From: Diplonema papillatum
Taxonomy: Eukaryota; Euglenozoa; Diplonemea; Diplonemida; Diplonemidae
Assembly (NCBI GenBank): GCA_030068145.1
Contig: JAPJBO010000203.1
Span: 1-64,000, forward strand
Direction of reading: 5' to 3'
Length of the DNA: 64,000 nt
Below are positions 1 to 64,000 of the stretch, piece after piece; position 1 is the stretch's first letter, and each line of letters starts with the position of its first letter. The position numbers were made by a program, and so were the translations under genes. The notes beneath the pieces were generated by a model. The model worked only from the letters and a program-made list of their open reading frames with translations. It was not told the DNA's origin and searched no databases.

Positions 1-3000
1 AATCAGCGGACGTGCCGTGCTTGATCCACTCAACGTCACCGTAGGCCGATCTGGTGTAGTTGTCCATCAGGTTCACCCACGTGTTCCCACCGTCCTCCGA
101 TCTGTAGACGTATTCCCCTTCTCCTTGTTTCGGTTCGCCTTGTTGGGCGTACACCGCAAGACTCGACATGATGATCACGTCCGGGTTTTTAGGATGGACG
201 TCCACACCGCCAAATCCATGTTCATGCGAGATGATCTGCGTCCAAAGACCACTGTCAATCGTGAAGCGGTACGCACGACCCCCGCCCCATACATCCCACG
301 GTCCCGGTGCACTCGCAAACGTCACGATCAGCTCGTTTGTCCCTCGCATGGCCACACGGACCGGTGCGAACCCTGCGGGTCCGCCGGCTGCTTCAGTCCA
401 CGTTTCTCCCGCATCATTTGACACGAAGAAGCTCGGACCGTTGAAGTTCGAAACGCCGACGAAGATACGCTGAGCGACACCCTTGTCGACACTGTTTGGA
501 TCCGGGTGCACCAAGCTCACACCATTCCTCCAGAAAAGATCTGTGATCCCATCCCAAGCATACCCCGGAAGCGGGTCGTCTTCAGCAAGTGCTGTAACAT
601 TCAGCGACGTGATCTTCGACCACGTGCTCCCATAGTCGGTACTCTTCAAAAGCCCGTCGAGACGCGTTCCGCAGTACAACACGTTGCTCGAGCCGGGGTC
701 GACAACCAGCTTTTCGCCAGTCACCCTCCCCATCCCGTTTCCGTGTGCCTTCCACACGTGAGACACGTCGATCACTTCGAAAGTCTCGCCGTAGTCCGTC
801 GATCGCAGGAACGCCGTCTTCCCATTGCTGCGGTCATCGCGAGCAGCCACCGCGTAAAGACGCGACGGATCTTTCGGGTCCAACGCCAACGTCTCCACAC
901 CCAGCAAGCCTTGGTCCTCGTAAGACACCCAGTCCATCAAAGGGTTCCATTTGCTGCCATCCCACTTGTACATACCACCAACGTCTGTTCTGATGTAGGT
1001 GAGGTGGGGTTCTTCAGTCCGGGTGACAATTCCAGCGACGTAACCAGCACCGCCCATGGCCACAGTGCCCATGGTGTAGTCTGGAGATGACGGAGTCGAC
1101 GGCGGTGTGGGTGCTGTGTTCATGTTCGATGAGAGCCTTCCGTAGGCGATGCCTCGCCCGCCAGTAGCAAGGAACCACGTGCCGAACTCGTTCATGTCTC
1201 CGATCAAGAAGTTCCCGTCATTCGGGCCACCGTACTGGTGCTTGTCGTCGTTCACACGCTCCCACGAGTTCGCCTCGTCGATCGACCTGTACACACCCAT
1301 CGTTGAGCTTGCCGTCGGCTTGCCCCAGATGTAAATGGCAAAGTAGCTTCGGCCTTCCGCTGCCTTGCCAAACCCGACTGTGCGCGCGTCAGCAACAGCC
1401 AGCAACTCGAACGACGTTCCCGAATCTGTCGTCCTCGCAAGACCCCCTGCTTTCAAAGCGACCCAAACGTCACCCTCGATGCCCGGTGCCGCCCTGACCA
1501 CCTCGGAGCCGCCTGAAGGCAGCGTCGACACTTCTGCGAACGTCAGACCACCGTCAACACTCACTTTGAAACTTCCATCGTTTTCGTACGCATAGAACTT
1601 GTTGTCCGCGACCCTGTCAGCAACAGCACGCAATGCAGTGAGGTTTGAGACCCTTGTCCAGTTCGTACCAAAGTTCTCGGTGTGGTATGTCACGCCAGCC
1701 GTTGTCAGGAGTACTGACTTGCAGTTCGCCGACACGGCGACTTCTCCTTGCGGTCCTCTGAATTCCTCGGTCTCAATCCAGCCAGACTCACCAGTCAACG
1801 TGTAGTAGATCTTCTCGTCACCTGCCCGCACTTGGCAGTTTGTGTCTAAGCCTGCGACGTCAAGGCCGTGCGTGGTTTTAATGTTCGGCTCGTGTCTGCG
1901 ATAGTACTTCGTGATGTCGTGGTGCACCATACCGTCGTAGTCTCCGACGGCGGAAATGAGGGAGATCCCCTCAACGCTGATAGCCTCGAGAGGCACCGTC
2001 TCCTCAAGACCTGCAACGGTGAATTCCCAATTGACTGCAGACGCACCGATGTCAGTAGACCTCCAGATGCCGTTCCCGGAAGTAATCCAAACCTTCTTGT
2101 AGTCCGAAGGATCGAACTTCAAACACCCACCCCAATGGATGGAATAATCAGCGGTTGTGCCGTGCTTGATCCACTCAACGTCACCGTAGGCCGATCTGGT
2201 GTAGTTGTCCATCAGGTTCACCCACGTGTTCCCACCGTCCTCCGATCTGTAGACGTATTCCCCTTCTCCTTGTTTCGGTTCGCCTTGTTGGGCGTACACC
2301 GCAAGACTCGACATGATGATCACGTCCGGGTTTTTAGGATGGACGTCCACACCGCCAAATCCATGTTCATGCGAGATGATCTGCGTCCAAAGACCACTGT
2401 CAATCGTGAAGCGGTACGCACGACCCCCGCCCCATACATCCCACGGTCCCGGTGCACTCGCAAACGTCACGATCAGCTCGTTTGTCCCTCGCATGGCCAC
2501 ACGGACCGGTGCGAACCCTGCGGGTCCGCCGGCTGCTTCAGTCCACGTTTCTCCCGCATCATTTGACACGAAGAAGCTCGGACCGTTGAAGTTCGAAACG
2601 CCGACGAAGATACGCTGAGCGACACCCTTGTCGACACTGTTTGGATCCGGGTGCACCAAGCTCACACCATTCCTCCAGAAAAGATCTGTGATCCCATCCC
2701 AAGCATACCCCGGAAGCGGGTCGTCTTCAGCAAGTGCTGTAACATTCAGCGACGTGATCTTCGACCACGTGCTCCCATAGTCGGTACTCTTCAAAAGCCC
2801 GTCGAGACGCGTTCCGCAGTACAACACGTTGCTCGAGCCGGGGTCGACAACCAGCTTTTCGCCAGTCACCCTCCCCATCCCGTTTCCGTGTGCCTTCCAC
2901 ACGTGAGACACGTCGATCACTTCGAAAGTCTCGCCGTAGTCCGTCGATCGCAGGAACGCCGTCTTCCCATTGCTGCGGTCATCGCGAGCAGCCACCGCGT

Positions 3001-6000
3001 AAAGACGCGACGGATCTTTCGGGTCCAACGCCAACGTCTCCACACCCAGCAAGCCTTGGTCCTCGTAAGACACCCAGTCCATCAAAGGGTTCCATTTGCT
3101 GCCATCCCACTTGTACATACCACCAACGTCTGTTCTGATGTAGGTGAGGTGGGGTTCTTCAGTCCGGGTGACAATTCCAGCGACGTAACCAGCACCGCCC
3201 ATGGCCACAGTGCCCATGGTGTAGTCTGGAGATGACGGAGTCGACGGCGGTGTGGGTGCTGTGTTCATGTTCGATGAGAGCCTTCCGTAGGCGATGCCTC
3301 GCCCGCCAGTAGCAAGGAACCACGTGCCGAACTCGTTCATGTCTCCGATCAAGAAGTTCCCGTCATTCGGGCCACCGTACTGGTGCTTGTCGTCGTTCAC
3401 ACGCTCCCACGAGTTCGCCTCGTCGATCGACCTGTACACACCCATCGTTGAGCTTGCCGTCGGCTTGCCCCAGATGTAAATGGCAAAGTAGCTTCGGCCT
3501 TCCGCTGCCTTGCCAAACCCGACTGTGCGCGCGTCAGCAACAGCCAGCAACTCGAACGACGTTCCCGAATCTGTCGTCCTCGCAAGACCCCCTGCTTTCA
3601 AAGCGACCCAAACGTCACCCTCGATGCCCGGTGCCGCCCTGACCACCTCGGAGCCGCCTGAAGGCAGCGTCGACACTTCTGCGAACGTCAGACCACCGTC
3701 AACACTCACTTTGAAACTTCCATCGTTTTCGTACGCATAGAACTTGTTGTCCGCGACCCTGTCAGCAACAGCACGCAATGCAGTGAGGTTTGAGACCCTT
3801 GTCCAGTTCGTACCAAAGTTCTCGGTGTGGTATGTCACGCCAGCCGTTGTCAGGAGTACTGACTTGCAGTTCGCCGACACGGCGACTTCTCCTTGCGGTC
3901 CTCTGAATTCCTCGGTCTCAATCCAGCCAGACTCACCAGTCAACGTGTAGTAGATCTTCTCGTCACCTGCCCGCACTTGGCAGTTTGTGTCTAAGCCTGC
4001 GACGTCAAGGCCGTGCGTGGTTTTAATGTTCGGCTCGTGTCTGCGATAGTACTTCGTGATGTCGTGGTGCACCATACCGTCGTAGTCTCCGACGGCGGAA
4101 ATGAGGGAGATCCCCTCAACGCTGATAGCCTCGAGAGGCACCGTCTCCTCAAGACCTGCAACGGTGAATTCCCAATTGACTGCAGACGCACCGATGTCAG
4201 TAGACCTCCAGATGCCGTTCCCGGAAGTAATCCAAACCTTCTTGTAGTCCGAAGGATCGAACTTCAAACACCCACCCCAATGGATGGAATAATCAGCGGT
4301 TGTGCCGTGCTTGATCCACTCAACGTCACCGTAGGCCGATCTGGTGTAGTTGTCCATCAGGTTCACCCACGTGTTCCCACCGTCCTCCGATCTGTAGACG
4401 TATTCCCCTTCTCCTTGTTTCGGTTCGCCTTGTTGGGCGTACACCGCAAGACTCGACATGATGATCACGTCCGGGTTTTTAGGATGGACGTCCACACCGC
4501 CAAATCCATGTTCATGCGAGATGATCTGCGTCCAAAGACCACTGTCAATCGTGAAGCGGTACGCACGACCCCCGCCCCATACATCCCACGGTCCCGGTGC
4601 ACTCGCAAACGTCACGATCAGCTCGTTTGTCCCTCGCATGGCCACACGGACCGGTGCGAACCCTGCGGGTCCGCCGGCTGCTTCAGTCCACGTTTCTCCC
4701 GCATCATTTGACACGAAGAAGCTCGGACCGTTGAAGTTCGAAACGCCGACGAAGATACGCTGAGCGACACCCTTGTCGACACTGTTTGGATCCGGGTGCA
4801 CCAAGCTCACACCATTCCTCCAGAAAAGATCTGTGATCCCATCCCAAGCATACCCCGGAAGCGGGTCGTCTTCAGCAAGTGCTGTAACATTCAGCGACGT
4901 GATCTTCGACCACGTGCTCCCATAGTCGGTACTCTTCAAAAGCCCGTCGAGACGCGTTCCGCAGTACAACACGTTGCTCGAGCCGGGGTCGACAACCAGC
5001 TTTTCGCCAGTCACCCTCCCCATCCCGTTTCCGTGTGCCTTCCACACGTGAGACACGTCGATCACTTCGAAAGTCTCGCCGTAGTCCGTCGATCGCAGGA
5101 ACGCCGTCTTCCCATTGCTGCGGTCATCGCGAGCAGCCACCGCGTAAAGACGCGACGGATCTTTCGGGTCCAACGCCAACGTCTCCACACCCAGCAAGCC
5201 TTGGTCCTCGTAAGACACCCAGTCCATCAAAGGGTTCCATTTGCTGCCATCCCACTTGTACATACCACCAACGTCTGTTCTGATGTAGGTGAGGTGGGGT
5301 TCTTCAGTCCGGGTGACAATTCCAGCGACGTAACCAGCACCGCCCATGGCCACAGTGCCCATGGTGTAGTCTGGAGATGACGGAGTCGACGGCGGTGTGG
5401 GTGCTGTGTTCATGTTCGATGAGAGCCTTCCGTAGGCGATGCCTCGCCCGCCAGTAGCAAGGAACCACGTGCCGAACTCGTTCATGTCTCCGATCAAGAA
5501 GTTCCCGTCATTCGGGCCACCGTACTGGTGCTTGTCGTCGTTCACACGCTCCCACGAGTTCGCCTCGTCGATCGACCTGTACACACCCATCGTTGAGCTT
5601 GCCGTCGGCTTGCCCCAGATGTAAATGGCAAAGTAGCTTCGGCCTTCCGCTGCCTTGCCAAACCCGACTGTGCGCGCGTCAGCAACAGCCAGCAACTCGA
5701 ACGACGTTCCCGAATCTGTCGTCCTCGCAAGACCCCCTGCTTTCAAAGCGACCCAAACGTCACCCTCGATGCCCGGTGCCGCCCTGACCACCTCGGAGCC
5801 GCCTGAAGGCAGCGTCGACACTTCTGCGAACGTCAGACCACCGTCAACACTCACTTTGAAACTTCCATCGTTTTCGTACGCATAGAACTTGTTGTCCGCG
5901 ACCCTGTCAGCAACAGCACGCAATGCAGTGAGGTTTGAGACCCTTGTCCAGTTCGTACCAAAGTTCTCGGTGTGGTATGTCACGCCAGCCGTTGTCAGGA

Positions 6001-9000
6001 GTACTGACTTGCAGTTCGCCGACACGGCGACTTCTCCTTGCGGTCCTCTGAATTCCTCGGTCTCAATCCAGCCAGACTCACCAGTCAACGTGTAGTAGAT
6101 CTTCTCGTCACCTGCCCGCACTTGGCAGTTTGTGTCTAAGCCTGCGACGTCAAGGCCGTGCGTGGTTTTAATGTTCGGCTCGTGTCTGCGATAGTACTTC
6201 GTGATGTCGTGGTGCACCATACCGTCGTAGTCTCCGACGGCGGAAATGAGGGAGATCCCCTCAACGCTGATAGCCTCGAGAGGCACCGTCTCCTCAAGAC
6301 CTGCAACGGTGAATTCCCAATTGACTGCAGACGCACCGATGTCAGTAGACCTCCAGATGCCGTTCCCGGAAGTAATCCAAACCTTCTTGTAGTCCGAAGG
6401 ATCGAACTTCAAACACCCACCCCAATGGATGGAATAATCAGCGGTTGTGCCGTGCTTGATCCACTCAACGTCACCGTAGGCCGATCTGGTGTAGTTGTCC
6501 ATCAGGTTCACCCACGTGTTCCCACCGTCCTCCGATCTGTAGACGTATTCCCCTTCTCCTTGTTTCGGTTCGCCTTGTTGGGCGTACACCGCAAGACTCG
6601 ACATGATGATCACGTCCGGGTTTTTAGGATGGACGTCCACACCGCCAAATCCATGTTCATGCGAGATGATCTGCGTCCAAAGACCACTGTCAATCGTGAA
6701 GCGGTACGCACGACCCCCGCCCCATACATCCCACGGTCCCGGTGCACTCGCAAACGTCACGATCAGCTCGTTTGTCCCTCGCATGGCCACACGGACCGGT
6801 GCGAACCCTGCGGGTCCGCCGGCTGCTTCAGTCCACGTTTCTCCCGCATCATTTGACACGAAGAAGCTCGGACCGTTGAAGTTCGAAACGCCGACGAAGA
6901 TACGCTGAGCGACACCCTTGTCGACACTGTTTGGATCCGGGTGCACCAAGCTCACACCATTCCTCCAGAAAAGATCTGTGATCCCATCCCAAGCATACCC
7001 CGGAAGCGGGTCGTCTTCAGCAAGTGCTGTAACATTCAGCGACGTGATCTTCGACCACGTGCTCCCATAGTCGGTACTCTTCAAAAGCCCGTCGAGACGC
7101 GTTCCGCAGTACAACACGTTGCTCGAGCCGGGGTCGACAACCAGCTTTTCGCCAGTCACCCTCCCCATCCCGTTTCCGTGTGCCTTCCACACGTGAGACA
7201 CGTCGATCACTTCGAAAGTCTCGCCGTAGTCCGTCGATCGCAGGAACGCCGTCTTCCCATTGCTGCGGTCATCGCGAGCAGCCACCGCGTAAAGACGCGA
7301 CGGATCTTTCGGGTCCAACGCCAACGTCTCCACACCCAGCAAGCCTTGGTCCTCGTAAGACACCCAGTCCATCAAAGGGTTCCATTTGCTGCCATCCCAC
7401 TTGTACATACCACCAACGTCTGTTCTGATGTAGGTGAGGTGGGGTTCTTCAGTCCGGGTGACAATTCCAGCGACGTAACCAGCACCGCCCATGGCCACAG
7501 TGCCCATGGTGTAGTCTGGAGATGACGGAGTCGACGGCGGTGTGGGTGCTGTGTTCATGTTCGATGAGAGCCTTCCGTAGGCGATGCCTCGCCCGCCAGT
7601 AGCAAGGAACCACGTGCCGAACTCGTTCATGTCTCCGATCAAGAAGTTCCCGTCATTCGGGCCACCGTACTGGTGCTTGTCGTCGTTCACACGCTCCCAC
7701 GAGTTCGCCTCGTCGATCGACCTGTACACACCCATCGTTGAGCTTGCCGTCGGCTTGCCCCAGATGTAAATGGCAAAGTAGCTTCGGCCTTCCGCTGCCT
7801 TGCCAAACCCGACTGTGCGCGCGTCAGCAACAGCCAGCAACTCGAACGACGTTCCCGAATCTGTCGTCCTCGCAAGACCCCCTGCTTTCAAAGCGACCCA
7901 AACGTCACCCTCGATGCCCGGTGCCGCCCTGACCACCTCGGAGCCGCCTGAAGGCAGCGTCGACACTTCTGCGAACGTCAGACCACCGTCAACACTCACT
8001 TTGAAACTTCCATCGTTTTCGTACGCATAGAACTTGTTGTCCGCGACCCTGTCAGCAACAGCACGCAATGCAGTGAGGTTTGAGACCCTTGTCCAGTTCG
8101 TACCAAAGTTCTCGGTGTGGTATGTCACGCCAGCCGTTGTCAGGAGTACTGACTTGCAGTTCGCCGACACGGCGACTTCTCCTTGCGGTCCTCTGAATTC
8201 CTCGGTCTCAATCCAGCCAGACTCACCAGTCAACGTGTAGTAGATCTTCTCGTCACCTGCCCGCACTTGGCAGTTTGTGTCTAAGCCTGCGACGTCAAGG
8301 CCGTGCGTGGTTTTAATGTTCGGCTCGTGTCTGCGATAGTACTTCGTGATGTCGTGGTGCACCATACCGTCGTAGTCTCCGACGGCGGAAATGAGGGAGA
8401 TCCCCTCAACGCTGATAGCCTCGAGAGGCACCGTCTCCTCAAGACCTGCAACGGTGAATTCCCAATTGACTGCAGACGCACCGATGTCAGTAGACCTCCA
8501 GATGCCGTTCCCGGAAGTAATCCAAACCTTCTTGTAGTCCGAAGGATCGAACTTCAAACACCCACCCCAATGGATGGAATAATCAGCGGTTGTGCCGTGC
8601 TTGATCCACTCAACGTCACCGTAGGCCGATCTGGTGTAGTTGTCCATCAGGTTCACCCACGTGTTCCCACCGTCCTCCGATCTGTAGACGTATTCCCCTT
8701 CTCCTTGTTTCGGTTCGCCTTGTTGGGCGTACACCGCAAGACTCGACATGATGATCACGTCCGGGTTTTTAGGATGGACGTCCACACCGCCAAATCCATG
8801 TTCATGCGAGATGATCTGCGTCCAAAGACCACTGTCAATCGTGAAGCGGTACGCACGACCCCCGCCCCATACATCCCACGGTCCCGGTGCACTCGCAAAC
8901 GTCACGATCAGCTCGTTTGTCCCTCGCATGGCCACACGGACCGGTGCGAACCCTGCGGGTCCGCCGGCTGCTTCAGTCCACGTTTCTCCCGCATCATTTG

Positions 9001-11860
9001 ACACGAAGAAGCTCGGACCGTTGAAGTTCGAAACGCCGACGAAGATACGCTGAGCGACACCCTTGTCGACACTGTTTGGATCCGGGTGCACCAAGCTCAC
9101 ACCATTCCTCCAGAAAAGATCTGTGATCCCATCCCAAGCATACCCCGGAAGCGGGTCGTCTTCAGCAAGTGCTGTAACATTCAGCGACGTGATCTTCGAC
9201 CACGTGCTCCCATAGTCGGTACTCTTCAAAAGCCCGTCGAGACGCGTTCCGCAGTACAACACGTTGCTCGAGCCGGGGTCGACAACCAGCTTTTCGCCAG
9301 TCACCCTCCCCATCCCGTTTCCGTGTGCCTTCCACACGTGAGACACGTCGATCACTTCGAAAGTCTCGCCGTAGTCCGTCGATCGCAGGAACGCCGTCTT
9401 CCCATTGCTGCGGTCATCGCGAGCAGCCACCGCGTAAAGACGCGACGGATCTTTCGGGTCCAACGCCAACGTCTCCACACCCAGCAAGCCTTGGTCCTCG
9501 TAAGACACCCAGTCCATCAAAGGGTTCCATTTGCTGCCATCCCACTTGTACATACCACCAACGTCTGTTCTGATGTAGGTGAGGTGGGGTTCTTCAGTCC
9601 GGGTGACAATTCCAGCGACGTAACCAGCACCGCCCATGGCCACAGTGCCCATGGTGTAGTCTGGAGATGACGGAGTCGACGGCGGTGTGGGTGCTGTGTT
9701 CATGTTCGATGAGAGCCTTCCGTAGGCGATGCCTCGCCCGCCAGTAGCAAGGAACCACGTGCCGAACTCGTTCATGTCTCCGATCAAGAAGTTCCCGTCA
9801 TTCGGGCCACCGTACTGGTGCTTGTCGTCGTTCACACGCTCCCACGAGTTCGCCTCGTCGATCGACCTGTACACACCCATCGTTGAGCTTGCCGTCGGCT
9901 TGCCCCAGATGTAAATGGCAAAGTAGCTTCGGCCTTCCGCTGCCTTGCCAAACCCGACTGTGCGCGCGTCAGCAACAGCCAGCAACTCGAACGACGTTCC
10001 CGAATCTGTCGTCCTCGCAAGACCCCCTGCTTTCAAAGCGACCCAAACGTCACCCTCGATGCCCGGTGCCGCCCTGACCACCTCGGAGCCGCCTGAAGGC
10101 AGCGTCGACACTTCTGCGAACGTCAGACCACCGTCAACACTCACTTTGAAACTTCCATCGTTTTCGTACGCATAGAACTTGTTGTCCGCGACCCTGTCAG
10201 CAACAGCACGCAATGCAGTGAGGTTTGAGACCCTTGTCCAGTTCGTACCAAAGTTCTCGGTGTGGTATGTCACGCCAGCCGTTGTCAGGAGTACTGACTT
10301 GCAGTTCGCCGACACGGCGACTTCTCCTTGCGGTCCTCTGAATTCCTCGGTCTCAATCCAGCCAGACTCACCAGTCAACGTGTAGTAGATCTTCTCGTCA
10401 CCTGCCCGCACTTGGCAGTTCGAGTCCAAGCCTGCCACGTCAAGGCCGTGTGCGGTGCCAAGGTTTGGTTCGTGTCTGCGATAGTACTTCGTAACGTCGT
10501 GGTGCACCATACCGTCGTAGTCTCCGACGGCGGAAATGAGGGGGATTCCCTCAATGCTGATAGCCTCGAGAGGCACCGTCTCCTCAAGACCTGCAACGGT
10601 GAATTCCCAATTGACTGCAGACGCACCGATGTCAGTAGACCTCCAGATGCCGTTCCCGGAAGTAATCCAAACCTTCTTGTAGTCCGAAGGATCGAACTTC
10701 AAGCATCCGCCCCAATGAATGGAAAATCCTGCTGACGTGCCGTGGTTGATCCACTCAACGTCACCATAGGCCGATCTGGTGTAGTTGTCCATCAGGTTCA
10801 CCCACGTGTTCCCACCGTCCTCCGATCTGTAGACGTATTCCCCTTCTCCTTGTTTCGGTTCGCCTTGTTGGGCGTACACCGCAAGACTCGACATGATGAT
10901 CACGTCCGGGTTTTTAGGATGGACGTCCACACCGCCAAATCCATGTTCATGCGAGATGATCTGCGTCCAAAGACCACTGTCAATCGTGAAGCGGTACGCA
11001 CGACCCCCGCCCCATACATCCCACGGTCCCGGTGCACTCGCAAACGTCACGATCAGCTCGTTTGTCCCTCGCATGGCCACACGGACCGGTGCGAACCCTG
11101 CGGGTCCGCCGGCTGCTTCAGTCCACGTTTCTCCCGCATCATTTGACACGAAGAAGCTCGGACCGTTGAAGTTCGAAACGCCGACGAAGATACGCTGAGC
11201 GACACCCTTGTCGACACTGTTTGGATCCGGGTGCACCAAGCTCACACCATTCCTCCAGAAAAGATCTGTGATCCCATCCCAAGCATACCCCGGAAGCGGG
11301 TCGTCTTCAGCAAGTGCTGTAACATTCAGCGACGTGATCTTCGACCACGTGCTCCCATAGTCGGTACTCTTCAAAAGCCCGTCGAGACGCGTTCCGCAGT
11401 ACAACACGTTGCTCGAGCCGGGGTCGACAACCAGCTTTTCGCCAGTCACCCTCCCCATCCCGTTTCCGTGTGCCTTCCACACGTGAGACACGTCGATCAC
11501 TTCGAAAGTCTCGCCGTAGTCCGTCGATCGCAGGAACGCCGTCTTCCCATTGCTGCGGTCATCGCGAGCAGCCACCGCGTAAAGACGCGACGGATCTTTC
11601 GGGTCCAACGCCAACGTCTCCACACCCAGCAAGCCTTGGTCCTCGTACGACACCCAGTCCATCAAAGGGTTCCATTTGCTGCCATCCCACTTGTACATAC
11701 CACCAACGTCTGTTCTGATGTAGGTGAGGTGGGGTTCTTCGGTCCGGGTGACAATTCCAGCGACGTAACCAGCACCGCCCATGGCAACGTTTCCATAGGT
11801 GTAATGTTTCGGCTCACCTTCCAGAGCTGTGGCAAGAGCCAAAATAGCAACTGCTAACAT
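1..11860 (-). CDS. Giant secreted protein of six tandem GH74-type (xyloglucanase-like) modules, 3' end outside window
   Basis: Reading down from the ATG at 11860 there is no stop to the window edge, giving at least 3953 codons. Residues 1-13 form a hydrophobic, signal-peptide-like start. Each 715-residue unit is one GH74-like double beta-propeller. Module 1 has Asp-box motifs near residues 112, 165, 239, 346, 574 and 617, an RTDVGG motif (D51) and GDYDG (D447), which match in position the two catalytic aspartates known for GH74, plus a DDKHQYGG motif at 678-685. A Pro/Ser/Thr-rich linker (about 716-733) joins it in frame to module 2. Later modules start near 9640, 7495, 5350, 3205 and 1060; module 6 is cut before its second Asp. 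Known of the family: endo- or exo-hydrolysis of xyloglucan outside the cell. Inferred: a secreted multi-enzyme chain. No intron is needed. Other Asp-box propellers (sortilin, sialidase) fit the RTDVGG/DDKHQYGG pair less well. Confidence 0.85.
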   Translation of the reverse strand, partial: MLAVAILALATALEGEPKHYTYGNVAMGGAGYVAGIVTRTEEPHLTYIRTDVGGMYKWDGSKWNPLMDWVSYEDQGLLGVETLALDPKDPSRLYAVAARDDRSNGKTAFLRSTDYGETFEVIDVSHVWKAHGNGMGRVTGEKLVVDPGSSNVLYCGTRLDGLLKSTDYGSTWSKITSLNVTALAEDDPLPGYAWDGITDLFWRNGVSLVHPDPNSVDKGVAQRIFVGVSNFNGPSFFVSNDAGETWTEAAGGPAGFAPVRVAMRGTNELIVTFASAPGPWDVWGGGRAYRFTIDSGLWTQIISHEHGFGGVDVHPKNPDVIIMSSLAVYAQQGEPKQGEGEYVYRSEDGGNTWVNLMDNYTRSAYGDVEWINHGTSAGFSIHWGGCLKFDPSDYKKVWITSGNGIWRSTDIGASAVNWEFTVAGLEETVPLEAISIEGIPLISAVGDYDGMVHHDVTKYYRRHEPNLGTAHGLDVAGLDSNCQVRAGDEKIYYTLTGESGWIETEEFRGPQGEVAVSANCKSVLLTTAGVTYHTENFGTNWTRVSNLTALRAVADRVADNKFYAYENDGSFKVSVDGGLTFAEVSTLPSGGSEVVRAAPGIEGDVWVALKAGGLARTTDSGTSFELLAVADARTVGFGKAAEGRSYFAIYIWGKPTASSTMGVYRSIDEANSWERVNDDKHQYGGPNDGNFLIGDMNEFGTWFLATGGRGIAYGRLSSNMNTAPTPPSTPSSPDYTMGTVAMGGAGYVAGIVTRTEEPHLTYIRTDVGGMYKWDGSKWNPLMDWVSYEDQGLLGVETLALDPKDPSRLYAVAARDDRSNGKTAFLRSTDYGETFEVIDVSHVWKAHGNGMGRVTGEKLVVDPGSSNVLYCGTRLDGLLKSTDYGSTWSKITSLNVTALAEDDPLPGYAWDGITDLFWRNGVSLVHPDPNSVDKGVAQRIFVGVSNFNGPSFFVSNDAGETWTEAAGGPAGFAPVRVAMRGTNELIVTFASAPGPWDVWGGGRAYRFTIDSGLWTQIISHEHGFGGVDVHPKNPDVIIMSSLAVYAQQGEPKQGEGEYVYRSEDGGNTWVNLMDNYTRSAYGDVEWIKHGTTADYSIHWGGCLKFDPSDYKKVWITSGNGIWRSTDIGASAVNWEFTVAGLEETVPLEAISVEGISLISAVGDYDGMVHHDITKYYRRHEPNIKTTHGLDVAGLDTNCQVRAGDEKIYYTLTGESGWIETEEFRGPQGEVAVSANCKSVLLTTAGVTYHTENFGTNWTRVSNLTALRAVADRVADNKFYAYENDGSFKVSVDGGLTFAEVSTLPSGGSEVVRAAPGIEGDVWVALKAGGLARTTDSGTSFELLAVADARTVGFGKAAEGRSYFAIYIWGKPTASSTMGVYRSIDEANSWERVNDDKHQYGGPNDGNFLIGDMNEFGTWFLATGGRGIAYGRLSSNMNTAPTPPSTPSSPDYTMGTVAMGGAGYVAGIVTRTEEPHLTYIRTDVGGMYKWDGSKWNPLMDWVSYEDQGLLGVETLALDPKDPSRLYAVAARDDRSNGKTAFLRSTDYGETFEVIDVSHVWKAHGNGMGRVTGEKLVVDPGSSNVLYCGTRLDGLLKSTDYGSTWSKITSLNVTALAEDDPLPGYAWDGITDLFWRNGVSLVHPDPNSVDKGVAQRIFVGVSNFNGPSFFVSNDAGETWTEAAGGPAGFAPVRVAMRGTNELIVTFASAPGPWDVWGGGRAYRFTIDSGLWTQIISHEHGFGGVDVHPKNPDVIIMSSLAVYAQQGEPKQGEGEYVYRSEDGGNTWVNLMDNYTRSAYGDVEWIKHGTTADYSIHWGGCLKFDPSDYKKVWITSGNGIWRSTDIGASAVNWEFTVAGLEETVPLEAISVEGISLISAVGDYDGMVHHDITKYYRRHEPNIKTTHGLDVAGLDTNCQVRAGDEKIYYTLTGESGWIETEEFRGPQGEVAVSANCKSVLLTTAGVTYHTENFGTNWTRVSNLTALRAVADRVADNKFYAYENDGSFKVSVDGGLTFAEVSTLPSGGSEVVRAAPGIEGDVWVALKAGGLARTTDSGTSFELLAVADARTVGFGKAAEGRSYFAIYIWGKPTASSTMGVYRSIDEANSWERVNDDKHQYGGPNDGNFLIGDMNEFGTWFLATGGRGIAYGRLSSNMNTAPTPPSTPSSPDYTMGTVAMGGAGYVAGIVTRTEEPHLTYIRTDVGGMYKWDGSKWNPLMDWVSYEDQGLLGVETLALDPKDPSRLYAVAARDDRSNGKTAFLRSTDYGETFEVIDVSHVWKAHGNGMGRVTGEKLVVDPGSSNVLYCGTRLDGLLKSTDYGSTWSKITSLNVTALAEDDPLPGYAWDGITDLFWRNGVSLVHPDPNSVDKGVAQRIFVGVSNFNGPSFFVSNDAGETWTEAAGGPAGFAPVRVAMRGTNELIVTFASAPGPWDVWGGGRAYRFTIDSGLWTQIISHEHGFGGVDVHPKNPDVIIMSSLAVYAQQGEPKQGEGEYVYRSEDGGNTWVNLMDNYTRSAYGDVEWIKHGTTADYSIHWGGCLKFDPSDYKKVWITSGNGIWRSTDIGASAVNWEFTVAGLEETVPLEAISVEGISLISAVGDYDGMVHHDITKYYRRHEPNIKTTHGLDVAGLDTNCQVRAGDEKIYYTLTGESGWIETEEFRGPQGEVAVSANCKSVLLTTAGVTYHTENFGTNWTRVSNLTALRAVADRVADNKFYAYENDGSFKVSVDGGLTFAEVSTLPSGGSEVVRAAPGIEGDVWVALKAGGLARTTDSGTSFELLAVADARTVGFGKAAEGRSYFAIYIWGKPTASSTMGVYRSIDEANSWERVNDDKHQYGGPNDGNFLIGDMNEFGTWFLATGGRGIAYGRLSSNMNTAPTPPSTPSSPDYTMGTVAMGGAGYVAGIVTRTEEPHLTYIRTDVGGMYKWDGSKWNPLMDWVSYEDQGLLGVETLALDPKDPSRLYAVAARDDRSNGKTAFLRSTDYGETFEVIDVSHVWKAHGNGMGRVTGEKLVVDPGSSNVLYCGTRLDGLLKSTDYGSTWSKITSLNVTALAEDDPLPGYAWDGITDLFWRNGVSLVHPDPNSVDKGVAQRIFVGVSNFNGPSFFVSNDAGETWTEAAGGPAGFAPVRVAMRGTNELIVTFASAPGPWDVWGGGRAYRFTIDSGLWTQIISHEHGFGGVDVHPKNPDVIIMSSLAVYAQQGEPKQGEGEYVYRSEDGGNTWVNLMDNYTRSAYGDVEWIKHGTTADYSIHWGGCLKFDPSDYKKVWITSGNGIWRSTDIGASAVNWEFTVAGLEETVPLEAISVEGISLISAVGDYDGMVHHDITKYYRRHEPNIKTTHGLDVAGLDTNCQVRAGDEKIYYTLTGESGWIETEEFRGPQGEVAVSANCKSVLLTTAGVTYHTENFGTNWTRVSNLTALRAVADRVADNKFYAYENDGSFKVSVDGGLTFAEVSTLPSGGSEVVRAAPGIEGDVWVALKAGGLARTTDSGTSFELLAVADARTVGFGKAAEGRSYFAIYIWGKPTASSTMGVYRSIDEANSWERVNDDKHQYGGPNDGNFLIGDMNEFGTWFLATGGRGIAYGRLSSNMNTAPTPPSTPSSPDYTMGTVAMGGAGYVAGIVTRTEEPHLTYIRTDVGGMYKWDGSKWNPLMDWVSYEDQGLLGVETLALDPKDPSRLYAVAARDDRSNGKTAFLRSTDYGETFEVIDVSHVWKAHGNGMGRVTGEKLVVDPGSSNVLYCGTRLDGLLKSTDYGSTWSKITSLNVTALAEDDPLPGYAWDGITDLFWRNGVSLVHPDPNSVDKGVAQRIFVGVSNFNGPSFFVSNDAGETWTEAAGGPAGFAPVRVAMRGTNELIVTFASAPGPWDVWGGGRAYRFTIDSGLWTQIISHEHGFGGVDVHPKNPDVIIMSSLAVYAQQGEPKQGEGEYVYRSEDGGNTWVNLMDNYTRSAYGDVEWIKHGTSAD
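1..11860 (-). repeat. 2145-bp tandem repeat encoding the GH74 modules
   Basis: The DNA repeats with a period of exactly 2145 bp (715 codons), so copy number can change without breaking the frame. The internal copies look identical wherever I compared them, including identical shadow-frame translations. The first module differs from them mainly in two clusters (about 10420-10560 and 10700-10770) plus a few bases near 11647, 11741 and its unique N-terminus. The last, partial copy differs at bases 10-11, where it shares a variant with copy 1 rather than with the internal copies. This points to recent expansion or gene conversion of internal copies. Confidence 0.95.
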
Positions 11861-13937
11861 GGAGTAACCACCTTTTTGTTTTGAAACCTGGTTTTGGTGC
11901 AGGATAGACCGTCTTCAAGTTTGCCTTGGGTGTGCAAAAGTTGCTAGCGCTCAGGTTGGTGCACGCAGACAGAATTTATGAAGCCGTCCTGTGTGGGAGA
12001 AAAGACAGACGTTTATGTTGACCGAGCCGGGCGTGGAGCGATGCCTCGGAGGATTCCGTAACACGTTTGCCTACTGTGGGCGGTCGTGTTGACGACAAAT
12101 GAAGAGCTCGTCCGTCTTGGGAGCATTACAGACCCGTGAGGCTGCATCATATATGACGCGAATAGAAGCTGCCCAGAGGGTAGATTTTACGCGAAGTGGC
12201 GCAGAGCCACGGCCTTTGATCGGAGAATGATCCGAGCACGTAAGGGGCCAATCCGGGCACGTTTCGGATAATCTCGGACTTCAGATCAGAGTGGATGGAC
12301 AGTTCGGGGTATTTGTGCATGTTGTCACGTCCTGGGCTAAGCATGTAGTAGTAGTAGTAGTTTGAACTTGTTATGCAGCAACAACAACACTGTGACGATA
12401 GACTGCACCAGCCGCTACAGACTACCTCTTTGAACGCGTCGTGTCATGCTTCGGTCGCTTCTCGCCCCGCGTACTGTTTGTCTCCGGTGCGCGCTTCACG
12501 TCGGATTTGCAGTTTGATGACGAGGAATCACCAGATGATTCGGCGCACTTCCTTTTCTCCCTCGCAAGGTGTTTCCGCGGCCGAGATCTGCTCACCATGA
12601 CTTCTTTGAACCGAGAGAAGAGAGCAGGGAAATGTTACAGGGAAATGTTAACGAGGGTTTAGCACGAGACGGATGAGCAACATCGAGATCGAAAACTGGG
12701 GAGGTTTGGTCGATGTGCACTACCCCTCGGACTGAGTTGGGCAGGGTTGTTGGGCCTTGATGGGAATCATCTCCCCTAATATACAGCCGCGCCGTTGAAA
12801 AAGGATGAGAGGAGCAGCGCGCACCCAACTGGAACTGTACGCACTGTCCAGCCCCTTTGCCCTGAGACTTTCGTTGAGCTAGTTGACAGCTGCCGAGGAA
12901 AAGCGTCTACAAAATGAGAAGAAACGGAGGCAAGAAAGACGCACTGTGAGTGGTGTCGTGCCAAATTCACAACAGTGAAACACACTCTACAATGGCGACG
13001 TGAGCGGGGAGCGGGGAACCTTGGGCAGAAGCGGCCACCTGACTGTTGCGAATACTTCCAGTCGGTCCGAGCATCCCGACACGCTTCGGCACGGAGGCTT
13101 TGCCCAAGCAGGGATCTTGACATTGTTGTTGCCGCAGTGAGGAGTTCCACAGCCCATCAATGTAACACTCGGGCTCGACCATAATAGTCAGAAATTTGTG
13201 AGGTTTCGTAAACATGAAAAAGCGGACGAGGCAGCAGGAAGAACGAGGCAGCAGGAAGAGTGCTGAACGGACGAAGCGTCTTTGATGTGGATCAATATGT
13301 ATGCGCCCAAGATGCCGCCGGCCTAGTGCAGATGGAAGAGATCGGCAGGTTTGCACGGGGGACCCTCGAGCATCAGAGGAACCGCAGACTCCGAGAGCGA
13401 CTAAACGCGCCACAGAGCAGCATCAACGGCAAGAGGAGGTCCAGCGGAGCAGTGCGCTAGTGAGGCAATCGATTCTACAAAACGGCACAACGGAGATATG
13501 TGGTTTAGGAGGGTGCAACGAAAAGGCCATCTCTCAACACATTCTGACAGTGGGCGACACAGCGCACCTTAGATGGTTTCAGCCGGAGGCGGACCAAAGG
13601 CCGGTGTTCGGGCACCCACCCGAATGCAGGCCCTGGACGCCTATGCGAAGGGAACCACGCGGTAATCCGGAGTGTGACTCTACGCGTGCCAGCTGCCCGG
13701 GAGACAAGTGCGCTGAATGGGCAACATGGGCCCTACAAGCACAAGAAGAAGGTGAGAACGCAAGCACGGCAGCGGCAGCAACACCCCAAGAATCAACGAT
13801 ACAATAAAATGAGCAACCGCCAAACCCCAAGAAGTACTAATCTCACGGCAACAGCCCAATCAACTTCCCCTAGCACCCTCGTGTGACAAGAATAGTTCAG
13901 CCCCGTGGCACTTCCATACCATAAGCAAGAAAGTTAG
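11861..13937. other. Upstream region of the GH74 gene; no recognisable gene
   Basis: Holds the presumed promoter and 5' leader of the leftward GH74 gene, a short AGT triplet run near 12345-12360 and a short duplicated GAGGCAGCAGGAAGA-type repeat near 13225-13260. Open frames on both strands (for example 13301-13807 plus and 12967-13413 minus) show no motif I recognise and have the composition of chance frames. Confidence 0.5.
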
Positions 13938-15585
13938 ACCGGAAATATGTTGGACCGAAAATATGTTGGACCGGACAAAGGTTGGACCGCGGACGACCAA
14001 AACAATTGGACCATTTTGTCCGGTCCAACATATTTCCGCCCAGGCACGTATCCACTTAGGCGGGGTTGGGTCGATAGGCATGAGGTAAAAAAATGTCCCG
14101 TAAAGGCCAGTGCCTCCAGAAAAGTAGGCCCACTTAAAGGCCAGTGCCTCCAGAAAAGTAGGCCCACATCAAGGCTTCTAAAGGCCAGTGCCTCCAGAAA
14201 CGGTGGCCCCCACCAAGGCTTCTAAAGGCCAGTGCCTCCAGAAAAGTTGGCCCACTTCAAGGCTTCTAAAGGCCAGTGCCTCCAGAAAAGAAGGCCACTT
14301 AAAGGCCAGTGCCTCCAGAAAAGTAGGCCCACATCAAGGCTTCTAAAGGCCAGTGCCTCCAGAAACGGTGGCCCCCACCAAGGCTTCTAAAGGCCAGTGC
14401 CTCCAGAAAAGTTGGCCCACTTCAAGGCTTCTAAAGGCCAGTGCCTCCAGAAAAGTAGGCCCACTTCAAGGCTTCTAAAGGCCAGTGCCTCCAGAAAAGT
14501 TGGCCCACTTCAAGGCTTCTAAAGGCCAGTGCCTCCAGAAAAGTAGGCCCACATCAAGGCTTCTAAAGGCCAGTGCCTCCAGAAATGTAGGCCCACATCA
14601 AGGCTTCTAAAGGCCAGTGCCTCCAGAAAAGTTGGCCCACTTCAAGGCTTCTAAAGGACAGTGCCTCCAGAAAAGTAGGCCCGCATCAAGGCTTCTAAAG
14701 ACCAGTGCCTCCAGAAACGGTGGCCCCCACCAAGGCTTCTAAAGGCCAGTGCCTCCAGAAACGGTGGCCCCCATCAAGGCTTCTAAAAGCCAGTGCCTCC
14801 AGAAAAGTTGGCCCACTTCAAGGCTTCTAAAGGCCAGTGCCTCCAGAAAAGTTGGCCCACTTCAAGGCTTCTAAAGGACAGTGCCTCCAGAAAAGTAGGC
14901 CCGCATCAAGGCTTCTAAAGACCAGTGCCTCCAGAAACGGTGGCCCCCACCAAGGCTTCTAAAGGCCAGTGCCTCCAGAAAAGTTGGCCCACTTCAAGGC
15001 TTCTAAAGGCCAGTGCCTCCAGAAAAGTAGGCCCGCATCAAGGCTGACAAATGGGTAGTCAGGCGCGAGAGATGCGTTGGGTTTCTTCTTGAGCGTACCA
15101 AGATCGTCGTTTATTGGCGGCTCATACTTTTTCCTTCACTGTCAGCCAAACTCGAGCCACCTCGTTTGCACTCTGCATTTTTGCGTTTGCACTCTACCAA
15201 AGCAATGGGACAGACGGTGGACGCATCTTGGTCCACCCTCGGCACTGACCAGCCGCAACCGGTCGCGATCAAACATCCTTCCACGCAAGGAAGATCTTGT
15301 GATTCCACCACAGGGCCATGGCGACCAATGGCTGGACCATGGCCAGTGTGCTTCGTTGCGAGCTGCTGGAGGGAACTCAGCGGGTTACGCAGCGCCGCGC
15401 AGTGTTCGGGAACTCCTGGCGGCGGACCCATGCGCGACTACGGAGTGGAGCGAGTGCTGGCCAGCCGCAAAACTGCACCGTACAGTACACAGAACCCCCC
15501 GGAAAAAGTTGGCCGGACAAAAGTTGGACCACCAGAGCCCAAAATAGGTGAGTTGGACCTTTTTGTCCGGTCCAACTTATTTCCG
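13938..15585. mobile_element. Non-coding element with terminal inverted repeats and an internal minisatellite
   Basis: The left end (13939-13980) carries CCGGAAATATGTTGGACC followed by a second partial copy ending in GGACCGGACAAA. The right end (15562-15585) is its reverse complement, TTTGTCCGGTCCAACTTATT plus TCCG. Each end is also a local inverted repeat: 13939-13980 pairs with 14011-14038, and 15503-15520 pairs with 15555-15575. Between the ends lie the 44-bp minisatellite and about 450 bp without a recognisable gene. I see no transposase, so this would be a non-autonomous element. I could not define a target-site duplication. Confidence 0.5.
14095..15045. repeat. Minisatellite, 44-bp unit, about 22 copies
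   Basis: Units contain AAAGGCCAGTGCCTCCAGAA, then a variable A/G/T position in AAGT(A/T)GGCCC, then CAAGGCTTCT. Some units are shortened to about 30 bp. Variants (AAGTAGG, AAGTTGG, CGGTGGCCCCC) recur in blocks, for example 14640-14750 resembles 14870-14960, suggesting block duplication. Confidence 0.95.
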
Positions 15586-16430
15586 TTTACGGTATTTGCC
15601 CTTCAGAGTTGACCGCACTGTTGCCCACGACTCAGTCCAAAAAATGGATGCCAAGCCTGTCCGGCATAAGACGCACGCAGGCAGAGATATTCGTAACCTC
15701 CTGGGCCAAAAGCAAGATACCAGAGCGTCTTTTGCCGTGCAACTCTATTTCTGGTACCAGGACGTACCTGTGCACGACTCTGCTCTGAGAGGACAAGAAC
15801 GCCTCCTCCCTCGCGCTCCGTCTCTTCCGATGTTATTGTCCCGTGTTCCCACCGCATCGAGCCACAGGGGGGTCGTGTTCGAGTGTTCACGTTTGCCTTG
15901 GAGTGGGGGAAATCTGGATTGACGCGGTCTGCCTACGCGCGGGGCTCTCAAGCACTGGGTTGACACTTTGCTCTGCTCTCCCAGCCCCATTTTGACGAGT
16001 TAGGTGAAAAAGAAGCCGGTTCTTCTGAATGTGTGCTTCACTTGCCAGTTTCTTCTTGTTTCACCCCAAAACACCTGCCAAAACACCTGAAATCACTTGT
16101 AAATTTTACAAGTGCACTAGTAAAATTTACTAGTGGCACTTGTAAACCATTTTCACTTGTAAAACCACTAGTAAATTTACTAGTGAAAGCCTTTACTACT
16201 GCACCATTGCAAGAACACAATTGCGTAGCGTACTACAAACGGATAGTGTTTCAAAGGCGAACGAACCATGCGAGAACCTATGGAGAGGCCCCTCGACAGC
16301 TTTCAGAACACGGCATAGTGAGACGGAAAAGCGTGTGCACATTCTACTTCCGTTTGATCTGCATTTTCTTCCTTTCCCCCTTTCTTTCATCTGCTGTGTG
16401 TATTTGAAAAAACGTTATCGCCACAATGCG
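15586..16430. repeat. Gene-poor stretch with ACTAGTAAATTTACTAGT-type palindromes at 16095-16190
   Basis: Several overlapping palindromes are built from ACTTGTAAA and ACTAGTAAATTTACTAGTG between 16095 and 16190 and can pair with each other into alternative hairpins. The rest (15586-16090 and 16190-16430) holds only short frames with no recognised product. Confidence 0.6.
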
Positions 16431-16664
16431 GGTATGCGGGGTTTGCGGGTTAGGGTTTGCGGGGTTTGCGGGGTTAGGGTATGCGGGTTTGCGGGTTAGG
16501 GTATGCGGGTTTGCGGGGTTTCCGGGTTAGGGTTTGCGGGGTTTGCGGGTTAGGGTATGCGGGGTTTGCGGGGTTAGGGTACGCGGGTTTGCGGGTTCGG
16601 GTATGCGGGTTTGCGGGGTTTGGGTATGCGGGTTTGCGGGGTATTCGGGTTCGGGTATGCGTAC
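16431..16664. repeat. G-rich telomere-like degenerate array
   Basis: Short units of 8-12 bp mix GGGTTAGGG, GGGTTTGCGGGG and GGGTATGCGGG. GGTTAGGGT recurs several times inside a larger GCGGG-rich pattern. It resembles an interstitial, diverged telomere-type repeat, or may simply be a G-rich minisatellite. The open frames across it are artefacts of the repeat. Confidence 0.7.
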
Positions 16665-16689
16665 CTTACACAAAAATTGTAAAAAAGGG

Positions 16690-17790
16690 ACTTTTAAAGT
16701 TATCGACACAGCGCGCAGGCAATGCAATGGAACGACCCGTACCAATGCGCAGCGTGCACGGGCGACGACCAATCTTGACCGTCTGGAAGGAGGCCGACCA
16801 TTTGGACGAACGACACCAGTCGCACACAGCTCTGGACGGGCTACGAGCAACCTGCGCACATGTAGAGTGACATGAGAGGGCAGCGACGAACGCGAATTTT
16901 AAAGGATATTTTTATTTCGGATAGTCAACCTCGGCAACTGGGCCAGGATGGCCGCCTCGCATCGACTACCTTAACAGGTTGTATTTCTCCTCCCGCCCAC
17001 CCAGACCCGGAGAAAACAAAGAAGGACGCACCACAGCGACAGCTCCCCTCGGGCCAAGGCCGTCGTATCGCGGCAAGTGGAGCGTGCGAGAATCGCCTCC
17101 ATATCGACTGGTTCCTGGGACCAGTACTTGGTCGCCTTGCGAGGATGGGTTAGGTACGCAGACATCGTGTCGTGCCCCCATTTTCCCGTCCAGCCCGATG
17201 AATGGGCATCATACGTCTCCCTGCACCGCAACGTGCAGACGGCAACCTCCGCGACGTCGTCCGCCATAGAGAAGATTCAGAGATTTCTTGGCATCAAGGA
17301 CACCGCCCGGTCCAAGGCGCTGAAAGACGTTTTCGCCTCGCACCGGAGGGAACAAGTTCGCAAGCGCAGGATGGACGCCATAGACGGCCCCCTCCTCGAC
17401 AAGATAGAAGACCGACGGGCCATACTATCGGTGCGACACTTCGTATCGTTGGAGGCCTTCGTCAGGATAACCTGCATTGCATTCGTTTTCCTTCTGAGAG
17501 TTCAGAACGAGGCTATCCCCCTCCAGAGGGGCTTAGCAACAGACGTGCCAGCTACTGTACTCGAGGAACTGAGGACGTCAGGGAGGCACAGCTCCGTCTT
17601 CAAGTTCAAAGAGACTGTACGTGGCACTCAGAAGGCGTAAAAATAAACCGGGAGGTGACGTGTTAGACAGAGGGTGCACGGACGGCTCGGAGACCTCAAG
17701 GTCGGATGCGGGTTTAGCGTCGTGCGATAGCGCACGTGACACCGCGCTCGCAGGCGAGACTAGCGTCGCGAAACCGCTCCGATTCAACCC
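16690..17790 (+). mobile_element. Copy A of a tyrosine-recombinase element family
   Basis: The stretch from about 16700 to 17530 is related to sequence at 53330-53800 and 55560-55690. The shared landmarks are the GTAGAGTGACATGAGAGGGC segment at 16862, the GTCAACCTCGGCAACTGG segment at 16925 and the GCGTGCGAGAATCGCCTCCAT segment near 17081. It encloses the recombinase-like frame described separately. The element ends are not visible to me. Confidence 0.5.
17077..17640 (+). pseudogene. Truncated tyrosine-recombinase-like protein (N-terminal domain and box I)
   Basis: This frame of about 187 residues opens with a helical stretch including SISTGSWDQYLVALRGWV (about 8-25), typical of the DNA-gripping core-binding domain of tyrosine recombinases. 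It has a basic helix at about 88-100 (SHRREQVRKRRM) and then FVFLLRVQNEAIPL (about 136-149), which resembles the box I segment holding the first catalytic Arg. The HxxR and Tyr parts are absent before the stop, so it cannot be a complete enzyme. The frame has no ATG start and opens upstream in the same frame. It could derive from a Crypton- or DIRS-like element. Family assignment is an inference from these segments only. Confidence 0.4.
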
Positions 17791-18250
17791 ATCGCAGACT
17801 TGAGGATTTCCGTGAATAATCGAAAGTTCAAGGAGAACGGAACGTTCTAATAGTTAGAGGTAGTCCCAGAAATAAAAACACACACAAATGGTGCAAATCT
17901 GGAAATTTTGGCAAGAACCAAATTTTCAGCTTCCGGAACAAATTTTCACTTCCCGTAGGGGGGCCCACGCAAGGCAAGCTACAATGGGGCAATTTGGGAC
18001 AAAGATTATCATCATGCAAAACCCCCAAAAAACACTACTGTGGAGTAGCTAGGTAGGTAGGAAGGTGGTTCAGCCCTCGGATCGAACACCTTCTCAAAGA
18101 ATTTCCTGCTCGGCACAGTGTCCCCTGGGCGATTACCATGGAAAAAAGAGAACTTCACAGGAAAGTAGATCTAATCGCGCATTCGAGGGAGATGCTAGAC
18201 CAAATTTTCGGAGAAACGAAACGAAGTTGGCTATTTGACATAGATGGCCG
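17791..18250. other. No gene seen; dispersed ACTTCCCG(G)AACAAATTTT repeat
   Basis: Around 17925-17960 a CTTCCGGAACAAATTTTCAC motif borders GGGGGGCCCAC. The same motif and the same G/C run occur in the opposite order at 28662-28730, and a short copy lies at 30788. This marks a dispersed repeat family. I see nothing else in the stretch. Confidence 0.5.
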
Positions 18251-18745
18251 GTTGATAACGTTATATAACGTTATATAACGTTATAACGGTGATAACGTTA
18301 TATAACGTTATATAACGTTATATAACGGTCGAAAACGCAAAATAACGGAAAAAATAACGCAAATAACGGTTTTTGGAATTTTCCGATTTTGGCCATATTT
18401 CCAGATTTTTGTCATTTTTTCCTCATTTTGGTCCATTTCGGCCATTTTTTCCGATTTTGGCCATTTTTGCCAGATTTTGGTCAATCTTAGCCAATTTTTT
18501 CCGATTTTGCCGATTTTTTCAGGTTTTGGCCATTTTGCCGATTTTTCCAGATTTCGGCAATCTTTGCCGATTTTTCCAGATTTCGGCCATTTTTGGCGAT
18601 TTTTTGAGCCAATTCACCCACCCCCTGATCGAGCGTAATCGAGTGTAATATAGTGTAATAGAGTGTAATAGAGTGTAATAGAGTGTAATCGAGTGTAGTA
18701 GAGTGTAGTAGAGTGTAGTCGAGCGTTGTAGAGTGTGATCGAAAT
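18251..18745. repeat. Compound low-complexity array: ATAACGTTAT palindromes, TTTTGGCCATTT array, GAGTGTAAT array
   Basis: Three arrays lie side by side. 18252-18370 is built of GTTATATAAC/ATAACGTTAT palindromic units. 18372-18606 is a degenerate array of about 20 bp around TTTTGGCCATTTTTCCAGA. After a GAGCCAATTCACCCACCCCC spacer, 18628-18742 is a 10-bp GAGTGTAATA/C array. The same components recur at 20386-20705 and 24825-25405 in other orders and orientations. Confidence 0.85.
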
Positions 18746-18989
18746 TGACACTAGTATTTTGGGTTCGACCACTGGTGGACCCCTGGCTGGCCCATGAGCG
18801 ACCATGTTGACCACTGTCTGGCCCAAGAAGTGCCAAGCACAAGCATACGAGGGACGGAAACCGCAGGTGTGGGCCTTCACCGTGGTGGAGCCAGGCTAGA
18901 TTCGGGGTGGCGCCCTGGGAGGGACAGGGACGGGGGTAGTCACGCCTTAGTCCCAGGGCCTCTCCCCACCCATCTGTATGTGTTCTCCT

Positions 18990-19560
18990 GGTCATCGCTA
19001 CCGCGCTGACCTTTCCCTCAAAGCCCGCTGCCCACTGCCCTACAAGAGACATGCTTTGCACTCTCTGAATGCCCATTGACTGTGCTCCGCTTCAGCCGAC
19101 TGCTTTGGAAGAGGTACTGTGCTCCGTTTGGTGCCGACTGCCCTGCCAGAGACGTGCTTGCAGACAGAGGTCGGCCGCCGCTACTTTGGTTTTCTCTCGC
19201 GTCTTCCCAGCTCCGCCACCTTCCCAGAGGCTTGGGGAGAGCCACGTGCTCCGGCTGTAAGGGACGAGACCGAGGTGCGACGCTGGCCCCGGTCGCAATC
19301 TGTATGTGCCGGCCCGGCCCGATTAGGCCTTTGGAGTACCGCGTGAATGGCGCGATTGGGCCCACGCGCATGCAGCCTGTCTGCTCGCAGTCACGCCGGC
19401 CGGCCCGCAACCGCAACCACATTCGCTTGTGCCCACACACCAGCTCTTCTTATCGAGCTAGCGATCCAGCTAAGGAGCACAACCGAGGATCCGAGGCGGA
19501 ATCATGCCCCACAGTGGCCGCACGAGAGCAGACAGCGATGAAGGCCGCAGGGACAGGGTG
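18990..19560 (+). repeat. Dispersed repeat family D, copy A
   Basis: This segment is clearly related, in reverse orientation, to 53880-54640. Shared stretches include ATCGAGCTAGC(G/A)ATCCAGCTAAGGAG and CACAACCGAGGATCC (19455-19495 here, about 53928-53968 there), GTACCGCGTGAATGGCGCGAT near 19335, and the GACTGCTTTGGAAGAGG-type unit near 19095-19130 that is amplified at 54.7-55.3 kb. No protein that I recognise is encoded, so it is probably a non-autonomous element. Confidence 0.6.
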
Positions 19561-20385
19561 TGTCAGCCACAATAACGGCAGGTTCCTCCCGCAGACGCAC
19601 TACCCATCGGAATGTGACAGCGCAAGTAGGCTCGATGGAAGCACGAAGTGAAGCAGGATAGACGAGCTACGGAGACGAGACGAGTCGTGTACCAGGGGCA
19701 GGCCGGGACGATGAACCGCATGAAGCCGAAGAAAAAGTTCAAGAACGAAGCAACACCACAAGCCGCGTGCAGCCAAGCAGACCTCCCGGAACCTACGTGG
19801 GCAGTAACGAGGAGCCAACAGATGAGTGTCCACTGAACCCCCTTGTCAATACCCCCAACGACTATGGCACGAATTGCGCAATGCCAGACGGTAGCGTCTG
19901 ACAATGGCATGCGTGACATTGCAGTGCCTAAAGGTGAGATTAGCCTCCGTTTTCAACCGCCTTGTTGTCGCCAGGGAGATCGAACCCACAAACAGAAACT
20001 TGACATCTTCGAGGACAGGGTGTCTGCCAAGCGCTTGCCCTATCGCCTGGAACTGCCCCGCAGGGAATGCCAAAAGGCTCGAGTATTAGCTGCGCTAAAT
20101 TGCAAAGGTTGCTAATACGGGAAAACGGGTACCCGAGCCCCCATGCACTCGACAACCTGCTTCCACAAGTCAGTCCGAACTTCCTCGTCCCCTGCTGCAC
20201 TGCCTGGCTACATCCTTTTTTCAGACGAATATGCTTCTTTTTGTTCGATATTCGATGATCGTGCTATCAGCATCTTTAGCCCCAGAAGAAGGCTCGATAA
20301 TAGACACGTTGCATCGGCTAATCAGGATTGGCTGAGTGCTGTGTGTTTAATCAATTGTTACAGTACCCCCCCATTTCACCAAAAG
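19561..20385. other. No recognisable gene
   Basis: Overlapping short frames exist on both strands (for example 19843-20115 plus and 19563-19919 minus), but none shows a motif or a clearly protein-like composition. No repeat array is visible. Confidence 0.4.
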
Positions 20386-20705
20386 CTGATCGATTGTAAT
20401 CGATCGTAATCGAGTGTAATCGAGTGTAATCGACGCGTAATCGAGTGTAATCGAGCTCAAGTCGCTTTCAGGGGGGGTAGGTGAATTGGCTCATTTTTCA
20501 AGATTTTGGACAATTTTGAGATTTTGGCCACTCTGGCCGATTTATCCAGATCAGTCAATTTCGGCCATTTTTTCCGATTTTTCAAATTTTCCGATTTTCC
20601 GATTTTTCCAGTTTTTGGTCAATTTCGGCCATTTTTGCCATTATTTCCAGATTTTGGCCATTTTTGCCAATATTTCCAGACTCTTGTCGATTTTTGGATC
20701 CCGGT
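20386..20705. repeat. Second compound array: GAGTGTAATC repeats then TTTTGGCCA array
   Basis: 20386-20455 holds TCGATTGTAATCGATCGTAA and following 10-bp GAGTGTAATC units. A spacer GGGGGTAGGTGAATTGGCTC matches the reverse complement of the 18600 spacer. The array that follows (20488-20700) is T-rich, whereas the corresponding side at 18.6 kb is A-rich when oriented the same way, so one array is flipped relative to the shared spacer. Confidence 0.8.
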
Positions 20706-22232
20706 CACAGAAACTGTTCGGAAACAAAACCTGGTCCGAAAATAATTCGTATTAACCGGTCCTCAGGGGTCTGTATAGCCCCTCCCCAGAGCTTTTTCTC
20801 TTGCATATTTCCTTGCGGACTTCCACCCAAGCGCGACAAACGCGATCCTTCCGGATTCACATGACTCTTTCACTGTGCGGTGTTGTTCTTGGGACGTGGA
20901 TGTCTGCAGTTTTGGGTTTCCGGCGCGCGTCCCAGTCGGTGGCCCGTAACGGTCGTGGCAACCGCACAGTGTTCGGTAGCGTGTGTCACGAGCACGATCC
21001 GCCACTGGAGTCCAACTTGTCCAAGCTTGTCCACTCGGCAGACCGTTGCGTACTACGCCAGTCAGACAATGTCCCAGTACCAAATATGGGCATGATGAGC
21101 ACGAGACATGCAAAGTCGAGCAGTCACAGCTGGCGCTTCCCGTACACGCGCAGGTCGAGCTACCGGATAAAGGGAGAGCACGCGGCTGGCTTGTCCTGGG
21201 GAACAAAAATGGCAACAGCAGTGCAAAGCAAGAGATGGTAATTAGAGTCAGAAGTTTACCACAAAAACCCTCAAACAGGCAAAGGTGTAGCAATCAACCA
21301 TCTGTGGGGTTCGGTATTTTGTTTTGGTGGCGAACCACTGTGATTGTGATCTGCGGTGTTGGGTACCATCTTTGTTGAATTAAAGTTGGACAGTTGTGTT
21401 ACCGTCGGTTTTTATCGTGTTTTTTTGTGTTTCCGGCGATTATCGATCTTTTTTCTCGATGACAACTAGTGTCAGACTAGCCTAGGCCCGAAGGCAGTTG
21501 ATTTCTTTAGGCAGGTTTTAGGTTTTCCTACCGGCGGCTGTTTTTTTGTGTTACCGTCGATCCCGAAGGACGATCAGTTTGGTGTCTTGAGGTGATATTT
21601 TTTTCAGTTTTTCCCCCTTTGCCTGTTTGCGTTTTTGTGTCACCTTACTGGTGAAGACAAACCAATAGGAAAAAAGAAAATTGAAAGAAAAAGTATAAAT
21701 GAACGGTGGAATGCCGTTATATCCCGGCCACAACAACCTTGTGCCCACAATAATACTATATCCCGAAATTTTGGGTGGGCCGAGAGGGCTTCGCGGTGAA
21801 GTCGGTTGACTTCTGCGCTTTCATTACACCTCCAGGAGCCGCCTCAATTGTGTAGGCTCAACCTCAAAGTCTGCACGTGTGGGGGTTCTGAGAGTATACC
21901 GGGATACAGGAGCACATTTTTTGTGGTTTTCAACCGGGAAATTTGTTTTGGGCGGGACATGGGGGAGAGTGAGAAAAAACGAGGGTATTCTCCCACAGTT
22001 CAACAAAAAGAAATCGGCACTGCATCGGTTGTCGCTTGGAATTGAAATTGGCGCATTTTGGGTGTCTGTCTGAAAGGCCACCATTGAACTTGATGTCGGG
22101 CCTAGATTAACAATGGAGTGCTGTTGAACTGCAAGAAGATAGTGAAACTCAGCGAGAAACCCAAATATCCTGGTTGAAGCGTGTGGCGGGAATTTTGTTA
22201 CCTATTTGCCTGATTCGCGGTATGTGGTTGAC
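20706..22232. other. No recognisable gene; flank of the hAT element
   Basis: Frames such as 20801-21241 plus and 20763-21293 minus have no recognisable motif. The segment at about 21550-21640 is similar, in direct orientation, to 24680-24770 beyond the hAT gene (shared CGATCCCGAA, TTGGTGTCTT, TATTTTTTTC and GCCTGTT blocks). Confidence 0.45.
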
Positions 22233-24614
22233 CTACTTCGTCTTCTGCCTGCCCCTATGCCTCAGTGCGTGGTGCCTATCAGCAGACTCGAGGCTTCCGT
22301 CGATGTCCTGGTTGGTGTACAAGAACATCAATTGCTGCCTCGTTGTCGGTTTCAACCGGGCACGCCTCATGTCGGCAAAGCGGCTACCAATGGAAGAAAA
22401 CACGCTATCCGCTGCAGTCGCAACAGGTAGCATGCACAGAACGTTCTGCACCACGGGACACAGATTTGGGAAATGGAAAGTGTTCCTCGCCCACCACTCC
22501 GAGACATGTTCGTCCTTGCCCTCAGTGGCGATCCGAGGAGCTTGCGCACTTGCCTGCTGCAAGAAGACTTTCCACTCATCTTCGTGAGCGGCCTGTAGTT
22601 GGGGTATTGCCCCCTGCATGGAGGCCCACGACAGCTTTTTGTTCAAGGCAGAGGCGACCAGAGGGTCAAAGAAACGAACGTGCTGCCAAAATGAAAAATT
22701 GGGATGGGATTCCCAGGCCGTTTTTATGTGGTCGTGCAGCAACTGCGCGTCGGGGTCGGCTGCAATAGCAGCCAGCCCGTCGAGCATTGCCGCCATAGTA
22801 CTGAAGACGTGGTGCGCCGAGGGCTGTGCCCGTGACCTGTCTGACAAGTCGTTCAAACACTCTAAAACAGGTGAAAGGCGCTGCGCGATGCGCTCAACTT
22901 GCGATGCACCATCTGAGTCCTTGAGCAATTCGGCGAGTTCCTTGAACGAGGCCGCCGAATGCTGCCCCCTCGCGTCCAAATTCTGGGAGACAAACAGCCG
23001 CAGGATGTGCATCCGCTCAGCGAGGTGCTCGTAGACACCAATTGAAGACTCGATCCGGGTGTCGTTGGCTGTCTTTTTCGCCCTTGGGGGTGCAATCGCA
23101 ACGGCGGCGATGTTCCCCTTGAGCTTCTTCTCGACCGCCTCAAAACTGAGGGCGGGTGCAGGGGCTGGTTGAGCGGGTGCAGGCTGTGCGGCTGGTTGGG
23201 CAGATGCTGGGACCGATTCTGCCTCGTTGTTCAGCTCGAGCAGAACGTCTGCGTACTCAGCATGACTGAGAAGCTTCTTCTCGAACATCAGCCTCGTCGT
23301 CAGCAACCTTTCGTGCAGCTTTTCAAGCCCGCACCTCACCTTCATAGCTGGAGCCGTGTACCGCTCCTGCAGATCCGTCCATTGCGTTTTGCGAGCGGTG
23401 CACATTTCACCCGCGAACAGGTGAGAAAAAAGACGCGCAATGCGCCTGCCCTTTGCGTCCCGCGTTGCCTTCTTGTCGAAGTCGTTGATCGTGTTTTTTA
23501 CAAAGTGTAAAATACACCTGATGAACAATGAAACCGCGCCTGAGCTCGCGAGCTCACGCGAGAGGGCACCGTTGGCGGCACCGCAGTCGGAGTACATGAC
23601 ACTCGGCCATGTACTCACCCCCACCTCCTGCAGCACTCGCAGCCCCACCACCTTGAGCTCCGCACCTGTCCAGGCTTTCCCATCGGTGTGTTCTTGTATG
23701 GGGAGGACAAACTGTTCCATCCCGTGGATAACCACGAGTGCCTCAACACACGACCCCCAAGTCCCAATGGTCGACCCGTCATGCACAAGCGCCAACGACC
23801 GCGGGTCAACGGTTGCCAGTCGTGTTCGCAACGCTGACAGGGATGTGTCAAATACCGTCTGCAGGAGTCGTTCTTTTAGATTGCGCACGCGAGATGTTGC
23901 GGGCACAAACCTCGACAGACAGCAAAGGATGCCATCCATCTGTTCCATCGAGATGCCGGTGTACGCCATTGCGGTCACGACGGCTGTGTCGAAGTCCGTC
24001 GGCACTTCCTGGAGGCTGGATTCAGGGGTTGCGAGCGAAACGCTGTCGTGGGGGAACCCTGCCGTCGGCGTCTTCGGTGACTTTGGCTGTAAACTGTAGC
24101 CATGCGTTACAGCATGAGAGCGCATGTTGCCCATGTGATAGGGATTCTTTCCCGGCATCGCCTTTTTGCACGCCAAGCAGAAAACGACTTGATCGCTATT
24201 CGCCTTGAAGGCCGTCTTTTGTAGGTCACTGACGTCGAGGGCATCGACGTCTCGGACGTCGTAGAACCCAGCCAGCCCGGGGTCGGTTTTCTTGATCCGG
24301 TCCATGAATCGTTGTTCCGGGCTCTTACTTGGTGGTTTCGTGACAGGGAGAACGCTTGGGCCAGCCAATGCCAGGTCGCGGGACAAGGCCTCGACGCGCA
24401 GCGTTTCCGCCACCTTCTTCCTTCCGCGTCGCGCCTTTGCAACCGAGGCGCTGCTGCTGCTGCTGCTGCTGCTGTTGCTATCCGTACTTTCGACGCGAGG
24501 CCGTTTGCGCTGTGTACCTGGGGTCTTCGGCTGAGCTTTCGGCTGAGCTTTCGGCTGAGCTTTAGGCTGAGCCTTCGGCTTCGGCTGGACCTTCGGGGAG
24601 CTTTTCGCAGGCAT
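22233..24614 (-). CDS. hAT-superfamily transposase, long and apparently intact frame
   Basis: A 793-residue frame with a true ATG. In order: a basic Lys/Gln/Pro repeat (about 8-30, PKAQ units); a serine run (48-56); a C2H2/BED-like finger with CLACKKAMPGKNPYH and a following H-x4-H (about 146-172); a first acidic residue in LALVHDGST (about 280-290); YSDCGAANG (about 344-352); a CILH motif in the catalytic core (about 369-372); and a C-terminal dimerisation region around residues 685-770, with WW, NLCPVVQNVLCMLP and VFSSIGSRFADMRR. In most hAT enzymes the last catalytic acid is Glu just before FS; here the residue in that place is Asp. Known of the family: cut-and-paste transposition. Whether this copy is active, or domesticated as its length and open frame might allow, cannot be told from one copy. 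Confidence 0.8.
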   Translation of the reverse strand: MPAKSSPKVQPKPKAQPKAQPKAQPKAQPKTPGTQRKRPRVESTDSNSSSSSSSSASVAKARRGRKKVAETLRVEALSRDLALAGPSVLPVTKPPSKSPEQRFMDRIKKTDPGLAGFYDVRDVDALDVSDLQKTAFKANSDQVVFCLACKKAMPGKNPYHMGNMRSHAVTHGYSLQPKSPKTPTAGFPHDSVSLATPESSLQEVPTDFDTAVVTAMAYTGISMEQMDGILCCLSRFVPATSRVRNLKERLLQTVFDTSLSALRTRLATVDPRSLALVHDGSTIGTWGSCVEALVVIHGMEQFVLPIQEHTDGKAWTGAELKVVGLRVLQEVGVSTWPSVMYSDCGAANGALSRELASSGAVSLFIRCILHFVKNTINDFDKKATRDAKGRRIARLFSHLFAGEMCTARKTQWTDLQERYTAPAMKVRCGLEKLHERLLTTRLMFEKKLLSHAEYADVLLELNNEAESVPASAQPAAQPAPAQPAPAPALSFEAVEKKLKGNIAAVAIAPPRAKKTANDTRIESSIGVYEHLAERMHILRLFVSQNLDARGQHSAASFKELAELLKDSDGASQVERIAQRLSPVLECLNDLSDRSRAQPSAHHVFSTMAAMLDGLAAIAADPDAQLLHDHIKTAWESHPNFSFWQHVRFFDPLVASALNKKLSWASMQGAIPQLQAAHEDEWKVFLQQASAQAPRIATEGKDEHVSEWWARNTFHFPNLCPVVQNVLCMLPVATAADSVFSSIGSRFADMRRARLKPTTRQQLMFLYTNQDIDGSLESADRHHALRHRGRQKTK

Positions 24615-24679
24615 AGTCGATTTTCCCTTTGGAAAGACTAGTGTGGTTGAAATCGAAGCGGGTGGGGCGGTACACGTGT

Positions 24680-24775
24680 TTTTATGTTTCCGACGATCCC
24701 GAATGGGGGTACAGATTGGTGTCTTTCGACTTTATTTTTTCCGCGCACGGACTGCCTGTTCGAGCTTGTGCGGGC
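24680..24775. repeat. Direct repeat partner of 21550-21640 flanking the hAT gene
   Basis: Shares CGATCCCGAA, then CAG and TTGGTGTCTT, then TATTTTTTC, then GCCTGTT with 21554-21635 in the same order and orientation, with substitutions and small indels. The pair encloses the hAT frame. Confidence 0.5.
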
Positions 24776-24824
24776 CCAAGAAACTCAGACAAGAATAGCT
24801 CTGGTGAGGGCAGGGCATAAATGA

Positions 24825-25110
24825 CCAAAATCCTGGAAAAATCGGCAAAAACGGCCAAAATGGGCAAAGTCTGGAAAACATGGCAAAACTGGCCAAAACC
24901 TGGAAAATCGGCAAAAATAGCCAAATTTTGAAAAACATGGCAAAAATGGCCAATCCTGGCCAAATCGGCAAAAACGGGCCAAAATCTGGAAAACACGGCA
25001 AAACTGGTCAACATTGACCAAATTCTGGAAAAATTGGCAAGAATAGCCAAAATTGGCCAAAATCTGGAAAATGTGGCAAAAATGGCCAAAAACGACCAAA
25101 ATCTGGAGGA
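24825..25110. repeat. A-rich array around CCAAAATCTGGAAAA
   Basis: Degenerate units of about 20 bp (CTGGAAAAATCGGCAAAAA, TGGCCAAAA) are the reverse-complement type of the arrays at 18.4 and 20.5 kb. Open frames on the minus strand through this region are artefacts of the repeat. Confidence 0.85.
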
Positions 25111-25135
25111 CAGTGTGACCTCCTATGGACTGGTA

Positions 25136-25405
25136 AAAAACCGTTATATAACGTTATATAACGTTATATAACGTTATATAACGTTATATAACGTTATATA
25201 ACGTTATTATAACGTTATTATAACGTTATTATAACGTTATATAACGTTATATAACGTTATAACGGTCAAATAACGTTATTTTTCGACCAAAAATGGCAAA
25301 TAACGGTTTTATAACGGTCAATAACGGTTTTTCTGGATTTAGGGGGGGGGTAACAAATAACTCCGGGAATAACGTTATATAACGTTATATAACGTTATAT
25401 AACGG
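25136..25405. repeat. ATAACGTTAT palindromic satellite
   Basis: About 18 units of ATAACGTTAT, often exactly GTTATATAAC in register, sometimes TTATTATAACG. A second block at 25370-25402 follows a non-repetitive spacer. Every unit is self-complementary, so the tract can form many alternative hairpins. Confidence 0.95.
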
Positions 25406-25985
25406 CCATCTATGATTTGAGGAATATGGAACTGGAATCTGGAAAAAATGGCTTTTTTGCCGCAGTTTCTTTTTGCCGGCTTGCTAAATAATGGTTTCCA
25501 TGCCGTACAAGGAAGACCAAGCCGGCCGTTTCCTGTGTCACATCGTTTTCCGGATGCCTCGATAAGTAGCATGCCATGCAAGACGGAGCCGGCACTTTCG
25601 CAAACCACCAAAAGCCAAGTACAAAACAGGGCACGTTTTCAAAGGGGCTTCCCCGGCGTAGTTCGCTTCCTCCTCGGTGGGGAGGACGGGCCCTGCGAGG
25701 CACGGGCACGCTTCTTCTTTTCTTTTGCTTCGCCCCGAGACTGCTCGCTGTTTGCCATCATGGTTCGAACTTCTTCTTCGAGCTCTCCAAAGTGAGGACT
25801 CAGCAACTCGACCAGGACATCCTTCTTCGAACGTTGAGTTGGCGGTGCTGCTTCACACACTTAGGCTAACTCCAAGAGCTGGCTCAGATACAAGGACTCG
25901 AGGGCACTAATTTGAGACTCTTCTTTTGTCACTATCATGCTCTTCGGCAAAGTCGTCTTTGCTCTAGATGGTGCCTTTTGCAATT
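25406..25985. other. No recognised gene
   Basis: Frames on both strands (for example 25448-25795 plus) overlap one another and carry no recognised motif. The minus frame 25639-25860 encodes a short acidic then basic peptide, but there is no support that it is real. Confidence 0.35.
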
Positions 25986-26570
25986 TCCTGAGCTACCACC
26001 CTCTAGGACGCGCTTTCCGAGCTATCCCACCCCTCTACAACGCGCTTCTTGCAGTTTCCCGAGCTATCCCACCCTATGCAGCGCGCTTTTTGCAACTTCC
26101 TGAGCTATCCCACCCTCCGGTAGGCGGCTTTTGCGATTTCCCGAGCTATCCCACCCCCTACAACGCGCTTTTTGCAACTTCCTGAGCTATCCCACCCTCT
26201 ACAATGCGTTTTTTTGCAATTTCCTGAGCTATCCCACCATCTAGATGGCGCCTTTTGCGATTTCCTGAACTATCCCACCCTCTACGACGCGCTTTTTGCA
26301 ACTTCCTGAGCTATCCCACCCTCTACCATGCGTCTTTTGCGCTATCCCACCCTCCAGATGACGATTTCTGGGATTTCCTGAGCTATCCCACCCTCCAGAT
26401 GACGATTTCTGCGATTTCCTGAGCTATCCCACCCTCTAGAACCCGTTTTTTGCGATTTCCCGAGCTATCCCACCCTCTACGTGGTGCCTTTTGCAACTTC
26501 CTGAGCTATCCCACCCTCTAAGACACGCTTTTTGCAATTTTCCGAGCTATCCCACTTTCCGCACCGCATT
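25986..26570. repeat. Minisatellite, about 42-bp unit, about 14 copies
   Basis: Units are anchored by TTCCTGAGCTATCCCACCCTC followed by a variable (T)A(C/G)A(A/T)(C/G)GCG block and TTTTTGCAA. Unit length varies, and two adjacent units near 26340-26440 share a GATGACGATTTCTG variant. Confidence 0.95.
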
Positions 26571-27565
26571 ATTTGCAAACTCTTGAGATAGACTGACACC
26601 ACCATAAGTGGATTTTTGGATGGTGAAAGAGGTCGCCAAAATGCACGAGCTGTCCAAAATATGGTATTGCACCTAGAAAAAATGATGTTTTCGGGAGGAA
26701 GGTGTGGGTTTTTAGCTCAAAACCCATGATTGCGAAAATCTCAAAAAAATGGTATCTGGGCCAAAAAAACGTTAAGTGCATTTCCCCAGCAAACCGTCCA
26801 TGAAAAGTACGATGTTCACCTGGAGGCTCGAAAATCAGCCAATCTGGGGAGGAAAAATGTGGGGCAACATCCGGGGAACATGTATAAAGGCAACAAGGTT
26901 TTCCGCGGCACGAAAAGCTTGAGCAACCACCTCTTATAATTTTTGTCCCAAAAAAAAGGGGGTACGTGGGCCCCAGGGTTGAGAAGCCTTGTATTTGATG
27001 GAATTTTTTGGACTTGTATTTTTTGTATTTTTTGAACCCGGAATTTGTATTTTTTGTATTTTTTGGATTTTTTGGGGATGTTGGGGGGTCCCGGTGTTCT
27101 CTGCTGGGACGGGTTTCGTGTGGGTTGGAGTGTTTCCCAGCTGATGAGGAAGAGCTGGGCGGCGTGAATATTTTGGGGCAAACCACCACCCCCCGAAGGA
27201 TGTCAGTCCGACGTAGCAAGTGGTGAAAAGTGGTGCTCATGGCAATTCTGTTCGAGCAGACACGCCTCGGTATATGCCCCGGAATGCCTGAAGTTGAAAG
27301 GGACAGCATGCAGCAATGCATCAGATGTGTTTTTGCAAGCCTTTTCTTCACTGTGGAGGATCCTCTGTTCCGCACAGTGCTTCGAAATGTGCGCCCGAAT
27401 GTCACAAGGCATGCACTTTCTCCCGGCAGCACCAGCAAAGTGGTTCTCAGAGTTTACGACGGGAATCATGGATCGAGTGGCAGAGACCGCAACAATCCAC
27501 AGGGTATCTCCCGCTACACACATTACACACTTTTTGTCCCTTTTGTTCCCACCCCTTCCCACCCT
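26571..27565. other. Gene-poor stretch with TTGTATTTTT runs
   Basis: 26995-27075 holds T-rich TTGTATTTTTTG units, mirrored at 28590-28640. The long minus frame 26569-27438 is interrupted by these and looks non-coding. A minus frame at 27203-27562 has seven Cys and several His but no pattern I can name. Confidence 0.4.
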
Positions 27566-28318
27566 CGGGCTTAAAGGGGGGTAGACCTATCATCCACCCG
27601 ATTTTTTCCCGGAAATTCCGCGAACATTAAAACTAGTGGCGTTAAAAATTGTCAAAGGGCACCCACCAACACTCGAACGGACAGGTTGGTTTTACCAAAC
27701 ATTAATCAATATCGCGCCGAAGGCGCGAAGGAAAAAAACACCACCCTGCAACAAAACCCTGGATAGCTCTAGGATAAGCATTGGATAAAGCCTGGATCAT
27801 AGCAATTCTGCTTGTCTAGGTTCGGAAGAGCCGACATCGAAGGATTGAAAAGCAACATTGCTATGAACGCTTGGCTGCGACAAGCCCCCTTCCCTGTGGC
27901 AAAATTTTCTGTCACCTCTGGCTTCATCCCTAACATAACTGAGGGATTTCGATATCACAAGGCACTCCCACGTCCGCCTGGCCGACGTTCCCTGCACTGG
28001 ATGCGGTAGAATTCAAGGAAGAAGTGCCACCGAACAACGCACAGGTTGACATATTGATCAGCCTCTTTTCCGTTTTAACAGCTCTTTTTTCTTGTTTTCA
28101 CTCTCTCTTTTTGCTTGTTGGCAACATTTACATTCTATGCTGTTTCCACACTCTTCTCACTTGGTATGCTGGTGTTACACTCACAGCAGGTACTTCCATA
28201 AAAAATTTACTCGCCGCTGAAAAATTAGAAAGTTAAATTTATCTCCAAAACCAGTCGACCTATTATCCTAGGATAATAGGTCCCCCTGGATAGTAGGTCT
28301 ACCCCCCCCTTTAGCTCG
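27566..28318. mobile_element. Possible small element with imperfect terminal inverted repeats
   Basis: The left end reads TTAAAGGGGGGTAGACCTAT followed by CATCC (27572-27596). The right end (28287-28314) reads, on the other strand, CTAAAGGGGGGGGTAGACCT followed by ACTATCC. The arms are about 25 bp with two mismatches and a length difference in the G run. Inside the right arm is a 26-bp perfect palindrome. The interior holds only short frames. I could not define a target-site duplication. Confidence 0.4.
28257..28282. repeat. 26-bp perfect palindrome
   Basis: GACCTATTATCCT is followed directly by its exact reverse complement, with no loop. It lies just inside the right arm of the proposed element and repeats part of that arm (TATTATCC and TAGTAGGTC). 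Confidence 0.85.
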
Positions 28319-28820
28319 AATAGGCACATGAGCCAAGCACAATCTGCAAGGCTCTATGCCTTTTCCTGACCCCCAATGTGACCCCCATTGCCAAGGATTC
28401 CAAGGAGATATTTGCTGTGTGTAGAAGATCAGGATTCCTCTGGGTCTTGGAAGTGTTTTGTAACTGAGGCTAACAGTGTCCAGAAGGCCCCGCGCAGCGG
28501 GGAATTTTTTTTTTGAGGTGTTTTTTGTCACCCCCTGTGTTTAAGATCGTCCACTGCTGGCAATCCATAAAATACCAAAAAATACAAAAAATACTGTATT
28601 TTTTGTATTTTTTGTATTTTTTGTATTTTTTGAAACTGGGGTTGTATTTTATCATCCCTGGTGGGCCCCCCTACTTCCCGGAATAAATTTTCACTTCCCG
28701 GAACAAATTTTCACTTCCCGGAATAAATTTCCACCTGGTCCAGACGAAAATATCGGGGAGTATCGGGGAGTTTCGGCGAGTTTCGGGGAAATTCGGGGAA
28801 ATTCGGGGTATTTCCTTTGT
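28319..28820. repeat. T-rich TTTGTATTT run and dispersed ACTTCCCGGAA repeat
   Basis: 28590-28640 is a run of TTTGTATTTTT units. 28672-28732 has three copies of a 26-bp ACTTCCCGGAA(C/T)AAATTTTC unit, also found at about 17925 and 30788. 28750-28810 has TCGGGGA(G/A)(T/A)(T/A)TCGGGG units that also occur at 30705-30755. Confidence 0.7.
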
Positions 28821-29800
28821 GTGGCGACCACTTTCCCTGCAGCCGGCGAAGGTGGGGAGGGGGCTACGCTGGCCCTACCTTGCGGTCCCGTGTTTGGCTA
28901 TGCCCCGAAGACGAAGATAGAGGCTGAGAAGGAAGGACAGACTGGGAGGTACAGATTGACTCGTTTAGACACAGGTAGCGACAGGATCCGCGGCAAGGAG
29001 AGCAGGAACCGTTCCACCAGAGGTCGTGCGGGTACAGAGACGATGCTCGTGCTCGAGTCGCAGCTTCGACGAACAGGCACGCCTTCAATGATGAGGTCTG
29101 GGGGATGGACGTATTTTCCACGTGGGGAGGAAAGGATTGGACGTGCTGGTGGGACGCCTTCGAAGACGGCACCTCCGGCAAGAAGGGGCAGAAGAGGGTA
29201 AATTTAGTGGGCGGCGGAGACCCAGCGCATGGAGGTAGGCGTGCCCAGGCCTACCACGGATGCCTGCAGCACGATATGCCGATGTGCGGAGTCGGCGGCG
29301 AAGAGACAGAAGCGCGGGCCTTCGCCCCCGGGGACGCCCGAAGCGACACCGAAGTCGAGACGCAAGCTGCGACCATCGGCCCAAAGCGCCACAAGGGAAG
29401 CGGCGGATGCCGGCGCCAACACCGCCATCGAGAACACCGCAGAAGGCGACGACACTAGGACAGCCGCTGGCAACGAAGCGGCGGCGTAAGGACTCGCCAT
29501 CAGAAGACAGAGACGTGCACTCCGCGGCGGGCAGAGGTGCAAGATAAAGTGCCAGTGACGAAGAGGTAGCACGAAGAGGTCACGAAAGAGAGCAGATGCA
29601 GATTATCGCCGCAGGCTCTAACCCTAACCACCAGGACCAGGGGCAGTTACGGTCGAAGACGGCAATTCGGGCGAGGAGTAAGGTTGATAACCAAAATGAG
29701 AGGCACGATGGCCATCCTGAAAGCAGGGTTGCAGGATGATGCTTGGCCGAGGATAAGGTTGCTATGGCGACTGGGACAGAGAGATAACGCAAGATAGAGA
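28821..29800 (+). pseudogene. Possible remnant of a retroelement ORF
   Basis: Plus frames here are Gly/Arg-rich and shift repeatedly. The frame around 29300-29370 encodes KRQKRGPSPPGTPEATPKSR, close in pattern to KRRAPSPPGTPTSRGRRRR in the Cys-rich retroelement-like ORF at 43.1-44.9 kb. No intact Cys-rich domain is seen. I treat it as a decayed relative with low certainty. Confidence 0.25.
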
Positions 29801-30865
29801 GTCCTCCTTATGGGGTGGTCACGCCTTCGCAGTCCCATGGCCTCCACCCACCTGCATACGGTCGTCGACTGACCTTTCCCGGGACGAGCTGGAATGCGGG
29901 TACCATCTTTCCGGAGATTTCCGGTTCCTCCCGTACTCTACAACTCCCCACATAAGTGAACGTGGACTCCGAAGTGGACACTCCTTTCAACCGGGTGCAC
30001 GAATTCAAAATTCCGGGACGGGTTGACCCACTGTTTCCGATGCGGCTTCCAATCATTGAAGGCTAAACTCGGGTGCAGGAGCGGTGCTCGTCGTTCGGGA
30101 CCAGATGGGGGACGACTGGGTCTGCCCGGTTTACACGTGACTGCTGCAGCGTGGTCAGATGGCGGGCGCGAATACTTCTTGCCCAAACCAAAACCCAAGA
30201 GGGAATTGGAGAGTTTGACATAAGAATAGCAAACTCGTGGTACTGAAGAGTCAGATGATGGTTGAACCTGCGCTCATGCACACGACGCGTCCTGTTCCAC
30301 TCCTCACTGTGTTCAAGGACTCAAGCAGGCCCTGCAGGTTTTCCAGCAACTGCTGGTTCGCCTTGAGGCCCTCCGAATCCGCAGGCTGCAAGGCATGCCT
30401 CAACAACTGCCTCCGAGTTCTCTCGCACGTTCTTAAGAAACGCCTTGCGAGCTGTCGAGGTGCCCAAGGAAGAGGATCGGAGGAGGAGGAACACGGACGG
30501 CTCAAGAGAGCCGCGTCCGAGCACACTAGCACACCTACCTGCACACCTCACCCCATCCACCCACCCGTCTACCCAACTACCCACCTGTTCATCCATCCAC
30601 CGACCTGCCCACCCCCATCCACCCATCTGTCCACTCAACTACCAACCTGTACACCTGCCCACCCACCGGCAGCCCCACTTTTTCCCATAAAAATCGGGCT
30701 GAGTATCGGGGAGTTTCGGGGAGTTTCGGGGAAGTGTCGGGGAGTTTCGGGGAACTTACCAGGAGCCCGGACCAGGTGGATAATTTTCACTTCCCGGAAC
30801 AAATTAGTCGGAAGTACGTGCGCTCGGCTAAGGCCGGCGCGTGGCGAGACTGGAGGCAGCAGTTA
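29801..30865. other. No recognised gene; CCAC-type repeat and TCGGGGAG repeat
   Basis: 30530-30670 is a loose repeat of CCACC and CACCTGCCCACC units giving Pro/His-rich chance peptides on the plus strand. 30700-30755 repeats TCGGGGAGTT. Long frames such as 30237-30866 plus run through these repeats and are not convincing. Confidence 0.45.
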
Positions 30866-30867
30866 AA

Positions 30868-31750
30868 GTTCGGGGAACAGCAAAGTTCGGGCGAAGCTAA
30901 GTTCGGGCAATGCTAAGTTCTGGTGAAGCAAAGTTCGGGTGAAGCTAAGTTCGGGCGAAACAAAGTTCGGGCGAAGCAAAGTTCGGGCGAAGCTAAGTTC
31001 GGGTGAGCAAAGTTCGGACGTTCTGGTGAAGCTAAGATCGGGCGAAAAAGTTCGGCGAAGCTAAGTTCGGGCGAAGCAAAGTTCGGGCGAAGCTAAGTTC
31101 TGGTGAAGCAAAGTTCGGGCGAAGCTAAGTTCGGGTGAAGCAAAGTTCTGGTGAAGCTAAGTTCGGGCGAAACAAAGTTCGGGCGAAACAAAGTTCGGGC
31201 GAAGCAAAGTTCTGGGCGAAGCTAAGTTCGGATGAAGCAAAGTTCTGGTGAAGCAAAGTTCGGGCGAAACAAAGTTCTGGGGGAAGCAAAGTTCGGGCGA
31301 AGCAAAGTTCGGGCGAAGCTAAGTTCTGGTGAAGCAAAGTTCGGGCGAAGCAAAGTTCGGGTCAAGCTAAGTTCGGGCGAAACAAAGTGCGGGCGAAGCT
31401 AAGTTCGGGTGAAGCTAAGTTCGGGTGAAGCAAAGTTCTGGTGAAGCAAAGTTCGGGCGAAGCAAAGTTCGGGTCAAGCTAAGTTCGGGCGAAACAAAGT
31501 CCGGGCGAAGCTAAGTTCTGGGGAAGCAAAGTTCGGGTGAAGCAAAGTTGCCGGAAAAGCGCCCGGACTTTGTTTCGCCCGAACTTAGCTTGACCCGAAC
31601 TTTGCTTCGCCCGAACTTTGCTTCACCAGAACTTAGCTTCGCCCGAACTTTGCTTCGCCCGAACTTTGCTTCCCCCAGAACTTTGTTTCGCCCGAACTTT
31701 GCTTCACCAGAACTTTGCTTCATCCGAACTTTGCTTCCCCAAGAACTTAG
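30868..31750. repeat. Minisatellite GAAGCAAAGTTCGGGC (about 17 bp) with a head-to-head inverted end
   Basis: From 30868 to about 31550 the units read (GGGCGAAGC(A/T)AAGTTC)n with variants GGTGAAGC, GGCGAAAC and TCTGG. At about 31552 the direction flips: 31560-31748 is the reverse complement (GCTTCGCCCGAACTTTG). The inverted part mirrors the order of variants just before the flip, so the junction is a large palindrome with a short AAGCGCC centre. Confidence 0.9.
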
Positions 31751-32619
31751 CTTTGTTCATAGGACCTCCAGTCTCGAAAAATTCTCAAAAACTTCAAACC
31801 GAAAAAAACACTTCGGATCGAACCGCGGACCTGTGGGTCCGGAGACCGTCGCACTGTTGAAGTGGACCATACAGGCATGAAATCCGAAAAACGGAAAAAG
31901 CCAGCTCCGCGCTATTATCTAGTACAAAACAGTACAGTAGAGAAAAGTGGGGTTGGCTCGAATAGAGGCTATTCACATTGCATGTTCATAGGACCTCCAG
32001 TCTCGAAAAAAAGCCTGAAAAAGCTCACCCAGGAATAAATTAGCTCGACCCGGGGGGGGTGTTGGCCTTACCTGTAAGAGCTTGTGTCTCTCCAGGCGGG
32101 ACGTCTAAGCTTCCGATACTTAGCTTTGATGAGTCGATCATCAAGTACAAAGACCGTGTCAGCGTGAAGCAATAATGCCCATGAACCGGCACCGATTCGG
32201 TTTCAAGTGAGACTGGTTACACTTTGGTATCGTCAGCGTTCACTGGTAAGATTGACACAGATACTAACCCTGCAAACCCGGTTGGTCATCGGACCGGTCT
32301 AGGTGCGGTGCACCAGATGCTTCCGCACATGCCATGAAGAAGTGATGCTTGATTGTGTGCCAGGGATATACGAATTCCCTCTTTGTCTTTTTGACGCGAC
32401 AACACGGGATCGATCGACAGGACATCAGCGCATAAGAACAGGTGCGTTACCCTCGGCACCAAAAACCACTTGTTCCCGTCCACTAGGTCTTGGACACCTT
32501 GCGCCATGCAAAGATCGGCAGAAAGGTGCAAAAAATGTTCGAGCCTAGACATGATTCCATTGATTGTTGTTGCAGGCAAGGCGAGGCTAGTGTAGTTCCG
32601 AATATGATGACAGAATCAG
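31751..32619. other. No gene; repeated GTTCATAGGACCTCCAGTCTCG segment and tRNA-like T arm
   Basis: GTTCATAGGACCTCCAGTCT occurs at 31756 and 31984. On the minus strand, 31826-31850 reads GGTCCGCGGTTCGATCCG, which fits the Pol III box B consensus. A full cloverleaf is not present, so I do not call a tRNA. The rest has only short frames. Confidence 0.4.
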
Positions 32620-35340
32620 CTAGCATTTCGACGAAGTGTTTTCGGGAAGCGTGATGCCCAATTGATCCAAGAGATTGGAGACAGGACCAGCCAATCCACC
32701 CTGTGCCTCCGCACTGGACAAGAAATTTGCCATCATGGAAGTAGTTGCATCTTCCTCTTCAGGACGAGCTAGGTGTGGGTACTTGCACAATTCTTCATTT
32801 AGCTGATTGCAGTACTCTTTGAACTTCGCAGCACTCGCGCTGCTGGCTTCGGAGTCCAGGGCATCTAACAGATTGACATCGCAAAAATCTTCGTCGCTGG
32901 ATGATGAACGGCTGCTATCTCCTTCCTCACGGTCGTGCACGAGTGTCTGGACTTCGATCCCAAGCAGCTGCCTACGAATGCTCTCAAATTTAGCGCGATC
33001 AAAATGCCTGTGCAGTTCAAGGAAGGTCAAAAAGCCTTTCAGCAGTCGAGAAAGCACTTCGTTGAGTACCCAGACGAGTTGACGACAACTGTTGACGGGA
33101 TCAGGCGCGAAGACACTCTTTTCGTGGCAAGTCGGAGATATTGCACGTCGCGTTACATGGGTTGAGAAAAGCGACATCGAGAACCAGCTTGTGGGGTTGC
33201 TGCTCTTCTATCAAAAGGACAAAAAGCTGCTCGCGCAACATCCTACTTTCTGGGAAAACCCTAGGTAGACACTTCTTCCCGCGTGTCGCGTGTGATGAAA
33301 TACATACCAGTCACACTTTTCCGGAGGGAGGTAGTCTTCGTCGGCAGGAGATACGGCCTCCGCTGCTGTGTTCGATGTAGAGTGTGAAGCTGGTGGACGC
33401 TTTTCGGACAAGCCCGGGATCCCATCGTGCACGACGCCTCGATAATCGTTTTTTGTGTTCACGAACTGGGTCATAGCTTCCGCCGTGTCGGAGAGAATCT
33501 TCTGGGCAAGCTCATAATCTTGAACCTTCTTTGCTGCTGCAGCTCGGTCGGCGGCGTCCAGCTGAAGCTTGTGGTCAAGGGAGGCGTCAAATTTTGAAGC
33601 TAGTGTGATGTCCGTCTCATTGGGGTCCACTGTTAACCAATCGTCAGAGTTGTCCGAAACTTCGTCGAAGCTAACTTTGCGGGGAAGCTCGGTAAGGATA
33701 CGTGCCGACATCCAGTGTGCAATGGACCGATGAGTAAGATCGGCGTAATTGTCTAAACCCCCATCCTCAGTGTATGGCACGGGAGCGGCGCAATTGTTGA
33801 AGCTTTCATTCCATGGCAGACAGAGTCCTAAAGGGCAAGGTCTCGACTCACAAGGGTGATCGTTGTTTTGCATCGTTGTGCCGCTGGCAACAGGATTTGG
33901 GCTTGGGTTGCCGGGCGAGAGTGCGTGAGAGCCTGGGATGTTTGCGAAAAAGGTCTTTGCAGCCTCGGACGTTTCCGTCCATGTTTTACTGCCCTCCACT
34001 TCGCCTCCGAAATATCCAAGTCGAGTCAGCTTCGCAAGATACTCTTCCCAATTTGTGGTGCAAGGCGTTTCTCCGTGTGTTCCATCGATGACAGGACCGT
34101 TCGTATTGGAAATGCCTTTTTTCCGCTCTCTCTCCTGACGCGTTCTGTCCAGTTCTGCAGAATACGCAGCGTCGGCACCGGATTGTGGTGGATGAGGAGC
34201 AGATTTTCCAAGGGGATCATTTTGCACAGACATGTGTGGTTGGTTCCGTGATGGCTGCGAAAAACTTCCGTTGGCGGTACCGGTTCGCTTTTCCTCAAAT
34301 TGTTGGGAAACGGCACGTGTCTCCTGTCGTGGTCGAGCCACGATTGCCGCTTGCTGATAGGCAGCCTCAAAGCCACTTGCCACGTGAGCGCCAAGCATGT
34401 ATTGCCTGTACAAACTCGACTCCTTCGCCCGATCTGGTACTGGGCCGAAGTGAGCAATGTATGGCTCAAACTGCTGCTGCGAAAGCATGGCATAAAGCAG
34501 CTTTGTCATCTTAACTGGCGCAATGGAGATGCCTACACGAATTGGGGAAAACGTTGGCATCAGCTTCATGAAGCGGAGGTCGTCTGGTGTCCTCTCACAA
34601 AAGGTCAGAACGGCGGTTGGTAGGAGGGACGGCACTGCCGTCAGTGCTACAGCCACAGGTGTTGGAAGCCGCAGGCTGACACAATGTTTCTGATCTTGCA
34701 GGCAAGCAGAAGGGTAACCTGAGATTCGTGCCTTCAAACTGTCGGTCACCTCGCAGCACCGCAAATCAAGGCAACTCGACCGCACGACGACCTCTAACGC
34801 TACATCGAGCGGCACGTGTGGACAGTCAGAGACGTTGTGTTGCTGCGTTTTGCCGCGGTTAAGAATCGGTGCCAAAGCGTAGCACTGCCCTGGGTTCTCT
34901 GGCACAGGCGGAATCGCTATGACATACCCGTTTCGGAGAAAGATACGGTTGTCCATTCCTTCAGGATCCATCCAAGGCGGTAACGCATCTGCCGCTTCGA
35001 TCAACAGGAACTGTCCGTCGCTGTCAACAACGTGCACCAGCACGTCATCAATTTCCGCTGACACCTTCAGCAGGAGACCTGTCACATACCACTCATCCTC
35101 GCCATTTTCGCCAAAGAAAAGCACTCCGGCTAGGCACTTTCTTCCGCCTTTTTCCTCAAGCTTAAAGTGCAGACGCTGACGGTGCCACATGTACTGGTCC
35201 GCCCAATCGCCTATAATTGCGAATACTCGTTCTCGAAGCCCTTCCCAATAGGCATTAGTCGCATCCTCTGTTGCAGAGTATATGGCATATTCCATCGTGC
35301 CATCCCCCAAACCATGAAGCTTCGGAATAGCTTCTTCCAT
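32620..35340 (-). CDS. Ecdysoneless (ECD / SGT1-family) protein, two exons
   Basis: Exon 1 runs 35340-33308 and exon 2 runs 33007-32620. The 300-bp intron has donor GTATGTA and a pyrimidine-rich tract ending CACAG. The split codon (two bases plus one) restores the frame, giving 806 residues. Family hallmarks in order: MEYAIY near the N-terminus, DGQFLLIEAADALPPWMDPE (about 133-152) with RIFLRNG following, YFGGEVEGS in the middle, DDWLTVDP, HFDRAKFESIRRQLLGIE directly after the splice, and LAGPVSNLLDQLGITLPEN at the C-terminus. Known of the family: nuclear and cytoplasmic factor linked to pre-mRNA splicing, R2TP chaperone binding and cell-cycle control. The ATG at 35340 is preferred because homology begins just after it; an earlier in-frame opening to 35499 has no family similarity. 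It is 416 bp downstream of the TPR gene, same strand. Confidence 0.9.
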
Positions 35341-35756
35341 CCGATCCCATTTCACCTGGCGGTTGTTCTGATGAACGTAGGCAAGCCCACTTGTGTTAAA
35401 TGCTTTGCAGCGACAAAGCGCTCGTTGGTTTTGATGATGTTGTACACCCCGCAACAGACCCCAGAGTATAGTGACATGCCAAAGATTGCCGCCATGCACG
35501 AATCAACCTTGAAGACTCATATGGCAGGTGTGCATCCATTGTAATACAAGACGAACACTGCGCTGCGACCGAGTGAATATCGTTTGATGGTGCCGTGTGC
35601 CTTCTGTTTGCATTGCAAACACAACAGGGCTGTGAGAGGAAGGAAGGGGGCAGTTGAAAGTCCGATCGCAACAGAAGTTGTGACGGAACTCCGTGTTGCA
35701 GTTGGATCCAAAAATATTGATTGAACTGAAACGGACGATTGGAAAAGCTCAAAAAG

Positions 35757-37658
35757 CTACCGCGTTTGCTGTGGCAAAGTAGGGAGCACGGATGCCTTGC
35801 AAGCGGAGAAATTCAGCGCAATTGGAAGATGGCATGCTTGTGGCTGGCGCTGCGATCGGGTCGTGCCATTTCTTTGTTTGCCACGTCTACTGCTCCTTTG
35901 CTGGAACGTATCGGTCGGCTGGAAACTGGGCCGTCGAGCAACAAGGATACCACTGTCACCGAAAGGTCTAAGATCGGATGGTTCATCATCAGCTGTGTGA
36001 GTCTCAACCGCGCGTTGAATAGCTGCTGGACACAGTTTGCGTAGAAGCTTCATAACAGATGGATCCTGCTTTGAGATCTTCCAGCATGCTACATATTCCC
36101 GGACAGCAGCGGATGGCTGTTGCAACATGAGCAAACACTTTGCGCGGTTGATGTGATGCATGGGCTCCAAAGCACTGTACGATATGGCCCTGCTGAATTC
36201 TCTTTCCGCCAGACCATACTTTTGCTGCGCGTACAGCAGGGTGCCCCACGATGCATGCAGGTTCCCGAGCCGCCAGACGCCTTCATCGTTCGCCCCATCA
36301 ACTTCCAGAACGCGCTTGAAGTCCTTCATGGCAGACTCGTGATCTCCAAGAACCTTGAGGCATTCGCCTCGTAGCAGGAGAGCGGACACGTGGTCGGGAT
36401 TCCATTTTAGGGATTCTTCGCAGTAGTTTATGGCCTGTCGAATGCTGTTTTTGGCGAAAAGCTCTTCGGCGATTCGAGTGAGCGTTGCTGAGAGCTGGGC
36501 ACTGCATTTGGGTGTCGCCTCACCTGTATGTATCATCATTTCTTGTGGGGGTACTACACAAAAATGCACACGATGGGTCGTTTTAGGGGTTCTACAGACC
36601 AAAAAACAACTCGTTCCTCTGTTTGCACCTGAGCATGTCGGTACGGCGTCGGTGTTCCCGTCTCAATGACTGGACATCCTGCTAAAGTGCACGTTCCCAA
36701 ACACAGCAAAGATGCTGCCGAAAAAGCTATTCATACCGGCCATGTTGATGCTTTCAAACAAATCTTGAACCGCCGCTGTGTACTTTTGTTGCGAACAGAG
36801 AACACCCGATCGGGCGAGGTACAGCTCTGAATCATGAGGAAATGCCGCAATGCAAGTTCCGAGTTGTTTCTCAGCGAAGCTCCACCGCTCATCTTCAATA
36901 GCCGCGAAAGCTTGACCTTTGAACCGATTGTAGAAGGCATCGAACGACATTTGAAGCGACGTGACAAGCGGTTGATGGGCAGCCATTGCGAGGCATCTCT
37001 CGAGACTATCTTTAGCTTCGGAGATACGGTTTCCCATCATGTGGAACACCGTTTTGGCTACCCAGACAAATGGTGTTGGTGGAGAAGCATCGGTGCAGAT
37101 TTCAGCATCACGCAAAGCTTCTTTGTGTTGTTTGAACATGAATAGGCACAACGATCGATGCAGTAAGATGCCTTTCTGACAAGGGGTGTACTCAAGAGCA
37201 GAGTTGAAGTACTCGAGCGCTCTTTCAATGCGGCCTTCGCAAAACGCTGCCAATCCGAGCGTGTCTAGCACAGCGACGAGTCGATCGAAGTGCGCTGCAT
37301 CTGGTGGTGATTGAAGGGTGGTTGCTTTGCGGTAATTCGAAGCAGCAGATGACAGGTCACACAAATTGATGCACGTCTCCGCACGCGCGACGTACAAGAT
37401 CGGCTCCTCCGGGAGAAGGAAAATGGCCTTCGTGAAGCTGCGGTATGCTGACAGAAAGTCCCGCCCACGAACCCTACGGAGTCCCTCCGTGTAGTGGTCG
37501 TTCGCCCTCGACGACGTGATCCAGTCGCTACCTTCCTCATGCTGCGGTTCTGGCGCATTCTCGGCATCAGGGGGCTCATCCTTTTCCCCGGCACCGGCGG
37601 AAGGCCCTTGTTCGGCATCTCCCAAACTTTCACGCATCTTGCCTCTTGATGAGGTCAT
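35757..37658 (-). CDS. TPR-repeat protein resembling TTC16, two exons
   Basis: Exon 1 runs 37658-36737 and exon 2 runs 36523-35757. The 213-bp intron has donor GTATGA and ends CATACAG. The junction falls after the first base of a Gly codon and keeps frame, giving about 561 residues. Residues 1-45 are acidic and disordered. TPR-like helical pairs follow, with repeated A..Y..A/P signatures: RDFLSAYRSFTKAIFLLP (about 66-83), LYVARAETCINLCDLSSA, GRIERALEYFNSALEYTP, a KEALRDAEICTD pair, AEKQLGTCIAAFP, SIRQAINYCEESLKWNPDH and HESAMKDFKRVLEV in exon 2. The C-terminus is basic, Ser/Gln-rich and probably disordered. The AE-x4-LCDLSSA stretch recalls TTC16, a poorly known TPR protein of ciliated organisms, but TPR proteins resemble one another, so the subfamily call is weak. 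Confidence 0.75.
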
Positions 37659-38975
37659 CGTGTGTGTTCTGGAGTTGACATGGTTTGTGGTATACTGAAT
37701 TTAACTCAAAGCACGCTTGTCAGACCATCATTGCATTCTGAAGATTTTGAGCAATGGCAAGTGCCGGGGTCTTCTTTACGTGAGAGCTGCTGCCCCCCGA
37801 GTGCCTCAGTTGCGTGGGGTCCGCAAGTACTCGTCGTGCTACTCCGTAGCATCGGTCGTCTCATAAGACACCGTTGGGATGCTCCCGTCTGCCTTTTACA
37901 CTCAACTATGAGGAGGCGACTACATACTGTTCCAGTAAGCGGCATTAAAGGCGAGCTTTGGACTAGTGAAGCTCGGCCACTTGTCTCGCTATCAGCTTCA
38001 GCTCAGCTCTGGCCGTGTTGCCATGGCAGGGAAATGGGAGAAATTTCTTGGAACATTGTCCTTTACTTTGCAAACGGCAACCTTGTTCGAAACTCTTCAA
38101 GAACACCTTTCATCGCCAGACGATAACTTGTTGCTTGGCCAACTACTTCTTTCCTTCAGTAGAGGGCTGTTCTGCAGAGACAGAACCTGTACAGTGCGTG
38201 GAAGCTAGCGGCTGATGCAGTTTACGGGACACGTACCAAGGTCCAGGGCACAGCCTGAGTATGTCCAGATCGAATTGGGGACCTGGGGTGTACCTGGCAG
38301 ATCAATAGTGAGCACAATGAAGGACACGCTTGACCAAAGCTCGTTTCTGCAGCTCACGCTGGCGGAGGGTAGTTTGACCCCAAGCGGGCGGAGGAGACAC
38401 ATCTGCACAACAGCACGTGTCTTCTCCTCTAGAGCACTGTGCGAAACCCAGCTCTGACGTTTCGACAGAAATGTAGAAATCTGCGATGGCTAGAACAAAA
38501 CCAGTCTTGCTAGTACGAGAGATTCAGCCAGAGCGGCCGTTCTCAGCCATTTTACAGAGTGTCGAAGGTGTTACTGCAGGGGAGGTTACTAATATTGCCG
38601 ACTTTCTTCAGCGGTGCCGTGGCGACGGTTGGGCGGCTTAGTAGGTTGGTTTCATGCTGGTGGAAACTAATCGCCAGCTGACAGTGCACTGAATGCAGTG
38701 TGGATAGAGCCTGCATCGATCTCGAGGTAATAAACTGTGAAAGTACTTGGATGCGGGTCCAATGTCTGAAAAGAGGCTCATGGTTACGTCTACGGGGACC
38801 ACACAGAGTAAAAATCAAAGAATTCGTGAGAAACTTGCTTGACGAATGACACTTGTGTTGGTTGCGGGTGGGCACAATCCTTGGGTGATGCTTCAGGTTT
38901 GTCAGGCACCAGGTTTCCAGAGAATGAAGCCGCTCCCTGCCAGGGAGGGCGAGGAGCGTGGGGGGACTCGAAGTC
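37659..38975. other. Intergenic stretch between TPR and PDZ genes; two weak plus-strand frames
   Basis: Plus frames beginning ATG at 38023 (about 61 codons, opening MAGKWEKFLGTLSF) and at 38487-38642 (51 residues, opening MARTKPVLLVREIQPERP) have protein-like composition but no recognised family and no clear splice link. They may be exons of an unrecognised gene divergent from the TPR gene, or chance. The PDZ gene's 3' untranslated part also lies here. Confidence 0.3.
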
Positions 38976-40913
38976 TCACACATCGTTGGTAGGGTAAGGT
39001 AGGACATCGACTACTTCGTGATCGAGTGTTGCCTTCTGCGGATCGTGCACCCGTCTGCGATGAGCGGGTACAGGTATGCCACCAGATGCGAGAGGTCGGC
39101 TTGGAAGTCCGCGCAACGCTAATTTTGCCCGACTTTCAGCTTCGTCGAAGGAGTCAAGATTGTTTGTTGGGGATCGCACAGGTGGCGGGGACTGTGGCGC
39201 ACGGCCACGTGGAGAGTGCTCAGGAGAAGCGGGTTGCTGCGACATCTTCGGAACCAAGCGAGTATGTACATTGCCCTGATTTCCGTATGACGCAGTCTTT
39301 CGGCGCGTCGCCGGCTTTACCGATGACGGCGACAACTCCAGCGCCGCTTCTGTGTCCTGCTCGTCAACCCATTCTTCTAGTACAGATCCCAGCTGCTCCC
39401 GGATTGCTTGGTCGCCAAGTTCGGCAGCTGGCAAATAGAATGGGCTGCCAGGTCTGCTGTACGCATCCTCCATTTCACGAGGATCATCCGATGAGACGTG
39501 GATTACAAAGTCAGTTTTGCCTTCGCTTTGAAGGCTCTCGAAGGCTTCTTTCATATCGCTGAAGCAGCTAATAGGCCGGTTTCCAACGCCAACGATGAAA
39601 CCGCTCGTCTGCACGCCATTCCTGGATGCAGCACCTTTGGGCTCGAGATCTGTGTTCACGCAATTTGGATGGAAGGGGAACGGAGGTAAAGTCTTCGGTT
39701 TGGTTCTGTGGCCCCACGGTGGGAGCCCAGAAAAGTACTTGACATGTCCTCTGTGTTCGAATACGGACGCTTACACCGAAGGGGACCATATATTGTGGCA
39801 GTTTACGTCGTGCACGAGATACGTGGCCGTCTCTCTGGGCATTCCCCGTTGGCACGTCTCGTTTTTTATACACTGTTCCAGGTTCTGGCTCACCAGCGAG
39901 GCGATCCGGGTATTGCGGGAATGCGCAAACCCGGTCATTGTTGCGTCCGCGACTCTCCTCCAGTTCGCCCTTCCTTTGCTGCTCTTAACCGTACCCTGTT
40001 TTCCGTAGCAACTCTGGCCATGCTGCGCTACAAGATTGCAAGGACTACCTGACAAAGATCAGGCGGTCGTAGTTATCAACAGCGAGCCCACCCACGCTGC
40101 TCAAAGAGCAGCCGCGGTTTCCCCCTCTGACTCCAAAAAGGCCGACGAGTAATGAATGGAATGTTTACCTGTAATTTGGACCGGTGCATCAGGGCCCTCA
40201 GCACACCAATTTATACCCAGCGATTCTTTTGGGTTCTGCAGATGCACTTTGTACGGGGTGGCAAAAGGGCGCGTAGAAGGAGAGGCGGGCGGCTGGTGCA
40301 CTGGTGAGGCGCTGCTGAGTCGGTCGCCGTGCTTCCGAGACCACCTCTCGGCTGGATTGCTCATCGCGTCTTCCACATCGAGATCAGGGTGCTGTTGGAT
40401 GAGGGCATGCTTTGATGCGACCTGCTCGGACTGCCTTCTTTCTTCACGCATGCGCTTAAGCTCGCGTTTGGGTTCGTCTGTCCGAGGCTTCAGCGTGTCG
40501 CGCGTGGGAATAGGCATCGCTTCAATTTCGACCGGCACGGCTTTTTCTTCGACGGTCGTTCGAGGAGACACATTCGGGTTCGGGGGCGGAAACTGGTACT
40601 GTGAAAGCGGAGGAGCGGGTGAAAGCTGCACGCAGCGGCCACCATTGAGGCTGCCCGCCGAAGACTGTCGCAGGCCCGTCGCCCCGCCGTCGCTGTGCGG
40701 GCCGTAAGCCGGTTTGCGCGATTCACGCTCGTGCAGAAGCTTCTCGAGGTACTTGGGGTCCTCGCCGATTTTGGCGTTTTCCTTCTCGCGGGCATCGAGC
40801 AGGCGCTGGTCCTCGAAGTCTTCGCCGTTCTTTCTCCGCATGTAGGCAAGTACTGCCATCCCGGCTCCAAACACGAAGAACCCGCCGCCGATGGCGAAGA
40901 GGGCCACCTCCAT
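38976..40913 (-). CDS. Membrane-anchored PDZ-domain protein, two exons
   Basis: Exon 1 runs 40913-40169 and exon 2 runs 39649-38976. The 519-bp intron (donor GTAAAC, acceptor after a long pyrimidine tract ending ACACAG) splits an Asp codon and keeps frame, giving 471-472 residues. Residues 2-25 form one membrane-spanning helix (VALFAIGGGFFVFGAGMAVLAY) followed by RRK, suggesting a very short outer N-terminus and a cytoplasmic body. A charged helical segment (about 27-70) and a disordered Pro/Ser-rich region follow. The PDZ domain is split by the intron: YKVHLQNPKESLGINW (about 221-236) in exon 1 and DLEPKGAASRNGV, FIVGVGNRPI and DFVIHVS in exon 2. Exon 2 then continues as a disordered tail with RGRAPQSPPPVRSP. 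Family role known: binding of C-terminal peptides, often at membranes. Partner unknown. The joined PDZ strengthens both exon calls. Confidence 0.8.
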
Positions 40914-43135
40914 CTCGAGATGCGGGATACACCTTGTATACCTTCTTCCTTCCTCCTGCTTGAGTGCTGCCTAAAAGCCTCTTGAGAATAGTTAAGAGGA
41001 CGCAGCTCTTGACAAAAACAGATAGAAAGAAGAAGGTGCTTTATTCTTCGCTGTTTCAGAGGGGGGGTCGGTCCTGCTAGGATACGTTACGTTTTCCGAC
41101 TGTCGCTTATCGAGAGCAGTTCAAACTCGAGGTGTCTAGTCCCTTATCCCGTATTCAAGATTTCAAGTGACAAAAAAAAAAACAGAATCAAGCAACCTAT
41201 CCACGGGTGGCTACGAGAATGCAAAGGTTGTTGCGGCTCCTAACAGGACGGCTGCAAGCTCGAACAAGGCTGCGGACTCGAGAAAATGGCGCCCCCAGCT
41301 AAACAACCAACCACCTCCTGCTTGCACACGTACAGCACTTCTGGCGTGCGCAGCGCAACACTACGCGCATGCAATGCGTCAAAATCGCAGGAAGACCTAG
41401 CCTGCCAACACCAAGTGACAAGTACTCGATGGTGACGACCCAACGGCAGGCGACGACTTCGTACAGTAAGCTGGCCAACAAGAAAATGCGCGCAAACCCT
41501 ATGGGCCCAAAGATCCCGACGCTGCGCACTGCTGCTCGCACGCAGCAAACCTTACACCAAAGCTATGCTATCCATTAATCGATACTGCGTGTTCAACGGT
41601 GCCACGGCACGCACGGCGCTAACTAAAAACGAGGCAAAAGCACTATCTTTTTTTCTGCCTCAACACAATACAAATGCGCCACTCAAAGAGACCGGGAGCT
41701 CTGTTTACATTGAGTGGACCCTCACAAATGAACATTTGAAGCGACTCGTTTGCGTTGGGGTGGGCTGCTCCGATATTTTAATATTTTCCTGCGAGATGGT
41801 CGCGCTACAAACAAGGTTGTTTTCGTACACATAGAACATCGTCCGGTTACTGGGGCGTAGGGAGGAGAATTGTATGAACGTGCTTGGATTGGGCGTTCAG
41901 CGTCCCCCTCCGGAGTTTGGACACTTCATCCCCGGAAACAAACATCCGCCGTGCCTGGCTTGTTCGAGCTGGCTACATTAACTTTCGCAGATTGGGACCA
42001 ACTAAACACTAAAGTGGGAGACGCGGAAGCGAAGCGGACGCTCTATCGTATGGCCGAAAGGAGGCTTTCCCGGAATTGTTGTGCCCGTAAAGGAATGGTC
42101 GCCGTTTACGTTCCAGAGTCCACCGGCGGCCCAGTACAAAATGGCCTCAGATCGAGGCCGCAAATGGTTAGTTGAACACCAACTAACCGCATTGCGTCCG
42201 GCGAATCTGTTTTCGTAGGCAGGTGGCTCGTGGACACTGCCAGGAATCCTGTGGCGCAGAGCACAGGCGACGCCCTTTGGGATTTCTCCGTATGTGGTAG
42301 CCGGTGCCCAGCTTCTAGTACAAGTCGAGAGATCTTTCAAACTCTTCAAGCTCCTGCCTCCATAACGGCTTCGAACGCGGAGCGGAATGCTGAGAGCGAG
42401 GTGATTCGTGCTGTGCAGGTGGGTCACAAATATTCAATCTTCGCCTGTTCCGATATCGTGCTATTCGTAATCTCCGAAGATCCGATGACCTTCTTCGGCA
42501 AACCCGGTAAGCGTCTTCGAGCCAAACCTGCTCACTAGTTTCCATGTGGTAAACAGTCACTCAGTACGGGGCAGTACTACCTTGCGAATTGTTCGCGTAT
42601 AGCATTTCCGCTTCTCCTTGTGATTCGTGACTTTCCACACGGATTCTTCAGTGCAGAAAGGTATTATGTAGTTCTAGTTAGGGAGCAGTCTGTAGTTCAA
42701 AAGGACCCCTGCAGTCGTTACCACCTGAATTTGATCAAGCTAGCTGAAACTTCGGGGTTTTCATGTCTCTACACTTCTTACGGTTAGCCGTCTCCTGGAG
42801 ACCGCTGACGGCAGCTGCCAGTAAGCCGTACGTGTACGCCGTACCAGAAGACTGCCGCATCACAAGTGCGTCTTCGGCTGTGCTACCTGAATGAAAGCCA
42901 TACCTCTAGAGCTGATTTGGCGACCAGCACATCTCCGCGGTTTAGGGTGTGGTGGTTATACATGGTCGATGGAGGCTCTGACCCAAGTCCGGCGTACCGG
43001 ATGGCGTTGTAATTCCAAGACCGGGGGGCATGAGGCGACGAAGATGCGGCAGGCATGCGGGATGTTGTAGGTGCAAACATAGGGGGGGGTGGTGTCTGGT
43101 TGAGCGTCGAATAGTCAGGTACATCGCTCTCAACT
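40914..43135. other. Long stretch without a recognised gene
   Basis: Includes the presumed promoter of the PDZ gene (40914-41000). Frames at 41240-41548 minus, 41565-41834 plus and 42002-42427 minus are short and unlike any family I know. No tandem array is visible. Confidence 0.4.
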
Positions 43136-44869
43136 CTACTCCGTCGGACAGGCGACGTAGTTCGCGGTGATCGGGTGCCCTGTGTGCATGGGCATGTACT
43201 GTTTACAGTTGATCGTCAACTTGTAAGAAGCCTGAAACGTTACTGTTGAGTATGTTGAGTACACCGGGAGGCTTCGTTTGATCGTTATTTGAAGTACATG
43301 GGTGTTAGGACCACCCTTAGCGAGTCTAGAGGTAACCTTTTGCACAGTCCGGCGTTTGCGCAAACCCGAACCTTTTTGCCCTGTCCGGCGTTTGTGCAAA
43401 CCCGAACCTTTTTGTCCAGTCCGGCGTTGGTGCAAACCCGAACCTTTTTGTCCAGTCCGGCGTTTGTGCAAACCCGAACCTTTTTGTCCAGTCCGGCGTT
43501 TGCGCAAACCCGAGCCTTCTTGTGGGCGCGGTGTGTTCGGGCCGGCGAGGCCAGTGCCGTCGTCGCCAAGATCGGCGCGTCGTCGTCGTCGTGCACGCAG
43601 CGGCTGCGGGAGAGGCCGTGGGGGTGCATGGCGCGGGTCGCTTCCTGCCTGCTGGCGGGGGGGCTTCGGGGGCGACTTCGTCGTCCGCCTCCTCCGACCA
43701 CGGCTGGTAGGTGTCCCGGGCGGGGACGGCGCGCGCCGCTTCCGGCCTGTGAGGCCGTCGCTCTCGCCTAGGCTGCGACCGCCACCGCCGCCGCCGCCGC
43801 CGCGACCGCCGCCGCGTGCGCGGCCGCGACCAGTGCCGCGGCCGCCGCCACCGTCTCCGTCACTGTCGTCTCCGCCGCCTCGGCCGCCGCGGCCGCGGCC
43901 ACGGCCGCGGCAGCGGCCGCCACGACCACCGCCACCCCCGTCGCCACTGCTGCTGTCGCGGCCAGCACCACCCCTGTGATGCCCCCGTCCGCAGCACGCG
44001 TCGGCGTTCGGGCAGGTCCCGCACCGCGTCAGCCGGTGCGCCCGACAACACTGCACACGCAGGCCGTCGTCCGGTCGGTGGTGGACCAGGCAACACTGGT
44101 CCACAACGAGGCTGAAGTTCCTGCGCATGCCCGAGCACATTGCGCACTTCTGCTTCGCGCACGCGTGACAGACGGACTGTGAGCGGAGCAGGGGGTCTGC
44201 CTGCGACTCCGGGACGAGCACCGGGAGGCGTGGTCGTTGCGGCATTGGTGTGGGCTCGGCCCAGCGCGCCGAACGCTGCGCTCGCCTCGTCGCGTCATAG
44301 AGCGGGAACACGTCCCCGCCCCAGTTCTTCCCGTCCCCGAGCGCCGCACGCGGGAAGTTCCTCTCCAAGACTTCGAACGTCTCCTCCCCCCCAGCGAAAT
44401 GTGGCCGCGATGTCAGACCACCCCACAGCATCGGCGCCCCCAGCGTCCTCATCGAGCCCACCCGGTCCTTCCGTTCGGCCGGAAGCGGCGACGGCAGCTG
44501 CAGTTCCCGACACAGGCGGTACAGCGTCGCTAGCATCGTCCAAAGGGTTTTCCCCCTTCGGTTGGCGGCGAGGTTCGGGGGGCCCAGAACAACAAACAGC
44601 AACAACAAAAATTCAAGATCTTTTTTTTTCTTCAAGATGAAAAAAAATGGGCAAATCCAACGACTTCTGAAAAGGAGTTTGTCAATCCATCCATGGGTAG
44701 TATACCAGGATATACGCGAAAAAACTGTTTTTTTTACAAATATATGCGCGAGAAGACTAAAATTTACAAATATATGCACCGCGCATATATTTGTAAATTT
44801 TAGTTCTTTTCGCGCATATCTGAGCCGGTCCACCCCTCCCCCATCGAAGTGCATACTTCTGTCTATCAC
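43136..44869 (-). mobile_element. Retroelement-like ORF with Cys-rich domain, Gly/Arg region and 12-residue repeats
   Basis: The frame has no ATG at its upstream end (first ATG near 44854) and its first ~100 codons run through repeat DNA, so the real coding part probably begins near residue 105 (TLWTMLATLYRLCREL). Residues 234-298 form a Cys/His cluster: CHAC, CAMC, DQCCLVHH, DDGLRVQCCRAHRLTRCGTC, then CCGRGHH. The same pattern ends the non-LTR element ORF at 58.1-60.1 kb (residues 581-648), including AHRL-x-RCG-x-C. A Gly/Arg-rich tract (about 299-370) and PSPPGTP follow, then five repeats of GSGLHKRRTGQK from the 36-bp minisatellite. No RT, RNase H or endonuclease motif is present, so it is the 3' part of an element or a derived gene. 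Confidence 0.5.
43345..43520. repeat. 36-bp minisatellite, five copies, in frame
   Basis: Units read CAAACCCGAACCTTTTTGTC plus CAGTCCGGCGTT(T/G)G(T/C)G. The unit is a multiple of three and encodes the 12-residue repeat on the minus strand without interrupting the ORF. Confidence 0.95.
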
Positions 44870-44955
44870 AGTCTATCACAGTCTATCACAGTCTATCACA
44901 GTCTATCACAGTCTATCGCAGTCTATCACAGTCTATCACAGTCTATCACAGGGCT
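44690..44955. repeat. Dispersed repeat family T, copy A: hairpin plus GTCTATCACA array
   Basis: 44748-44781 and 44787-44817 form a near-perfect inverted repeat (GCGCGAGAAGACTAAAATTT arm, about 32 bp, loop ACCGC or shorter). After TGAGCCGGTCCACCCC comes a 10-bp GTCTATCACA array (44861-44950, one GTCTATCGCA variant). The reverse complement of this layout, array then GGGGTGGACCGGCTCA then ATATCCTGGTATA, recurs at 51303-51430. Confidence 0.8.
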
Positions 44956-45246
44956 TGTGGACTGGGGCGGCCAAGCGCGCCTGAACGCGACGATCAAGGC
45001 GAGCTGAAAAAGCGAACGCACGATAGTTCACGTTCGAAGAGGTAACCGTGACGTCGGCGACGCAGATTCTCGCCTTCGATTCTCTGTTTTTTAGCTCAAA
45101 CTAATTCAGCCCACCGCATGAGCTTACGACCACATACGCCAAGGTATTCGTGGCTTTCAAGCCTGTAATTCTGCAAAGGGCTCGGTTTTGTTTGTGTATT
45201 GGAAGCTCTGCCCCTTGTCGTAGGGTTTCTCCTCCACGCATAATAA

Positions 45247-46840
45247 AATAATCCAGAAGAGGAGGTTTCCACTTCACTACGTGAGCTCGTCCTTGCGTTC
45301 GTCGTAGCTCGGGTTCCGCTGTCAAGGATCCCGACCCTCATCAAGGAAACCACGCACATCATCTTGCGCCCGTTTCCAAATCTGGACTTGAGGAATGACG
45401 TACGTCGACGCGCCGTACGACGTGCTCTTGGACTGAGCATGATCTTGCAGGACATGGAGTTTCTGCTGCGTCTCAATACTGGAGACATCTGTCTGTCTGG
45501 TGACGCGGGCGACTTGCCTGGCTGCAACAAGGACGTCCTCACGCTTTCCTTTACCATGCAGGGTCAAAACCTTGTGTCTTTTTGAAAAGTAGCAAATTTT
45601 TTTTTCCGGAAAAAAAATGGGGTTTTTCAATTTTCAAATTTTGGAACAAAACCTGCGGTAATTTTTGACGACGTTGAGCAATTTTTTTTTTTTCCAAAAT
45701 TTTTTTTGGTGGCCATCGGCCCCGCGGGAGCGTTTTAAAAAGACACAAGGTTTTGACCCTGCATGTTACATACTTCGACTCAGTCGAAGCAGTATGGAGG
45801 AGGCATGCCGCCTTAGCTGCGCTTGTCATCGTGAAGACGAACGACGCGGTGGTACGCCATATCGCCATATCGAGCGCACCGCGAAGTACTTCACGGAGCT
45901 AAATGATAAGTTGCTCGAACTTGGCTTCCAAGTCTGCGACGAGGCTTTTATGCCACGATTGAAGAAGGTAGTGACTGACCGAGCGATGTCGTGTGCGATG
46001 TAGAGGGCGGTGTGTGCACCGACCTCTACAGCGCACAGTTCGTTGATGAGGTCATCATGGAGCCTGTCCACAGACAGCATCTCGCCGACAGCAGCATGCT
46101 GGACCAGCTGTCCTCCGACCAGTTCCCGCTGAAAGTGCTGATTCCGCTGGCATACCAGTTTATAGCTGGCAATGATCCCTTCGCGCACTGGTTTACCCAA
46201 ACCACCGGACTTTCGCCGGCTGGCATGTTCTGGGTTCCCGTGAAGTCCGGCCGCTTTTGTTCGTTGACAGCCGGTGCGTACAGCCTGACACACACGGTTC
46301 AGGGCAAGATCGTGGCCGGTTGGTTGCAACTGTATTTGGAACAGCGCGATAATGTGCTCTACTCGAGTGCTCCCGGTGCGAAGACTAAAGTGCCGAACAA
46401 GTGGCACAAGCTATTCATCGCCCTTGGCAACCCCAGCTTCTGCGATTAACTCCGCATGCTGCGCAGGGTGTTCACAGCATTGACCTATCCTCTCAGCCAG
46501 CTTCTCTGGCAATTATCTGAGCTGGGGTCGGTCAAGGAGGCTTGGATCGGAATCATCGCGTGTCTATGTCACAACCAACCCTCTTGCCTTCGAAGGAAGA
46601 AAAGATTTGTTCGGCTGCAGCGTGCCCGATAACCTGAAGCTGGTTGAAGGCAGTTCCCCGCCCACAACACTCAAGTTTGGGCATCTTGCCGCCGATGGTA
46701 TCAAGTTTGGTCGAGATCGCGAATGCGGTCAGACCTCGTATGCCGATCAACTGAAGGCTGCCGTCAAGTCCGTCTTCTCTCAGCAACCCTTGGCTGAGCT
46801 CTTCTTGATCTCGGGTCGCCGTAGGTCTCTCCCACGGGTT
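45247..46840 (+). pseudogene. Decayed gene of unknown family, interrupted by a MITE and by frame lesions
   Basis: Protein-like stretches follow one another on the plus strand in changing frames: 45247-45557 (VSTSLRELVLAFVVARVPLS, PTLIKETTHIILRPFPNLDL); after the MITE, 45770-45860 (a frame reading through EAVWRRHAALAALVIVKTND); 45865-46000 (RTAKYFTELNDKLLELGFQV); 46005-46449 (VDEVIMEPVHRQHL, FPLKVLIPLAYQFIAGND, GMFWVPVKSGRFCSLTAGAY); a TAA at 46447, then more coding-like sequence; and 46560-46830 (YVTTNPLAFEGRKDLFGCSV). Lesions are the 209-bp MITE, an 8-bp duplication at 45855-45872, a frame change near 45985-46005 (a small GT-AG intron at 45971-46034 would also fit), the TAA and a final frame change. 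I do not recognise the family. The minus frame 45826-46407 is its shadow. Confidence 0.5.
45557..45765. mobile_element. MITE, about 209 bp, with 29-bp terminal inverted repeats and TTAC target duplication
   Basis: The left arm starts CATGCAGGGTCAAAACCTTG then TGTCTTTTT. The right arm is its exact reverse complement, ending CAAGGTTTTGACCCTGCATG. TTAC precedes the left arm and follows the right arm. The interior is A/T-rich (poly-T and poly-A runs) and non-coding. Removing the element with one TTAC rejoins the host reading frame across the site. Confidence 0.8.
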
Positions 46841-48250
46841 GCCTTGCCCCATTTCGCACCAGCCTCTTCACAAGAAACAACCGGTGAACAACAGACAGGA
46901 TACTGAAGGGGAAGAACACCGAAGAGTACCGTGAGTCATCTACTGCCAAAAACTTATGGTGTGCCGGACATGCTTTGGCTCTGGGTTCGGACTCGTTCGC
47001 TGGCCGGACTTGCAGTCAACGTGAAGCCCTGCCCACAGGGTGGAACATAAGATCTGGGCCTCGGGGCCAAGGGCCAAGCAGGGGTTTTAGGTTTTTTTTG
47101 GGTGGACACCAGATTCTCTAAGGTGAAATGGTCAAAACCTCCTGGGAAATTGGGGCGAAAAAAAATTTACGAAGCGCGGTTTTTAGGTCATTCCGGCACT
47201 CAAAAAAAAATTTTTTTCGCTGACTTTTTCCCTACAGACCACCTTCGCCGCCAGGTTTTACCGGTAGGTAGGTTTCAGTAAAAATGCAAGTACATGGCCC
47301 TACCCGCACGACTCCGGGTCCGAGCTTCACCCCCCGCCGAACGGTACGGTAAATCAAACTGCTTGCATGGGGGGTCCGGGGGGCAGCCCCCCCGGGGCAC
47401 GGTACGGTACACAACAAACAGGTGGCCTTACAGGCTTACACTGTGGGACGGTCGAATTTGGCGGTTTGTGACGGTCGAATTTGGCCTGGTTACGTCGTGT
47501 GATGCTGTGTGACGGTCGATATTGGTCTTTTTACGCCGCGTGATGCTGTGTGACAGGGGAAGGTCCGGGAGGGCTCCATCCGGCGCACGGTAGAAGGGAT
47601 GCTGGCTTGGCAAGCTAGCTGAGATTTCCAGCAGAATTGTCCTGTTAGCCGTTTATGGTACGAAATGTCCTTCGCTTGACGAGTCATTAGCACGTCTGAA
47701 CTTCACCAGGGCTTTCGATATTGACTTGTCTCTAGGTTTTTGCAGAAAGGTATGCTCGCTGGAACACGGGACAGGCGCGATGACCCGCAGACAATACTCG
47801 AAGCTCATGCATGTTCATCGGCTCTACCTCATGAAGGGCTCAGACACACTTTGTAGACGAGCCTGCCACCCTCGTTCGCCACTGGCCAAGGCTCACTGCT
47901 GTAGCTCGGTTGGTTGCAAATTAAGCTCATCTGCACCATCGGGGAGTGGATGTGTTTGGTCGTTCCATGCCTGTACAGGATGGTCTTATTGCACCTTGCT
48001 AAGAGCTAAGAAAAAAACGGCGAGAGCACGAAGGCTTCTGCGTCATCAGACGAGACTGTCTCCCAGCGTCGGGCTTGCACAAAAAGTATGCCGCGGTTAG
48101 TATGTGATCGTGAAGCTAGTTTCCTCCAGAATACGCTAGCAAAATCATTTGTTTTTGTTTCTGCAATAACAGAACCCGAGCTGAACTCAAGGGATGTCGT
48201 TTGCTCGACACTAACGTTCTTGCAACGAGAAATCTCTGCGTCACCTCTGC
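46841..48250. other. Gene-poor stretch with one copy of the GTACCGTACCG hairpin repeat
   Basis: 47340-47412 contains GGTACGGTA, a GGGGGGTCCGGGGGGC/GCCCCCCCGG hairpin and CACGGTACGGTACAC, an inverted copy of the repeats at 50312 and 51040. 47445-47560 has three loose copies of TGTGACGGTCGA(A/T)(A/T)TTGG. Otherwise only short frames without motifs. Confidence 0.5.
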
Positions 48251-48277
48251 TCATTCGTCGGACCGGGACGAAGACGG

Positions 48278-48310
<33 letters not shown>

Positions 48311-49297
48311 AAGGGAAGAGGAGGACGAACCGCAAGACGTAGAATCTTCCTCTGTCTCTTCTTCATCTTCTTCAACTTCTTCAACTTCTTCTTCTTCTTC
48401 AAATGCAGTCAACACTAAAACTGCCTTATCGAAGAGAGTCTTTCCGTCAGCGGCAAACCTGACATTAACTGCCTCCAGTTTTTCCCACTTGGAATCTGGA
48501 GCCGGTTCTGTCTTCTTCCGGCCGTCACCAGCGGCCCGTCGACGTTTCTGCGCCCACCAAAGTCTACTTCCGGTCTCGATGAGCTCCCTTGCAGCAGCAT
48601 CATCCCTCGGACCGTTTTTCACCAACATCAGCTCTGCACTGACGCTTGGCACTTTCGTCCGGTTGCGTACTGAGGGCAGTCGCGCCCGCATCTGACCGAA
48701 GTCACGCTCTACGCCGGCGCTACTAGCGCACGTGCAGCAGATGGCAACTTGCACCACGCGCGGGACATTTTCTGTCATGTCCGCGTACGAGGCCAGTCGC
48801 TCCGACCAGAACTGCAATGGGTTCGGTGCGCCCGAACTCTTCTTGAAGGCTATGGCTGCAGCCTTTAGAGTCTGCCACTCCTGCAACAGACTCTTTGGCG
48901 GTACGTCAGCAAAGGAGCACAGACTCTCCCACGCGTCATTCCTGAAGCCTGGTTGCCGTAGTTCCGCCTCTTTGCAGAGAACACAGCTTACGACCAGGTT
49001 CGCAAGCACCACGTGTTCCGAAAGAACTACTTCCGGGACCATAAGTTTGGTTATGTCCTGGTGAATAGCCCGAAACCTTTTCGGAACGGTGTTGTCGATG
49101 GCCATTTTGCACAGTCGCATTTGAGTATTGCGAACGGCTCCTTCTATCTCGCAAGCCAGTCCTGCTTCAAGCTGGGCAACAAGCTGCGGGGAGGCAATTG
49201 TACGAAACAATTCGTGCAAATACTTCAGATCCGAAGCGAAGGAGGCTTTCTTCAAGCGGTCACAGAGCTTTCCTCTTTTCAGAAGCTTTACCTCCAT
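48251..49297 (-). pseudogene. C-terminal half of a hAT-type transposase with acidic and serine-rich tail
   Basis: Starting at the ATG at 49297, about 348 residues remain. Residues around 185-245 carry the hAT dimerisation signature: FWSERLASYADMTENVPRVV, then SSAGVERDFGQMRARLPSVRN and AELMLVKNG. The catalytic Glu of the VER motif is present, but the BED finger and the first two acidic residues are absent. The last ~60 residues are Glu-rich then Ser-rich and come from GAGGA and CTT/TCC microsatellites at 48265-48400. Upstream of 49297 the frame continues into the 243-bp tandem repeat, so the gene is 5'-truncated. It is unlike the 22-kb copy in detail and belongs to another hAT lineage. Confidence 0.6.
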
Positions 49298-49354
49298 GTC
49301 TGCAGCTTGGCTTTTTTTTTTTTGATTTCTTCGTCTTCGCCCGGCTGTTCGCTC

Positions 49355-50085
49355 GGCCAGAACACGCTTGTGCCTCCACCTGACTAAAATGGAAAAACGT
49401 CCAGCTGCCGGGATTGAACCCGCGTCTACAGCACCAAATTGCATCCAACAAAATTGCGACCGGCCAGAATACGCTTGTGCGACCAGCTCGCACCCGGCGG
49501 CACAAGCGTGTTCTCGGCAAGAACACACGTGTGCTGCCACAATTTGGACGGAGACGTCAAAGTTCTGTCACTTTGAGAGGTGCACACGCGTGATCTCGGC
49601 CAGAACACGCTTGTGCCTCCACCTGACTAAAATGGAAAAACGTCCAGCTGCCGGGCAAATTGCATCCAACAAAATTGCGACCGGCCAGAATACGCTTGTG
49701 CGACCAGCTCGCACCCGGCGGCACAAGCGTGTTCTCGGCAAGAACACACGTGTGCTGCCACAATTTGGACGGAGACGTCAAAGTTCTGTCACTTTGAGAG
49801 GTGCACACGCGTGATCTCGGCCAGAACACGCTTGTGCCTCCACCTGACTAAAATGGAAAAACGTCCAGCTGCCGGGATTGAACCCGCGTCTACAGCACCA
49901 AATTGCATCCAACAAAATTGCGACCGGCCAGAATACGCTTGTGCGACCAGCTCGCACCCGGCGGCACAAGCGTGTTCTCGGCAAGAACACACGTGTGCTG
50001 CCACAATTTGGACGGAGACGTCAAAGTTCTGTCACTTTGAGAGATGCACACGCGTGATCTCGGCCAGAACACGCTTGTGCCACCT
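49355..50085. repeat. 243-bp tandem repeat, three copies plus a partial, with a tRNA-like T arm
   Basis: Units start at GGCCAGAACACGC at 49355, 49598, 49819 and 50062. Unit 2 is 221 bp because it lacks 22 bp that contain GATTGAACCCGCGTCTACAG. On the minus strand this missing block reads CGCGGGTTCAATCCCGGCAG, a T-arm/box B-like sequence with four of five stem pairs. No A box or acceptor stem was found, so it is not called as a tRNA. Confidence 0.85.
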
Positions 50086-50285
50086 CGGGAAATTGTCCAA
50101 ATAGGTTTTCCGACCTCGAAACCCAGCATTGGAAAATTGTCCCACCTCGGGAAATTGTCCAAATAGGTTTTCCGACCTCGAAACCCAGCATTGGAAAATT
50201 GTCCCACCTCGGGAAATTGTCCAAATAGGTTTTCCGACCTCGAAACCCAGCATTGGAAAATTGTCCCACCTCGGGAAATTGTACA
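50086..50285. repeat. 61-bp tandem repeat, about 3.3 copies
   Basis: Units read CCACCTCGGGAAATTGTCCA then AATAGGTTTTCCGACCTCGA then AACCCAGCATTGGAAAATTG. Copies are identical by eye. It directly follows the partial fourth 243-bp unit, joined at GTGCCACCTCGG. Confidence 0.95.
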
Positions 50286-50311
50286 GGGGGGAGAGGGGCA
50301 GCTGAGGCTCA

Positions 50312-51090
50312 ATGTACCGTACCGTCTCCCGGGGGGCGGTGCCCCCCGGACCCCCCCCTATATTAAAACTCGCGAGAGAAAACGGGGTTGGTGTCTATTC
50401 TGAAGGGAAAAACGGGCTGCATAAGGTTCTGGCCCCAAACCCCGCTCGCAAAAAAAAAAAAGAAATCGCCGCTGCGCGGGCCACCGGAGGAACACCTATA
50501 ATTGGGGGTGGCGTTCGGCGTCCGCTTATTTCGACCCAAGGCGTTACATGTCGAATTCGACTCCAAAGTAGCGTGACACGAGCGTGACATGTCAAATTTG
50601 ACTGTAACGTAGCGTTACACGAGCGTGACATACCAAATATGACTGTAAATTAGCGTTACCCGAGCGTTACCTGCCCAATTCGACCGTAAAGTAGCGTGAC
50701 ACGAGCGTGACATGTCAAATTTGACTGTAACGTAGCGTTACATGAGCGTGACATACCAAATATGACTGTAAATTAGCGTTACCCGAGCGTTACCTGCCCA
50801 ATTCGACCGTAAAGTAGCGTGACACGAGCGTTACATGTCGAATTCGACTCCAAAGTAGCGTGACACGAGCGTGACATGTCAAATTCGACTGTAACGTAGC
50901 GTTACATGAGCGTGACATACCAAGTATGGCTGTAAACTAGCGTTACACGAGCGTTACCTGCCCAATTCGACCGTAAAGTACCTGCTGGAACGGGTCGCCG
51001 AGTGGTGTGGCCCCCGGACCGCTCATTTCGAGCAAACTCATGTACCGTACCGTTCGCCGGGGGGCGAAGCCCCCCGGACCCCCCCATTGT
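50312..51090. repeat. GTACCGTACCG hairpin repeats flanking a 41-bp minisatellite
   Basis: Hairpin copies at 50312-50358 and 51040-51086 read TGTACCGTACCGT, then CCGGGGGGC(G), a 3-4 base loop, then GCCCCCCGGACCCCCC. Between them, 50525-50985 is a minisatellite of alternating GCGTTAC/GCGTGAC and TGTCAAATTTGACTGTAA or GCCCAATTCGACCGTAAAGT halves. The minus frame 50395-50631 reads through it by chance. Confidence 0.85.
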
Positions 51091-51850
51091 CGTGAGGCTG
51101 GTAAGGCCACCAAAAAAACCCCCCAAAAAGGACCTCACCGTAGGCGGGGGTCAAGGGCCAAGCAAAGTTCCAGGCTGCCTGCCCAACACAAACTCTCGCG
51201 TCGCTTCGGGAGAGACCTCTTCCTGCACCAGTCTCATGGCTGCGCACAAAACAAACTACAATACCCACTAATATAGTACATTATGTCATCGAATATCACC
51301 CAGTGGTCTATCACAGTCTATCACAGTCTATCACAGTCTATCACAGTCTATCACAGTCTATCACGGACTATTACAGGCCATCAGGATGGGGTGGACCGGC
51401 TCACATATCCTGGTATATTACCCAAAATTTTTGGTCAGAAAATCGGTCCAAAATTTGGTAGAGTTTTGGGCGGTCCACCGAACCCACACAGAAGTATGTC
51501 GAAAGCCAACACTGATGCAGCCGAACTTATGTCGAGGTACCTGGCTTTAGAAAACCCCTCAGATGCCATCAAACCTGCCCCCAGAGCAAACTGGAACTGG
51601 TCTTAGGTTGTTCTTTCTAGCTTTCATTCGATACGTTTTGCAGTAGTCCCGCAAATACACCCAGCAGATCAAAGAAAGGGGGAAAGGTGGAAAATGCAGA
51701 TCAAACGGAACCCGGTTCGCGACTTCGGTCGCGGTAAAGTGTTACAAAGTCTTCGGCTTTCAGATCCGGATACGCCTTGTGCAACATGATAGTTCGGGGT
51801 CACTTGAAGGATACCCGTGTGCAGCGTTCGAAAGTAGTGTATCAACGAAC
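51091..51850. repeat. Dispersed repeat family T, copy B, and otherwise no gene
   Basis: 51303-51365 is a 10-bp TCTATCACAG array followed by GGGGTGGACCGGCTCACATA and TCCTGGTATATTACCC, the reverse-complement counterpart of 44690-44955. The remaining sequence to 51850 has only short frames, such as 51283-51606. Confidence 0.65.
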
Positions 51851-52185
51851 CATGATCCAGGCCTCCCCGGTTCTGGGTTCGGTTCCGAGTTCGGTTTTTA
51901 TCGGATTGGAAGGTTCGGTTTTGGGGTCGGTTTCGGGTTCGGGTTCAAAACCGACCCCAAAACCGAACCCTTCCAGAATTTGGGACCGAAATTCTGGACC
52001 CTGGACCCAAATTCTGGACCCAAATTTGGACCCAATTTTTGGACCCAAATTCTGGACCCAATTTTTGGACCCAAATTTTGGACCCAAATTTTGGACCCAA
52101 ATTCTGGACCCAAATCTGGACCCAATTTTTGGACCCAATTTTTGGACCCAATTTTTGGACCCAATTTTTGGAAACCTGCTTCATT
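51851..52185. repeat. GGTTCGG palindrome and 15-bp TTTTTGGACCCAAAT array
   Basis: 51900-51972 holds an inverted repeat, GGTTCGGTTTTGGGGTCGGTTT against AACCGACCCCAAAACCGAACC. 51985-52175 is an array of TTGGACCCAAATTCTGGACCC units. Related GGACCCAAAACTT units occur at 56790-56900. Frames through both are artefacts. Confidence 0.9.
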
Positions 52186-52302
52186 GCAATGCCAAGAAGG
52201 CTACAGTGCCTCTGCTTGACTACACGGAAAACTTGAAATTGACCCTTTCGCATCCTACAACGTCAACGGTATGACGTGACCACAGCATGACAAGAAAATG
52301 GC

Positions 52303-55300
52303 TCACACCGATTCACAAGTTGTCGGCTTGAAGGAAGGGAACAGCATTCTTGCGCTTCGCTGTAGCCGTTGAGCCGCCTGGCGCTGGCGCATGATGACGC
52401 TGTGGTAGTACCATTGCGAATATTTCCTTCGAGGCTTGTATGCCGTTGCGGTGTCAAGCTTGAGTTTTTCGTCGACGTCACTCCTGGCGGTAGCGCTCAC
52501 CAGCGTCCGGGGAGTTGGATTTGGCGTAATCGAGCTGCTGGACACGTCCGCGGGCTGCACATGTATTCGAGACGGGGAGCTTGACGAAGACCGTGTCAAG
52601 CCGTGTTTCTCTCTTTTCGGCATTCTTCGGCGCGCCAGCGCTAAAGAGTTGCCTGGCGGTCTCCAGCCGGATTGCCTTTTAAGCTGGCGGTATAGTGTAT
52701 CGTACTGCTTCTTTCCGTCTTCCAGCATCTTGAACAAAACACGTCGCTCCTTGTGCAGCGCGACAATCTCGGCTTCGAGCTCCAACTTCGAAGTTGTGTT
52801 TTCATCTACCTTCTCTTGCAGAACGCTTTGCATGGCTTGTCGCTTCACGTCGATCTCTTGGTGCAGTTGTTCTCGCTCCTCATTTACTCGGTTCCACTTC
52901 TTCAACGTACGCTGTGTGACGGATTACGAGAAACTGCGCGAGCTCGTTTGTGAGCAAACAGGCGTCGTGTGTACTGTCTACGTACAGGATTACGATATTA
53001 GTGACACGCGTCAGGTAGTGTAGGAGACCATTCAACATCGTGCATATTAGGGTTGTGATGCACGAGCAGGATTGTACGAGGAACGTCCTGTTCGCGTCCG
53101 GGTTAAACAATATTCTCCCACCCCTTCAATTCCCTAACATCGCAATGGAACAACAAATTTTGATCCTATCGGAGATGCTAACACGTCCACGTACGGTATC
53201 CAGTTCAGCCTGACCTTGTCCCTGGTGTACAGTGCACTGGGCAGAGGACTCGCCGTCCTAGTCCTCTTCACATGTGCACCCTCTGTACCCTCTGTGCAGC
53301 ACTGTTGCTAAGCCCTCTCAGGAGGGGGAGCGCCTCGTTATGAACTCTCAGAACGAGGCGATCAGAAGGACAACGTACGCAATGGGTTATCCTGGCAAAG
53401 GCATGTAGAGATACAAATGTTCGTACTGATAGTTTGGCCCTACTATCTTGCCAAGGAGGGGGCCGTGTATGGCGTCCATCCTACGCTTGCGGACTTGTTC
53501 CCTCCGGTGTACAGATGACCTTGTGCAGGATGGGCAATTACCCTCTCTTCCCTCGTTGCCTTCCCGAAAAATAAAAAGGGACGTAAGGTTATTGACACAG
53601 CGCAGACAATGCAATGGAACGACCCGTGCCAAGGCGCAGCGTGTACGGGCGACGACCAATCTTGACAGTCAGGCAGAAGGATCTGGACGAGCGACAGCCA
53701 GTCGGACACAGCTCTGGTCGGCCTACGAACAACCTGCGCGCAGGTAGAGTGACATGAGAGGGCAGCGACGAATGCGAAATATTTAAAGGGTGTTTAATTC
53801 TCCTTCGGTGCGGTTGCCTTCGGAGCCGTAGGCGCCGCTCCGGTGTGCGAATTAAACTCATATTTAATGCGCTGTTCTACCAAACGGACCTCGGCTGCGT
53901 TCCTTGGCCGGACCGCTGACGCTACGGGATCCTCGGTTGTGCTCCTTAGCTGGATTGCTAGCTCGATGGGATGAGCTGGCCGGCGTGTGGGCACGGGCGA
54001 ATGTGGCCGCCATATGGCGGCTGCGGTTGCGGGCCGGGCCGGGCCGGCGCGACCGCGAGCAGACAGGCTGCGTGCGCGACCACCGTTAGCTGGCTTGCGC
54101 TGCCGTGGGCCCGATCGCGCCATTCACGCGGTACCATGGGATTGTCCCAATGGCTCCTATCCCAATGGTCCTTTGCCAGCAGAGACGAAGGCTGTGGGAG
54201 AAGTACTCCACGACAGAGGGCGATCGCCTTCCAGGACTGTCCATTCCAGGACCGCACCCTCTCTGGGCTGAACGACAGCGGCATTTCGTATATTGCACAT
54301 GCGGATACATACCAGGCCGCGCGCCGGCGCAGGGGGCGTCTACTGCTCTGAGCCACCGGGCTGGCAATCGTCGCATCTCGGAGCTCGTGGCTCATCCGCG
54401 CGGGATGGGGGACGCAAAAGAAGAAAAAAAAGCAATTAGTACTGCGGCGGACCTCTGTCGGCGGTTCGCTAGAGAGTGCCAAGCACGTCTCTAGCAGGGC
54501 AGTTAGCACGAAGCTGAGCACAGTCCCTCTTCCAAAGCAGTCAGCGCCGAAGCGGTTCACAGTCAGTGGGTATATCAGAGAGTGCAAAGCATGTCTCTGA
54601 AGGGCAGTTAGCACGAAGCTGAGCACAGTCCCTCTTCCAAAGCAGTCAGGTTCACATCAATGGGTATATTCAGAGTCTCTGCATGCCCATTTGCTACGAT
54701 CTGCTTCAGTGCGGACTGCTTTGGAAGAGGGACACTGCTTGGCACTCTCTGCATGCCCATTTGCTACGATCTGCTTCAGTGCGGACTGCTTTGGACGAGG
54801 GACACTGCTTGGCACTCTCTGCATACCCATTTGCTATGATCTGCTTCAGTGCGGACTGCTTTGGAAGAGGGACTGCTCGCTTCGTGCTGATCTGCCCTAC
54901 AAGAGACACTGCTTGGCACTCTCTGAATACCCATTAGCTATGATCTGCTTCAGTGCTGACTGCTTTGGAAGAGGGACTGCTCGCTTCGTGCTGATCTGCC
55001 CTACAAGAGACACTGCTTGGCACTCTCTGAATACCCATTAGCTATGATCTGCTTCAGTGCTGACTGCTTTGGAAGAGGGACTGTGCTCAGCTTCGTAAGC
55101 AGTGTCCCTCTTCCAAAGCAGTCCGCACTGAAGCAGATCGTAGCAAATGGGCATGCAGAGAGTGCCAAGCAGTGTCCCTCTTCCAAAGCAGTCCGCACTG
55201 AAGCAGATCGTAGCAAATGGGCGTGCAGAGAGTGCCAAGCAGTGTCCCTCTTCCAAAGCAGTCCGCACTGAAGCAGATCGTAGCAAATGGGCGTGCAGAG

Positions 55301-56775
55301 AGTGCCAAGCAGTGTCCCTCTTCCAAAGCAGTCAGCGCCGAAGCGGATCACAATGGGTTCAGTCAGAGTTAGAACCCTTCGGGTTCCAAGAGATGCAGCG
55401 GAGAACACGCGCCGCACCTGGTACTCTGCTCCCGGTCTACGTCAGTTCCGGGAAGCGACAGTTGCGAGACCAAAACAAAATCGAAGGATAATGTTAGGTA
55501 GGTTTCGCTTCTGCCGACGCTTGCACGAAATTAGCTGACATTAAACCTCCATTTTCCATCAGACAGTCAACCTCGGCAACTGGGTGGAGGCCCTCAGCAA
55601 CCCGGTGCGGGTCAATGCCGTGGCATCGCGGCAAGTGAAGCGTGCGAGAATCGCCTCCATTTCGACAGTCGCGCGATCGAAGGAATTCGCTCTCGAAGTA
55701 CAGAGTCAAGTATTCTCTGGATACGCGGTGGTGAGGCTGTCCAGGTCGGACTGGGACTGTCCAGGCTGGTGGGACTGGTTTGGTCAGGCTGGCGACATTT
55801 GAACGACAGTCAGTGGCTGCTATTCTAGCTGTTGCTTTCAGTTGTCGCCACAAAGATTGACTACCGTTTATCTGCGCGCATCACCCGGGATTTCGCGAAG
55901 GTCTATGGCTGAGCCGCCCTGAGCTACCGCAGTGAGCGAAAACCTGCTCAGGTGTCACTCTTCTCTGCAGCATGTGAAGAGGAGAGTGGCATCGTTGGTG
56001 TCCTTTGCACTTGATACTTCTTCATGAGAATACGGAATCCTATTGAGAAACGTGTTCCCGTGTCAGTGTTGCCTCGCTTTTCCGTGTGAAAAGGCGACAC
56101 TAACACGGGATAAATGGAGGCGCCACTATCAATTGGGGGGGGTAGGTAAGGGAACAGAATTTTGAATTGGGATACCTCTTCGTTGCCTTTCTCGCTCTGT
56201 CGCAGTTCCTCGATTGACTTCGTCAGACGCCGAACCTCCCGTCGTTCTTCGACCAGCTGAGTCTCCAGCTCCTTCATTTGACGAGAGTGCGAGGCTTGGG
56301 GAGCCTGTCCGTGCGCCATACTGAGATCGCTCTGTGATAAAGGACGGTTCTGAGGGCAGTGTTTTCCGACAAGTGTCCAATAGAAGCGTACTGGTCAGGA
56401 AGGCAGCACGCGATAAAAGGTCTGTTGACGACGAAATGCATGGACACGTAAAGCTGCATCCCCAGCGCCAAGCACTGCTTGGTTGAGTACACTACTTGAC
56501 AAAATGCACACTTGAAGCTTCAGAATTTCAGCGTGGGCTTCGGCCAGTAAATGATCAACGCCTTCTCGCCGCTTGTTTTCCAACTCGACAGCCTGCAGTC
56601 GTCGCGACAGCGCTTCGTTTTCTGTCCGCAAGTGGGCTTCTTCGCTTGATTGCGGCGGTCCACGAGCTGGGTCAGAAGCTTCGTCACGCTTGAGATCCCA
56701 ATTTCGGAAAACCTGTGAAGGGTGTAAGGTGCCAGAGGAGTAATCATCCGACGCCAAAAAGGGTGTGAAAGATCG
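52303..56775 (-). CDS. Coiled-coil protein of unknown family, at least three exons, 5' end not found
   Basis: Exons recognised: A up to 56512 (its upstream limit is probably an acceptor at 56776), B 56331-56176 and C 52911-52303. Junctions are phase 0 with donors GTGTGC and GTATCC and acceptors TATCACAG and TCACACAG, giving about 342 residues. Each exon is rich in Glu/Arg/Leu heptads: HLRTENEALSRRLQAVELEN (A), QMKELETQLVEERREVRRLT (B), ELEAEIVALHKERRVLFKML (C). That coiled coil continues across the splices, which supports the joins. After it comes a Ser-rich disordered region and a basic C-terminus (YKPRRKYSQWYYHSVIMRQR). Exon A has no ATG before its upstream stop at about 56797, so earlier exons must lie further right. 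Intron 2 is 3264 bp and filled with repeats. No family recognised; a cytoskeletal or centrosomal role would be a guess. Confidence 0.55.
53330..53800 (-). mobile_element. Rearranged copy B of the tyrosine-recombinase element family
   Basis: 53580-53800 matches 16705-16915 in the same orientation, ending with GTAGAGTGACATGAGAGGGC. 53340-53520 matches about 17340-17520 in the opposite orientation, encoding on the minus strand HRREQVRKRRMDAIHGPLL as in copy A. The continuation of copy A (GTCAACCTCGGCAACTGG) is found only at 55564, after 1.76 kb of other sequence. So copy B is split by an insertion and partly inverted. Confidence 0.6.
53860..54645 (-). repeat. Dispersed repeat family D, copy B, inverted relative to 18990-19560
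   Basis: The matches to copy A run in reverse order and orientation: GGATCCTCGGTTGTGCTCCT at 53928, CTAGCTCGATGGGATGAGCTGG, the GCC/GGGCCGG-rich block near 54030, CATTCACGCGGTACC at 54120, and AAGCAGTC blocks near 54535 and 54640. It lies inside the interruption of element copy B. Confidence 0.6.
54665..55345. repeat. Palindromic minisatellite: about five forward and four inverted units of 70-104 bp
   Basis: Forward units (about 54691, 54761, 54831, 54934, 55038) contain TGCTACGATCTGCTTCAGTG and GACTGCTTTGGAAGAGGGAC. From about 55098 the reverse complement begins (AAGCAGTGTCCCTCTTCCAA), repeating with a 70-bp period to 55345. The centre is CTGTGCTCAGCTTCGTAAGC. The whole could fold into a very long hairpin. 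Two 104-bp forward units carry an extra CGCTTCGTGCTGATCTGCCC block. Confidence 0.95.
55346..55945. other. Intronic stretch with the displaced end of recombinase element copy B
   Basis: 55562-55665 resembles 16923-17095 of copy A (GTCAACCTCGGCAACTGG, GCGTGCGAGAATCGCCTCCAT). Nothing else is recognised. The stretch is inside the large intron of the coiled-coil gene if the exon joins are right. Confidence 0.5.
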
Positions 56776-60148
<3,373 letters not shown>

Positions 60149-60155
60149 GTCATGT

Positions 60156-60186
<31 letters not shown>

Positions 60187-60964
60187 CGCGGACTCATTTT
60201 AACGTGGCGCCCCCCTCAGCGAAGTGTGTCCACGCATGTGTGTGTGTGTGTGTGTGATCTCAGTAATGGGTAACCCCTGAGCGGAGTCTAGCCCAGTTGC
60301 GCAATGCACCTACGTTACTGCCGATACACCAGCCGGCTGCTCGTGGTGGTTGCGACGTACACGGAAATGCAGCTTCGACTGGCATTGGTCTCCTTCTTCG
60401 TGATTTGCGTGTTGCTGACTACAGCAGGTGTCCGGGGGTATTCGCCTTCTCGTACAGGTGGAGCAGCACGGGGCGTCATGCTTTGTACATCTTAAGGTCG
60501 CATTGACATTCCGTCTCGTTGGCGGGTGAGATCGTTGACTGGGAGGGTTTTCTCGTCCTCTCCCCTTCCACTCTGCTGTTTCCTTCCAGGTCGCCTCGTA
60601 GTATCGCTCGGGTTGGATACTGGCTGCCCACCTCTCGTGAGTCGGCAGAACGCATGTGGCTCCGTTCTGGCTGTTCCGCTATCTCCCAGCTGTTTATCGC
60701 AGCAGAGCAAAGGGAGAAGCATCCGTTGAAGTCATGGGGAAAGGTGGGGAACAGATGAACGGGGAAGAGCATACAGGTAAAAAAGAGGGCCGTCAGAGAC
60801 GGAACGAAGAGTACAAAAAGGGGGCAAACGGTGGAACGAGGTGGAAAATATCCTCGTGCGACGACCAAGACCCCCATTGTGCCCCGTGCCGTCCGGACGC
60901 GGTGTTAAAACACACACCCCACCCAGTGGTACTCGCAACAGTCCAAACGACTGAGTCAAACAAG
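60149..60964 (-). other. (GT)n runs, element 3' terminus and decayed RNase H of the neighbouring retroelement
   Basis: 60156-60186 and 60236-60257 are short GT runs around the 3' terminus copy described above. On the minus strand, 61032-60830 in a different frame from the RT encodes TGWGVCFN and GSWSSHEDIFH, matching the RNase H segment that follows RT in tyrosine-recombinase retroelements. The sequence 60270-60790 has frames of unknown meaning. Confidence 0.4.
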
Positions 60965-62206
60965 TCACGAGGAGCAAGCCTCGGGCAACCAATCATGCCG
61001 CTGCAGAACTTCGACAAAACGCAGCGCATCACCTCGAAAACCTTCCGAAAGCCGCATCGCAGAATCCCAGGAGAGCCGCGAGTTTGCCACGCGGGTCGCC
61101 GTCAGTCGGACCCAATCCAAGATTCCGCCGTACCAGGTGCACGTAGCATAGGATACCCAAACGACGCAGCCGACGACGAACCATGCTTGCCTAACAGTCA
61201 CAAACCGCAACGCCAACAAAGAGAGGATCTTGCCTCTCACTAGCCTGCACCATGTCTCTGGGATACGGAAAAGCCGGTGCACCAGATCCCACTCTATTCC
61301 CAAATACTCGATGCGCCGTTGCGGGGTGATGACGCTCTTGCTGGCGTTGATCTCAACGTCCGCGCGTCTGCATCGATCCAAAACGTATTGTACCCTGTCC
61401 GAACACTCTTCGCGCGAGGTGCCAAGAACAATGACGTCATCGTAACACGCCGCGCCATCCGCCAATGCGGCACCCATCAGGGCATCCGTCGACCGCTGCG
61501 CAATGACAGGCGCCCAAGCCCAACCCATGAACATCCTCTTCCAACAATACCAAGAGCTACCGACACGGAAGACAAAATACGAGCTCACGTACTCGTCCAG
61601 GGGGAACTGATGAAAGTAGCCGCGAAAATCAATTTTCGCGGCCCACGTGTACTTCGACAGTATCAGGCGATTGAGCGAGAGTGGATCAGGGAGCTTGAAA
61701 CGTGGGGGTTTCGACATCGCCTGATTCACGGGCCGTATCAGCCTGCGGACCAGCGGATCCTTCTTCGGAACATCGAACAGCGAAACCACTGCCCGAACGG
61801 GATCTTTCCTTTTCTTCTTCTCGGCGACCCCGCAATCGAGGCATTTTCGAATGTGTTGGGCAGCCAGGTTCGTGAGTGAACCGGGCAGCGGGAGCGACGT
61901 CAATACGGCTGCCTTAAAGGACACGTTGCCTGACAACATGTCCAGAATCGAGGGATCGCGACCAAGTTCTCTCATCATGAGACGGAGCACGTTTAGACGC
62001 ACGATGCCCGTTGGAAAGTCGTCGAGCTGCGCACGCGGGTCGTTGCGGTGGCCATCAGAACGGCGGGTGGGCGTCAGGACGGTTGCGGTTACCAGAGAGC
62101 CGACCTGCGGTACGAGGCCGTTGTAGATCTTCTCGAGGATCTCATCCAGGTCGCCCCTCGGGAGGTCGTAGTCAGCGCCTGCTACACCAAATAGTACGCG
62201 TCGCAT
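60965..62206 (-). CDS. Reverse transcriptase of a tyrosine-recombinase retroelement
   Basis: From the ATG at 62206 the frame has 413 residues. An upstream open extension to 63334 overlaps the recombinase in another frame and is a shadow. RT landmarks: FDVPKKD (about 144-150), KIDFRGYFHQFPLDEY (191-206, first catalytic Asp at 193), MFMGWAWAPVIAQ (225-237), CYDDVIVLG (254-262, the catalytic YDD) and EINASKSVI followed by EYLGIEWD (300-307). The C-terminal 90 residues match the connection region. The RNase H that should follow continues in another frame after about 60990, so the frame is shifted near residue 405. The family reads RNA into circular DNA that the recombinase integrates. Confidence 0.8.
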   Translation of the reverse strand: MRRVLFGVAGADYDLPRGDLDEILEKIYNGLVPQVGSLVTATVLTPTRRSDGHRNDPRAQLDDFPTGIVRLNVLRLMMRELGRDPSILDMLSGNVSFKAAVLTSLPLPGSLTNLAAQHIRKCLDCGVAEKKKRKDPVRAVVSLFDVPKKDPLVRRLIRPVNQAMSKPPRFKLPDPLSLNRLILSKYTWAAKIDFRGYFHQFPLDEYVSSYFVFRVGSSWYCWKRMFMGWAWAPVIAQRSTDALMGAALADGAACYDDVIVLGTSREECSDRVQYVLDRCRRADVEINASKSVITPQRRIEYLGIEWDLVHRLFRIPETWCRLVRGKILSLLALRFVTVRQAWFVVGCVVWVSYATCTWYGGILDWVRLTATRVANSRLSWDSAMRLSEGFRGDALRFVEVLQRHDWLPEACSS

Positions 62207-62226
62207 GCTGGCGTCGTCTTTCTGCG

Positions 62227-63192
62227 CTACTGAAGGGGTGCGAGGGTCAGTGGCTTGTCCCTCACGTCCGACGGCGGTACGGTCATCATGTATCGCCGTG
62301 TCGTCCGAGAGTCCGCGTGTCGAAGAAGGTGCTGAAGGCCGTCGCGATCGACACCGCTCCTTTCCAGCTCCTGCGTGGCGCCCCTTCGGAAACTGTGCAT
62401 TGCGGCTCCGTGGGGCATTGCACCCCGGATCCGTTACAACGAGCGTTGGTATGACGCCTGTGTCTCTGCGAAAAGCGGGCCCGACCGCGTTTGTCGCGCC
62501 AGACGTACTAACCTCGCGGTTAGAGGACCCGGTGGCAGGTACTCGGGCGGCGAGTAAGCCTTCGCCTGTTTCTCCTTCAGGTATATTTGCAGGCCGACCG
62601 CCTCGGCATCCACGGCGCCGGCGTTCTCGACCTCGGTCACGTCCCCTGCGGTCAGGACTCGGACATCGGGAACCCGAGCGCGGGACAACCAGACCGTCGC
62701 CACCATCGCTGCCTCGCGGGGGTGCATCTTTGCCTCCAGTTTGGCGACAACTTCCCGGACTTCGCCCAGCTTCAAAGGCAAAGCTTGCCGCGGTCGAACC
62801 ATGACCGACAGCCTCTGCAAGGCCTTCGACGTCTGCTGCACCGTGCGGGTCCTCACGCCCCTCACGCCGCGATCGGCGAGAGCTGTCATCAGGCGGGACA
62901 AATAATTTCGCACAGTGGCAGGCTTCGCGTTCCCGAGACGACTCCACACAAAGCGCACCAGGGCGGTATCGACCGGTGTGTCCGGCGCTTCTTTCTCCAC
63001 GAAAACCTGAAATTGCGCCACCAGACGCTCGGCTTCTGACGCGGACCGCTGCCCGGTCGCGAAAAGGTGAGCCGAGTCGGGAGGAATTCTCTCCTTCAGC
63101 ATCCGGCCCAACTCGTGGCCGTCGCGGACAAGAAACAGCCGGTGCTCGAGCTCGGCGCGCGCGCGCGCGTCCCCGACGATCACCTGCGTCAT
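62227..63192 (-). pseudogene. Tyrosine recombinase of the retroelement, one in-frame stop
   Basis: The ATG at 63192 is 21 bp after the gag-like stop. Residues 50-130 are the helical core-binding domain. Box I is VWLSRARVPDVRVLTAGDV (about 167-185, catalytic Arg in the SRAR segment), and a Lys lies in YLKEKQAK. A TAA at 62436-62434 interrupts at residue 253. The same frame continues immediately with MHSFRRGATQ (the HxxRR box) and LLRHADSRTTRRYM (His and the nucleophilic Tyr) to a stop at 62227. All catalytic residues are therefore present across the stop. It may be a simple mutation or, less likely, a read-through site. Role: integration of the element's circular DNA. Confidence 0.7.
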
Positions 63193-63212
63193 GTCTGCTA
63201 CCGTCGAGAAAC

Positions 63213-63955
63213 TCACTTGCGCCCTTCCGACTTCTGGCTGCCGTTGCTGGTCGATCTGGGGCGATCGGCTTGGAAGAAACGGTTTCTGTTGTACCCGCTT
63301 CTGTTGTACTGGCGATTTCCACCGGCGCGGCCACGAAACGATCCGGTTCGGCGTGGGGCCTCCGGCTGCCTCACCTCCTTTTTCTTGGATGCCTTCTTCT
63401 CGGCGGCCTTCTCGGCTGCTGCCCTTGCCTTTTTCAGCCGTTGCGAGATAGCCGGTGCTTCGTCGAGTGTCCTGCGGCAAATCCCTGGCTCGAGCGGACA
63501 CGCCAAAACTCGAGCATCTCGCCTGCGCGCTCTAAAACGTCCTCCAGGGGATCGTCGCCGATCAGGGCGGCCGATAGCTCCAAGACGTGGCTGTACGCCG
63601 TCGTGCCGGGAATGTCGTTTGGGGCGCGCCTCTCGAGCTCTGTCACCAGGGCATCCCGAAAAACCGGGCCCTGGTCGGCGTAGGACATCCAAGTGCTTCC
63701 GTTGAGCGCCACCTCCTTCAGTGCAAGGGGCACACCGTCCCGCGACTCGTGGTGGACCACGTCTTCGGCCCTCGGTTGCTCTGCCTTTCCCGTCGCGCCG
63801 TGCAGCTTCCAAAAACGGGCCAGCTGCAAGTGTGGAACCGCTTCGAAAACGGAAGTTCCCAGCACGACGATCGTGGCCCCGTCGGAGCCCACGTTGGTCA
63901 CCACAGCGACCTTCTCCCCGTCGGTGATCTGGACCCCGAAGTCCAGGCCCTCCAT
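63213..63955 (-). pseudogene. Gag-like protein of the retroelement, frame shifted
   Basis: The first part (63955 to about 63465) opens MEGLDFGVQITDGEK and includes HLQLARFWKLHG and DDPLEDVLERAGEMLEFW. The second part, in another frame (about 63460-63213), is strongly basic: SQRLKKARAAAEKAAEKK, then an RGRAGGNRQYNRSGYNRNRF stretch, typical of a nucleic-acid-binding gag tail. The frame changes within about 20 codons of 63465. I cannot tell a mutation from a recoding site. No zinc knuckle is seen. The identification rests on position upstream of the recombinase and on composition. Confidence 0.5.
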
Positions 63956-64000
63956 TCTGGCCAGGGCACGGGAGGCAGGGACCGGTGTGTCTTGTGCTTC
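63956..64000. other. Leader of the retroelement, cut by the window
   Basis: Upstream of the gag-like ATG at 63955. Too short to show a terminal repeat. Confidence 0.3.

Follow-up and report, generated by a model that had tools for sequence, protein, structure and literature searches.

Dinoflagellate luciferase, an unrelated enzyme that is not known to have a surface anchor, carries three tandem homologous catalytic domains in one chain. Comparable chains are described from the phylum to which Diplonema belongs. The Euglena polyproteins RBCS and LHC consist of tandem near-identical units joined by short linkers in one reading frame, and they are plastid-targeted and excised at decapeptide linkers (PMC4938576). 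In Diplonema (Paradiplonema) papillatum itself, three membrane pectin enzymes (DIPPA_26123, DIPPA_17995, and DIPPA_19114) contain several complete domains of one category, located at the membrane and preceded by a signal peptide (PMC12697944, December 2025). The same paper places a GH74 protein, DIPPA_10258, in a cell-membrane proteomic cluster and describes it as lacking TMD and GPI signals; its section on DIPPA_10258 mentions no repeats.

The GH74 locus of D. papillatum analyzed here shares features with each of these systems. Like the Euglena polyproteins, it repeats near-identical units on short linkers in one frame, and like the membrane pectin enzymes, it combines several complete domains of one enzyme kind. 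It resembles the GH74 xyloglucanases represented by 6p2l and by 2cn2/2cn3 of Clostridium thermocellum in whole-module sequence, predicted fold, and both aspartates. However, one GH74 domain per frame was found in the bacterial set checked, whereas the Diplonema loci combine seven and three. The array also differs from the Euglena polyproteins in its secretory-type start, its Pro/Ser/Thr linker, and its membrane tail. The published Diplonema enzymes act on pectin, follow a signal peptide, and are located at the membrane. The GH74 array has a hydrophobic start recognized by eye and an in-frame anchor on a second contig, C1199, which one NCBI model skips.

The window, i.e., the whole stretch of DNA analyzed, covers 64,000 nt (C203:1‒64000) of a 271-Mb genome assembly in 2910 contigs. 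A stop-free frame on its minus strand runs unbroken from the ATG to the window edge (Table 1), where the array is truncated by the contig edge and not by the window alone. The period of the array is exactly 2145 nt, with a self-identity of 99.1% at that shift and of 23‒28% at six neighboring shifts. A tandem repeat finder missed the array, since the longest period that it handles is 500. The frame contains five full GH74 modules and 1063 nt of a sixth. The sequence-only reading had described one open frame of at least 3953 codons with at least six modules of 715 codons on a Pro/Ser/Thr linker; this description stands, provided that the partial module is counted as the sixth. The motifs RTDVGG and AVGDYDG occur six and five times in the frame, respectively, and motif counts and alignment agree that the aspartates proposed at positions 51 and 447 of module 1 are kept in every complete module. 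Modules 2, 3, 4, and 5 show zero DNA differences over 8.6 kb. Module 1 differs from them by 33 nt (11 amino acids), with 30 of the 33 differences concentrated in a 346-nt patch at module positions 1022‒1367. The sequenced part of module 6 departs from module 2 at two nucleotides, neither of them more than 11 nt from the contig end. Elsewhere in the window, the minus strand carries a hAT transposase-like frame (22233‒24614), a frame for an SGT1 protein (PF07093; 33211‒35499) that adjoins two TPR protein frames, and retroelement frames for RNase H and reverse transcriptase (58148‒63334).

Table 1. Positions of the GH74 array and its parts in the 64,000-nt window.
Feature	Positions	Strand	Basis
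Coding frame of the 5' part of the gene, with the remainder on C1199	2..11860	-	3953-codon open frame
Putative signal peptide MLAVAILALATALEGE, end approximate	11813..11860	-	By eye; the C741 and C116 genes start with a similar hydrophobic stretch
GH74 module 1 and following linker	9644..11788	-	Repeat comparison; 33 nt off modules 2‒5
GH74 module 2 and linker	7499..9643	-	Repeat comparison, PDB match, predicted fold
GH74 module 3, identical to module 2	5354..7498	-	Repeat comparison
GH74 module 4, identical to module 2	3209..5353	-	Repeat comparison
GH74 module 5, identical to module 2	1064..3208	-	Repeat comparison
GH74 module 6, first 1063 nt; remainder taken to be the C1199 end, 1 nt missing between	1..1063	-	Repeat comparison
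Pro/Ser/Thr linker SSNMNTAPTPPSTPSSPDYTMGT; four more follow in the window at 2145-nt intervals	9644..9712	-	Module ends disordered in model
Catalytic-type aspartate D51 of module 1 (RTDVGG)	11708..11710	-	Alignment
Catalytic-type aspartate D447 of module 1 (AVGDYDG)	10520..10522	-	Alignment
Module 1 patch with 30 of the 33 differences from module 2; mosaic, conversion-like	10421..10766	-	Module comparison

The only Pfam families above the cut-offs on the module are Sortilin-Vps10 and BNR, and these names would suit another propeller of the BNR/Asp-box type, sortilin-like and not GH74. We regard this possibility as negligible, since GH74 enzymes match over the whole module in both the PDB and Foldseek comparisons and both aspartates are present; the sortilin-like naming is overridden by the same observations. 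Among PDB sequences, the best match is 6p2l, the NkGH74 of Niastella koreensis (E = 1.4e-133). At E ≤ 1e-40, 17 distinct PDB sequences were found, 15 of them matched over nearly the whole module, and 1sqj and 2ebs, which we take to be GH74 enzymes, over residues 20‒302. The AF2 model of the module, built from 40 sequences, has a pLDDT of 86.4 and a pTM of 0.88, with linker ends below 50. Foldseek again placed 6p2l first (TM 0.86/0.92), and rows 1‒25 are GH74 or xyloglucan-cleaving enzymes by title. The TMq of 0.82‒0.88 to solved GH74 structures (rows 1‒23) agrees with a fold of two seven-bladed β-propellers. All 40 rows of the alignment keep D51 and D447, 2cn3 has Ala at the site of the 2cn2 Asp that aligns with D51, and the mutants D465N and D60A are named in structure titles (2ebs, 6mgl). 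On sequence and predicted structure, the module is thus firmly assigned to GH74, as the sequence-only reading had it, and the best match is not a propeller of another family. Xyloglucan is the presumed substrate of the module, and hydrolysis its presumed activity.

A processive attack had also been suggested from the sequence, and in the usual GH74 sense this appears doubtful. In the Diplonema module, Tyr329-Ala330 takes the place of the tryptophan pair that 6p2m and 2cn2 have in the alignment, within or next to a loop (residues 330‒338) of low confidence in the AF2 model. Aromatic residues at +3/+5 are tied to processivity and their absence to an endo-dissociative mode (review, PMC10317168; Xanthomonas, PMC8245568), and our tryptophan site was linked to the mutated processivity pair through these two papers, not by direct alignment with that enzyme. 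However, 6p2l has W-S at this site in the same alignment, and NkGH74 is called processive in the review (PMC10317168). Since NkGH74 is described as processive with only one tryptophan there, the tryptophan argument against processivity is weak.

A protein search of the genome gave 13 matches: C203 holds six of them, C741 three, C1199 two, and C116 one, and the last is a fragment on C124. C1199 ends inside an array-type module and carries the 3' end of an identical array. C203 ends at module position 1062 (0-based) and C1199 starts at 1064, so that the two abut with one base missing. Module 6 of C203 is module-1-like at positions 1052‒1053; the partial module of C1199 is module-1-like at 1079, 1241, and 1293 and elsewhere like module 2. 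Because both halves have module-1-like bases and the ends abut, we read C203 and C1199 as one gene, and one module split by a contig break is the simplest reading of these ends. The joined gene would contain, as assembled, seven modules in 5200 amino acids (~562 kDa). Since modules 2‒5 are identical, the assembler could have altered the copy number, which may therefore differ from seven.

We consider it unlikely that the array is smaller in the cell, whether because modules 2‒5 were multiplied by the assembler or because their number varies between cells. The identity of modules 2‒5 and the ending of both contigs within the array would suit a smaller array, but at least four modules are distinguishable by sequence or neighbor (module 1, the module-2 type, the mosaic module 6, and the last module beside the tail), and the trimer on C741 is independent of the array. 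This trimer (C741:34840‒41304) encodes 2155 amino acids in three diverged modules, whose starts are 714 codons apart, and lies inside a 114-kb contig. An assembly artefact as the full explanation, a possibility raised along with the sequence-only reading, is ruled out by this complete trimer within another contig, the divergence of its modules, the similar linker, and the dN/dS values.

The dS and dN/dS values were calculated by the Nei-Gojobori method, which gives only rough values as dS approaches 1. Array and trimer are separated by a dS of 0.83‒0.89, with a dN/dS of 0.10‒0.13; between array and monomer (C116, one GH74 module in 728 amino acids), dS is 1.24‒1.26 and dN/dS is 0.10. The trimer modules differ among themselves by a dS of 0.14‒0.20, with a dN/dS of 0.21‒0.29. 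The internal modules of array and trimer start with a similar linker (TPPSTPSSPDYTMGT / PPPSTPSSPDYTMGT), a 20-nt exact stretch is common to the array linker and one of the two trimer linkers, and the first modules of the array, trimer, and monomer genes begin with Y-x-YGN. The common linker suggests that the tandem form predates the array/trimer split, unless the linker was copied between the loci later, and its retention at a dS of ~0.85 with a dN/dS of ~0.10‒0.13 argues that the tandem form is old, selected, and no assembly artefact. The modules seem to have been homogenized within each locus. In the tree, array modules group together and trimer modules group together, as homogenization would give, and separate amplification from a two-module ancestor would give the same grouping. 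The six Diplonema modules included in the tree form one clade (100) beside bacterial GH74. Since no other eukaryotic GH74 was knowingly part of the tree set, the tree does not settle the donor of a horizontal transfer. The C124 match (L013, C124:273055‒273193) is a 49-codon fragment with 86% DNA identity, apparently a relic.

After YGRLPPK, the last module on C1199 runs on in frame for 191 residues, which comprise a small domain, an acidic stretch (EDDDLSS), a predicted transmembrane helix IVVGCLVGAGLILGGIAVF, and a short end. The Kyte-Doolittle mean of the helix is 2.56; the maximum anywhere in the trimer or monomer is 1.28, and neither protein has a C-terminal anchor by hydropathy. The fold of the tail has no name because Pfam gives nothing above a cut-off for it. 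Tail-like places in the genome number 25 at E ≤ 1e-3, 24 besides the tail itself, and the weaker ones score 26‒30 bits. The acidic-LS..AIAGIV motif, searched as a fixed pattern, is present in 14 of the 19 tail-like loci inspected and absent in five; at five of the 14 motif loci (L045, L046, L048, L049, and L050), the match is limited to approximately residues 131‒174, the acidic and membrane part. One tail-like place, C1486:36859‒36972, lies in a 1193-aa frame, and a GH28 match at C1486:37966‒38886 agrees with it in strand, phase, and frame length. Since the tail occurs in frame with GH28 and at many other places, the anchor appears to be a surface module that recurs in the genome and is carried by another wall enzyme too. 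At L047 (C1383:29417‒29953, minus strand), residues 5‒188 of the 191 are matched (30 bits) within a 4117-aa open frame. Long surface-protein-like frames with an acidic-LSGGAIAGIVIGC anchor and Cys-rich repeats are clustered at C198:97667‒205812.

The public D. papillatum records at the C1199, C741, and C116 loci are named "Xyloglucanase Xgh74A", and on these protein matches a prokaryotic source for the contigs was rejected. No listed protein record corresponds to the C203 frame (listed lengths ~401‒1276, 1185‒3771, and 2174‒6918 residues), and, given the lengths covered, a shorter gene model for this frame may exist. The NCBI model at the C1199 end, P0002, departs from the frame at a GT that follows LPPK and is continued ~6.26 kb farther along, where an AG acceptor is present; it ends LPPK-CTSWADEK..., with the anchor spliced out. 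If this intron is real and removes the anchor, whether in every transcript or through alternative splicing, the gene would encode a chain that is secreted in soluble form, as the absence of an anchor from trimer and monomer would also allow. We judge this improbable, a little more so than a smaller array. The skipped 191-residue stretch is in frame and resembles 24 other places in the genome, and in the sister model on C741, P0003, the beginning of module 1 is fused to the end of module 3. The "intron" of P0003 measures 4284 nt, exactly 2.0 modules, and the only GT/GC-AG pair that it allows is a GC-AG motif shared by both modules. Real introns between modules were rejected as spurious on the basis of this length, which indicates that gene models in these arrays are unreliable, and the genome paper cautions that spurious introns can arise where there are repeats (PMC10161547). 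The in-frame tail is more likely than the P0002 splice, and a soluble splice form is possible. The predicted anchor, in frame on C1199 and outside the window, fits the bound attack on walls that had been suggested for the array. If the DIPPA_10258 model is the C1199 model, the skipped tail would explain why this protein is said to lack an anchor, which is a guess on our part.

Taking these observations together, we consider, with a probability of roughly 0.55, that the window holds the 5' part of a real nuclear gene for a secreted chain of ~7 GH74 modules that is membrane-anchored, intact, multivalent, endo-acting, and kept by purifying selection. The product would be exported as modules on short disordered Pro/Ser/Thr linkers, with the C-terminal domain, the acidic stalk, and the transmembrane helix fixing it in the plasma membrane. 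Remaining intact, it may act as a multivalent brush of endo-xyloglucanase modules, each lacking the tryptophans that usually go with processivity; such modules would attack one wall repeatedly from tethered copies near the cell, not by the sliding of a single module. The tandem form would have arisen before the array and trimer diverged and been kept by purifying selection and homogenization within each locus. The presence of a GH74 protein of this species in the cell-membrane proteomic cluster would support a surface location if that protein stems from this locus (PMC12697944). On the other hand, the same protein is said there to lack TMD and GPI signals, the NCBI model on C1199 would make the product partly or wholly soluble if its intron is real, and trimer and monomer have no anchor. 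The identity of modules 2‒5 leaves their number alterable by the assembler, and the processivity assigned to NkGH74 weighs against a non-processive module.

The related Euglena makes cleaved polyproteins, and the main rival to a tethered, intact chain is that the array is likewise cut at its linkers, in the secretory path or outside the cell, to release single ~78-kDa enzymes, the array serving dosage. In the same phylum, Euglena RBCS is made as eight repeats from which the decapeptide linkers are excised (PMC4938576). The Diplonema modules are nearly identical as well, and their linkers, which are disordered in the model, would be accessible to proteases. However, the array linkers contain no dibasic site, which is a mild argument against kexin-like cutting, and cutting would leave the anchor with the last module only. 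The linkers are rich in Pro, Ser, and Thr, as are ordinary CAZyme linkers. The array linker is also unlike the Euglena longa decapeptide NMAAMTGEKD (PMC4938576). We hold cleavage into single enzymes to be the less probable outcome, about one-half as credible as an intact tethered chain. The Euglena repeats are also collapsed by transcript assembly (PMC4938576).

Tandem GH74 appears to be rare. Word-based protein searches covered 5.77 billion sequences, and the matches listed were the best 120 of 1576, all 72, and one. More than 850 covered residues were found in three of the 192 proteins checked among the 193 listed (all except P0196, 22% identity), namely P0002 of the array itself, P0184, and P0193. 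The latter two were rejected as tandem GH74, being distant BNR proteins with stretches of 22‒30% identity and no clear GH74 pair; no other clear tandem GH74 is present among the matches listed. Two GH74 domains in one frame were found at none of 80 bacterial loci, the best 80 of at least 584 confirmed stretches. In the literature on Diplonema and diplonemid wall enzymes and on tandem catalytic domains, we found no report of tandem GH74, and the abbreviation GH74 is absent from the main texts of both species papers (PMC10161547, PMC12697944). In what was searched, the Diplonema proteins thus seem to be the only homopolymeric GH74. The frame structure and these searches bear out a rare tandem homopolymer, and its description as a new architecture is right for GH74 within the sequences searched; repeated domains of a single kind had already been published for the pectin enzymes of this species (PMC12697944).

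Other wall-enzyme families of this genome were examined for domains in a common frame, as judged by equal open-frame length and phase. For GH5 (PF00150), 16 of 35 matches lie in four C33 frames with four in-phase modules each, and two more share a 1612-aa frame on C890. The C33 frames (C33:417337‒460525) are neighbors of 1899, 2093, 1899, and 2129 amino acids, with GH5 modules at the same spacings. For GH28 (PF00295), six of 32 matches lie in two C1486 frames of 2951 and 2874 amino acids at a spacing of 2670 nt (C1486:10862‒41542), and a single phase break, of 2665 nt, separates the two frames. The 1193-aa GH28 frame on the same contig has at its end a membrane anchor similar to the one on the GH74 array. 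Three of eight pectinesterase (PF01095) matches are in phase in one 3945-aa frame (C606:6302‒14278), and by distance and frame length none of 19 GH115 (PF15979) matches share a frame. We tentatively propose, as an idea that falls somewhat short of even odds, that diplonemids build surface "poly-enzymes", in which a domain is multiplied in frame, homogenized, and fusible to a common anchor, and in which the number of modules sets the dose and the avidity for prey walls. The GH74 array (~7 modules, ~0.56 MDa) would be the clearest case, in which tethering would turn non-processive modules processive; frames with tandem domains exist for GH5, GH28, and pectinesterase too, with an anchor on one GH28 frame, and not for GH115.

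Gene models can be faulty in such arrays, with two modules or the anchor apparently skipped, and this affects CAZyme counts and proteomic searches in this species. Diplonemids are called among the most abundant marine microeukaryotes (PMC10161547). An anchored GH74 array would offer a natural test of whether linking identical endo-enzymes alters their attack on a polymer, and it would provide a concrete molecular basis for the surface digestion of plant and algal walls.
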